Below, one piece after another: positions 1 to 45,068 of a stretch of DNA of 45,068 nt. The first letter of the stretch is position 1, and every line of letters begins with the position of its first letter. Both the position numbers and the translations under genes were made by a program. Source of the DNA: Methanocorpusculum parvum (GTDB lineage: Archaea > Halobacteriota > Methanomicrobia > Methanomicrobiales > Methanocorpusculaceae); assembly GCA_015063085.1 (NCBI GenBank), contig SUTD01000010.1:1-45068 (forward strand), read 5' to 3'. The notes under the pieces were generated by a model, which worked only from the letters and a program-made list of their open reading frames with translations, was not told where the DNA came from and searched no databases.

Positions 1-76
1 TGTCATCCGGTTTGTCCTCCGGATCCGGATACCAGACACCAAGCGCCCGCTCAATATTGCCGAGGAATTTTCTCAT
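1..76 (-). CDS. start of an unknown protein, cut by the window edge
   Basis: An ATG at 76-74 follows directly on the TAA of glutamine synthetase (79-77), with no base between them. The frame stays open for 25 codons to the window edge, beginning MRKFLGNIERALGVWYPDPE, with an acidic, proline-containing run after that. The head-to-tail arrangement suggests co-transcription and translational coupling with glnA. I do not recognise the family from 25 residues, and a chance open frame is possible. Confidence 0.5.
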   Translation of the reverse strand, partial: MRKFLGNIERALGVWYPDPEDKPDD

Positions 77-1579
77 TTATGCAACGTGGATGTACTGCTC
101 AACGAGTTCTGCAAACTTCTCTTCGTTTCCGAGTAAGCTGTCGGATAATCCCTTGTCTCCGTATGCCTTCAGTTTCTTAATCTGGGAGTCGATAACTCCT
201 GCCGGGAAGATGCCGTCTCTTTCAAAGAGTGCACGCTTTGCATCAAGGACATCTGCAGACTCGTCACAGCAGGTTGGAAGCTGTGATAAGGTTGCCAGGA
301 AGTCTTTGTATGCCGGGTCAAAGATGTTTCCAGATGCGTAGAGTTTGTCTGCGAGCTCTAATGCATTGTTCATCTCAAGTCCGTGCATTGCACCCATGAT
401 TAATGCTGCAACAGTCTCGTAGAGGTCTGCGGAACCGTCTGCAACGCGGTATTCGAAGGTCTGCTTGCAAATCTTGTCTGCCTTTCTCTTGAGGCCGAAG
501 TTTGCTTCTGCTGCCATGTCGGAAGATCCGGTCCATCCAAGCGGGACACGGACAACGACAGAGCGGTTTCTGTCTCCCCAGCAGATGTAGGTCGGGGCTT
601 CCTGGTGCGGAACTAAGCGGAGGTAGGAGGTAGGAATTGTGTTTCCAAATGCAGTTACTGCGTCTCCGACATCGAGAATTCCTGCAATCATGCGCTTTGC
701 GATGTCAGATAAGACGCCGTCTTTAATCATGACATTCTTGCCGTTCTTTTCTGCCATCATGTGGAAGTGCATTCCGGAACCTGCTTTGCCGACGGTAATC
801 TTTGGTGCGTAGGAAACAGTGACGCCGTACTGGTTTCCAAGGTTTCTGAGAATCCACTTTGCGAGGATGAGTTCTTCGACTGCGAGTCTCGGGTCGACCG
901 GGAGGAACTCGATTTCGTGCTGTTCGTAGTAGAGTCCGTCTTTGGTGAAGCATCCGACTTCAGAGTGGCCGTACTTGATTTTTCCGCCTGCTTTGGCGAT
1001 TAAGCGCATTGCTTCAACTCTCATCTCTTCGAATTTGCAGAACGGTGCAGACTCATGGTATCCCTTCTGATCGCGTCCCGGATAGAACTCGTCCTGATCG
1101 CAGATGACGTAGTATTCAAGTTCTCCTAAGCACTTGAAGTCCATTCCGGTGTTCTTGCGGAATGCTGCTGCTGCCTGGGATAAGATGTACTCCGGTGCGG
1201 AAGTGAGCGGTTTTCCGGTGTTGTCGTAGTAGGAACAGAGGATTCCAAGGGTTGGGGTCTCTGCGAACGGGTCAACGAATGCAGTTGCGTAGCGCGGGAT
1301 GACGTATAAGTCAGAGCTTCCTGCTTCGATGAACGGGAAGATGTTGCTTCCGTCAACACGCTCTCCGTCAGAGAGGATGGTGTCTAAGTATTCTTTGGAA
1401 GATATGACGAAGTTCAGTGTCTTGAGTTTTCCATCTGCTGCTGCGTAGTGGAAGTTTACCATTTCGATGGCGTTTTCTTCGCAGAAACGGATGATGTCGT
1501 CCTTGGTGAAGTACTCGGGACTCTTTTTCAGGAACTGTACTAAGTCGTTAGGATTCATCAGAACCTCGGCGTCGTTCAT
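77..1579 (-). CDS. glnA: glutamine synthetase
   Basis: Type I glutamine synthetase, which makes glutamine from glutamate, ammonia and ATP in the cytoplasm. The 500-residue length is slightly above the usual 440-470. Visible features are the beta-grasp N-terminal part, the catalytic-domain segment GSGMHFHM with the ATP/metal-site histidines, and NRSVVVRVP followed by the C-terminal catalytic region. The ATG at 1579 is used here. A second ATG at 1558 has a GAGG five bases upstream and would give 493 residues, so the start is not settled. It lies 100 bases downstream of mmp10 on the same strand, behind an oligo-T run, so it probably has its own promoter. Nitrogen control would be expected, and a small dyad upstream is listed separately. 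Confidence 0.95.
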   Translation of the reverse strand: MNDAEVLMNPNDLVQFLKKSPEYFTKDDIIRFCEENAIEMVNFHYAAADGKLKTLNFVISSKEYLDTILSDGERVDGSNIFPFIEAGSSDLYVIPRYATAFVDPFAETPTLGILCSYYDNTGKPLTSAPEYILSQAAAAFRKNTGMDFKCLGELEYYVICDQDEFYPGRDQKGYHESAPFCKFEEMRVEAMRLIAKAGGKIKYGHSEVGCFTKDGLYYEQHEIEFLPVDPRLAVEELILAKWILRNLGNQYGVTVSYAPKITVGKAGSGMHFHMMAEKNGKNVMIKDGVLSDIAKRMIAGILDVGDAVTAFGNTIPTSYLRLVPHQEAPTYICWGDRNRSVVVRVPLGWTGSSDMAAEANFGLKRKADKICKQTFEYRVADGSADLYETVAALIMGAMHGLEMNNALELADKLYASGNIFDPAYKDFLATLSQLPTCCDESADVLDAKRALFERDGIFPAGVIDSQIKKLKAYGDKGLSDSLLGNEEKFAELVEQYIHVA

Positions 1580-1641
1580 AATGTTTAATTATTTTTGCTG
1601 TATTAGGATAAAAAATCGCTTATCCCTTTTTGGGTAAATTC

Positions 1642-1652
1642 GCGGTTACCGC
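1642..1652. promoter_or_regulatory. 11-base dyad upstream of glnA, possible operator
   Basis: GCGGTTACCGC reads as an inverted repeat around its central base, about 65 bases before the glnA start. A second GGTA lies at 1633-1636, ten bases before the TACC at 1647-1650. NrpR, the nitrogen repressor of methanogens, binds spaced GGTA/TACC or GGAA/TTCC dyads upstream of glnA; the spacing here does not match the six-base spacing I recall for Methanosarcina. The operator role is inference. Confidence 0.3.
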
Positions 1653-1661
1653 AGGTGAGTT

Positions 1662-1667
1662 AAAAAA
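1662..1667 (-). terminator. oligo-T terminator after mmp10
   Basis: Six T residues on the minus strand, 12 bases after the mmp10 stop. Archaeal RNA polymerase ends transcription at such T runs. It suggests that glnA is transcribed separately. Confidence 0.5.
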
Positions 1668-1679
1668 GATGAGGGGTAT

Positions 1680-2897
1680 TCAGATACCGTACATATTAAT
1701 CAGTTGAATCAGCGCCGAAAATCCTTCCATCTCCATCGTCAGGACCCCCGCCTCATCCATTCCCATACTTGTCTCTCCGTCTGCTGTAAGCATCTCCGGA
1801 CCGCGAACCACCTGCCGTCCGAGAACGGACTCCGCTTCCGCATCATGGACAAAAGCGCGTCCCGGGATGATAACGATATCAGTGAGGTTTGCGGTATCCA
1901 GGTCTTTGAGGTCATCGATTGTCATAAGGCAGGCAATCTCCTTTTTGACCGGAACAACCATTCCAGGATCGCCTCCGCATTTTTCAAGAATCTCTGCAAT
2001 GTATGGGGCAGCAACTGAGCCTGTGATAACAGATGCCTTCTTTGTAACCCGCGGGAGGCGGGATAAAAGTTCTTCATTTTTGCGTACGGCAAACGGAGAG
2101 TCAAAAAGCGGATCATAGAGCGGAGTGCCGGATATTCTAAGATTTGGATGGCGTGCTGCAGCATTTGATACAAGTTCTCTGAACTCTTCGGGCTCATGCA
2201 TTCTCTGCCCCTCCATAATCGGCGTGTTTGCAAGGATTAATCCCTGTTCCCCGCTGTTTCCAAACCGCATGAGAATAACGCCTTTGACGCCAATCCTCTC
2301 AAGCCAGGAAAGGGTTTCTTCGAGCACATCTCCGTCATTTACTCCCGGAATGATGACGCAGGCTGCATAGACATCAATCTTTGCGGCAAGACGCTCCAGA
2401 ACCGCCAAAGATGCCTCCGGGGTTGGATCATGCATATACTTTGCCCGAAGAGCAGGGTCGGATGCAAAGACCGTAAAGGAGATTTCAGAGAGATTGTTTT
2501 GAATCAGGAAGTCTGCAGTCTCAACATCGTCAAAACCTTTTCCGCTGGTATATCCGATGTGAAGAGGCACTCCAAGGCTTCCTAAAATCTCCATGAGATT
2601 TTTGAACTCAGGATAACAGCTCGGATCTCCTCCGCCGGAAATGGTAATTCTTGTAATATCTCCGGTAACGCTTTGCAGGTCTGCTAAGAAGTTGTCTGCA
2701 ACTTCTTTTAAGGAATAAAAGTCTGCGTACTCCTCTTTTACTCCGCGGGTACAGTAGTCACATCCTTTTTTGAACGGCAGACAGTAACGGCATCCAAACG
2801 GCGGGACATCTTTTGCATGTTTGAAATAACAATACGTACAAAATCCCCGGCAGTTCACTCCGGGTTTTCCGCCAATGTCCACAGTCAGATGTACCAT
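1680..2897 (-). CDS. mmp10: Mmp10, radical SAM arginine C-methyltransferase of McrA
   Basis: Methanogenesis marker 10, the cobalamin-dependent radical SAM enzyme that methylates C5 of a conserved arginine next to the active site of methyl-coenzyme M reductase. The 405 residues match the family length. The SAM-cluster motif is CRGFCTYC (C16, C20, C23). Four further family cysteines follow: GCRYC and GCDYC (C36, C39, C46, C49). Then come the GGGDPSCYPEF segment and GYTSGKGF, which carries the family tyrosine near the cluster. The C-terminal half has VPVKKEI and IPGRAFVHDAE. The ATG at 2897 places the first family residues (VDIGGKPG) correctly. No mcr operon is in the window. The gene is strong evidence that the host is a methanogen. 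Confidence 0.95.
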   Translation of the reverse strand: MVHLTVDIGGKPGVNCRGFCTYCYFKHAKDVPPFGCRYCLPFKKGCDYCTRGVKEEYADFYSLKEVADNFLADLQSVTGDITRITISGGGDPSCYPEFKNLMEILGSLGVPLHIGYTSGKGFDDVETADFLIQNNLSEISFTVFASDPALRAKYMHDPTPEASLAVLERLAAKIDVYAACVIIPGVNDGDVLEETLSWLERIGVKGVILMRFGNSGEQGLILANTPIMEGQRMHEPEEFRELVSNAAARHPNLRISGTPLYDPLFDSPFAVRKNEELLSRLPRVTKKASVITGSVAAPYIAEILEKCGGDPGMVVPVKKEIACLMTIDDLKDLDTANLTDIVIIPGRAFVHDAEAESVLGRQVVRGPEMLTADGETSMGMDEAGVLTMEMEGFSALIQLINMYGI

Positions 2898-3036
2898 AAG
2901 TACTTACTATATTATGCCTGATTCCATATCAAGATGCTGAGATAAGAAACAAAAACTGTGCGCGCAGAATACATCCTGCCGAAAAACCCCGTATAACTCC
3001 GTATCTCATACAATGAAGCTTGAAAATGCGATTAGG

Positions 3037-3044
3037 TTTATTTA
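3037..3044 (+). promoter_or_regulatory. TATA box of the acyl-CoA synthetase gene
   Basis: TTTATTTA is centred about 28 bases before the ATG at 3069. With archaeal spacing the transcript would begin at or next to the start codon, making it leaderless. Confidence 0.5.
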
Positions 3045-3068
3045 CTATGCTAACATATAACATACCTC

Positions 3069-4754
3069 ATGACAGAAACGTCATTACACAACATGATGGA
3101 CTATGAGGAGACCTGCTCCACATTCTCCATCCCAGTTCCGGAGTACTACAACTTCGGCTTTGATGTTGTGGATGCCTGGGCAAAACAGGACCGCAACAAA
3201 CTGGCAATGATATGGACGAATCAGGAGGGTGAAGAAAAGTACTACACTTTCCGCCACATGATGAATCTGTCCAACCAGATTGCGAACATGATGTTCAAAC
3301 AGAACGTCGGAAAGGGCGACCGTGTAATGATTCTTCTACCCCGCGTGCCGGAGTGGTGGACATTCGCCCTCGCAGCAATTAAGATTGGAGCAGTCATCTG
3401 TCCGTCTCCAGTCATTCTCACCCCCCACGACTTAGAATACAGAATTAATAAAGGCAAGTTCAAGATGATTGTAACCGACCAGGAAAACCTCTGGAAGGTA
3501 CAGGAAGTCTTAGATCAGTGCCCTACCTTAAAGGTTAAATTCCTTGTTGACGGTGAGGCTGAAGGATGGATTGATTATCAGAAGGAACTGATTTATCCGG
3601 CAAAAGCATCCATCCACCTAAGCCCGCTCATTCGTAAAAATAGAACAAAAGCAACCGATCCGATGCTGATTTTCTTCACCTCGGGAACTTCAGCAAACCC
3701 GAAGATGGTTATGCACAACCATGCATATCCGCTTGGTCATATTGTAACCGGTAAGTTCTGGTATGACTTAACCGAAAACGATCTTCAGTTTACGGTAGCA
3801 GATACTGGATGGGGTAAGTCATCCTGGGGTAAATTCTACGGCCCATGGATGCAGGGAGCCTGTGTCTTTGTCTATGATTACCGCGGAAAGTTCAACGCAA
3901 CCGAACTCCTGCCGTTAATCGAAAAATACGAGATTACCACATTCTGTGCTCCGTCCACCATTTACCGGATGTTAATCTTAGCCGACCTCAGTACGTTTGA
4001 TTTCTCTGAGCTCCGCCACTGTTTATGTGCAGGCGAGACCTTAAATCCGGAAGTCAACCGTGTCTGGGAAGAAGGAACCGGTCTCAAGATTTACGAGGCA
4101 TACGGTCAGACCGAGACGGTTATGGTTATTGGAACCTACCCATGCATCGAGCACCGTCCGGGTTCGATTGGAAAGCCTGCTCCGGGATGGAAGGTTGAAC
4201 TCCACGATGACGATGGAAACCCGGTTGCTGTCGGTGAAGAGGGAAGAATCGCTATCCGTACCCGTGATCCATCGCCGGTTGGTCTGTTTATGGAATACCT
4301 TGACGATCCGGAAGCAACTGCAAAGGTCTTTGTCGGTGACTGGTACTACACCGGAGACAAGGCAATCATGGATGAGGATGGATACTACTGGTTCCAGGGA
4401 AGAGATGATGATATCATCAAGTCCTCCGGATACCGTATCTCGCCTGCTGAGGTTGAGTCTGCATTAATGACTCACCCGTGTGTCAAGGAGTCCGCAGTTG
4501 TCGGCAGTCCGGATCCAATCCGCGGCGTCATTGTCAAGGCATTCATCTGCCTCAAGGACGGCTGGACCGGTTCTGATGACCTCATTCGTGAGCTGCAGAA
4601 CCATGTCAAGACCACAACTGCACCATACAAATATCCGCGTGCAATCGAGTTCGTTGATGAACTTCCAAAGACCATCTCTGGAAAAGTTAGAAGAGTAGAG
4701 CTTCGTGACCGCGAAAAGAAGCGGTATGAAGAACTCAATGAACACCAGGCTTGA
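3069..4754 (+). CDS. AMP-forming acyl-CoA synthetase (medium-chain MacS-like)
   Basis: ANL-superfamily enzyme that activates a carboxylic acid with ATP and joins it to CoA, releasing AMP and pyrophosphate. The 561 residues contain the P-loop-like FFTSGTSANPKMVMHNH, the YGQTE motif, YYTGDKAIMDEDGYYWFQGR with the ribose-binding Asp and hinge, and the C-terminal KTISGKVRR with the adenylation lysine. The lack of the long acetyl-CoA synthetase N-terminus, and the overall pattern, resemble archaeal medium- or branched-chain enzymes such as MacS of Methanosarcina acetivorans. Substrate cannot be read from sequence; acetate, propionate or branched acids are all possible. It stands alone on its strand, with its own TATA box and a terminator. 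Confidence 0.85.
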   Translation: MTETSLHNMMDYEETCSTFSIPVPEYYNFGFDVVDAWAKQDRNKLAMIWTNQEGEEKYYTFRHMMNLSNQIANMMFKQNVGKGDRVMILLPRVPEWWTFALAAIKIGAVICPSPVILTPHDLEYRINKGKFKMIVTDQENLWKVQEVLDQCPTLKVKFLVDGEAEGWIDYQKELIYPAKASIHLSPLIRKNRTKATDPMLIFFTSGTSANPKMVMHNHAYPLGHIVTGKFWYDLTENDLQFTVADTGWGKSSWGKFYGPWMQGACVFVYDYRGKFNATELLPLIEKYEITTFCAPSTIYRMLILADLSTFDFSELRHCLCAGETLNPEVNRVWEEGTGLKIYEAYGQTETVMVIGTYPCIEHRPGSIGKPAPGWKVELHDDDGNPVAVGEEGRIAIRTRDPSPVGLFMEYLDDPEATAKVFVGDWYYTGDKAIMDEDGYYWFQGRDDDIIKSSGYRISPAEVESALMTHPCVKESAVVGSPDPIRGVIVKAFICLKDGWTGSDDLIRELQNHVKTTTAPYKYPRAIEFVDELPKTISGKVRRVELRDREKKRYEELNEHQA

Positions 4755-4776
4755 ATAAGCCTTGGGTTCTTTTTTT
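4745..4776 (+). terminator. hairpin plus T-tract after the acyl-CoA synthetase
   Basis: AGGCTT at 4747-4752 pairs with AAGCCT at 4757-4762 across a four-base loop that contains the stop codon. Seven T residues follow at 4770-4776. The form resembles a bacterial intrinsic terminator. A run of six A at 4780-4785 can end the opposing transcript. Confidence 0.55.
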
Positions 4777-4827
4777 CTCAAAAAATATTGTAGTGTATCG
4801 ATTGGAATCTCTTTGCATCAACATTAG

Positions 4828-6273
4828 TTAATGCAGTGTATTATAACTTCCATCCGACCAAACAACCAATTCGTTTCCGAATGATTCAAAGAACTTTCCT
4901 CCTGGTTGTTTTTCTGTTCTATCCAGATTTATCCAATAACTACCACTATCATCGATACGACAATATATGTATCCATAATGTAATGATAGAATATCAGCGA
5001 GATCTCTGAACTCAATCTCAGAATCAGCAATATTCACTTCGGGATATATGTATCTCTCTCCATTCGAGTTATATGCAACAATAACTCTGGCTGTTTCACC
5101 CATCGATTCTATCAATGATGCCATTAATACTGCATAGTCAGCTGAATTACCTTTGAGTACTGTTACAGATTCGCTTGCTGGAGCAATATCTGCATATTCT
5201 ACAGGGGTATTTACATAAACCCAGTCTTTGTTAAGTTTGTTATAGATATCACGAAGTTGATGTATATTATACTCACCTGCATGTGATGGTGATATAGCAC
5301 TTAATGCATATGCATGAACAAGCGAGTTCTCAGATTCAATTGATTTTGTAATGGATGAGGCATACAGGTTTCTTGTCTCATCTGTATCTGTGTAATCTGT
5401 GACTCCGGAAACTAAATCCTCTCTGATATATGTTCCATCTGACCAAATGACTAACTCCTCTCCAACCGAATAGTAGAATCTGCTGCCAGGATAATTTGAT
5501 TGATAATCCAGATTTAACCAATAATCTCCATTTTCATCGATATGGTAATAAACAGTTTTTACTCCGTAACGGCGTTTAATCGTGTTAATTACCTTAGATT
5601 TACCTTCTTTAAAATCTCCCAGATAGACTTCAGCATATGCGTGTCCAACTCCTTCTTCATTCCGAGCAATAATGACTCTTGCCTTTCCTCCAATGGATTC
5701 AATCAAAGATGCCATTAATATTGCATGATCATCACAATCACCGTGTAGAAGGACAACAGATTCACTTGCTGGAGCAACATATTCTCCTCTAAAATCATTA
5801 GAATTTATGTATGGATCACTAACATATGTCCAGTCCTTATAGAGTTTATCATAGACATCACAAATCTGCTCAACACTATATTCTCCTCTATGATATGTGG
5901 GAATAGCTTTTAATGCATAAGACTGGACGAGTGGGTCTGTTGATTCAATTGCCTGTGAATAACTTAACGCGTGTTCTGCATCATATGAATCTAAAAAAAT
6001 AGCAATACCACATACTGCAGCGAAGAGACAGATAAACAATACTATTGGGATACAACATATAATCCCTGCGATTTTCAGAGCCTTGTTTTTTTTCTTTTTC
6101 TTCTTCGGAGTTGGAGATTTGGAAACAGCATGTTGTGCTACTTCCGGTTTTCCTGCATGAGATGTTGGCAGCTTTGCCGTATCATTTTTATCAGACTCTG
6201 GAATTTTCTCACCACAGTTGTGACAGAATTTTACCTGTTCTGATAGTTCACAGCCACAAAAAGGACAGTACAT
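4828..6273 (-). CDS. zinc-ribbon membrane protein with two transglutaminase-like domains
   Basis: Not a named family I recognise. From the ATG at 6273 (481 residues) it shows an N-terminal zinc ribbon (C3, C6, C17, C20), a polar linker ending in a lysine run, one membrane helix (about 66-94), and two homologous domains (about 97-286 and 303-477). Domain 1 has transglutaminase/cysteine-protease signatures: GDCDD (C180), GHAYAEV (H211) and WLNLD (D256). Domain 2 keeps the framework and the Asp, but has Ser at the Cys position (GNSADY, S377) and Tyr at the His position (Y408), so it should be inactive. The lysines before the helix suggest ribbon inside and enzyme domains outside the cell. This start aligns with the paralogue just upstream and leaves its TATA box 27 bases before the ATG; the frame can be extended only by a TTG at 6282. 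Function unknown. Confidence 0.8.
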   Translation of the reverse strand: MYCPFCGCELSEQVKFCHNCGEKIPESDKNDTAKLPTSHAGKPEVAQHAVSKSPTPKKKKKKNKALKIAGIICCIPIVLFICLFAAVCGIAIFLDSYDAEHALSYSQAIESTDPLVQSYALKAIPTYHRGEYSVEQICDVYDKLYKDWTYVSDPYINSNDFRGEYVAPASESVVLLHGDCDDHAILMASLIESIGGKARVIIARNEEGVGHAYAEVYLGDFKEGKSKVINTIKRRYGVKTVYYHIDENGDYWLNLDYQSNYPGSRFYYSVGEELVIWSDGTYIREDLVSGVTDYTDTDETRNLYASSITKSIESENSLVHAYALSAISPSHAGEYNIHQLRDIYNKLNKDWVYVNTPVEYADIAPASESVTVLKGNSADYAVLMASLIESMGETARVIVAYNSNGERYIYPEVNIADSEIEFRDLADILSLHYGYIYCRIDDSGSYWINLDRTEKQPGGKFFESFGNELVVWSDGSYNTLH

Positions 6274-6285
6274 AGTTTTCAATAG

Positions 6286-6313
6286 GTTTTTGTCCGTATT
6301 AAAGATATAGTCT
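6286..6313 (-). promoter_or_regulatory. shared promoter element, copy 1 (before the two-domain gene)
   Basis: This 28-base block matches 7263-7290 at 26 of 28 positions and ends exactly 13 bases from the ATG in both places. The TATA-like TTTAATA (6297-6303, minus strand) is centred 27 bases before the start codon, as for a leaderless archaeal transcript. Confidence 0.6.
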
Positions 6314-6374
6314 TGAAAATATATTAGTTGAAATAAAAATATGTGGAGTTATATTTTAGATAATCAGATAGGTT

Positions 6375-7250
6375 TTAATCAAATATAGCATACCGTCCAT
6401 CTGACCAGATGACAAATTCATTCCCAACTGAATTATAGTATTTACTGCCTGGATAATATGATGTATAATCCAGGTTTAACCAATAATCTCCATTTTCATC
6501 GATATGGTAATATACTGTTTTTACTCCATATTTTCGTCCAATTGTATCAATAACATTATCTTGTCCCTCTTTAAAATCGTTTAGATACACTTCTGCATAA
6601 ACGTGTTCATCTCCTGCTGAATCAGATGCAACAATGACTCTGGATGTTCCTCCAATAGCTTCAACTAATGATGCCATTAATACTGCATAATCATCACAAT
6701 CACCACGGAGTACTTTCACAGATTCACTCGCTGGGACAATATATTCTTCTCCGTCGGGGTCATTTACATGCACCCAGTCATTGTAAAGTTTGTTATAAAT
6801 ATCACAAAGCTGCTGTACACTATATTCTCCATCATGCGATGCTGGAATTGCCTTTAACGCGTAAGAGCGAACGATCGGGTCTGTTGGTTCAATTGCTTGT
6901 GAATAGCTTGACGCGAATTCTGCTTCCTGTGAATATTCCACAATAGCAATCCCAAAGACAACTGCGAAAAGACAAATAAATACTATTATGGGTATGCAAA
7001 AAGTAATTCCTAGAATCTTTAGAAATTTTCCTTTTTTCTTTTTCTTATTTGGAATAGATGATACATCTGCAGTGTGTTTTGATGTTTTCAGATGTTCTTT
7101 TTGGGATACTGGATGACTTCTTGTATCAAATTCTTTTGACTCTGATATATGCTTAGAATATATTTCGTCAGACACTGGTATTTTCTCACCACAGTTCTGG
7201 CAGAATTTTGCATGCTCTGGCAACTCACAATTACAAAAAGGACATTGCAT
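6375..7250 (-). CDS. zinc-ribbon membrane protein with one transglutaminase-like domain
   Basis: Paralogue of the next gene downstream, with a single catalytic domain (291 residues). It has a zinc ribbon (C3, C6, C17, C20), a linker with a lysine cluster at 69-73, one membrane helix (about 77-104) and a domain from about 108 to the end. The putative catalytic set is complete: GDCDD (C185), EHVYAEV (H216) and YWLNLD (D261). Positive charges before the helix predict a cytoplasmic ribbon and an external enzyme domain. The domain could be a protease, a transamidase or a binding fold; the substrate is unknown. Parts of its 3' end are nearly identical in DNA to the middle of the neighbour, so the duplication is recent or has been homogenised. 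G+C is low: 17 of 60 bases at 6541-6600. Confidence 0.8.
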   Translation of the reverse strand: MQCPFCNCELPEHAKFCQNCGEKIPVSDEIYSKHISESKEFDTRSHPVSQKEHLKTSKHTADVSSIPNKKKKKGKFLKILGITFCIPIIVFICLFAVVFGIAIVEYSQEAEFASSYSQAIEPTDPIVRSYALKAIPASHDGEYSVQQLCDIYNKLYNDWVHVNDPDGEEYIVPASESVKVLRGDCDDYAVLMASLVEAIGGTSRVIVASDSAGDEHVYAEVYLNDFKEGQDNVIDTIGRKYGVKTVYYHIDENGDYWLNLDYTSYYPGSKYYNSVGNEFVIWSDGRYAIFD

Positions 7251-7262
7251 TAACTTTAGTCT

Positions 7263-7290
7263 GTTTTTGTCTGTATTAAAGATATTGTCT
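7263..7290 (-). promoter_or_regulatory. shared promoter element, copy 2 (before the one-domain gene)
   Basis: Partner of 6286-6313, with only two mismatches in 28 bases and identical spacing to its ATG. TTTAATA at 7274-7280 (minus strand) is the probable TATA box. Confidence 0.6.
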
Positions 7291-7299
7291 AAAAAAAAA
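7291..7299 (-). terminator. T9 terminator after the lipoprotein gene
   Basis: Nine T residues on the minus strand begin three bases after the lipoprotein stop codon and directly adjoin the promoter element of the next gene. The genes in this block therefore appear to be separately transcribed. Confidence 0.55.
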
Positions 7300-7301
7300 G
7301 A

Positions 7302-7676
7302 TTAGAGTTTTATGAATTTGTTTCCATAGTCATCCACAATGGTGAGACCATCTTTGAGTATATAATAAGAGATTACCTGCTGTGATTTTGGATAACCGAC
7401 AACATAATGATTATATTCAACATATCCCCAGAATACATCGATGCTGCTGAGTACTTCTCCATTTACATCAGCAATAACTTTTCCCGTATTGTCATTATTG
7501 AATTGATATACAGTATAGAACTCCACTGATTCTGATATTGCTTGCGGGAATTCACTCTTCCAGTCTCCGATAAGTGCTGTCGGGTAGTCAATTGGTTCCT
7601 GCGGCCCAACGCACCCGGCAGTTAATACTGCTGCGATACACAGGGCAATGACAGCGAAAACTGCGGTTTTCTTCAT
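7302..7676 (-). CDS. small predicted lipoprotein
   Basis: 124 residues with a lipoprotein signal: MKKTAVF, a hydrophobic stretch, and a LTAGC lipobox with the modified cysteine at 22. The mature part of about 100 residues contains IGDWKSEF and beta-rich, lipocalin-like strands (YTVYQFNNDNTGKVIADV). It is predicted to be anchored on the outer face of the membrane, where the catalytic domains of the two downstream paralogues should also lie. The family is not recognised and any shared function is inference. Base composition is A+T-rich like its neighbours. Confidence 0.75.
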   Translation of the reverse strand: MKKTAVFAVIALCIAAVLTAGCVGPQEPIDYPTALIGDWKSEFPQAISESVEFYTVYQFNNDNTGKVIADVNGEVLSSIDVFWGYVEYNHYVVGYPKSQQVISYYILKDGLTIVDDYGNKFIKL

Positions 7677-7698
7677 ACAGTAATATTCCCCGTCTTTC

Positions 7699-7706
7699 TA
7701 TTTATA
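7699..7706 (-). promoter_or_regulatory. TATA box of the lipoprotein gene
   Basis: TATAAATA on the minus strand is centred about 27 bases before the ATG at 7676, consistent with a leaderless transcript. It lies in the 76-base divergent gap with the CYTH gene. Confidence 0.55.
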
Positions 7707-7752
7707 CATCAATCATCAGAAGACTTATCCGTATCCTTACTGAATACTATTC

Positions 7753-8304
7753 ATGGGATTTGAGATTGAAATTAAAGTTCGCGTCGAAGCCCTCGAACCA
7801 ATTGAAGCAAAGCTCATCGAAAACAACGCAGAGTTAATCGCCGATCAGGATGAGCATGACGTCTACTTCAACGCCCCGCACAAGGATTTTGCAGAAACTG
7901 ATGAGGCACTGCGTCTGCGGTATGTAAGCAACCAGAAGTGCGGAAAGATTATGCCGCCGTGCATCACCTACAAAGGCCCGAAGGTCGGCCGCGAGGGATT
8001 CAAGGCACGCGAAGAGATTATCGTTGACCTTTCATCCGGAGAAGAGTTTGCTGTCCTTTTGGAAAGAATCGGCTACCGAAAGACCGCAGCCGTTGACAAA
8101 CACCGAAAAATCTACCGCGTTCCAAAAGCCATTGTTACCTTAGACGAGTTGCCCGGTGTCGGTGTGTTCTCGGAAATCGAGGCGGCTGCCGAGCTCTCTG
8201 AGGATGAAGCTGTTGCCGTCATTGATGAAATCGCAGAGATGGCAGGAATCGTCGGCGAGCGTCTTACCAAATCCTATCTGGAAATTGTGCTCGAAGCACA
8301 ATAA
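7753..8304 (+). CDS. CYTH-domain protein (class IV adenylate cyclase / triphosphatase family)
   Basis: 183 residues with the CYTH signature ExExK at the start (E4, E6, K8 in MGFEIEIKVRV). Further acidic and basic tunnel residues appear in LRLRYV, TYKGPK, REEI, HRKIYR and FSEIEAA. CYTH enzymes bind a triphosphate group inside a beta-tunnel; they include class IV adenylate cyclases (CyaB), thiamine triphosphatase and inorganic triphosphatases. Archaeal members are often annotated as cyclases, but triphosphatase activity is at least as likely. The gene is transcribed alone, divergent from the lipoprotein gene. Confidence 0.85.
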   Translation: MGFEIEIKVRVEALEPIEAKLIENNAELIADQDEHDVYFNAPHKDFAETDEALRLRYVSNQKCGKIMPPCITYKGPKVGREGFKAREEIIVDLSSGEEFAVLLERIGYRKTAAVDKHRKIYRVPKAIVTLDELPGVGVFSEIEAAAELSEDEAVAVIDEIAEMAGIVGERLTKSYLEIVLEAQ

Positions 8305-8437
8305 TTCCGGGAATTTTCTCTTCTTTTTTTGATAGATATACTGAGAGGATATTCAGAAAACCGCTCTCCCTTCATTTTACCTCCCACTTTGTACGGGTTT
8401 TTCTGCACACAAAATATATCTCCGGAAAAGAATATTG

Positions 8438-8476
8438 AGAATCCTTGCAACTCTATAGTATTTATAGAATCCTTGC
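8438..8476. promoter_or_regulatory. phoU-like promoter with flanking direct repeats
   Basis: AGAATCCTTGC occurs at 8438-8448 and again at 8466-8476. Between the copies, CTATA (8453-8457) and TATAG (8463-8467) form an inverted repeat around TATTTATA (8459-8466), which is centred 27-28 bases before the ATG at 8490. A regulator bound to both repeats would bracket the TATA box. The product carries an AbrB-like DNA-binding domain, so autoregulation is conceivable. Confidence 0.5.
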
Positions 8477-8489
8477 CTAATACTATTTC

Positions 8490-9494
8490 ATGGAAATCAG
8501 AAAGATTCAGGTTACCGGAGGCTCTTCCTATGTCCTCTCCCTTCCAAAAACCTGGATTCGTGAGCGAAATATCCAGAAAAACGATCCGATAGGAGTTGTC
8601 TCCCAGGCAGACGGAACACTTTTGATTACCCCGAACATCCAGTACGACCGGACAACAAAAATCAAAGAGTTCCCCCTAAAAGACTATCCTGACCCGCAGA
8701 TGCTTCTCCGCTCGTTAATTGGTGCATACATCTGCGGATTTACGGTCGTTAAAATCACCTCTGCGGGAAGAATCCCTCCAAAGGTCAGACAGGTTGTCCG
8801 CAAATTCACCCAGATGACCATAGGACAGGAAGTCGCTGAGGAAACGGACAACAGCATCACCCTAAAAGACATCCTCAACCCGAGCGAGATGCCGTTTGAA
8901 AACACCATCCGCCGGATGTATGTGATTGTCAAAGCCATGCACGAGGATGCCATGTATGCGATGGAACAAGGAAAACGCGAACTCGCAGAAGACGTTGCAG
9001 CCCGAGACACGGATGTTGACCGGCTTCACTGGCTGATTCACCGGCAGTTCTCCCTGATTGTTGATAACCCTGCTTTATCGCTTCGGATGAACATCACTCC
9101 CCGGATGGCTGCAACCTATTACCAGATTTCCCGCACGATTGAGCGTGTCGGAGATCACGCAGTATTAATCGCTGAGTCGGTTCTGGTGCTGAGCGACAAA
9201 GGTATTGACCGGACACTGATTCCAAAGCTCACATCCCTTGGTGTGGACTCCTTAAACGTCTTCAACCAGGCGATTCAGACTGTATTCTCCGGAAACCTGA
9301 CTCGGGCAAACCAGATTATTGCCTCGGCAGAGGATATGGAATCTCTCTATCACCAGTTTGGAGACACCACACGGAAGATGAAAGCACAAGAGGCAATCGC
9401 AGTAAATCAGATTGTTCAGAGTATGCACAGAATCACCGAATACAGTTCGGACATCGCCGAGATTCTCATTAACCACCTTGTCTCTGATGTTTGA
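8490..9494 (+). CDS. PhoU-family regulator with N-terminal AbrB-like domain
   Basis: 334 residues. The N-terminal 45 or so (MEIRKIQVTGGSSYVLSLPK, then KTWIRERNIQKNDPIGVV) look like a SpoVT/AbrB swapped-hairpin DNA-binding domain. The rest is helical, with two PhoU-type repeats; the second has ISRTIERVGDHAVLIAE and the first AARDTDVDRLHWLIHRQ, the acidic metal-binding pattern of PhoU. PhoU proteins control phosphate transport and signalling; the archaeal fusion to AbrB suggests direct transcriptional action. No pst genes are nearby. The last eight bases overlap the start of the adenine glycosylase gene. Confidence 0.85.
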   Translation: MEIRKIQVTGGSSYVLSLPKTWIRERNIQKNDPIGVVSQADGTLLITPNIQYDRTTKIKEFPLKDYPDPQMLLRSLIGAYICGFTVVKITSAGRIPPKVRQVVRKFTQMTIGQEVAEETDNSITLKDILNPSEMPFENTIRRMYVIVKAMHEDAMYAMEQGKRELAEDVAARDTDVDRLHWLIHRQFSLIVDNPALSLRMNITPRMAATYYQISRTIERVGDHAVLIAESVLVLSDKGIDRTLIPKLTSLGVDSLNVFNQAIQTVFSGNLTRANQIIASAEDMESLYHQFGDTTRKMKAQEAIAVNQIVQSMHRITEYSSDIAEILINHLVSDV

Positions 9495-10341
9495 GCGTGA
9501 CTTCTCCATCCGGTTCCGCGAGGAAGGACTCACTCCTTCTCTTACTGCGGATTTCCGGGAGTTCGTTTTTTCCTATTATGAAACATTCGGACGCCATGAT
9601 ATGGAATGGCGGCATACAAGAGATCCGTATCTGATTACGGTATCGGAAGTGATGCTGCAGCAGACGCAGGTTTCCCGTGTTTCGCAGATATATCCCGGAT
9701 TCATCAAACGGTTCCCGACAGCAGATGTGCTTGCGGATGCATCTGATGCAGCAGTTCTCGAAGCATGGCAGGGAATGGGTTACAACCGCCGTGCGCTGTA
9801 TTTGAAAAAGCTTTGTCAGGCAGTTGTGGAAAGCGGCGGTTTTCCCAGGACGCCTGCAGAGCTTTTGCAGCTTCCCGGAATTGGCAAAGCTACGTCCTGT
9901 TCAATCGCTGCATTTGCCTACAATGCTGATGTCGTCTTCATCGAAACAAACATCCGGCGGGTGTTTATCTACTTCTTCTTCCGCGGAAAGGACACTGTGG
10001 ATGATGCGGAAATTTTCCCGCTCGTTGAAGCTACGCTCCCAAAGGGACGGTCACGGGAATGGTACTGGGCTTTGATGGACCTTGGAACAGATCTGAAAAA
10101 ATCTGTTTCCAATCCGAACCGAAAGAGCCGGCAGTATGTGAAGCAGTCTGCATTCAAAGGCTCGAAGCGGCAGGTAAGAGGTGCGGTATTAAAGGAGATG
10201 CTCAGCCGGACATCTGCCTCTGCAGCTGAGCTTTCCGCAGTTCTCGGCTGTGCGGAAACGACCGTCTCTGCTGTTTTGCAGGAGATGGAAAGGGAAGGGT
10301 TCTTTGTGAGTGAGGACGGGGTTTTTCAGATTATCCGATAG
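9487..10341 (+). CDS. MutY-like adenine glycosylase without iron-sulfur cluster
   Basis: HhH-GPD DNA glycosylase of 284 residues, expected to remove adenine mispaired with 8-oxoguanine. The catalytic Glu is E54 in SEVMLQQTQVS, and the hairpin-helix-hairpin is LPGIGKA (129-135). The position of the MutY catalytic Asp is E153 in FIETNIRRV, the form typical of one MutY subgroup. The four-cysteine cluster loop normally found after the core is absent, and the C-terminal MutT-like domain is replaced by a short winged-helix-like tail (about 235-284). The chosen ATG at 9487 overlaps the phoU-like gene by eight bases; a longer frame from 9412 would overlap it by 83. Substrate specificity is inferred from the family. 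Confidence 0.8.
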   Translation: MFERDFSIRFREEGLTPSLTADFREFVFSYYETFGRHDMEWRHTRDPYLITVSEVMLQQTQVSRVSQIYPGFIKRFPTADVLADASDAAVLEAWQGMGYNRRALYLKKLCQAVVESGGFPRTPAELLQLPGIGKATSCSIAAFAYNADVVFIETNIRRVFIYFFFRGKDTVDDAEIFPLVEATLPKGRSREWYWALMDLGTDLKKSVSNPNRKSRQYVKQSAFKGSKRQVRGAVLKEMLSRTSASAAELSAVLGCAETTVSAVLQEMEREGFFVSEDGVFQIIR

Positions 10342-10393
10342 CTGGGAATCAGTTACCTTAAACATCCTTCCGAACCAATATATTACACCAAAT

Positions 10394-12076
10394 ATGGCTG
10401 ACAGCACTCTTGAAAACGATATATACATTCTTGCTCTCCAGAACGCCGTCAAAAACAAGGCGGTTCCGCGTGCGGGAGCAGTCCTTGGAAGCGTAATGGG
10501 TGCCCACCCTGAGCTTCGCTCTCAGGCAAAGGAAATCAACGCCATGCTTCCGGCAATCCTTGCAAAAGTCGAGGCACTTTCCGCAGAGGAGCGCGAAGCA
10601 CAGCTTCGTGCGTTAAATCCTGAGGCAATCGAAAAGATGCACGAGAAAAAGGAACGCATTCACGAGCTTCCAACCCTTCCGGACGCAGAAGGCGGTGTTG
10701 TCATGCGTTTTGCTCCAAACCCGTCAGGACCTCTTCACTTAGGTCATGCCAGAGCTTCCGTCTTAAATGATTACTATGTCAGAAAGTACGGCGGAAAATT
10801 CTATTACCGTGTTGAAGACACCGATCCGAAACGTGTTGATCCGGAAGCATACGATATGGTCTCAGAAGATCTCAAGTGGCTCGGTATTGGAATCACCGAT
10901 GTTGTCTACCAGTCCGACCGCTTCGAGATTTACTATGATTTAGCCCGCGAGTTAATCAAGCTCGGCGGAGCATACATGTGCGACTGTGACAACGCAGAGT
11001 TTAGAGACTTAAAGCTCAAGAAGCAGGCCTGTCCGTGCCGCGACTTATCCGTCGAAGAGAACTTAAAACGCTTCGATGATATGCTCGCTGGAAAGTACGA
11101 GGAAGGAGAGATTACCATGCGTGTCAAGACCGACATCGCACACCCGGATCCGGCAGTTCGTGATTTCGCTGCAATGCGTGTCTTAAAGGAACCGAAGCAC
11201 CCGAGAAAGCCGGAAATCTTCGTCTATCCGTTAATGAACTTCTCCGTCGCTGTTGATGACCACCTCTTAGGAATGACGCATGTCATTCGCGGCAAAGACC
11301 ACATCGCAAACACCCGCCGTCAGGAGTACATCTACAACTACTTCGGATGGAAGATGCCGTACTTCTACCACTATGGAAGAATGTCGATTGCAGGACTTGA
11401 GCTTTCAACGTCTGGTATGAGAAAAGGAATCAACGAGGGACTCTACACCGGATGGGACGACATCCACTTAGGAACTCTTCGTGCATTAGCAAGACGCGGA
11501 ATCCAGGCAGAAGCTGTCCGCGGAGCTGTTGTCGATATCGGTATGGGAGACACTGACATCTCCTTCTCCTGGGAGAACCTCTTTGCCGCAAACAAGGCAA
11601 TTATCGATGCAGATGCTGACCGCTACTTCTTCGTCCCTGATGCAGTTGAGGTCACCGTCTCCGGAGCACCGGAGATGACTGCACACGCCCCGGTCTATCC
11701 GAACAAGCCGGAGAGAGGAGAACGTCTTTTACCATTCACCGGCAAGGTTCTCCTGCCGCGTGCAGAAGTTGAGAAGGGCGGAATGCTCAGATTAAAAGAT
11801 CTCTTCAACATCAGAATGACCGGTGACGCATCCGCAGAATACGCAGGCGAGTCTCTTGCCGAGGCAAGAAAAGAGAAAGCCCCGATTATCCAGTGGCTTC
11901 CGGCAGAGAAAGCTGTTCCCTGCTCTCTTCTTACTCCGGATGGCATGCAGGACGGATTTGCCGAGCCTGAGGTCTTAAACTACGAAGGAAAGATTGTTCA
12001 GTTCGAGCGCGTTGGATTTGCAAAGATTGACGCGGTTGAGAACGGAAAAGCTGTTGCCTACTACACTCACAGATAA
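10394..12076 (+). CDS. gltX: glutamyl-tRNA synthetase, archaeal type
   Basis: Class I aminoacyl-tRNA synthetase that charges tRNA-Glu. In archaea it is non-discriminating and also makes Glu-tRNA-Gln for the amidotransferase. The 560 residues begin with the archaeal N-terminal helical extension. The HIGH motif is FAPNPSGPLHLGHARA (HLGH at 115-118), and the KMSKS equivalent is LSTSGM in ELSTSGMRKG. The C-terminal half has the beta-barrel anticodon-binding domains of the GlnRS-like archaeal form. The ATG at 10394 is chosen because earlier in-frame starts would run into the glycosylase gene. The stop is followed with no gap by the next gene. Confidence 0.95.
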   Translation: MADSTLENDIYILALQNAVKNKAVPRAGAVLGSVMGAHPELRSQAKEINAMLPAILAKVEALSAEEREAQLRALNPEAIEKMHEKKERIHELPTLPDAEGGVVMRFAPNPSGPLHLGHARASVLNDYYVRKYGGKFYYRVEDTDPKRVDPEAYDMVSEDLKWLGIGITDVVYQSDRFEIYYDLARELIKLGGAYMCDCDNAEFRDLKLKKQACPCRDLSVEENLKRFDDMLAGKYEEGEITMRVKTDIAHPDPAVRDFAAMRVLKEPKHPRKPEIFVYPLMNFSVAVDDHLLGMTHVIRGKDHIANTRRQEYIYNYFGWKMPYFYHYGRMSIAGLELSTSGMRKGINEGLYTGWDDIHLGTLRALARRGIQAEAVRGAVVDIGMGDTDISFSWENLFAANKAIIDADADRYFFVPDAVEVTVSGAPEMTAHAPVYPNKPERGERLLPFTGKVLLPRAEVEKGGMLRLKDLFNIRMTGDASAEYAGESLAEARKEKAPIIQWLPAEKAVPCSLLTPDGMQDGFAEPEVLNYEGKIVQFERVGFAKIDAVENGKAVAYYTHR

Positions 12077-12724
12077 ATGTCAGCAGCCGAAGTCGCCGAA
12101 CTCTTAAACTCCGCTGAAATTTCCAGCGGAGAGATTCGGCGAGCGGCAATTCACCTCCCAAAACCCATGCGTGCCGCGCTTTACGATGAAGAATCCCCTC
12201 TTCACCGTTCAGCGGCAGGCGAATTTTTTGAAGCTCTTGTTTACGAAATCTTACTGCAGGAAGGAGAAGCATCGCCTGCTGTGGATTCTGTTGCCGCAAA
12301 ATTTTCTGATGCGCTCTATGTCCCGTACGATAAGTATGCCAAAGACGGGCTCTGGTACTCGAAGGATGGGGGAATCAGGTTCAAAGTAAACGGCAGGGTT
12401 GCAGCAGAAGTGGATTTTCTTGTGAAGACAGCAGACGGTATCAGAGTTTTCGGAGAAGTTATTGTAAATCCTGCAAAAGCAGGAATTGCATCCGAGGTCT
12501 CTTCGAAGCGTGAGCTTTTAGAACGCCTCTACGGATGCGATGTTCAGTTTCTTCTGGTCTGCGCAAAGCCGGTTCGTGAGTTAAAGTTTCTGCGCGAATG
12601 TGACGCCTCAGTTGTCATAGGAGACGGGAATCTGCTGTATCGGCGTCTTCATCCAAACGAAGTCCTGCATAAGAAAAGTGCTCCGGCAAAGAGTACCAAA
12701 CGCGTTGACGGAAGCGTCTGGTAA
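12077..12724 (+). CDS. unknown protein coupled to gltX
   Basis: 215 residues; its ATG follows the gltX TAA directly, so the two are almost certainly co-translated. I do not recognise the family. The N-terminal half is helical (LNSAEISSGEIRRAAIHLPK, EFFEALVYEILLQEG). The C-terminal half has alternating strands and helices: AAEVDFLVKT, GIRVFGEVIVN, SKRELLERLYG, VQFLLVCAK. The spacing of D and E there recalls a restriction-endonuclease-like core, but the lysine of the usual E-x-K is missing, so catalysis is doubtful. The tail is basic. No signal or membrane segment is seen. Confidence 0.75.
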   Translation: MSAAEVAELLNSAEISSGEIRRAAIHLPKPMRAALYDEESPLHRSAAGEFFEALVYEILLQEGEASPAVDSVAAKFSDALYVPYDKYAKDGLWYSKDGGIRFKVNGRVAAEVDFLVKTADGIRVFGEVIVNPAKAGIASEVSSKRELLERLYGCDVQFLLVCAKPVRELKFLRECDASVVIGDGNLLYRRLHPNEVLHKKSAPAKSTKRVDGSVW

Positions 12725-12756
12725 GTATTTAATCTCTTAAAACCAATATTTCTTTA

Positions 12757-13644
12757 ATGAATATTGCTGATGTTTTCCGGGGTGTCTGCATGGGTTTGGC
12801 AGACAGTGTCCCGGGTGTTTCCGGGGGAACAATTGCATTTCTTTTAGGCATTTATGAGCAGTTTGTCACGTCCGTCAATGACTTCCTGCTTGGTTCCGTG
12901 AAGGATAGAATTGCGGCACTCCCGTTTCTGATTAAGCTTGGATTCGGCTGGGCCTGCGGTTTTCTGGTGTGCGCTGTGCTTTTGGCTGAGCTCTTTGATG
13001 CCCACATCTATGAACTGAGTTCACTCTTCCTCGGCTTTACGCTTCTTGCCATCCCCATTGTTATTTTTGAGGAAAAAGAGGTATTGCGAGGCAGGTATCA
13101 CTGGATTCTTTTTACGCTGCTTGGTGTCCTCGCCGTCCCGGTGATGCTGCACTTCAATGGTATGTTCGGATCAGTTGATCTGACGGCGTTAACGTTTGGT
13201 CTTGGAGTTCTCCTGTTTATTTCCGGAGCTCTGGCTGTATCTGTGATGATTATTCCGGGAATCTCCGGTTCTACGCTCCTGCTGATTTTAGGGCTGTATG
13301 TCCCGCTGATTTCTGCAGTGTCCGCATTTCTTCACTTTGAGTTTGTCTATTTCCCGGCGCTTTTCGTCTTCGGTCTCGGTGTCATTTGCGGTCTTGCATT
13401 CTGTACGAAGATTATTCGTGTCTGTTACAAGCGCTTCCGGCCACAGCTGATGTATCTGGTAATTGGTCTGTTAATTGGTTCGCTTTATGCAATTGCCCGC
13501 GGGGCAGAAACACTTTCTACACCCCTTCCGGCTCTTGGCTTTGAGACGTTTAGTCCGGTCTTCTTCCTGATTGGTGCTGCAGTTATGGTGCTTCTGCAGT
13601 GGCTGAAGGTGAGGGCGGATAAGAAATGTCAGCAGGCAGAATAA
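12757..13644 (+). CDS. DUF368 membrane protein, probable polyprenyl-phosphate transporter
   Basis: 295 residues with about eight to ten hydrophobic segments. The family signature is at the N-terminus (MGLADSVPGVSGGTIAFLLG), with a pseudo-symmetric partner in the second half (MIIPGISGSTLLLILGLY). DUF368 proteins (PopT-like) recycle undecaprenyl phosphate across the bacterial membrane. In an archaeon the equivalent lipid would be dolichyl phosphate, used for N-glycosylation of surface proteins; that role is inferred. It starts 32 bases after the gltX-linked gene and could be read through from it. A T run at 13658-13663 follows. Confidence 0.85.
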   Translation: MNIADVFRGVCMGLADSVPGVSGGTIAFLLGIYEQFVTSVNDFLLGSVKDRIAALPFLIKLGFGWACGFLVCAVLLAELFDAHIYELSSLFLGFTLLAIPIVIFEEKEVLRGRYHWILFTLLGVLAVPVMLHFNGMFGSVDLTALTFGLGVLLFISGALAVSVMIIPGISGSTLLLILGLYVPLISAVSAFLHFEFVYFPALFVFGLGVICGLAFCTKIIRVCYKRFRPQLMYLVIGLLIGSLYAIARGAETLSTPLPALGFETFSPVFFLIGAAVMVLLQWLKVRADKKCQQAE

Positions 13645-13657
13645 CAAATAAATCACA

Positions 13658-13663
13658 TTTTTT
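13658..13663 (+). terminator. T6 terminator after the DUF368 gene
   Basis: Six T residues 14 bases after the stop, in a 73-base convergent gap. Confidence 0.45.
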
Positions 13664-13703
13664 ATTCTGAAATCGGTAAAAAATACGGTTCGGAAAAATA
13701 CGT

Positions 13704-13710
13704 AAAAAAA
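13704..13710 (-). terminator. T7 terminator after the HTH gene
   Basis: Seven T residues on the minus strand, eight bases beyond the HTH gene stop codon, facing the DUF368 terminator. Confidence 0.5.
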
Positions 13711-13717
13711 GATGAGC

Positions 13718-14329
13718 TTAGTTGATTTCGCTCATATCAGTAGACTCGGCTACATCAATTGCCTCGCCTAAGGTATCCTGCTGAAGACCTGCTGCCATCT
13801 TCTCGGTTAAGTCACGGTCTTCCATGACGTCCTTGATTCTCTCAAGGTACGGATCAAGAGTTGTATCGTCACGCTGCTCGATGACATGGCGGTACTCACG
13901 AAGCGTGGTAGGGGAGACGCCAAGCTTTTCCGAGATTTCCTTCATGGTCAGCTCACTGGACATCAGAATCTTTAACTCGTCCTGATCAAACGGCATGTTG
14001 AAGTCAAGCTCACGGAAGAGCTTCAGTCTGACACGTGCCCGGGCAACTGTTTTGGAAAGTTTTTCATCACCTAACTCACGGGCAATCTCTGTATCATTCT
14101 TTCCTGCATGGAAGGAGGTGATTAAGCGTGCGAGCTGGATTGGTTCAAGCTTTGTCTTGAAGAATCCGCGTTCCTGAATTTCACGCATGATAAGAGCGAT
14201 TTCACGCTCTACTGCATCCTGGTCACGTAAAGTTCCGTGAAGGGTTTTCATTGGCTCAACAATCTTCGTCTTCTGGGTTAAATTAGAGAAGAGCTGAAGT
14301 AAATCCTTCTGTTTCTTTTTCGGGGCCAT
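13718..14329 (-). CDS. archaeal helix-turn-helix protein
   Basis: 203 residues, highly charged, with a basic N-terminus (MAPKKKQKD) and two HTH-like segments. The first is about 67-105 (LARLITSFHAGKNDTEIARE, then LGDEKLSKTVARARVRL); the second about 120-150 (MSSELTMKEISEKLGVSPTT, then LREYRHVIEQ). The arrangement resembles the archaeal family named conditioned-medium-induced protein 4 in haloarchaea, a probable DNA-binding regulator; this match is from memory of its layout. The acidic C-terminus has no recognised domain. It lies 165 bases downstream of purH on the same strand, behind a terminator, so it is probably separately expressed. Confidence 0.7.
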   Translation of the reverse strand: MAPKKKQKDLLQLFSNLTQKTKIVEPMKTLHGTLRDQDAVEREIALIMREIQERGFFKTKLEPIQLARLITSFHAGKNDTEIARELGDEKLSKTVARARVRLKLFRELDFNMPFDQDELKILMSSELTMKEISEKLGVSPTTLREYRHVIEQRDDTTLDPYLERIKDVMEDRDLTEKMAAGLQQDTLGEAIDVAESTDMSEIN

Positions 14330-14467
14330 CTATTCTATCCTCACAATATTGACTTACCGTTCAAAATGTATCTCTAAGAATATAAGGGTTATGGATTGAG
14401 ACCTTGGTTTGAAAAATTATGCGCGCGGATGAAAACAAATATATCTGTCGGGCGCGGTATGATAAGT

Positions 14468-14494
14468 CCTTTTTTTCGGGACAGTAAAAAAAGG
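14468..14494 (-). terminator. symmetric T-tract terminator after purH
   Basis: CCTTTTTTT (14468-14476) and AAAAAAAGG (14486-14494) form a perfect nine-base inverted repeat around a nine-base loop, touching the purH stop codon. The minus strand therefore has a T7 run two bases after the stop, and the other arm puts a T7 run on the plus strand. Confidence 0.6.
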
Positions 14495-15988
14495 TTAGTG
14501 TCTGAAGTGTCTGGTTCCGGTAAACACTACAGCAATACCAAGTTCATCTGCTTTTGCAAGGACTTCATTGTCGCGGATAGAACCTCCCGGCTGGATTAAA
14601 GCAGTAGCTCCGGCTGCTGCTGCTACCTCTAAGGTGTCCGGGAACGGCAGGAATGCATCGGATGCGACAACAGTTCCTTCCATGGTTCTGCCAAACTCTG
14701 CAGCCTTTTCGATTGCAATCTGTGCGGAGTTGACACGGTTCATCTGTCCAACGCCAATACCGACTGTTTCTGTCTTGTTGCTGTAGATGATTGCATTGCT
14801 CTTTGCGTACTTGACAACCTTCCAGGCGAGCTTGAATGCCTCCATCTCATCCTCGGTCGGCTGGCGCTTGGAGACAACCTGCCAGTCCTCGGTGTATGCA
14901 GGGGTTCTCTGGACAAGAATACCGCCGTCAATGGTTCTCAGCTCGTCAGCCTCTTCTGCCGGCGGCAGGATTAATGCACGCATGTTCGGCTTGGACTTCA
15001 TAATCTCTAAGGCTTCCTCAGTGAAGGATGGGGCAACGAGAACTTCGACGAAGGTGGAGCAGATTTCCTTTGCAACGTCTGCATCGACTTCGGTACTCAT
15101 TGCAACGATGGAACCGTATGCGGATACCGGGTCAACTTCACGTGCTTTGATGTAGGACTCAAGCTGGTTTTCGCCGAGAGCAACACCGCACGGGTTGTTG
15201 TGCTTTACGATAACGGTTGCAAAGCCTTCGAGTTCACGGCAGAGGGAGACTGCTGCGTGGACATCGAGGTAGTTGTTGTAGGACATCTCCTTGCCCTGCA
15301 TAGACTCCTGTCCGGCAATTCCGGTTGTACCATAGACTGCTGCCTTCTGGTGCGGGTTTTCTCCGTAGCGCAGGGTTCTTCCGTTCTGGAACTGAACGGT
15401 GTAGGTGTCCGGGAACTCTTTTCCGATTCCCTGCAGGTAGTTGGAGATTGCTCCGTCGTATGCTGCGGTTCTGGTGAATGCTTTGGTGGCAAGTTTTAAT
15501 CTCTGCTCCGGAGTGGTGCCTCCGTTGTTTACTGCCTCGATTACCTCTGCATAGTCAGCCGGGTCAACGATAACAGTTACATCCTTGTAGTTCTTGGATG
15601 CAGCACGAATCATTGCCGGTCCTCCGATATCGATGTATTCGATGAGTTCCTCAAGCGGGAGGTTCTTCTTGGACATCTCCTCGAATGGGTAGAGGTTAAC
15701 ACAAAGGATATCGATTGCTTCGATTCCGTGTTCTGCCATAACCTCGTTGTCGGTTCCGCGGCGGCCTAAGAGACCTCCGTGTACTTTCGGGTGGAGAGTT
15801 TTTACACGGCCGTCCATCATTTCCGGGAATCCGGTGTATTCAGAGACGTCCTTTGCCGGGATTCCTGCTTCGCGGAGGAGTTTTGCAGTTCCGCCGGAAC
15901 TTAAGATTCCAATGTTCTGTGCAGCAAGGGCTTTTGCCAGGTCAACAATTCCTGTCTTATCCCATACAGATAACAATGCAAGAGTCAT
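14495..15988 (-). CDS. purH: bifunctional AICAR formyltransferase / IMP cyclohydrolase
   Basis: Catalyses the last two steps to IMP: formylation of AICAR, then ring closure. The 497 residues cover both domains. The IMP cyclohydrolase part is about 1-190 (SVWDKTGI, LSSGGTAKLL, MMDGRVKTLHPKVHGG). The transformylase part is about 195-497, with YGENPHQ, the catalytic KHNNPCG (K262, H263), GRTMEGTVVASDAFLPFPD, GGSIRD and the terminal TGTRHFRH. Both sites look intact. Many methanogens use the unrelated PurP and PurO instead, so a complete bacterial-type PurH is notable. The 5' side is divergent from the sugar-phosphate mutase gene. Confidence 0.93.
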   Translation of the reverse strand: MTLALLSVWDKTGIVDLAKALAAQNIGILSSGGTAKLLREAGIPAKDVSEYTGFPEMMDGRVKTLHPKVHGGLLGRRGTDNEVMAEHGIEAIDILCVNLYPFEEMSKKNLPLEELIEYIDIGGPAMIRAASKNYKDVTVIVDPADYAEVIEAVNNGGTTPEQRLKLATKAFTRTAAYDGAISNYLQGIGKEFPDTYTVQFQNGRTLRYGENPHQKAAVYGTTGIAGQESMQGKEMSYNNYLDVHAAVSLCRELEGFATVIVKHNNPCGVALGENQLESYIKAREVDPVSAYGSIVAMSTEVDADVAKEICSTFVEVLVAPSFTEEALEIMKSKPNMRALILPPAEEADELRTIDGGILVQRTPAYTEDWQVVSKRQPTEDEMEAFKLAWKVVKYAKSNAIIYSNKTETVGIGVGQMNRVNSAQIAIEKAAEFGRTMEGTVVASDAFLPFPDTLEVAAAAGATALIQPGGSIRDNEVLAKADELGIAVVFTGTRHFRH

Positions 15989-16012
15989 TGTGTAATAGTA
16001 TGACTGTTGTGG

Positions 16013-16020
16013 TATTTTAA
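16013..16020 (-). promoter_or_regulatory. TATA box of purH
   Basis: TTAAAATA on the minus strand is centred about 28 bases before the purH ATG, consistent with leaderless transcription. Confidence 0.5.
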
Positions 16021-16061
16021 GGTAGGGTATCGTCTTCTTTTCGGCAGGTCTATTTGTAAGG

Positions 16062-16069
16062 TTTATATT
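16062..16069 (+). promoter_or_regulatory. TATA box of the glmM-like gene
   Basis: TTTATATT is centred about 32 bases before the ATG at 16098, giving a leader of only a few bases. Confidence 0.5.
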
Positions 16070-16097
16070 TCAGAGCGGCTGATAATACACATATACT

Positions 16098-17474
16098 ATG
16101 GCACTGGAAAAACTCGAAAAGAAGTTCTTCGGAACCAACGGGGCACGCGGAATCACGGGAGAGGATATGACGCCGGCCTTTGCCCTTGGTATTGCCGAAG
16201 CCTTTGCAACTCTGCTTGGGAAAGGAAAGACGGTTGGTATCGGACAGGATCCGAGAACTTCCGGTCCCGCGCTCGATGCGGCAGTGAGGGCAGGTCTTAC
16301 TGCATGCGGATGTAATGTGGTAGACTTTGGAATCCTTCCAACTCCGGCCCTTCAATATCTGGTTCTCCACCACAAGCTCGACGGAGGAGTTATGATTACT
16401 GCATCCCACAATCCGCCTGAGTACAATGGAATCAAAATCATCGAAGCAGACGGAACCGAGATGGGGGACGAACGAACCATCGAACTCGAGCAGATTTATA
16501 TCCAGGGCAAGGCTGTTGTTGCCGGATGGGATGAGTTAGGCGAAGCTGTCGAGGAACCTGAAGCATACAAGCTCTATATCGATGCAATTGTTTCCCAGTT
16601 CCCGGAAGGAATCGGAAACGGAATTGTTGTGGCAGTCGATCCCGGAAACGGTGCCGCATGCAAAACCACTCCGGAGATTCTTCGCCGTCTCGGCTGTACG
16701 GTTCATACCATCAATGCTGAGTTTGACGGTCTCTTCCCGAACCGTCTCCCGGAGCCGTCAGAAGAAGGTCTCGCAAATCTGTCTGCCCTTGTCCAGGCAA
16801 CCGGTGCAGCCTTCGGCGTTGCCCATGATGGAGATGCAGACCGTGCCATCTTCGTAGATGAGAAGGGAACCTTCATGGATGGAAACATTACCTTCGCGCT
16901 TCTTGCCTCATACTTTGCGGAACAGTCCGCAGGAGGAGAGATTGTAACGCCGGTCAGTACCTCCGGTATTGTTGAGGCGGTTGGAAACGAGTTTGGGTGC
17001 AGTACTGCATACACGGTTGTCGGCAGTATCTATGTGGCCAGAACTATGCGCCAGGAGATTGCAGACGGAAAGAATGTTGTAATCGGCGGAGAAGGAAACG
17101 GCGGAGTTATCTATCCGCATCATCAGTTCTGCCGTGACGGCGGCATGTCTGCGGCAACGATGCTGGGATTGTCTGCAGTCCGCAAGACGCCAATCTCCGC
17201 GCTTATCGCAGCCCTTCCAAAGTTTACCATGTATCAGGAGAAGAGAAAAACTTCCCGTGCCAAAGAGATTGTTGACCACATGCGCGAGTTCTTCTGTGAC
17301 TGTCCGGTTGATGACAGAGACGGTATCAGAATTACCAAAGGAGGAGCATGGGCATTAATCAGACCTTCCGGAACCGAGCCTCTGGTTCGGGTATATGCAG
17401 AATCCCGCGATGCAGCTGAGGCAAAAGAGCTGCTGGATACCATTTTAGGTGAGATAGCTCCCTATCTCAGCTAA
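16098..17474 (+). CDS. glmM: phosphoglucosamine mutase (phosphohexomutase family)
   Basis: Alpha-D-phosphohexomutase of 458 residues. The phosphoserine site is ITASHNPPEYNG (S103), the metal-binding loop is DGDADRA (D244, D246, D248), the sugar-binding loop is GGEGNGG, and the C-terminal phosphate-binding site is RPSGTEPLVRVY. The GEGNGGVIYP form is typical of archaeal phosphoglucosamine mutases, which supply glucosamine-1-phosphate for UDP-GlcNAc; phosphomannomutase activity cannot be excluded. It is transcribed from the divergent region shared with purH. Confidence 0.88.
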   Translation: MALEKLEKKFFGTNGARGITGEDMTPAFALGIAEAFATLLGKGKTVGIGQDPRTSGPALDAAVRAGLTACGCNVVDFGILPTPALQYLVLHHKLDGGVMITASHNPPEYNGIKIIEADGTEMGDERTIELEQIYIQGKAVVAGWDELGEAVEEPEAYKLYIDAIVSQFPEGIGNGIVVAVDPGNGAACKTTPEILRRLGCTVHTINAEFDGLFPNRLPEPSEEGLANLSALVQATGAAFGVAHDGDADRAIFVDEKGTFMDGNITFALLASYFAEQSAGGEIVTPVSTSGIVEAVGNEFGCSTAYTVVGSIYVARTMRQEIADGKNVVIGGEGNGGVIYPHHQFCRDGGMSAATMLGLSAVRKTPISALIAALPKFTMYQEKRKTSRAKEIVDHMREFFCDCPVDDRDGIRITKGGAWALIRPSGTEPLVRVYAESRDAAEAKELLDTILGEIAPYLS

Positions 17475-17491
17475 TCCTTATCTTTCCTCCG

Positions 17492-17510
17492 CGGACATGC
17501 ATGATGTCCG
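17492..17510 (+). promoter_or_regulatory. perfect 7-base inverted repeat between glmM and the radical SAM gene
   Basis: CGGACAT (17492-17498) and ATGTCCG (17504-17510) flank GCATG, 17 bases after the glmM stop and 14 before the chosen start of the next gene. It may act as an RNA hairpin or as an operator. Its position argues against starting the next gene at the ATG at 17497, which lies inside it. Confidence 0.45.
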
Positions 17511-17523
17511 GCTAACCTGTTCT

Positions 17524-18384
17524 ATGCATTATATTCAGGCTAAATCTCTTCTCTCTTCCAAAAACGGGATAAATATTTACCGTGGCTGTACTCACGGCTG
17601 TATTTACTGTGACTCGCGAAGCCTTTGCTATCAGATGCCGCACGATTTCTCAGACGTAGCAGTCAAGGAAAATGCTGTCGAACTGCTGGATGATGCACTA
17701 TCCCGGAAACGGCGGAAAGGGATGATTGGCTTTGGATCTATGAGCGACCCGTATATCCCGGCAGAACGGGAATTACAACTTACCAGACGGTGTCTGGAAG
17801 TGATTTCCCGCCGGAGTTTTGGTGTGTCACTTATTACGAAATCCGATCTGGTACTTCGGGACATCGATCTCCTGCAGGAGATTAACCGGAAGAGAAAAGC
17901 TGTTGTCTCGGTGACTCTGACAACTGCTGATGATGCGCTCTGCAAAATAATCGAGCCGCATGTCTGCGCAACAAGCCGGAGAGCAGAGGTTTTGACAGAA
18001 CTGCAGGACGCAGGGATTCCTACTGTTGTCTGGCTGTGTCCAATTCTCCCGTATATAAATGATACTGTGGAGAATCTGGAAGGGATTCTGAATATCTGTC
18101 GGGAGGCGGGTGTTTCGCGAATTCTGTGCTTTGGATTCGGGATGACACTTCGTGAGGGATGCCGTGAGTACTATTATCAGAAACTGGATGAATATTTTCC
18201 CGGTCTTTCTTTACGGTATGTTCGGGAATTTGGACAAACCTACTCTGTTCAGAGCCCAAACGCGGAAAAACTTGATGCAGTGTTTTCGGCTTTCTGTAAA
18301 AGAGAAGGAGTTGAACGGGATATCACGAAGATTTTTTCGTATCTGTCAGAGATGGAATCAGATAAACAGACAACACTGTTTTGA
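17524..18384 (+). CDS. SPL-family radical SAM protein
   Basis: 286 residues from ATG 17524, which gives the family-typical beginning MHYIQAKSLLSS; an ATG nine codons earlier lies within a hairpin. The radical SAM motif is YRGCTHGCIYCDSR (C22, C26, C29). Other family features are GSMSDPYIPAER, the strands ending in ITKSDLVLRDIDLL, and PILPYIND. Members resemble spore photoproduct lyase but lack its proven function outside Bacilli; the substrate is unknown. The protein ends with a short variable tail (QTTLF). It may be co-transcribed with glmM, 49 bases upstream. Confidence 0.82.
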   Translation: MHYIQAKSLLSSKNGINIYRGCTHGCIYCDSRSLCYQMPHDFSDVAVKENAVELLDDALSRKRRKGMIGFGSMSDPYIPAERELQLTRRCLEVISRRSFGVSLITKSDLVLRDIDLLQEINRKRKAVVSVTLTTADDALCKIIEPHVCATSRRAEVLTELQDAGIPTVVWLCPILPYINDTVENLEGILNICREAGVSRILCFGFGMTLREGCREYYYQKLDEYFPGLSLRYVREFGQTYSVQSPNAEKLDAVFSAFCKREGVERDITKIFSYLSEMESDKQTTLF

Positions 18385-18392
18385 AAAAAAAA
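18384..18392 (-). terminator. T9 terminator of the pan operon
   Basis: Nine T residues on the minus strand, 17 bases past the stop of the small gene. A plus-strand T6 at 18406-18411 serves the radical SAM gene. Confidence 0.5.
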
Positions 18393-18409
18393 TCGGGATG
18401 TATGGTTTT

Positions 18410-18829
18410 TTACGGGCACTCGCGCTCGGTACCCCAGACAGTAAAGGACAGAACCGTGCCGGCCGGAGTATCCACACCAAGCGGAACTTTGCAGGATTTT
18501 CCGTCTTCTGTTACGGCAATCCTGAATGCATGTTCCCAGGTCTCTCCAAGCTGAACCGAGCGTTCCTCATAGACTTTTCCGGCAAGCTCGCGCGTCAGAT
18601 AGACTGTATGCTCGGTGTCTTCGACAAGAGCCGCGGTTGTGTAGCGTAAGAGATACCAGCGAAGCTCACTGAAAAGCGATAATGCAGAAGACACGGCAGA
18701 GACATTTACCCGGATTCCGTATTTGATGTCCTCCGGTCGGTAAAAACGAAGAATGTGACGGCTCGTTTCCGAGTCCGTCAGCGTCTGGAAGAGATTTACT
18801 CCTGGTTTTGCAATACAGACAGCCTGCAT
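18410..18829 (-). CDS. unknown 139-residue protein coupled to PAN
   Basis: The ATG at 18829 is one base after the PAN stop, so the two genes are surely one transcript. The protein is unrecognised. It starts MQAVCIAKPGVNLFQTLTDS, includes a helical middle (SALSLFSELRWYLLRYTTAA) and strand-rich flanks ending in GTVLSFTVWGTERECP. No signal peptide, membrane helix or metal motif is visible. The context suggests a role near the proteasome or protein turnover, but that is only inference. Confidence 0.75.
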   Translation of the reverse strand: MQAVCIAKPGVNLFQTLTDSETSRHILRFYRPEDIKYGIRVNVSAVSSALSLFSELRWYLLRYTTAALVEDTEHTVYLTRELAGKVYEERSVQLGETWEHAFRIAVTEDGKSCKVPLGVDTPAGTVLSFTVWGTERECP

Positions 18830-18830
18830 T

Positions 18831-20081
18831 TTAGAGATACATCACATCACGCCAGGACTCATCTTTCTCTGAGTGGCGGACCTTTCTGATTGCCGCAAGG
18901 AAGTCTTCTGCGGTAATCTTGTCATTATCATTTCTGATGGCAAGCATACCTGCCTCACGGCAGATTGCTTCAATCTCCGCTCCGGTTAATCCATCGCTTA
19001 AAGTCACCAGTTCGCGGTAGTTGATGTTGTCAAGAGCTCCGGCCTCTTCCATCTTTCTGGTGTGGACGTGGAAAATCTGCAGCCGTGCATCTGCATCCGG
19101 TGCCGGAATCTTAATCAGACGGTCAAATCTTCCCGGTCTCAGCAGTGCTGCATCAAGCATATCCGGTCTGTTGGTTGCTGCAATGATTCTGATGTTTCCG
19201 CGGTTGTTGAATCCGTCCATCTCAGCTAAGAGCTGCATTAAGGTTCTCTGAACCTCGGCAGAGCCGGATGTTCCGTCATTTGTTCTCATGCTTCCAACAG
19301 CATCAATCTCATCAATGAAAACCACAACACCGTTGTTCTCTTCCGCAAGTTCGCGAGCCATGGAAAAGAGGTCACGGACAAGCTGTGCTCCTTCTCCGAT
19401 GTATTTGTGAACCAGCTCTGAGCCGGCAAGCCTCAGGAACGGAACACCTGCATTGTGGGCAACTGCTTTGGCGATTAAGGTCTTACCGGTTCCCGGCGGT
19501 CCGTAGAGGAGAACACCCTTCGGCGGGACAACACCAAACTTCTCGAATGCTCCCGGTTTGGTGAGCGGATACTCGACAGCTTCTCTGACTTCGACAATCT
19601 CTTCTTTGAGACCGCCGATATCAGCAAACGTTGTCTCCGGTTTTTGTTCAATCTCCATAACCTTGACACGGACATCAACCGAGTCACCCATGATTTTGAC
19701 AATCGATAAGGTGTTGTTTACGGCAACTTTTGTTCCGGTTTTGATGCGGTCATAGACTGCCGCTGTTGTCTGGGTGACATATTCCTGGTTATTTCCCATC
19801 TGGCGGAGATAGACTTCGTTATTGGCAAGTTTTTCGAGGACAACTGCAACGAAGAGGGGGAGACGCTTTAACTGGTTGTTTTCCTTTTTCAGCTGCGTGT
19901 TATCCATGCGGAGCTTGTTATTTTCCACGCGGAGAGTATCATTCTCCTTCCGCTCGGCACGGATAATTTTTTGGAGGGTTTCGGTTTCACGTCTGAGATA
20001 CTGGAGCTCATCCATCTCGGTCGTGATGTCCGGATTTACCCCCTCGACAATGGGTACTTCCGGCTCGATATTTCCAGACAT
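18831..20081 (-). CDS. pan: proteasome-activating nucleotidase (PAN)
   Basis: Hexameric AAA+ ATPase that unfolds substrates and threads them into the archaeal 20S proteasome. The 416 residues show an N-terminal coiled coil (about 22-72), an OB domain (about 75-140), Walker A GPPGTGKT (194-201), Walker B FIDEID (255-260), the second region of homology with ATNRPDMLDAALLRPGRFDR, and a C-terminal MYL that fits the HbYX gate-opening motif. The pore-loop segment KYIGEGA is present. The ATG at 20081 is preferred to a start 25 codons earlier because the TATA box lies about 27 bases before it. No proteasome subunit gene is in the window. Confidence 0.94.
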   Translation of the reverse strand: MSGNIEPEVPIVEGVNPDITTEMDELQYLRRETETLQKIIRAERKENDTLRVENNKLRMDNTQLKKENNQLKRLPLFVAVVLEKLANNEVYLRQMGNNQEYVTQTTAAVYDRIKTGTKVAVNNTLSIVKIMGDSVDVRVKVMEIEQKPETTFADIGGLKEEIVEVREAVEYPLTKPGAFEKFGVVPPKGVLLYGPPGTGKTLIAKAVAHNAGVPFLRLAGSELVHKYIGEGAQLVRDLFSMARELAEENNGVVVFIDEIDAVGSMRTNDGTSGSAEVQRTLMQLLAEMDGFNNRGNIRIIAATNRPDMLDAALLRPGRFDRLIKIPAPDADARLQIFHVHTRKMEEAGALDNINYRELVTLSDGLTGAEIEAICREAGMLAIRNDNDKITAEDFLAAIRKVRHSEKDESWRDVMYL

Positions 20082-20103
20082 AGAATAATGTTTGTTGTCA
20101 TAG

Positions 20104-20111
20104 TTTAATAT
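20104..20111 (-). promoter_or_regulatory. TATA box of pan
   Basis: ATATTAAA on the minus strand is centred 26-27 bases before the chosen start at 20081. It would lie inside the coding region if the longer frame were used. Confidence 0.5.
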
Positions 20112-20183
20112 GTGAACGATTGAGTCACTCTTAAAGATGAAAACCCTTTCATACATAGGAGACTAATACATCACCAGAGAAGT

Positions 20184-21521
20184 ATGGACAAAATACGATA
20201 CTATGACATCCGCTGTGTAAATGGAGACACAACCTCTATTCAGATAGAAAACGGCGAGATTGAAAATGCCGGTTCTTCCTACTACGGAAAGGCGTTAGTC
20301 CGCGTTCTTGGGGAAAACGGCTGGGGTTACTGCTGTGTATCACCATTTGATATGGATGATGAAAAGGCAAAAACCGCAGCAATCGAGCGTGCCGCACGGT
20401 CCGCAAAGCTTGCATCAGTTAAAGCTGACATCGCTGATGTTCCCTATGGCACTCCGCGCTCGTGGAATGCCGCAGCAAAAGAGCAGGCGGAGCGTCCGTT
20501 AGAGGAAAAAGCAGCCGACCTCCTGCTTTTGGAAAAGGCCGCCTGCATCGATGATATTGCAGCAACGTCAGCCCGCTACGCCGAGCAGTATCAGACAGTG
20601 TTTTTCGAGGACTGCAACGGTTACGAAGCGCAGTCTTCGGTCTGCCGCACACTCTTTACGGTAAGTGCGGTCGCTGTCTCCGGAGCCGACATGCAGATGA
20701 ACTATGAACAGGAAGCTGTTGTCGGTCCGCTTCGGATTACTGACTACATCAATAAGGGCGAGCTCTGCGCAAAGACTGCAGTTGATCTTCTCTCGGCATC
20801 CGCTGTTCCGGGAGGCAAAATGCCTGCGGTATTGGATCCGGCAATTGGAGGCGTCTTCGCGCACGAAGCAGTCGGGCATGCAAGCGAGGGAGATCAGATT
20901 CGAGACGGTGTTTCGGTTTTGGGAGACAAGTTAGGACAGCAGGTCGGCTCAAAACTGGTAACAATCATTGATGACCCGTCGATGCATGGCTACGGATACG
21001 AGCCGTTCGATGCTGAAGGTGTTGCTGCAGGCCCAGTTGAGCTGATTAAAAACGGCGTCGTTAATCAGTTTATGCACTCGCGCGAAACACTTGCTGCCGT
21101 AGGTCTTGAAACAGGAGAGGCAGGACATGCCAGAGCCGAACCGGGAATGAATCCGCTGGTTCGCATGAGTAACACCTACATCAAAGAAGGTGATGCATCC
21201 TACGAAGAAATTCTGGAAACGTGCAGAAACGGTGTGCTCTTAATTGGTTCCCGCGGCGGTCAGGTAGATCCGGGACGCGGGGTATTCCAGTTCAACGCAA
21301 AGTACGGTTACTTAATCGAGAACGGAGATACAACCCGGATGCTGCGCGATGTGTCTCTTTCGGGCGATATCTTATCGGTTCTCCATAACATCGCGTTATG
21401 CGGCAAGGAGCGGAGAATGTCCTCTGGTATGTGCGGAAAAGGCCAGGCCGTTCCGGTCTCGGACGGCGCGCCTCACGTGTATCTGACGGAAGCAACGGTT
21501 GGAGGGGCAGGAAATGAGTGA
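20184..21521 (+). CDS. tldD: TldD metalloprotease subunit
   Basis: Catalytic half of the TldD/TldE heterodimeric peptidase, which degrades unfolded peptides and in some bacteria matures modified peptides. The 445 residues include the zinc-binding HEAVGH (H227, E228, H232), DPSMHGYG, the RSRGGQ-like SRGGQVDPGRGVFQF, and MCGKGQ with the probable third zinc ligand. It is followed by tldE with an eight-base overlap, so the subunits are translated together. It is divergent from pan. Confidence 0.92.
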   Translation: MDKIRYYDIRCVNGDTTSIQIENGEIENAGSSYYGKALVRVLGENGWGYCCVSPFDMDDEKAKTAAIERAARSAKLASVKADIADVPYGTPRSWNAAAKEQAERPLEEKAADLLLLEKAACIDDIAATSARYAEQYQTVFFEDCNGYEAQSSVCRTLFTVSAVAVSGADMQMNYEQEAVVGPLRITDYINKGELCAKTAVDLLSASAVPGGKMPAVLDPAIGGVFAHEAVGHASEGDQIRDGVSVLGDKLGQQVGSKLVTIIDDPSMHGYGYEPFDAEGVAAGPVELIKNGVVNQFMHSRETLAAVGLETGEAGHARAEPGMNPLVRMSNTYIKEGDASYEEILETCRNGVLLIGSRGGQVDPGRGVFQFNAKYGYLIENGDTTRMLRDVSLSGDILSVLHNIALCGKERRMSSGMCGKGQAVPVSDGAPHVYLTEATVGGAGNE

Positions 21522-22803
21522 AATTGATATTGATGCAATCCTTCGCCAGGGCAAGTCTCTGGCGGATGAAGTCGAGGTATATGTTTCCCGGTATGAGGAT
21601 TTATCCTTAGAACAGCGTCAGATGGCAGTATCTTCCGTCTTCGAGCATGCCGGACAGAACATCTATATCCGCGTGGTAAAGGATGGGAAGATTGGTGTTT
21701 CTGCTACGTCTGACCCGACCAGAATTGCCGACTGCATGAAAGCCGCAGTATCTTCGGCAAATCTTTCGGATGCGATTGCCGGCTGGGACGGACTTTCCCG
21801 GAAGACGGAGATTGCAAACGGACCCGATCCGTTCGATGAAAGTCTGGAAATCTCGGCTGATGTCGCATCCGAGTATCTTGAACGGATGAATGCCGGGGCA
21901 GAGACGTATAAAGAAGCCCGTGTGGTTACTGCAGGCGTTACGCTGCTGAAGGGCGCATCAATTCTTGCAAACTCCAACGGAGTCTGGCTTGAGCGGAAGT
22001 TTACTGACATATCGCTTGGTATCGATGCAATCTGTGAGGGTTCAACCGGCTATGACGGAGATTCCGCACCGTTTGCTTCCCGCTTAAATCCGGAGAAGAT
22101 TGGTGAGCAGACAGCTTTCTATGCAACGGCATCCCGCGGAGGCGAGATGATTGAGTCGAAGAAGTATGATGTGGTCTTCTCGGAAAATGTGGTGGACTCT
22201 CTGGTCCTCGAGCTGTTTTCCGATGCGGTCAACGGCAGAAATGTGATTACCGGAAAATCCATCTACGCAAATGCATTAGGCGAAATGGTTGCAAATCCGA
22301 AGATTTCATTGACTGACTCTCCCATGGCTGAGGCAGGAGATTCATGGAGACGCTTCGATACGGAAGGAACTCCGACAAAACAGTTCGATATCGTCAGGGA
22401 CGGGGTTCTGACTTCCTTCCTCTATGATAAGAAGACTGCAGCACAGGCAAAAACGCAGACGACCGGAAATGCACTTCGTGCCGGGAACGGTACGACAACG
22501 ATTTCCCCGCACTGCTTAACCATCTCTGCACCGACAGAGGATGTGCTCTCCCGTCCATGCCTCTTTGTTAAAGAGGTTATCGGGGCACACACGGCAAATC
22601 CGCTGACCGGTGAGTTCTCGGTTGAGGTTGCCAATGCGTTCCTCGCAGAAGGCGGAAAACTGCTTCGTCCGGTGAAAAAAGCAATGCTTGCCGGAAATGT
22701 GTTCGATATCTTAAAAGGAGATATTACCATCTCAGAGACGGCAAAAGCATTCAGCGGAGCGCTGGTTCCGCAGATGAGAATCCCGGACCTTCAGGTAATC
22801 TGA
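21514..22803 (+). CDS. tldE: TldE/PmbA subunit
   Basis: Partner of TldD; it lacks the HExxxH motif and shapes the substrate channel. 430 residues, starting MSEIDIDAILRQ at an ATG that overlaps the tldD stop (ATGAGTGA). The family pattern includes ANSNGVW, GRNVITGKSIY, LTDSPMAEAG, SFLYDKKTAAQ and GEFSVEVANAFL. A 9-base T run at 22827-22835 follows. Gene order and overlap are as expected for the heterodimer. Confidence 0.9.
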   Translation: MSEIDIDAILRQGKSLADEVEVYVSRYEDLSLEQRQMAVSSVFEHAGQNIYIRVVKDGKIGVSATSDPTRIADCMKAAVSSANLSDAIAGWDGLSRKTEIANGPDPFDESLEISADVASEYLERMNAGAETYKEARVVTAGVTLLKGASILANSNGVWLERKFTDISLGIDAICEGSTGYDGDSAPFASRLNPEKIGEQTAFYATASRGGEMIESKKYDVVFSENVVDSLVLELFSDAVNGRNVITGKSIYANALGEMVANPKISLTDSPMAEAGDSWRRFDTEGTPTKQFDIVRDGVLTSFLYDKKTAAQAKTQTTGNALRAGNGTTTISPHCLTISAPTEDVLSRPCLFVKEVIGAHTANPLTGEFSVEVANAFLAEGGKLLRPVKKAMLAGNVFDILKGDITISETAKAFSGALVPQMRIPDLQVI

Positions 22804-22826
22804 GGGTACGGGTTTTTCGTAAATAC

Positions 22827-22835
22827 TTTTTTTTT
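22827..22835 (+). terminator. T9 terminator after tldE
   Basis: Nine consecutive T residues 23 bases after the tldE stop, in a 34-base convergent gap. Confidence 0.55.
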
Positions 22836-22837
22836 CA

Positions 22838-23974
22838 TTATTCCCCGCGCATCTGCATGGGCACTCTGCTGTCAAGCAAAACTTCCTGCGGCTGGTGTTT
22901 TAAGCTCACTGCAGCACAGGCTCCAATGATTCCGCGGCCGCCGAATATCTGGACTCCGCAGGATGACGCTGCCGCTTTTACCGCTTCTAAAGATACCCGT
23001 CCCCGTCTGATATCTGCGGCCAGAGCTTCCATCTCTTTTGGAACAAAGATTCCGCGAAGAATTGCAACCCCCCATTCCTCGGAGACACTTTCATCTTCGA
23101 CAAACCGGCAGACCTTGGCAAGCAAATCGGAAAACGCTTCGGGAGTTACTGCGACCTCGAGGAAACTGCAGGAATTTCCGGCAGTCATCTCCTCGATATC
23201 CTGCGAGAGAGAGGCAACCTGGTGACGGATTGGAATTACATCGCCGGACTCTGTCAGATACTTCATCAGTGCATGCGTCAGCGCAAACGTTGCTCCCCCG
23301 CATCCTTTCCGGTCCGTGTCATCTACCCCTATGGTTACCGGCACAAGAGCCTTTGTTCTGACACGTCCCGTTACCACTCCGTCCTGTACGGAAACGGAAA
23401 TGCCGGTCACTCCTTTTGCTATCCCCATCATCGAGGAAAGCGAGTAGGCAGGTCCGCCTTTTACCGACTGGATAGTCTGTATGACTTCATCCCCCTCAAG
23501 TGAAACAGATAAAAGACCGACCGCTGCCTTTTCAAGATGCAGCGGAGAGGATGAGGAAAGCAGTGCCCGCTCCTGAAACATCATACCGTCCCGGGATACT
23601 GCAACTGCCGCCCCTCCTGCATTTCGGTGATGGAACTCACAAAAACCGGCACACCCGCTTGACAGACACTCATGATAAATCTCCACATAGTCCCCGTCAA
23701 CGGTGGTGAAAATCCTACGGCAGGTGCTCTTCGGCATCGCACTGCGGGAGGCATATCGTGCGGGACTTCTTCCCCGCTTTTCCTCTTTTACAAAAATACA
23801 GCCTTCCAGAATCAGGCGGTTAACCCAGTCCTGAGCCGTTGACCGCGGAACATCTGCCTCTTCTGCGATGTCAGCAGTCGTAAAATATCCGGCCTCAAAC
23901 GTCTTCCGACGCATAGCCTGAATGAAAAGCGTGCGGCGGTGAAGAACACCGCTGCGTTTTTCCTTAGAACTCAT
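22838..23974 (-). CDS. methanogenesis marker 11-like protein with N-terminal HTH
   Basis: 378 residues from the ATG at 23974. Residues about 26-64 form a winged-helix-type HTH (GYFTTADIAEEADVPRSTAQ, then DWVNRLILEGCIFV). A cysteine/histidine cluster follows (C103, C108, C112, H115, H116). The C-terminal two thirds carry VTIGVDDTDRKGCGGATFAL (DDTD at 218-221) and GGRGIIGACAAV, the pattern of methanogenesis marker protein 11, itself distantly like the tRNA-agmatinyltransferase TiaS. Function is unknown. The start overlaps the hom stop by 11 bases, so it closes a three-gene operon with the ACT protein and homoserine dehydrogenase. Family assignment is moderate. Confidence 0.65.
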   Translation of the reverse strand: MSSKEKRSGVLHRRTLFIQAMRRKTFEAGYFTTADIAEEADVPRSTAQDWVNRLILEGCIFVKEEKRGRSPARYASRSAMPKSTCRRIFTTVDGDYVEIYHECLSSGCAGFCEFHHRNAGGAAVAVSRDGMMFQERALLSSSSPLHLEKAAVGLLSVSLEGDEVIQTIQSVKGGPAYSLSSMMGIAKGVTGISVSVQDGVVTGRVRTKALVPVTIGVDDTDRKGCGGATFALTHALMKYLTESGDVIPIRHQVASLSQDIEEMTAGNSCSFLEVAVTPEAFSDLLAKVCRFVEDESVSEEWGVAILRGIFVPKEMEALAADIRRGRVSLEAVKAAASSCGVQIFGGRGIIGACAAVSLKHQPQEVLLDSRVPMQMRGE

Positions 23975-24941
23975 ATTTGTCGTAAATGAAGAGTAAATCC
24001 GAGAGAATGGCAGATGCTGTCTCAACAGAACCTGCTCCGCGGCCGATAAAGGTCACATCGCCTGCGTATTCTGTCTCGACAGTTACTGCATTTAAGGTTT
24101 CGGAGAGAACTAACGGGTCGTCTTCCGGGAGAAGGCGCGGGGAGACCTCTAAATCCTTCTTGTCCGGATAGAGGGATGCAATTAAGCGGATGGTCTGTCC
24201 GGTGGACTGTGCCATTCTGATGGCTTCCGGAGTTAATCGGTCGATTCCGGTACGCTGTACATCCTTTAAGGTCACGTTCATACCAAGAACTGTGTTTGCA
24301 AGAATGACGAGTTTGATTGCTGCATCAGTTCCGTTTACATCGTATGTCGGATCTGCCTCTGCATAGCCTAAGTCGCGAGCCTCGGCTAATGCCTGAACAT
24401 AGGTTAATCCCTCTTCTTCCATACGGGATAAGATGTAGTTGCAGGTTCCGTTTAAGACACCGAAGAGTGCCTTGACTTTATTTCCGGCAAGACCGTTTCT
24501 GATACCGTTGATAATTGGAACCGCTCCGGCGACCGTTCCTTCGAAGCGGAGGGATACATTGTTTTCCTCTGCTAAGGATTCGAGTTCGCGGTAGTATAAG
24601 GAGATTGGTCCCTTGTTGGAGGTAACCACATGCTTTCCGCGGGAGAGAGCAATCTTAATTGTGGAGAGTGCCGGTTCTCCGGTCTCGGCATTGGTTGGAG
24701 TTACCTCGACTAAAACATCGTAGTCAACTTCTGCAGCGATTCTGAATGCCGTCCAGTCCGGTGTTCCGATTCTTCCCGTATCCTTCTTTGCCTGGAGCAG
24801 GCGGTCAATGTCAAGACCGTCCGGATTGACCGTTCCGCTCTTGGAGTCAGCAGCGGCAATGATTTTGAAGCGGGCATCATTTCTGAGAACGTGGGCAACT
24901 CCGCGTCCGACAGAACCCATTCCAATTAAGGCGATTTTCAT
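23964..24941 (-). CDS. hom: homoserine dehydrogenase, no regulatory domain
   Basis: NAD(P)-dependent reduction of aspartate semialdehyde to homoserine, on the route to threonine and methionine. 325 residues. The Rossmann motif is LIGMGSVGRGVAHVL near the start. Family segments are VVTSNKGPISLYY, GTVAGAVPIINGIRNGLAGN, GVLNGTCNYILSRM and ARDLGYAEADPTYDVNGTDA with the catalytic acidic and lysine surroundings. The C-terminal ACT domain of many homologues is absent; a separate ACT protein is encoded just upstream, with a one-base overlap. Confidence 0.93.
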   Translation of the reverse strand: MKIALIGMGSVGRGVAHVLRNDARFKIIAAADSKSGTVNPDGLDIDRLLQAKKDTGRIGTPDWTAFRIAAEVDYDVLVEVTPTNAETGEPALSTIKIALSRGKHVVTSNKGPISLYYRELESLAEENNVSLRFEGTVAGAVPIINGIRNGLAGNKVKALFGVLNGTCNYILSRMEEEGLTYVQALAEARDLGYAEADPTYDVNGTDAAIKLVILANTVLGMNVTLKDVQRTGIDRLTPEAIRMAQSTGQTIRLIASLYPDKKDLEVSPRLLPEDDPLVLSETLNAVTVETEYAGDVTFIGRGAGSVETASAILSDLLFIYDKYEF

Positions 24942-25474
24942 TATAAACGTCCTCCCAGTTCGTCAACAATCATGAGCTGTTTTTCTGCAGCGATGGCTTC
25001 CAGTTGTTCGATGGCATTGTCCATCTCAGCTTCGGTAACTGCCTTGATGGTGAGCTTTGCAGTTGACGGCTCATCCATGTTCGGCATAATCATATGCAGC
25101 TCGGTGACTTCTGTGATGTCTTTTTTGTCGATTCTGTTGATGGTGTCGGTTAAGTCGGTGTGTAAAATGTGTCCAATTAAGATAAAGGTCTTGGTACACA
25201 TCAGTCTCTCGATTCCGACACGGGAAATCATGATGCCGTTTGCCCGAAGGGCTTCGAGGAGTTTTGGAAGGATTGATTCGTGGTGGGAGATGACAATATC
25301 GACAATTAAGTCAGATCCCGGATCTTCCTCATCTCTCTGGTGGGAAATGGTGATAATATTGGCGCCGCTTTCAGAGATTGGCTTGATTGCGGCTAAGAGT
25401 TCTCCCGGCTTATCTTTGAGCTGGAGTTTTAAGGTGGTTCGAATATATTTCTGCACGGTCTTCACTCGCGACAT
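24941..25474 (-). CDS. ACT-domain protein, probable regulator of homoserine dehydrogenase
   Basis: 177 residues with an ACT fold at about 10-90 (TTLKLQLKDKPGELLAAIKP, ANIITISHQR) and a second, weaker ACT-like half at about 95-170. ACT domains bind amino acids. The TAA stop shares one base with the hom ATG (TAATG), so the two are translationally coupled. The most economical reading is a detached regulatory subunit sensing threonine, methionine or another end product. This is inference from context. Confidence 0.8.
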   Translation of the reverse strand: MSRVKTVQKYIRTTLKLQLKDKPGELLAAIKPISESGANIITISHQRDEEDPGSDLIVDIVISHHESILPKLLEALRANGIMISRVGIERLMCTKTFILIGHILHTDLTDTINRIDKKDITEVTELHMIMPNMDEPSTAKLTIKAVTEAEMDNAIEQLEAIAAEKQLMIVDELGGRL

Positions 25475-25499
25475 GTATGGTTATTATTTAGCGGTGAAA

Positions 25500-25506
25500 G
25501 TATAAC
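25500..25506 (-). promoter_or_regulatory. TATA box of the ACT-hom operon
   Basis: GTTATAC on the minus strand is centred about 28-29 bases before the ATG at 25474, consistent with a leaderless start. Confidence 0.4.
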
Positions 25507-25621
25507 TAACCTTTTAAGAGAAGAAAATTGGGGGTATGGTTGTTTATCAGCAGGACTGTATCTGCAAACCGGGGACTTCCCTCTCCTTTTATCTCCATAG
25601 CACGCCAATATAATTCCTCAT

Positions 25622-25987
25622 ATGCACGGCGGTGAAGAGATTTTCAAATACAAACAGTGTATCATTCTCCGGACTGACTTAAAGATGAGCTGCGGCAAGA
25701 TGTGTGCCCAGGCAGCTCACGCATCTATCGGGGCTTTTGAGAAGACTTCTCTTGCAGATAAGAAAGAGTGGATGCGGGAAGGGCAGAAGAAGGTTGCCTT
25801 AAAGGCCCCGGATGAGCGAACCCTCTATATGTTAAAAGCTCAGGCGGAACTGTTAGGAGTTCCCTGTTCGCTGATTATCGATGCAGGTATGACCGAGATT
25901 CCGGCTGGTTCTGTGACGGCTCTTGGAATCGGTCCTGCCAAGCGCGACATCATGGATAAAATCACCGCAGACTTAAAACTCCTCTAA
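25622..25987 (+). CDS. pth2: peptidyl-tRNA hydrolase, archaeal/eukaryal type
   Basis: Pth2 releases peptides from peptidyl-tRNA that has fallen off the ribosome. 121 residues with the family signature KQCIILRTDLKMSCGKMCAQ followed by AAHAS, the strand SLIIDAGMTEIPAGSVTALG, and the closing IGPAKRDIMDKIT. About nine residues precede the usual start of the fold. truD follows after three bases, forming a tRNA-related operon. Confidence 0.93.
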   Translation: MHGGEEIFKYKQCIILRTDLKMSCGKMCAQAAHASIGAFEKTSLADKKEWMREGQKKVALKAPDERTLYMLKAQAELLGVPCSLIIDAGMTEIPAGSVTALGIGPAKRDIMDKITADLKLL

Positions 25988-25990
25988 ACC

Positions 25991-27259
25991 ATGCGAAGAT
26001 CACCATACGAAAGAGAAACTGCCCTTGGTATCAGTTATTATGCAGCTGACTGCGAAGGAATCGGCGGAAAGCTTAGAACTCTTCCGGAAGATTTTATCGT
26101 TGAAGAACTGCCCATTAATTTCACCAACACAGGACCATATACTATTTGCCGCCTGACGAAAAAGTCCTGGGAACATCAGCATGCCGTTCGCGAAATTACA
26201 AACCGCCTCCACATCAGTCCGAAGCGTTTCGGCTGGGCGGGAACAAAGGATCGCAATGCGGTAACAACCCAGTATATCTCGCTCTACGATGTGTCTCCTG
26301 AGCAGATTGAGATGCTTTCCATCAAAGATATCACAATTACTCCGGTTGCTTCGCATCAGTTCTCTCTCGGCCTTGGAAATCTCGAAGGCAATCGTTTCCG
26401 CTTAACCCTTCGCGGATGCGGGGAGGAGAATCTCGCAGAAAAGACTGCAGAGATTACTGAAGCAGTCAAAACCGGAATTCCGAACTACTTTGGTCTTCAG
26501 CGTTTCGGTGCCTTAAAACCGATTACTCATAAGATGGGCTATCATATTCTCCGCGGAGAGTATAAGGAAGCAGTCGATCTCTATGTCGGAGATGCATTTC
26601 CGTACGAGTCGGATGAAATCAAAGCTGCCCGTGCCCGTTTCCGCGAGACAGGAGATGCAAAGGAAGCACTCCACGACCTGCCGGTTCATCTCTCGTATGA
26701 GAGAATCCTGCTTGACTCTCTTATGAAGAAGAAGGATGACTTCGGTGCAGCTTTACAGACGCTTCCGCCGAAACTGCTTTCTATGTTCGTTTCAGCCTAC
26801 CAGTCGTGGCTGTTCAATATGGCTGTCTCTGCCCGCTGTGCGGAAGGAACATTGTTTAATGAACCGAGAATCGGTGAGCACCTGGTTTTTGCCAACGGCA
26901 GAGTAGACACTGTAACAGAAAAGAATCTTCCAACCGCACGCCAGCACATGAAACGCGGAAGATGTTTTGTTGTCGGATGGATGCCGGGAAAAACGCTTCC
27001 GGTAGCTGCCGGCCCCTTAGAAAATGAGATGTTTTCCTTAATGGAAAAGGATGGTATTTCGATGCCGGACTTTGACAAGGCAGCAGCTTTTGTGAAGACT
27101 AATTATGACGGATTCCACCGGAGAATCTCTCTTGAGGCGGATGTATGCGCTGAAGTGTCCGGAACTGATGTGATTCTTTCCTTTACTCTTCCGCCGGGAC
27201 ATTATGCAACAACGGTTGCAAGAGAATACATGCAGGCAGAACCAGCCTGTATGGTGTAA
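25991..27259 (+). CDS. truD: tRNA pseudouridine synthase D
   Basis: Makes pseudouridine 13 in tRNA (positions 13 and sometimes 35 in archaea). 422 residues with the catalytic motif GWAGTKDRNAVT (Asp at 87), the following QYISL, and the NYFGLQRFG motif. The insert domain separates these from the C-terminal catalytic part ending in SFTLPPGHYATTVAREYM. Length and order fit archaeal TruD. An eight-T terminator follows at 27262-27269. Confidence 0.94.
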   Translation: MRRSPYERETALGISYYAADCEGIGGKLRTLPEDFIVEELPINFTNTGPYTICRLTKKSWEHQHAVREITNRLHISPKRFGWAGTKDRNAVTTQYISLYDVSPEQIEMLSIKDITITPVASHQFSLGLGNLEGNRFRLTLRGCGEENLAEKTAEITEAVKTGIPNYFGLQRFGALKPITHKMGYHILRGEYKEAVDLYVGDAFPYESDEIKAARARFRETGDAKEALHDLPVHLSYERILLDSLMKKKDDFGAALQTLPPKLLSMFVSAYQSWLFNMAVSARCAEGTLFNEPRIGEHLVFANGRVDTVTEKNLPTARQHMKRGRCFVVGWMPGKTLPVAAGPLENEMFSLMEKDGISMPDFDKAAAFVKTNYDGFHRRISLEADVCAEVSGTDVILSFTLPPGHYATTVAREYMQAEPACMV

Positions 27260-27261
27260 TC

Positions 27262-27269
27262 TTTTTTTT
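27262..27269 (+). terminator. T8 terminator after truD
   Basis: Eight T residues begin three bases after the truD stop codon, upstream of the hairpin array. Confidence 0.55.
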
Positions 27270-27295
27270 GTTCACAGCAAGTCTCTTCAAGTCTT

Positions 27296-27458
27296 GCTCA
27301 TAGCGCGAGTTCAGACTTTCAGTCTGTCCTCGCGCCCGTCGAAAGCCGCTTACACGTCGTGCTCATGGCTTGAGACGCTTCGCGTCTCGCGCCCATCGCA
27401 CGCCCTTTCGGTCATGCTCACGGCTTATACACTGAGGCAATGCCTCAGTGTATGCGCC
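27296..27458. repeat. three tandem hairpin units with a shared frame
   Basis: The truD-grpE gap (27260-27585, 326 bases) has no gene but contains three related hairpins. Each begins GCTCA (27296, 27361, 27416). Unit 1: GCGCGAG/CTCGCGC (27303-27309, 27329-27335) enclosing CAGACT-TTC-AGTCTG. Unit 2: GGC-TT, GAGACGC-TTC-GCGTCTC (27372-27388), GC-GCC. Unit 3: GGC-TT, ATACACTGAGGC-AAT-GCCTCAGTGTAT (27427-27453), GC-GCC. The frame is conserved while the inner stems differ and still pair perfectly. This implies selection for structure, or independent copies of a mobile hairpin. Role unknown; the rest of the gap holds the grpE promoter. Confidence 0.75.
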
Positions 27459-27530
27459 TTTTACCAATAGTAAACCTCGTACAAAAAATAGCCTCAGAAT
27501 AAGCCCCGATTCCCTGCAAACACCAAAAGC

Positions 27531-27538
27531 AATATATA
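27531..27538 (+). promoter_or_regulatory. TATA box of grpE-dnaK-dnaJ
   Basis: AATATATA preceded by an A-rich BRE-like stretch (CAAAAGC), about 51 bases before the chosen grpE start. The transcript would have a leader of about 25 bases. Confidence 0.55.
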
Positions 27539-27585
27539 GAACTGCAATGCATAATTTAAGTGCAACAAGAGAAACAGGAAAACCC

Positions 27586-28095
27586 ATGGATAAAGAAACT
27601 ATAGCAAATGACACCCCTGCCGAAAACGCAGACACCATGGATGCCGTCCCTGAAACAAACGTTGTTGAAGAACTCACCAAAAAATACGATGAACTCAACG
27701 ACAAATATCTCCGTCTTGCTGCCGAGTACGAAAACTACCGCAAAAGAAGCAAGCGTGACCAGGAAAACTCCGTTCGCTACGCAACCGAAAAGATCGCACT
27801 CGACATCGTCGAAGTTGTTGACAACTTCGAACGTGCATTAAAGAGTAACGACGAAAACCTTCGCGAAGGATTAGAACAGATTCACAAATTCTTCCTCGCA
27901 AGCCTTTCGAAAAACGGCATCGAACAAATGAACGCAGCCGGAACACAGTTCGACCCTGAACTCCATGAGGCCATTGCAGCTCTTCCCTCCGACAAGCCCG
28001 ATGGAGAAATCTTAGACGTCGCTGTCGCCGGATATATGCTGCGTGACAAAGTCCTTCGTCACGCAAAAGTTGCAGTATCAACGAACAACCCCTGA
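27586..28095 (+). CDS. grpE: GrpE nucleotide exchange factor
   Basis: Co-chaperone that releases ADP from DnaK. 169 residues from ATG 27586, beginning MDKETIANDTPAEN, with an acidic disordered N-terminus, a long helix (ELTKKYDELNDKYLRLAAEY, then ENYRKRSKRD), and the C-terminal beta domain with FDPELHEAI and the closing VAVAGYMLRDKVLRHAKVAV. A start at 27547 is disfavoured because it would lie too close to the TATA box. It is the first gene of the chaperone operon; dnaK follows after 19 bases. Confidence 0.92.
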   Translation: MDKETIANDTPAENADTMDAVPETNVVEELTKKYDELNDKYLRLAAEYENYRKRSKRDQENSVRYATEKIALDIVEVVDNFERALKSNDENLREGLEQIHKFFLASLSKNGIEQMNAAGTQFDPELHEAIAALPSDKPDGEILDVAVAGYMLRDKVLRHAKVAVSTNNP

Positions 28096-28114
28096 AAATA
28101 TATAGGAAAAAACT

Positions 28115-29971
28115 ATGGCATCAAACAAAGTAATCGGAATTGACCTTGGAACCACCAACTCCTGTCTTGCAGTAATGGAAGGAGGTTCCCCGATCGTTAT
28201 CGCAAACGCAGAAGGATTCAGAACCACCCCGTCCGTTGTCGGATTCTCCAAGGATGGAGAAAGACTCGTCGGAAACGTTGCAAAGCGCCAGGCAATCACC
28301 AACCCATTAAAGACCATCAGCTCCATCAAGCGCCACATGGGCTCTGACTACTCTGTTGACATTGACGGCAAAAAATACTCCCCGCAGGAAATCTCCGCAA
28401 TGGTCTTACAGAAACTCAAGCTCGACGCAGAAGCATACTTAGGCGAAAAGATTGACAAAGCAGTCATCACCGTCCCTGCATACTTCAACGATGCACAGCG
28501 CCAGGCAACCAAGGACGCAGGAAGAATCGCAGGACTTGAAGTCCTTCGTATCATCAACGAGCCGACCGCAGCAGCACTCGCATACGGTCTTGAGAAGGAA
28601 AACGAAGTAACCGTTCTCGTCTATGACTTAGGAGGCGGAACATTCGATGTCTCAATCTTAACCCTTGACGACGGTCTCTTCGAAGTTAAGGCAACTGCCG
28701 GAAACAACCACTTAGGTGGAGACGACTTCGATGCAAGAATCATCGACTACCTCGCAGACGAGTTCAAGAAGAAGGAAGGAATCGACTTAAAGAACGACCC
28801 TGTTGCAATGCAGCGCTTAAAGGACGCAGCAGAGAAGGCAAAGATCGAACTCTCCTCCCTCCAGAAGGCAAACATCAACCTCCCGTACATCACCGCAGGC
28901 GCAGAAGGCCCGAAGCACTTAGACATCGACTTAACCCGTGCAAAGTTCGAGCAGTTAATCGATGACCTCGTACAAAAGACCGTCGAGCCTGTCCGCCAGG
29001 TCTTAAAGGACGCAAACATGTCCGCATCCGACATCGACCACGTCTTACTTGTCGGTGGTTCTACCCGTGTCCCAATGGTTGTCGAGGAAGTCAAGAAGAT
29101 CTTAGGCAAAGAGCCGGACAAGAACATCAACCCGGACGAGTGCGTCGCACTTGGTGCAGCAATCCAGGGAGCAGTCTTAACCGGAGAGGCAAAGGACGTT
29201 GTCTTACTCGATGTCACCCCGCTTACCCTCGGTATCGAAACCCTTGGCGGAATTGCAACCAAACTCATCGAGAGAAACACCACCATCCCGACCAGAAAGA
29301 GCCAGATCTTCTCCACTGCAGCAGACAACCAGACCTCTGTCGAGATTCACGTCGTCCAGGGAGAAAGACAGTTCGCACGCGACAACTTCAGCTTAGGCAA
29401 GTTCCAGCTTACCGGAATCCCGCCGGCACCAAGAGGAATGCCGCAGATTGAAGTCACCTTCGACATCGACGCAAACGGTATTGTCCACGTCTCCGCAAAG
29501 GACCTTGGAACCGGTCACGAGCAGTCCATGACCATCACCGGAAGAAAGGACCTCAAGGATGACGAAATCGAAAAGATGGTCAACGACGCAAAGCAGTTCG
29601 AAGAGGAAGACAAGAAGAAGCGCGAAGAGATTGAACTCAGAAACAACGCTGACAACGCAGTCTACGCAGCAGAGAAGCTCGTAAACGACAAGGAAACCGC
29701 AGACAAGATTGAAGCCGAAGACAAGGAAAAGATCACTGCCGCAGCATCTGAGCTCAAGGAACTCCTCGCAAAGGAAGATGCAGCAACCGATGACATCAAA
29801 GCAAAGATGGATGCACTCCAGGAAGTTGTCTTTGCAGTCACCTCCAAGATGTACCAGAAGATTCAGGAAGAGCAGCAGGCAGCACAGGCTGACGGATGCT
29901 CCGGCGACTGCGGCTCCTGCGGAAACGATGACAACGTTGTCGATGCCGACTACGAAGTAAAGAAGGACTAA
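28115..29971 (+). CDS. dnaK: DnaK (Hsp70) with a cysteine-containing tail
   Basis: ATP-dependent chaperone, 618 residues. The ATPase domain (about 1-375) shows [11 protein letters not shown], the phosphate motif [12 protein letters not shown] and [10 protein letters not shown]. The linker is [16 protein letters not shown], followed by the substrate-binding beta domain and the helical lid. The C-terminus keeps the VVDADYE motif, but just before it are three cysteines in CSGDCGSC (C595, C599, C602), which I do not associate with ordinary DnaK tails. Codon use is strongly biased (runs of AAG, GAC, ATC, TTA), suggesting high expression. The operon order grpE-dnaK-dnaJ is bacterial-like, and methanogen DnaK is thought to have been acquired from bacteria. 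Confidence 0.96.
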
Positions 29972-29983
29972 ACCTTCTTTTTC

Positions 29984-29989
29984 AGGTGA
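29984..29989 (+). promoter_or_regulatory. ribosome binding site of dnaJ
   Basis: AGGTGA lies four bases before the dnaJ ATG in the 22-base gap after dnaK. It matches the complement of the archaeal 16S rRNA 3' end and fits an internal operon gene. Confidence 0.6.
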
Positions 29990-29993
29990 AACT

Positions 29994-31115
29994 ATGGGTT
30001 CTGAATCGTATTACGATGTGTTAGGCGTTTCCCGCAATGCTACGGAAACGGAAATCAAGAAGGCCTACCGGAACCTCGCAAAGAAGTACCATCCGGATGT
30101 CTGCAAGGAAGCGGATGCAGAAGAGAAGTTCAAGTCCATCAACGAGGCATACAGCGTTTTATCCGACGAATCGAAGAGACGCCAGTATGATCAGTTAGGT
30201 CACGACAACTTCACCAACGCTTCCAAAGGAAACTACTCGGGAGCAGGAGGAGCAGGATTTAATGCTGACTTCTCCGGCTTTGGTGATATCTTTGATTTCT
30301 TCGGCGGAGGAAGCCGCCGTCAGAGCGGTCCAAGACCTGGTGATGATACGCTTATGCGTATCCAGATTACTTTAGCCGATGCGGTCTTCGGCGTTCAGAA
30401 GGAAATCGAGGTTATGCACACCGAGAGCTGTCCGGACTGTGACGGAACCGGCAGTTCGACCAAGAAGACTACAACCTGCCGCAAGTGTAACGGAACTGGT
30501 CAGGTCAAGCAGATTAGAAACTCCATCTTTGGTCAGATGGTAACTCAGTCTGTCTGTCCTGACTGCAACGGCCGCGGAAAGATTCCGGAGTCTCCGTGCC
30601 GCAAGTGTAATGGTACCGGAAAGACGAAGGTTCGCCGTAAGGTTAGTGTAAACATTCCGGCAGGTATTGATTCCGGTATGCGCCTGAGAATGGAAGGCTA
30701 CGGCGAGGCCGGAGATCCCGGAGCACCAAACGGTGACTTATACATCGAGGTCTATGTGGTCTCCAACCCGATGTTCGACCGCGAAGGAGACAATCTGGTA
30801 ACCCAGTATGAGATTACTCCGGCTCAGGCTGTTCTCGGCTGCGAGGTCGAGATTGAGACCATCGACAAAAAGAAGGTTGCGTTAAAGGTTCCTGCCGGAA
30901 TCAACTATGGTACACGCTTACGCATTCAGGGCGAGGGTGTCCGCCGGCGCGGTAATTACGGAAGTCTGCTTGTCAGAATCATTATTGCAACCCCGAAGAA
31001 GATTTCCGCAAAAGAGCGGGAACTCTACGAGAAGATTATCGCAATCGAAAATGGTGCTTCTGCAGAGGAAGAGCCGAAAGAGAAGGACAAAAAGAAGCGC
31101 GGCTTCTTTAAATAA
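29994..31115 (+). CDS. dnaJ: DnaJ (Hsp40)
   Basis: Type I J-protein that stimulates DnaK. 373 residues: J domain (about 1-70) with YHPD, a Gly/Phe-rich region with FDFFGGGS, and a zinc domain with four CxxCxGxG repeats ([32 protein letters not shown]). The C-terminal substrate domains include [20 protein letters not shown], and the end is basic ([10 protein letters not shown]). It is the last gene of the operon; T8 at 31130-31137 follows. Confidence 0.95.
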
Positions 31116-31129
31116 AATATCTCCACTTC

Positions 31130-31137
31130 TTTTTTTT
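31130..31137 (+). terminator. T8 terminator after dnaJ
   Basis: Eight T residues 14 bases after the dnaJ stop. Confidence 0.5.
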
Positions 31138-31156
31138 ATATTGCAGTATGCAATGA

Positions 31157-31164
31157 TTTATTAA
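31157..31164 (+). promoter_or_regulatory. TATA box of the TatD-like gene
   Basis: TTTATTAA is centred 26-27 bases before the GTG at 31187, supporting a leaderless GTG start. Confidence 0.5.
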
Positions 31165-31186
31165 TTCTGTCGTCGCATTGTGAGAT

Positions 31187-31768
31187 GTGAGAGAAGGCTT
31201 CATCGATATACATACCCATAACCCAGATCCCCATGTTCTATCCCCGAAAATGGCAGGGATACATCCATGGGATGCTGAAAAAAATCTCCCGTTTCCGGAT
31301 TTTACGGATTGTGATATTATCGGCGAGACGGGTTTGGATTATGCCGTTTCGGTGGATAGGGATGTTCAGGAATCATGCTTTTGTGCACATCTCAAAGCAG
31401 CACAGGAGATTGGAAAACCGGTTATTCTGCATGTGGTTCGCGCATTTGAACCGGTGATGAAGATACTGTCCCGGTACAGAATTCCCGGTGTTGTTTTTCA
31501 CGGTTTTGTCGGATCAAAAGAACAGGCAAAACGATGCTATGATGCAGGGTATTATCTCTCATTTGGCGAACGAAGCCTTGCCTCCAAAAAGACTCGTGAG
31601 GTAATTTCCTCTGCTCCCGCACACTGCATATTCTGCGAGACAGACGATAATCCGGATTGTGATATCGCAGAGATTTACCGTGAAGTAGCTGTGCTTCGCA
31701 GAACAACCATCGATGAACTCCAAAAACAGATAGCGAATAACTACCATACATTGATGAGGCAAAAATGA
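31187..31768 (+). CDS. short TatD-like metal-dependent hydrolase
   Basis: 193 residues against about 260 for typical TatD nucleases. The metal-site motifs are present: DIHTH near the start, GETGLDY, PVILHVVRAFE, VVFHGFVGS and the late acidic CETDDN. The start is GTG at 31187: an in-frame stop lies just upstream, no nearer ATG exists, and a TATA box is correctly placed. The last four bases overlap the start of the TcdA-like gene. TatD-like and TcdA-like genes are neighbours in some bacteria too. The substrate (DNA, RNA or another phosphoester) is not known. Confidence 0.8.
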   Translation: MREGFIDIHTHNPDPHVLSPKMAGIHPWDAEKNLPFPDFTDCDIIGETGLDYAVSVDRDVQESCFCAHLKAAQEIGKPVILHVVRAFEPVMKILSRYRIPGVVFHGFVGSKEQAKRCYDAGYYLSFGERSLASKKTREVISSAPAHCIFCETDDNPDCDIAEIYREVAVLRRTTIDELQKQIANNYHTLMRQK

Positions 31769-32496
31769 CATCATGGCTTGAACGAACAGAGCTGCTGCTC
31801 GGGCGGGAGAAATTAGCGGTACTGAAACATGCCCATGTTCTGGTTGTGGGCGTCGGCGGGGTTGGAGCATATGCTGCTGAGATGATTGTGCGTGCCGGCA
31901 TTGGACGTATGACAATTGCTGATGCTGATGCGGTTTCAGAAAGCAATATCAATCGTCAGCTGATTGCTCTTCATTCAACTGTAGGACGCGGGAAATGTGA
32001 TGTCTTGAGCGAACGGCTCAAAGATATCAACCCCGAGCTGGAAATAACCTGCATCAACCGATTCATCACTGACACCGAGACTGACGCTCTTTTAGACAGC
32101 GCAAAATTCGATTATGTGGTTGACGCCATTGACACCCTCGCACCAAAGATTGCGCTTATCAAGGGAACTCTTGACAGAGGCATTCCGCTGGTGAGCTCGA
32201 TGGGTTCCGGCGGGAAAACCGATCCTGCCAGGTTGGAAATTGCCGATATCGCAAAAACCCATCACTGTCCGCTTGCCCGAATGGTTCGCGGACGCCTGCA
32301 TAAGTTGGGAATCGAGAGCGGATTTACTGCTGTATTCTCTGCGGAGCAGGTAAGAGATGGAGCAACAATACTCTGTGATGAGCAAAATAAGAGATCAAAT
32401 ATCGGTACAATTTCCTATACTCCGGCGATGTTTGGCATCGGATGCGCATCGGTTGTGATACGTGACCTCATTGGCGAATATCCGCCGGCAAAATAA
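31765..32496 (+). CDS. ThiF/E1-like protein, TcdA (t6A dehydratase) type
   Basis: 243 residues with the nucleotide motif VLVVGVGGVGAYAAEM (GVGGVG at 29-34), the DADAVSESNINRQ segment with the adenylation arginine, and VVDAIDTLAPKIALI. The short form without a C-terminal ThiF extension, and the segment SSMGSGGKTDPARLEIADIA, are characteristic of TcdA (CsdL/YgdL). TcdA closes tRNA N6-threonylcarbamoyladenosine to its cyclic form using ATP. The MoeB/ThiF sulfur-carrier-activating cysteine motifs are not evident. It starts in an ATGA overlap with the TatD-like gene. Confidence 0.82.
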   Translation: MTSWLERTELLLGREKLAVLKHAHVLVVGVGGVGAYAAEMIVRAGIGRMTIADADAVSESNINRQLIALHSTVGRGKCDVLSERLKDINPELEITCINRFITDTETDALLDSAKFDYVVDAIDTLAPKIALIKGTLDRGIPLVSSMGSGGKTDPARLEIADIAKTHHCPLARMVRGRLHKLGIESGFTAVFSAEQVRDGATILCDEQNKRSNIGTISYTPAMFGIGCASVVIRDLIGEYPPAK

Positions 32497-32604
32497 GTGA
32501 GTACACAGTCTCACAAAAACAATCTGTTTATTTTACGCTTGAATCAATATCTGAGGACTTCTCAGAACCGCTATTTTTCAAAAAGATTGTACCTCCTCTT
32601 TCTG

Positions 32605-32612
32605 AAAAAAAA
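32605..32612 (-). terminator. T8 terminator after gyrA
   Basis: Eight T residues on the minus strand, ten bases past the gyrA stop. The 125-base convergent gap also has two small stems: GTGAG/CTCAC (32497-32514) and CTGAG/CTCAG (32551-32565). Confidence 0.5.
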
Positions 32613-32621
32613 GTGAGCAGA

Positions 32622-37113
<4,492 letters not shown>

Positions 37114-37164
37114 TTATTTGTCGTGAAAGCATATTAAGGTCATTGAGAGGGGGAAATATACGCG

Positions 37165-37211
37165 GTCAAAAGTATTCAATTATCGCGCTATGAGACCGGT
37201 TTACTTTTGAC
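37165..37211. promoter_or_regulatory. 10-base inverted repeat between the desulfoferrodoxin gene and gyrB
   Basis: GTCAAAAGTA (37165-37174) and TACTTTTGAC (37202-37211) are exact complements across a 27-base spacer. They lie in the 228-base gap 37027-37254, which has no gene. An operator for gyrB or a structural element is possible. Confidence 0.4.
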
Positions 37212-37243
37212 GAAGAATAGTGTTTTGAAAGATACCAGACAAG

Positions 37244-37250
37244 AAAAAAA
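37244..37250 (-). terminator. T7 terminator after the desulfoferrodoxin gene
   Basis: Seven T residues on the minus strand, five bases after the stop codon. Confidence 0.5.
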
Positions 37251-37254
37251 GGGA

Positions 37255-37635
37255 CTACTGGGTTGCCCAGAGTCCGTGTTTATTGCAGTATTCATATGCC
37301 TTTCCGCCCTTTGCCTCGGTCTTGATAATCATTTCCGGTGCCTCTCCTGGTTTTAAGAATTTGCGGTAGGTGATTCCGTCATCTGCAACGAAGGTGATCC
37401 ACTGGATGTAGTGGTCAGCATCCATTGGGTGAGTGACAGAGCCGACAGTAATCTTGAATCCGTCTGCAGTCTTTTCAACTGCCGGGACGTGCTTTTCAAC
37501 TGCTGCATCGGTGGTGTTTGGAACAAGCTCAACCATCTCTGCTCCGCAGCATTCAATTTCCGGTGCTGCTGCATTTAAGACGAAAACGATGTTTCCGCAT
37601 GCTTCGCATTTGTATGCCTTGTGTGAATTTGCCAT
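37255..37635 (-). CDS. dfx: desulfoferrodoxin (superoxide reductase)
   Basis: Reduces superoxide to hydrogen peroxide without making oxygen, suiting a strict anaerobe. 126 residues of the two-iron type. The N-terminal desulforedoxin centre has C10, C13, C29 and C30. The catalytic centre has E47 and H49 in EKHVP, H69 in THPM, H75 in DHYIQW, and C117 and H120 in YCNKHG. Both sites are complete. A TATA-like TATTTAT (37659-37665, either strand) is centred 27 bases before the ATG, and a T run follows the stop, so it is a single-gene unit. Confidence 0.95.
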   Translation of the reverse strand: MANSHKAYKCEACGNIVFVLNAAAPEIECCGAEMVELVPNTTDAAVEKHVPAVEKTADGFKITVGSVTHPMDADHYIQWITFVADDGITYRKFLKPGEAPEMIIKTEAKGGKAYEYCNKHGLWATQ

Positions 37636-37658
37636 ACCTTACTTTAGGTGTGGTGGAG

Positions 37659-37665
37659 ATAAATA
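37659..37665 (-). promoter_or_regulatory. TATA box of dfx
   Basis: An A/T-rich TATA-like heptamer centred 27 bases before the dfx ATG, consistent with a leaderless transcript. Confidence 0.5.
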
Positions 37666-37680
37666 GGTTCGTATATCGGT

Positions 37681-37686
37681 AAAAAA
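37681..37686 (-). terminator. T6 terminator after nadM
   Basis: Six T residues on the minus strand, six bases after the nadM stop. Confidence 0.45.
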
Positions 37687-37691
37687 AGATG

Positions 37692-38201
37692 TTATTCGTC
37701 AGTCTTTGAAATGTCGCGCAGTCTTTCAACACCGCCGACAGATTCAATAACATCCGCTGCAGCATTTGGGACATATGGTTTCCAGTCATCTCCTTCCAGC
37801 ATCTTCTGGCGGATTGCTGTGCCGGAAAGCGATGCTCTCTGGTACATCGGAGGGGATTCTACAGGAATGCCTGCCTCTTCAAAGAGCCGGATAACAAGCG
37901 GGTTTGAGGTGTATACTGCATCAAACGGCGGAACCATGGAGACAACATGGGATACCCAGAGCGCGTTTCGTTTGATATCCTCGAGCGGGATAATATAGAG
38001 CGGAATTTTTGCATCCGCTAACGCACGCCGAATCATTAAAACCCGCTCTCCTGCTGTGAATGGATGGCGGAGGTCGTGACTCATCTGGGCACTGCCGATT
38101 CCGATAATTAACTCGTCAACCTCTTCGCACAGGCCGTCGATGACTGCTTTGTGGCCGTTATGAAACGGCTGAAATCTTCCAACATAGAGTCCGCGCTTCA
38201 T
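37692..38201 (-). CDS. nadM: nicotinamide-nucleotide adenylyltransferase, archaeal type
   Basis: Joins AMP from ATP to nicotinamide (or nicotinic acid) mononucleotide, forming NAD or its deamido form. 169 residues with the nucleotidyltransferase motif [10 protein letters not shown] (H14, H17), [20 protein letters not shown] typical of archaeal NadM, and the second phosphate-binding motif [11 protein letters not shown]. The ATG overlaps the larB stop by four bases, so it is the third gene of a TPR-larB-nadM operon. Confidence 0.92.
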
Positions 38202-38971
38202 TTCCGTCCCCTTGCTTCTGCGATTAATGCCGCTGTCCGTGCCGCAAATGCTCCGGCAGTAAATCCTGCATCAATGTTGACGACAGTAATCACGGCACAG
38301 GACTGAAGCATTGAGGCAAGTGCTGCCTGACCATGTCCCATGTACCCGTATCCGGTAGAGACCGGAACACCGATAACCGGCCGGTCAACGAGGCCTGCAA
38401 CAACCGACGGAAGCGTTCCTTCGCGTCCTGCGCAGACCACAAAGACGTCAGCGCCGCGGACTTTTTCCAGAGCAGGGAACAGACGGTGGATTCCGGCAAC
38501 ACCTACATCATAGGCAGTAACAACCTCTGCCCCCATCTCTTCAGCGATTGCGCGTGCCTCTTCTGCCACGCGGATGTCAGAGGTTCCGGCAGTTAAAACT
38601 GCCACTCTTCCCCCGGACGGGGCTGGGCTTGTTCCATTAGTGAGAATCAGGATATTTCCTGCCTCGCGGAATTCTGCAGTAACTCCTTTTGGCAGTGCCG
38701 CACAGACTGCCTCAGTCTGTTCTCTGGTGATACGCGATGCCACACAGCGCCCTGCAGCCTGCACAAAGTTGTGCATAATCTGTACCAGAGAGTCCGTGTC
38801 CTTCCCTTCGGCTAACACAATCTCCGGCATACCGCAGCGTGCGGTACGCTCTAAATCAAGATTTGCAACATCTCCCACTTTAGAGACTGCAGGGGTTGTC
38901 AGCAGGGTTTCTGCCTCTTCAACAGAGAGACTTCCATCCTGAACCGCACGGAGAATCCGGGTTTTATCCAT
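38198..38971 (-). CDS. larB: LarB, pyridinium-3,5-biscarboxylate mononucleotide synthase
   Basis: First enzyme of the nickel-pincer nucleotide pathway; it carboxylates nicotinic acid adenine dinucleotide and removes AMP. 257 residues from ATG 38971, beginning [20 protein letters not shown]. The N-terminal part is family specific. The C-terminal half is PurE-like, with [37 protein letters not shown] and VPVSTGYG. The chosen start is two bases after the stop of the TPR gene; a frame extended 22 codons upstream would overlap it. No larC, larE or larA is in the window. Confidence 0.88.
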
Positions 38972-38973
38972 AG

Positions 38974-39978
38974 TTATTCCTTCAATGCCGCATCGAGTGC
39001 GTTGGTCTTTTCGCTCTTGTGCAGTTTGTCTGCCCACGGGAGTTCGCGAACAGCGGACGAGGCTTTTGCCATCTCAAAAAATGCCTTTGCCTCGTCAATC
39101 TGCCCCATCCGTAACAGGTCATAGGCAATTCCAGCCCAGGCATCTGCATGAACGCTTCTCAGTTCAAGTGCTTTGCTGTAGTAGTGAATCGACTCTTCGA
39201 AGAGTTCCAGACGGGTTAAGACATCTGCCTGCATCATAAGGAAGGCAAAGTCTTCCGAATCGAAGGCGGCAGCTTTGGCAAATTCAGCCAGTCCCTCGTC
39301 CATCTTCTTCTGCATAACAAGAACCGCACCAATTCTCATGTGAATCTCTGCAGTCTCCTGTAATGCAAGGGATTTACGGAATGCAGCTTCCGCATCAGCC
39401 CAGAGTGCAAGGCGTGCTTTGGTGTCTGCATACATCAGCCAGTCTTTTGCAGATGGAGAGTCTGTCACAATCTTTTCGCGCAGTTCCATCTCGCGGGCAA
39501 GTGCTGCGGATGCATCAGCAGGTCTGCCTAATGCTTCATAAACACGAACCATGCGGTGCTGAATGGTTGGATCATCTGGATGGTCTGCGGCAAGAAGAGA
39601 ATAGAGAACAAGCGCCTCGTCATACTTTCCCATTTTGCCGAGCATATCGCCAACACGGATGTGACAGCGCGGGTTTCCCGAGATGTTCGATGCTTTTTCG
39701 AAGAGGAGTTTTGCTTCTTCGAACTGGTGCAGGACATCTAATGCATTTCCAAGCAGGCTGATGTATTTGGGGTTTTCCGGTTCGAGGTCGTATGCTGCTG
39801 CATATGCATCTCCGGATTCATAGAGTTTCTGCTGTTTTAAAAGTACATATCCAAGTTCAGCCCATGCAGCGGCATCGGTTTCGTTTTCTTTGAGATATTC
39901 GCGGAAGAGGTTTTCTGCGGCTTCATATTCACGGGATGCCGCTTTTTCCTGCGCATTTGTTAAGAGTGCGACAGACAT
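38974..39978 (-). CDS. TPR-repeat protein
   Basis: 334 residues made of tetratricopeptide-type helix pairs from near the start (ALLTNAQEKAASREYEAAEN) to about residue 310; examples are AAWAELGYVLLKQQKLYESG, KYISLLGNALDVLHQFEEAK, HIRVGDMLGKMGKYDEALVL and AWAGIAYDLLRMGQIDEAKA. No signal peptide or catalytic domain is visible, so it should be a cytoplasmic interaction scaffold. The ATG at 39978 is chosen because the 27 codons before it look like non-coding sequence. It is the first gene of an operon with larB and nadM; its partner is unknown. Confidence 0.85.
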   Translation of the reverse strand: MSVALLTNAQEKAASREYEAAENLFREYLKENETDAAAWAELGYVLLKQQKLYESGDAYAAAYDLEPENPKYISLLGNALDVLHQFEEAKLLFEKASNISGNPRCHIRVGDMLGKMGKYDEALVLYSLLAADHPDDPTIQHRMVRVYEALGRPADASAALAREMELREKIVTDSPSAKDWLMYADTKARLALWADAEAAFRKSLALQETAEIHMRIGAVLVMQKKMDEGLAEFAKAAAFDSEDFAFLMMQADVLTRLELFEESIHYYSKALELRSVHADAWAGIAYDLLRMGQIDEAKAFFEMAKASSAVRELPWADKLHKSEKTNALDAALKE

Positions 39979-40102
39979 TATACTGTATAATTTGGTGTGG
40001 AAGATGATTAAGGATGCTGACTGAAACATCCGAGTTTTACAGATATGTAAAATATTCATACTGCTTATTTTAAGTCATCTAACATCCAATTACTACTAAC
40101 AC

Positions 40103-41224
40103 ATGCGCAGCCCCGCAAAAAATATGAATAATACTGCAGGAAAGTATCACGCAGTTCGTCGGAGGAAGATGACCGTTATCATCATTCTCGCGGTTCTTCT
40201 GGTAGTATCCTCAATTATCGCGCTTGGAATCGGTTCAGTTTTCATCCCTCCGGTTGAAGTTCTCGAAGCACTGCTCCACGCGCTCTTCCCGGGACTTATT
40301 GTTGCTCCGGAAGGTACTGCAGATATCGTTGTAAACTTCCGCATGCCAAGAATTCTGCTTGCAGTACTGACCGGAGTGGCTCTCGCTGCAGCGGGTGCTG
40401 TCATGCAGGGACTGCTGAGAAACCCGCTGGTGTCTCCATTTACCCTGGGACTTTCATCTGCTGCTTCCTTTGGTGCTGCTTTGATGATTGTCTTAGGTCC
40501 TGCGGTTTTTGGTGCGGCATTTGCCGGTTCGGTTGCATTCCTTGGATTTTCCTTTACCGTAAAATCTCTGCTCTTGATTCTTTCTGCCTTCCTCTTCGGC
40601 TGGCTCAGTGTGGTTTTGGTTTATCTTATTTCCAGAAGCCGCCAGACCTCGCAGGCTGTGATGGTTTTAGCCGGTGTCGTTATCGGGTATCTGTTCCAGG
40701 CAGGACTTCTTGCCCTCAAATATGTCTCAAATGATGATGCGCTGCGTGAGATTGTCACCTGGATGATGGGGGGTATGTGGGGAGCTACCTGGCAGACGGT
40801 GTTCATCTTAACTCCGGTTGTTCTTATCTGCTTCTTCCTTATTGAGCGCAAAGCCTGGGATTTGAACACGTTATCAAGCGGTGATGATGTTGCCCGGAAC
40901 TTAGGTATCAATGTTGACCGGTTCAGAATTATCGGGCTTCTGATTGTAAGTTTTGCTGCATCCGCCTGTCTTGCATTTACCGGAATCATTGGATTTGTGG
41001 GACTGATGGCTCCGCATATATGCCGGATGCTGATTGGAAACGATTACCGGTATCTGCTTCCCGCATCAGCCCTCATGGGAGCACTGATTCTTCTGATTTC
41101 TGACACCGTTGCCCGGGTGATTCTGGCCCCGGTTGAGATTCCGGTTGGTGTTATCATGTATGTGCTTGGAGGAATTTTCTTCCTCTTTTTAATTACCAGA
41201 GGACACGGGAGGTATCTCTCATGA
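40103..41224 (+). CDS. ABC importer permease, FecCD/BtuC family
   Basis: 373 residues with about ten membrane helices, starting after a short charged N-terminus (HAVRRRKMTVIIILAVLL). Family segments are PRILLAVLTGVALAAAGAVM, QGLLRNPLVSPFTLGLSSAA, and the ATPase-contacting region near GFVGLMAPHICRMLIGNDYR. Homodimers of such permeases move iron-chelates, haem or cobalamin. It overlaps the ATPase gene by four bases. Substrate is unresolved; corrinoid or iron complexes are the likeliest in a methanogen. Confidence 0.9.
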   Translation: MRSPAKNMNNTAGKYHAVRRRKMTVIIILAVLLVVSSIIALGIGSVFIPPVEVLEALLHALFPGLIVAPEGTADIVVNFRMPRILLAVLTGVALAAAGAVMQGLLRNPLVSPFTLGLSSAASFGAALMIVLGPAVFGAAFAGSVAFLGFSFTVKSLLLILSAFLFGWLSVVLVYLISRSRQTSQAVMVLAGVVIGYLFQAGLLALKYVSNDDALREIVTWMMGGMWGATWQTVFILTPVVLICFFLIERKAWDLNTLSSGDDVARNLGINVDRFRIIGLLIVSFAASACLAFTGIIGFVGLMAPHICRMLIGNDYRYLLPASALMGALILLISDTVARVILAPVEIPVGVIMYVLGGIFFLFLITRGHGRYLS

Positions 41225-41991
41225 AAATCGCTGTTGAGCACTTAACCCAGCAGTATGGTTCTCACGTTGTCCTGGATGATGTAAGTTTTACCGCAGAGTC
41301 AGGGAAGGTGACTGCCCTCCTTGGTCCAAATGGTGCCGGAAAGTCCACGCTGATTAAGACCATAGCTGACATCCAGCCAATCCGTTCCGGAAAGATTCTG
41401 GTCAATGATACTGATATAACCACAGTCTCAAAAACCGAGCGGGCGAAGATGATTGGCTACGTACCGCAGTACTTCCATTACACGTCCTTTACCTCGGTTC
41501 TGGATACAGTACTTATCGGACGCCGGCCGTACATGAGCTGGTCAGTATCCGATGAGGATTTGGAAGCAGTTGATGCAGCACTTTCTACGATGCATATTGA
41601 AGACTTGGCAGAACGTTTCGTTAACGAACTTTCCGGCGGACAGCGTCAGCGGGTTTTTATTGCCCGTGCCCTTGCTCAGAATCCGGATTTCTTCCTCTTC
41701 GACGAGCCGACCAGTTCTCTGGATCTTCGCCACCAGTTAGAGACACTTGCTGTTATGCAGAAGGTGGTTCATGCAAATAACTCCGGAATGATTGTTGCCC
41801 TCCATGACCTAAACCTCGCTCTTCGGTATGCGGATTCTGTTGTTTTGTTAAAGGACGGAAGAATCTATGCGGATGGAAAGCCTGAGGATGTACTGACGGA
41901 AACGGCCGTTCGCGATGTCTACGGGGTTGAATCGGAAGTGGTGGAGAAGGAGACAGGAAGGTTTATTCTGTCTTACGAACCATCATATTAG
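41221..41991 (+). CDS. ABC importer ATPase, FecE/BtuD family
   Basis: 256 residues with Walker A GPNGAGKST (35-43), the Q-loop in GYVPQYFHY, the signature LSGGQRQR, Walker B FFLFDEPTSSLD and the H-loop LHDLNLALRY. It powers the permease encoded immediately upstream (ATGA overlap), and the binding-protein gene starts one base after its stop. All nucleotide-binding motifs are intact. Confidence 0.93.
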   Translation: MKIAVEHLTQQYGSHVVLDDVSFTAESGKVTALLGPNGAGKSTLIKTIADIQPIRSGKILVNDTDITTVSKTERAKMIGYVPQYFHYTSFTSVLDTVLIGRRPYMSWSVSDEDLEAVDAALSTMHIEDLAERFVNELSGGQRQRVFIARALAQNPDFFLFDEPTSSLDLRHQLETLAVMQKVVHANNSGMIVALHDLNLALRYADSVVLLKDGRIYADGKPEDVLTETAVRDVYGVESEVVEKETGRFILSYEPSY

Positions 41992-41992
41992 T

Positions 41993-42982
41993 ATGAATAA
42001 ATTAATCTGGGCAGTCTTAGCTGTCGTACTGATGCTGATGACTGCCGGGTGTGTTGTGCCGGAAGTGGGGGATTTTCAGATTACCAATTCTGACGGGACA
42101 ACAACCGCTCTTTTTGGTGATGCGGAAAAAATTGTTCTGCTGAACTCAAATGCCGGGGAGATTCTGTATCTGCTAGGGGAAGAGCAGCGTGTTATCGGCA
42201 TTTCCCAGTCAATTGCCAACAATGCCGAGCAGCGGATGATGTATTCCGAGGCGAAGATTATCGGCGCGTGGAATGAGCCGGATGTGGAGTATCTGATTTC
42301 GATGGGGGCGGATGTGGTTCTTGCGTACTCTGATGCAAAGCCGAAGAATGCCGAGGTCTTAGCGGCTGCCAATATTCCTGTTGTTTATGTGGACTGCACA
42401 AAGCCGGAAACGATGGTGTCTGACATTCGCGAGATGGGAAAACTGGTTGGAAAACCGGAGCGGGCAGAAGTGATTGCGGCATTCTATACCGAGGTGATGG
42501 AGGAGGTACGCTCTGCCTCAATGCTTGCGTCAACTCACCACACCATCTATGCGGAAAGCTATACTGCATGGTTCGGACAGGGAACGGATACCGGAATGGG
42601 ACAGCTGATCTCCTGGACGTTCGGGCAGAATATTATGCAGGACTCAGGAGCAAAGAAGCTCTCAGACGAATGGGTGGTTACTTCAAACCCGGAGATTATT
42701 GTCAAACTCGTAAACAGTATGGATAATGCAGATGCAGCCCTGCGGGAGATTGAAGACCGCCGCGGATTTTATCGCGTGTCAGCAGTGCAGAATGAGAAGG
42801 TCTGGCTTATTCGAAATGACTTAACTTATGGTCCGCGCAGCTGTGCGGCAGCGGTTGCACTCTTCAAAATGGAGTATCCGGGAATTCAATTTGATTTAAC
42901 TCCGGAAGGAGTGCTTGCCGAGTTTAACAAACGCTTTGGAACAGATTTCGAGACGGAGAAAGTTACCTATCCGGCTCTCTGA
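41993..42982 (+). CDS. substrate-binding lipoprotein of the ABC importer
   Basis: 330 residues with a lipoprotein signal: MNKLIWAVLAVVLMLMTAGC, lipobox cysteine at 20. It is a class III periplasmic-binding protein (BtuF/FecB type) with two lobes: the first has IVLLNSNAGEILYLLGEEQR and VEYLISMGADVVLAY, the second NPEIIVKL and RSCAAAVALF, joined by the long helix DIREMGKLVGKPERAEVIAA. Residues that would name the ligand are not diagnostic. ATG 41993 is used because it produces the signal peptide directly. It completes the importer operon, followed by T runs at 42983-42988 and 42995-43002. Confidence 0.88.
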   Translation: MNKLIWAVLAVVLMLMTAGCVVPEVGDFQITNSDGTTTALFGDAEKIVLLNSNAGEILYLLGEEQRVIGISQSIANNAEQRMMYSEAKIIGAWNEPDVEYLISMGADVVLAYSDAKPKNAEVLAAANIPVVYVDCTKPETMVSDIREMGKLVGKPERAEVIAAFYTEVMEEVRSASMLASTHHTIYAESYTAWFGQGTDTGMGQLISWTFGQNIMQDSGAKKLSDEWVVTSNPEIIVKLVNSMDNADAALREIEDRRGFYRVSAVQNEKVWLIRNDLTYGPRSCAAAVALFKMEYPGIQFDLTPEGVLAEFNKRFGTDFETEKVTYPAL

Positions 42983-43002
42983 TTTTTTACACCATTTTTT
43001 TT
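42983..43002 (+). terminator. double T-run after the importer operon
   Basis: T6 immediately after the stop and T8 seven bases later. The rest of the 280-base convergent gap has no gene. It holds CTGAGAA/TTCTCAG (43172-43188) and the opposing terminator. Confidence 0.5.
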
Positions 43003-43223
43003 CTACGGTTTGAGAGAACTGAGACCTGGTATTTTTTATCTTTGGATTCTCTTTATCTCCTGTCCGTTTTTCTTGCAGCTCAAAGGAAGATAATGCAGCT
43101 GAACTATCTTCGGATTATTCCATGTTGATTGATGTAATCATCTTTTTGAAAATCTCATGGTGTGAGAAATACTGAGAACCCTTCTCAGAAAATATACACA
43201 AAACAGTATCCCATGCGGGAAGG

Positions 43224-43246
43224 AAAAAGTTTAGGGGAGAGTCCCC
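43224..43246 (-). terminator. hairpin and T5 after the nhaC-like gene
   Basis: On the minus strand GGGGA-CTC-TCCCC (43246-43234) is followed shortly by TTTTT (43228-43224), 17 bases beyond the stop codon. Confidence 0.5.
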
Positions 43247-43262
43247 GTATTTTTCATCAGTC

Positions 43263-45065
43263 TTACTCAGCAGCTTCTTTGCCGTTCCAGGTTGGAACTT
43301 TCTTTCCAACGAAGAGGAGGACAAGGACGAGGATGACTGCCATTGCAATGAGAGTAATCCATACGTTGAGTCCAAGACCGACTAAGATGTATCCTGCGAT
43401 AACGACAACACCGACAGTGACTGCGTATACAATCTGAGTCATAACGTGGTCGATAAGACTGCATCCTGCTCCCATAGAGGAGAGAATGGAGGTGTCGGAG
43501 ATTGGAGAGCTGTGGTCACCAAAGATTGCTCCGGTTAAGACTGCAGAGGAACACATCAGGATGTATGCGTATGCAGATCCGGAAGAGGTAATCTCCATGC
43601 CGGTGATTCCAACGATTGCTGCTGCAAGCGGGATACAGAGCGGGAGGAGAATTGCCATGGTTCCGTATGCGGTTCCGGTTGCGAAGGAGACGACTGCTGC
43701 GATAACGAAGATTAATGCAGGTACGATGAACTGCGGAAGTATATCAGAGAGGTTGGAAACTAAGAAGTGTGCAGTTCCAAGGTCGCCAATAACAGATCCA
43801 ATGGACCATGCAAGGATTAAGACGATACAGACGAAGAGCATGGACTTCATACCGTGTGCCCAGGTCTCGATACCATCCTTGAGGGTGAAAATCTTCTCGA
43901 CGAATCCCATGATGATTGCAACGATACAGGCTAAGAGACCAGCCTGGAACAGAACAATGGATGCATCAGAAGCACTGTATGCTTCACGAACAGCTTCGAA
44001 GAAAGAGAGTCCTTCAAGTGCTTCTGCGCCAACTGCTGCTGCACCATTGGTGTAGAACAGAACAACTGCGGAAACGATTAAGACACCAACCGGAATGATT
44101 GCATTCCAGATGTTTGGCGGAGTTACTTTCTTGGAGGACTTTAAGATACCATAGTCTTCTTTGATTTCTTCCTTTTCTTCATCAATAACCTTCTCGGTTT
44201 CCATAACCTCGGATCCCGGGTTGATGGTCTCACCAGTGGTTCTTGCACGAACCTCTGCCTTGAGCATCGGACCGAAGTCGCGGAGGAGGAATGCGGTTGC
44301 AAAGACGAAGAAGAGTGCCATGATGTTGTAGAATCTGTACGGGATGGTGTCAATGAAGATACCGTATGCGGTAACTCCGGTAATACCTGCGATGGTAAGA
44401 CCTTCGTTGATGTTGACAAGCTCAGTTCCAATCCAGGTGGAGATGAGCATGATACCGGCAACCGGTGCTGCAGTAGAGTCAACGATGTATGCGAGTTTCT
44501 CGCGGGAGATGCGGTACTTGTCACAGAGCGGTCTCATGATAGGACCAATGATTAATGCGTTTGCATAGTCATCGAAGAAGATAACCCAGGAGGAAATCCA
44601 CATGGTAATCTGTGCACTGCGCGGTCCTTTTGCAACTTTAACAACGAGGTCAGCGATTGCACGCATTCCACCCATTCTGGTGATTAATGCGATTAATGCA
44701 CCAATGACTAAGACCTGCATAATGATACCTGCATCCCAGCGGTCTGCTAAGGTACCAATGAAGTAGTCAGTGGAGTTGAAGAATGCACCGGTGATAGATC
44801 CAAGAAGGTCACCAGAGACAAGTGCAACCATCCATGCACCGGAGAGAACTCCAAGGAACAGGGAAAGAATAACGTTGCGGGTTAAGAAGGCAAGCAGCAG
44901 GGCTAATGCTGGCGGGATAAGCGTCCAGACGCCGTAGAGTGCTGCAAAGGCTTCTGCATCCCCTCCTTCCGGCATGGAGCCAAAGTATCCGCAGATAACC
45001 GGGATTAAAAAGGCTGCCAGTGTCAGAACGATGGCAATGATGTTAGCCAGTTTTGTTTTATCCAT
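43263..45065 (-). CDS. NhaC-family Na+/H+ antiporter
   Basis: 600 residues, about 12-14 membrane helices, with a soluble acidic loop (about 285-312, EVMETEKVIDEEKEEIKEDY) in the middle. Family features are the repeated SWVIFFDDYANALIIGPIMR and FGDHSSPISDTSILSSMGAG, with GTAYGTMAILLPL in the second half. NhaC-type carriers exchange sodium for protons, or metabolites such as lactate and malate. Methanogens depend on sodium gradients, so sodium export is plausible. The ATG at 45065 is three bases from the window end, so a more upstream start cannot be ruled out. Its promoter lies outside. Confidence 0.85.
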   Translation of the reverse strand: MDKTKLANIIAIVLTLAAFLIPVICGYFGSMPEGGDAEAFAALYGVWTLIPPALALLLAFLTRNVILSLFLGVLSGAWMVALVSGDLLGSITGAFFNSTDYFIGTLADRWDAGIIMQVLVIGALIALITRMGGMRAIADLVVKVAKGPRSAQITMWISSWVIFFDDYANALIIGPIMRPLCDKYRISREKLAYIVDSTAAPVAGIMLISTWIGTELVNINEGLTIAGITGVTAYGIFIDTIPYRFYNIMALFFVFATAFLLRDFGPMLKAEVRARTTGETINPGSEVMETEKVIDEEKEEIKEDYGILKSSKKVTPPNIWNAIIPVGVLIVSAVVLFYTNGAAAVGAEALEGLSFFEAVREAYSASDASIVLFQAGLLACIVAIIMGFVEKIFTLKDGIETWAHGMKSMLFVCIVLILAWSIGSVIGDLGTAHFLVSNLSDILPQFIVPALIFVIAAVVSFATGTAYGTMAILLPLCIPLAAAIVGITGMEITSSGSAYAYILMCSSAVLTGAIFGDHSSPISDTSILSSMGAGCSLIDHVMTQIVYAVTVGVVVIAGYILVGLGLNVWITLIAMAVILVLVLLFVGKKVPTWNGKEAAE

Positions 45066-45068
45066 AAT

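Follow-up and report, generated by a model that had tools for sequence, protein, structure and literature searches.

The intergenic region between truD and grpE in Methanocorpusculum parvum carries three adjacent hairpins with a conserved frame, whose inner stems are fully paired and differ in sequence. What kind of element is this, and how can a stem be rewritten without losing its pairing? The window analysed, 45,068 nucleotides of DNA, is one contig (C12) of a 1.40-Mb archaeal genome (G000) that is about 80% complete; dnaK and dnaJ, named by eye, lie further on from grpE.

Three double hairpins between truD and grpE

A preliminary description of this DNA had reported three tandem GCTCA-led hairpins with fully paired inner stems at 27296-27458, and these are present as described. 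The inner stems comprise 6 pairs (CAGACT/AGTCTG, TTC loop), 7 pairs (GAGACGC/GCGTCTC, TTC loop) and 12 pairs (ATACACTGAGGC/GCCTCAGTGTAT, AAT loop). The GGC/GCC frame said to be shared holds for units 2 and 3, while that of unit 1 is GCGCGAG/CTCGCGC. The extent of the unit had to be revised, only half of it having been caught: a stem-A hairpin precedes each GCTCA, and A and B stems alternate (Table 1). The true unit comprises two hairpins over ∼50 nt and reads TCGC-[stem A]-GCTCAYGGCTTGAG-[stem B]-CTCKCGCC on the top strand. Both neighbours of the array, truD and grpE, lie on the strand opposite to the units. When 27260-27480 was folded as RNA, the energy was -87.1 kcal/mol as compared with -54.7 ± 4.1 kcal/mol for 200 dinucleotide shuffles (z -8.0), and 0/200 shuffles folded as well. 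A search of the window against 4227 Rfam families at the gathering score gave no match, and counting the 11-mer frame in the window was uninformative (16 occurrences, 22 expected).

Table 1. Features of the truD-grpE array in the window, and sites at which a unit is present in one genome (filled) and absent from another (empty).
Feature	Position	Strand	Basis or comparison
truD, neighbour, context only	25991..27259	+	Pfam TruD
stem A, unit 1: GCAAG-T-CT..AG-T-CTTGC; bottom-strand A.A mismatch	27277..27297	-	profile match 27277-27310, E 3.2e-4
stem B, unit 1: outer GCGCGAG/CTCGCGC, 2x2 mismatch loop, inner CAGACT/AGTCTG, loop TTC (bottom strand GAA)	27302..27336	-	sequence and folding
stem A, unit 2, degraded	27338..27362	-	model match 27338-27393, 49.9 bits, E 1.2e-9
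stem B, unit 2: GGC-TT-GAGACGC-TTC-GCGTCTC-GC-GCC	27367..27393	-	sequence and covariance model match
stem A, unit 3; as DNA stable on bottom strand only	27398..27417	-	DNA folding
stem B, unit 3: GGC-TT-ATACACTGAGGC-AAT-GCCTCAGTGTAT-GC-GCC	27422..27458	-	model match 27395-27458, 34.6 bits, E 9e-6
grpE, neighbour marking the orthologous site	27586..28095	+	Pfam GrpE and orthologues
filled/empty site	L132:9461 (G018)		compared with L098 (G007); filled copy at L161
filled/empty site	L097:3869 (G018)		compared with L118 (G000)
filled/empty site, extra unit within stem A	L003 (G000)		compared with L132/L098
filled/empty site	L132:10143 (G018)		compared with L003/L098/L096; flanks align poorly
filled/empty site	L119:6253 (G000)		compared with L101 (G002)
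filled/empty site	L133:2044 (G018)		compared with L073/L094 (G007)
filled/empty site	L120:8674 (G000)		compared with L097 (G018)

The unit belongs to a dispersed family of the genus

The preliminary description had proposed searching the host genome and its relatives, and the search uncovered a dispersed family, confined to the genus among the genomes sampled from the order. A regular expression whose pattern itself contained the unit ends TCGC and CTCKCGCC returned 30 distinct full units, and a profile gave 81 matches in 1.01 Mb of related DNA. A covariance model (R1) was then built from 12 units, three short seed rows being poorly placed in stem B; this smaller seed set was chosen since MAFFT misaligned stem A of mixed-length units. 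At E 0.001 the model matched 16 of 25 genus genomes, many of which are incomplete, and found zero copies in the other nine. Six genomes are rich in units (G000, 41 copies; G018, 40; G007, 44; G002, 57; G010, 26, in a fragmented genome 69% complete; G023, 29). Ten other members hold 2-16 copies, among them G014, a single contig of 1,804,962 bases, with 4.

With stricter filters, 13/17 genus members in a sample of 120 genomes from the order matched, as compared with 0/103 genomes outside the genus. An exact search for the frame in 84,980 species genomes yielded 33 stretches, 25 of them in Methanocorpusculum, including five metagenome-assembled genomes from goat, cattle, buffalo and water-deer gut. 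The 8 bacterial stretches are taken as chance; a PF13366 match (see below) was found in one of the 8 genomes concerned. In matches from other species the A frame is alike and the B hairpins are different, as judged by eye. Taken together, we think it probable, though well short of certain, that the array is made up of three members of a Methanocorpusculum double-hairpin repeat family that is dispersed, mobile and non-autonomous.

At L131:529-801 a diverged unit occurs twice in nearly identical form, and the second copy adjoins an ORF that is conserved in both G007 and G000. At L028:1447-1620 and L135:2640-2983 (G000, G018) a unit array abuts a putative tRNA gene, recognized by eye, and long hairpins. 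An inverted unit pair forms part of a composite palindrome of about 250 bp or more at G000:C24:10271-10530 (L004:1481-1740), and another at G000:C1:55878 (L020) combines one unit with nested inverted repeats; by eye, both resemble gene-less relatives of the inverted-repeat elements described below.

The fold is kept and the letters are rewritten

Covariance analysis, proposed in the preliminary description, showed that the stems covary. In 87 model matches (76 distinct rows), 96.8% of cells were paired; when the structure was slid along the alignment, at most 34.1% were. Double-sided changes occurred at 13/16 pairs and in 125 cells, as compared with 29 in shuffles, a count that rests on a structure-fitted alignment and so leans in favour of pairing. 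The seed alignment gave 14 such cells as compared with 3.4 in shuffles. In these covariation counts, as in the polarity counts below, the copies share descent and the trials are not independent.

The site upstream of grpE displays the rewriting most plainly: in each of four genomes the frame there encloses a paired core of a different sequence. The core of G000, just before GCGCCTTTTACCAAWAGTAAA, is ATACACTGAGGC-AAT-GCCTCAGTGTAT; that of G018 is GCGCATG-TC-TTGATGC-TTC-GCATCAA-TC-CATGCGC; that of G007 is GAGTTGTC-TGAC-GACAACTC; and that of G010 is shorter, AACC-TTC-GGTT. The G002 site is without a clear hairpin. Unpaired cores in related genomes, which had been named in advance as evidence against a kept fold, were thus not seen in general, the grpE locus of G002 being the one exception among five. 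The orthologue search for grpE gave no match in G023, and the array was not seen upstream of grpE in the more distant species inspected (a set that excludes L056, L061, L063, L064 and L067). By eye, the gene upstream of the array differs among L049 (G018, GIY-YIG-like), L050 (G007) and L052 (G010), and because of this difference the arrays may mark rearrangement points.

Paired changes were also found within inverted repeats. Of 166 ungapped stem pairs in 27 inverted-repeat pairs, 11 had compensated changes, 7 had a change on one side, and in 1 both sides had changed without compensation; divergence outside the stems was 8.8%, several of the alignments containing gaps. The clearest concerted arm changes are at L181, L216 and L180, where one pair is altered on both sides and the arms are otherwise nearly identical.

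Whole units are present or absent at matching sites

Both flanks could be matched in another genome for 29 of 64 unit clusters. Whole-unit presence or absence, by gain or loss, was observed in 7 of 12 aligned site sets (Table 1), the remaining five being filled in both genomes, unclear or one-sided. Edge repeats at the seven filled/empty sites are short and inconsistent (0-7 bp), and no target-site duplication of fixed length was seen at them, both by eye. At several unit loci the flanks are similar from one locus to another.

The L119 unit is an in-frame part of a GxxExxY gene, whose product has GERHVSDSSHEHDRRACDE in place of K of the G002 counterpart, a net gain of 18 aa; insertion is the likely direction of this change. 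This is at least one clear in-frame case, and others may exist. Matches inside called ORFs number 4/87, plus at least one (L119) in an ORF missed by the caller, and this is a lower bound, gene calling being crude: 75% of the DNA was called, and the GxxExxY ORF around the L119:6253 unit was overlooked. Elsewhere at this locus a unit-like hairpin, letter-identical in two species (L119:5447-5500 and L101:6780-6833), sits inside an ORF without a Pfam match and is either coding sequence or a fossil unit.

Among the possibilities raised at the outset was a small mobile hairpin able to swap one core for another. The dispersed copies, the filled and empty sites and the different paired cores at an orthologous site all speak for it.

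Folding mostly favours the bottom strand

The structure of the units is mostly strand-polar. On the top strand, 36/44 mismatches in A stems and 96/120 in B stems are pyrimidine-pyrimidine. The 44 distinct A stems have C.T (20) and T.C (14) mismatches as compared with 2 A.G, so that the bottom strand has G.A or A.G pairs at these places. The loop has the form GN..A on the bottom strand in 32/44 A stems and 29/47 B stems, and on the top strand in none. C-G-closed GNA triloops are exceptionally stable in DNA. With DNA folding parameters the bottom strand was favoured over the top in 35 A stems vs 1 (of 44) and in 34 B stems vs 4 (of 43); with RNA parameters the figures were 19 vs 3 for A stems and 27 vs 15 for B stems.

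Polarity is not uniform, because B-stem wobble-type mismatches favour the top strand (T.G 13 and G.T 3 vs A.C 5, mostly in the TT/GC frame) and the B stems of the array, taken alone, are nearly equal on the two strands (bottom/top -14.7/-14.1, -8.8/-8.8 and -14.1/-13.4 kcal/mol). The A stem at 27398-27417, as DNA, has -4.3 kcal/mol on the bottom strand vs -0.7 on the top. Orientation to genes is random: for the 48 matches with both neighbours called, the counts were 16 same/same, 14 opposite/opposite, 9 opposite/same and 9 same/opposite. The polarity, the DNA folding and the random gene orientation together favour a folded single DNA strand over an mRNA element. The earlier suggestion of a DNA cruciform is compatible with these strand-polar, DNA-stable hairpins.

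GxxExxY genes lie beside units and within inverted repeats

The gene around the L119 unit encodes a 'GxxExxY protein' (PF13366/TIGR04256) of the PD-(D/E)XK superfamily. The GxxExxY protein of the partner element, P0002, scores 112.9 bits against a TIGR04256 cut-off of 35, and 114.7 against a Pfam cut-off of 22. G000 has 15 PF13366 matches, and 11/29 of its unit clusters are no more than 500 bp away from one, where 0.41 would be expected; the binomial P of 1e-13 overstates this clustering, duplicated flanks not being independent. Seen from the genes, a unit is found that close to 10 of the 15. Because flanks of several loci match, this nearness may arise partly from duplicated segments.

Unit and gene counts rise together across the 25 genomes (Spearman 0.56, P 0.003) and across 15 chosen, more complete ones (Spearman 0.52, P 0.049). 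Individual genomes depart from the trend. PF13366 was not matched on the contig of the window itself, nor in G010, the incomplete genome with 26 units; G017 and G019 have 16 and 12 units with 2 and 1 PF13366 genes; and G008, G016 and G004 hold 4, 3 and 2 PF13366 matches without any unit.

Where units and genes are neighbours, they are arranged in a preferred way. In the unit-rich genomes, 37/45 units within 700 bp of a gene are inverted about it (P 1.5e-5), a test that covered 38 of the 63 PF13366 matches of these genomes, 28 of which have a unit within that distance. At L242 a unit flanks the GxxExxY gene on each side, minus on the left and plus on the right, and a like arrangement occurs at L224, L226 and L231, from three other species, as weak model matches (E 0.04-0.4).

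In other members of the genus the genes are mostly framed by long inverted repeats. When 600-bp flanks were compared, 22/23 GxxExxY genes of these genomes scored at least 60 (median 200), the sole exception being L215. The same held for 7/37 genes tested from unit-rich genomes and for 4/16 from the wider phylum, 13/16 of the latter scoring above 32. Control genes of 250-700 bp reached this score in 0/161 cases (highest 33); they replaced a cross-locus control (maximum 261), in which related loci share repeats. Applied to the inverted repeats of other species, the unit model gave weak matches only (E 0.006-0.4). Perfect hairpins with arms of at least 7 lie near the gene in 6/10 scanned loci (L178-L181, L184 and L185). 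It had been asked in advance whether copies would prove to be the end of a known transposon; they were not matched to a described transposon, and they resemble parts of the GxxExxY inverted repeats.

Inverted repeats of ∼60-240 bp enclose GxxExxY genes at L181, L216-L219 (G014), L226-L228 (G016), L221/L185 (G011) and L237 (G000), mostly beginning 50-120 bp from the matched domain, and CGCGAATC motifs recur in several arms. GxxExxY genes with flanking inverted repeats were also seen in other families of the phylum (L260, G143; L261, G135; L266, G150), which suggests a wider element class; the L266 repeats are tandem motifs such as CACAAAGTACACAAGGG. A plasmid search for GxxExxY returned 8 records, and a PDB sequence search with the protein found no relative. 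The name GxxExxY occurs in literature on CRISPR-linked reverse transcriptases. Reverse transcriptase itself was rejected as the mover: PF00078 was present in 6/25 genomes, including three of the six unit-rich ones, with no pattern.

Discussion

Our best reading, which we hold to be the probable one while leaving real room for doubt, is a mobile hairpin family, conserved in structure and related to the GxxExxY elements. The most economical rival that dispenses with an enzyme is neutral turnover of palindromes, in which hairpins of intergenic DNA would be spread and mended by replication slippage, template switching and gene conversion, and the GxxExxY link would be hitch-hiking in duplicated segments. 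We regard this as possible but rather unlikely. It would account for the short, inconsistent direct repeats at filled sites, for compensated double changes in arms otherwise about 9% diverged and for the resemblance among flanks of several unit loci, and template switching can create and maintain hairpin stems, according to PMC8794818. Repair alone would not be expected to give unit-sized indels at unrelated sites, mismatches and loop type that persist though cores change, or the mostly inverted placement of the units that surround GxxExxY genes. A family of structured non-coding RNAs (serving, for instance, in a 3'-UTR, in processing or in protein binding), with the bottom strand as the transcribed sense and duplication as the source of copies, seems to us improbable. 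Strong covariation and conserved internal loops are what such a family would display, bottom-strand RNA is somewhat more stable too, and G.A pairs occur in RNA motifs. The polarity, however, is stronger under DNA than RNA parameters, orientation to flanking genes is random with the array neighbours on the other strand, copies come and go between species, and the window has no Rfam match. Given the last of these, the random orientation, the DNA-stronger polarity and the many unrelated loci, the structured RNA or RNA-processing element before the chaperone operon, proposed in the preliminary description, was abandoned as the main reading.

Two further explanations fare worse. Archaeal REP elements moved by a tyrosine (Y1/HUH) transposase, like bacterial REP/RAYT, would also be short, intergenic, strand-polar palindromes clustered in both orientations with no fixed target duplication, and RAYT genes flanked by REPs or long terminal inverted repeats, as described in PMC3733652, look much like the GxxExxY genes here. 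Y1_Tnp (PF01797), however, was found in 0/25 genus genomes, many of them incomplete, as compared with 5/14 control genomes, and we consider this explanation very unlikely. Even less credible are transcription terminators of truD and other genes: TTTT directly follows the third hairpin (27459-27462), but truD is already trailed by a T-rich tract (27260-27269), copies occur in every orientation to genes, and one lies inside a coding gene.

If a mobile hairpin family is the right reading, its bottom strand would fold as single-stranded DNA into GN(N)A-looped hairpins with G.A pairs, and the mobility machinery would recognize shape rather than core letters, leaving cores to drift while still pairing. 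Fold-back template switching during replication, in which one arm is copied from the other, may rewrite the cores, and these may also be exchanged between copies through their shared frames. Selection on shape would be needed too, because plain arm copying would erase the conserved mismatches. Less surely, the GxxExxY PD-(D/E)XK protein from inverted-repeat elements might act in trans on the folded DNA and so spread the units. RAYT transposases are thought to spread REPs, and this is the model for the putative role of GxxExxY as a mobilizing nuclease. A broader proposal, which we put forward tentatively and judge more apt to be wrong than right, is that GxxExxY proteins are the nucleases of an unrecognized class of mobile DNA, with a folded strand as substrate, its shape conserved and its sequence free; the units, the truD-grpE array among them, would be non-autonomous passengers whose stems are rewritten as pairs in a replication step of each move.

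Known elements share parts of this picture. The integron attC site is a bottom-strand hairpin in which shape outweighs sequence and the terminal stem is variable; the units would likewise be bottom-strand hairpins with shape over sequence, but no cassettes were seen and the frame letters are unlike the attC boxes. MITEs and related TIR elements share their ends with an autonomous element. The units here, like such ends, mostly face each other in inverted orientation across a gene and also occur scattered where there is none, but there is no described transposase, no fixed target duplication was seen, and the ends are hairpins with variable letters. Rickettsia palindromic elements are mobile DNA palindromes, and they can occupy protein genes without breaking the reading frame; the one clear in-frame insertion found here is alike but is the exception, the units being mostly intergenic, with a conserved frame and a rewritten paired core. 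Bacterial REP/BIME elements and RAYT are likewise short, strand-polar, intergenic palindromes, non-autonomous and clustered in both orientations, with a candidate mobilizer gene nearby that is itself sometimes flanked by long inverted repeats (PMC3733652). Many-copy intergenic palindromes are found here as well, with 26-57 copies in each of six genomes. The units differ in being archaeal double hairpins of ∼50 nt whose stem cores vary among copies of one genome, and in having a partner candidate of the PD-(D/E)XK superfamily, Y1 transposase not being found. One end of a REP bears an unpaired, conserved tag, GTAG or CGTC, according to the same source; the unit ends are TCGC and CTCKCGCC, as preset by the search pattern. 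The mode of life resembles that of REP/RAYT and of Rickettsia palindromic elements, without a Y1 transposase as far as tested. Multi-base compensatory changes arising from one template-switch event have been described for RNA genes (PMC8794818), whereas here they are proposed for a dispersed repeat. Literature searches on Methanocorpusculum repeats, palindromes, template switching, PF13366 and GxxExxY, with subscription papers mostly outside their coverage, returned nothing on these elements.

If the best explanation holds, then the truD-grpE array has no special chaperone function. It is an instance of a repeat in which selection or mechanism preserves the fold and not the letters, visibly so at fixed sites across species, and with such a hairpin repeat the question of how paired stems change without breaking becomes directly testable. 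It also offers a concrete lead for the poorly known GxxExxY proteins, whose genes are here enclosed by long inverted repeats or have dispersed hairpins next to them.
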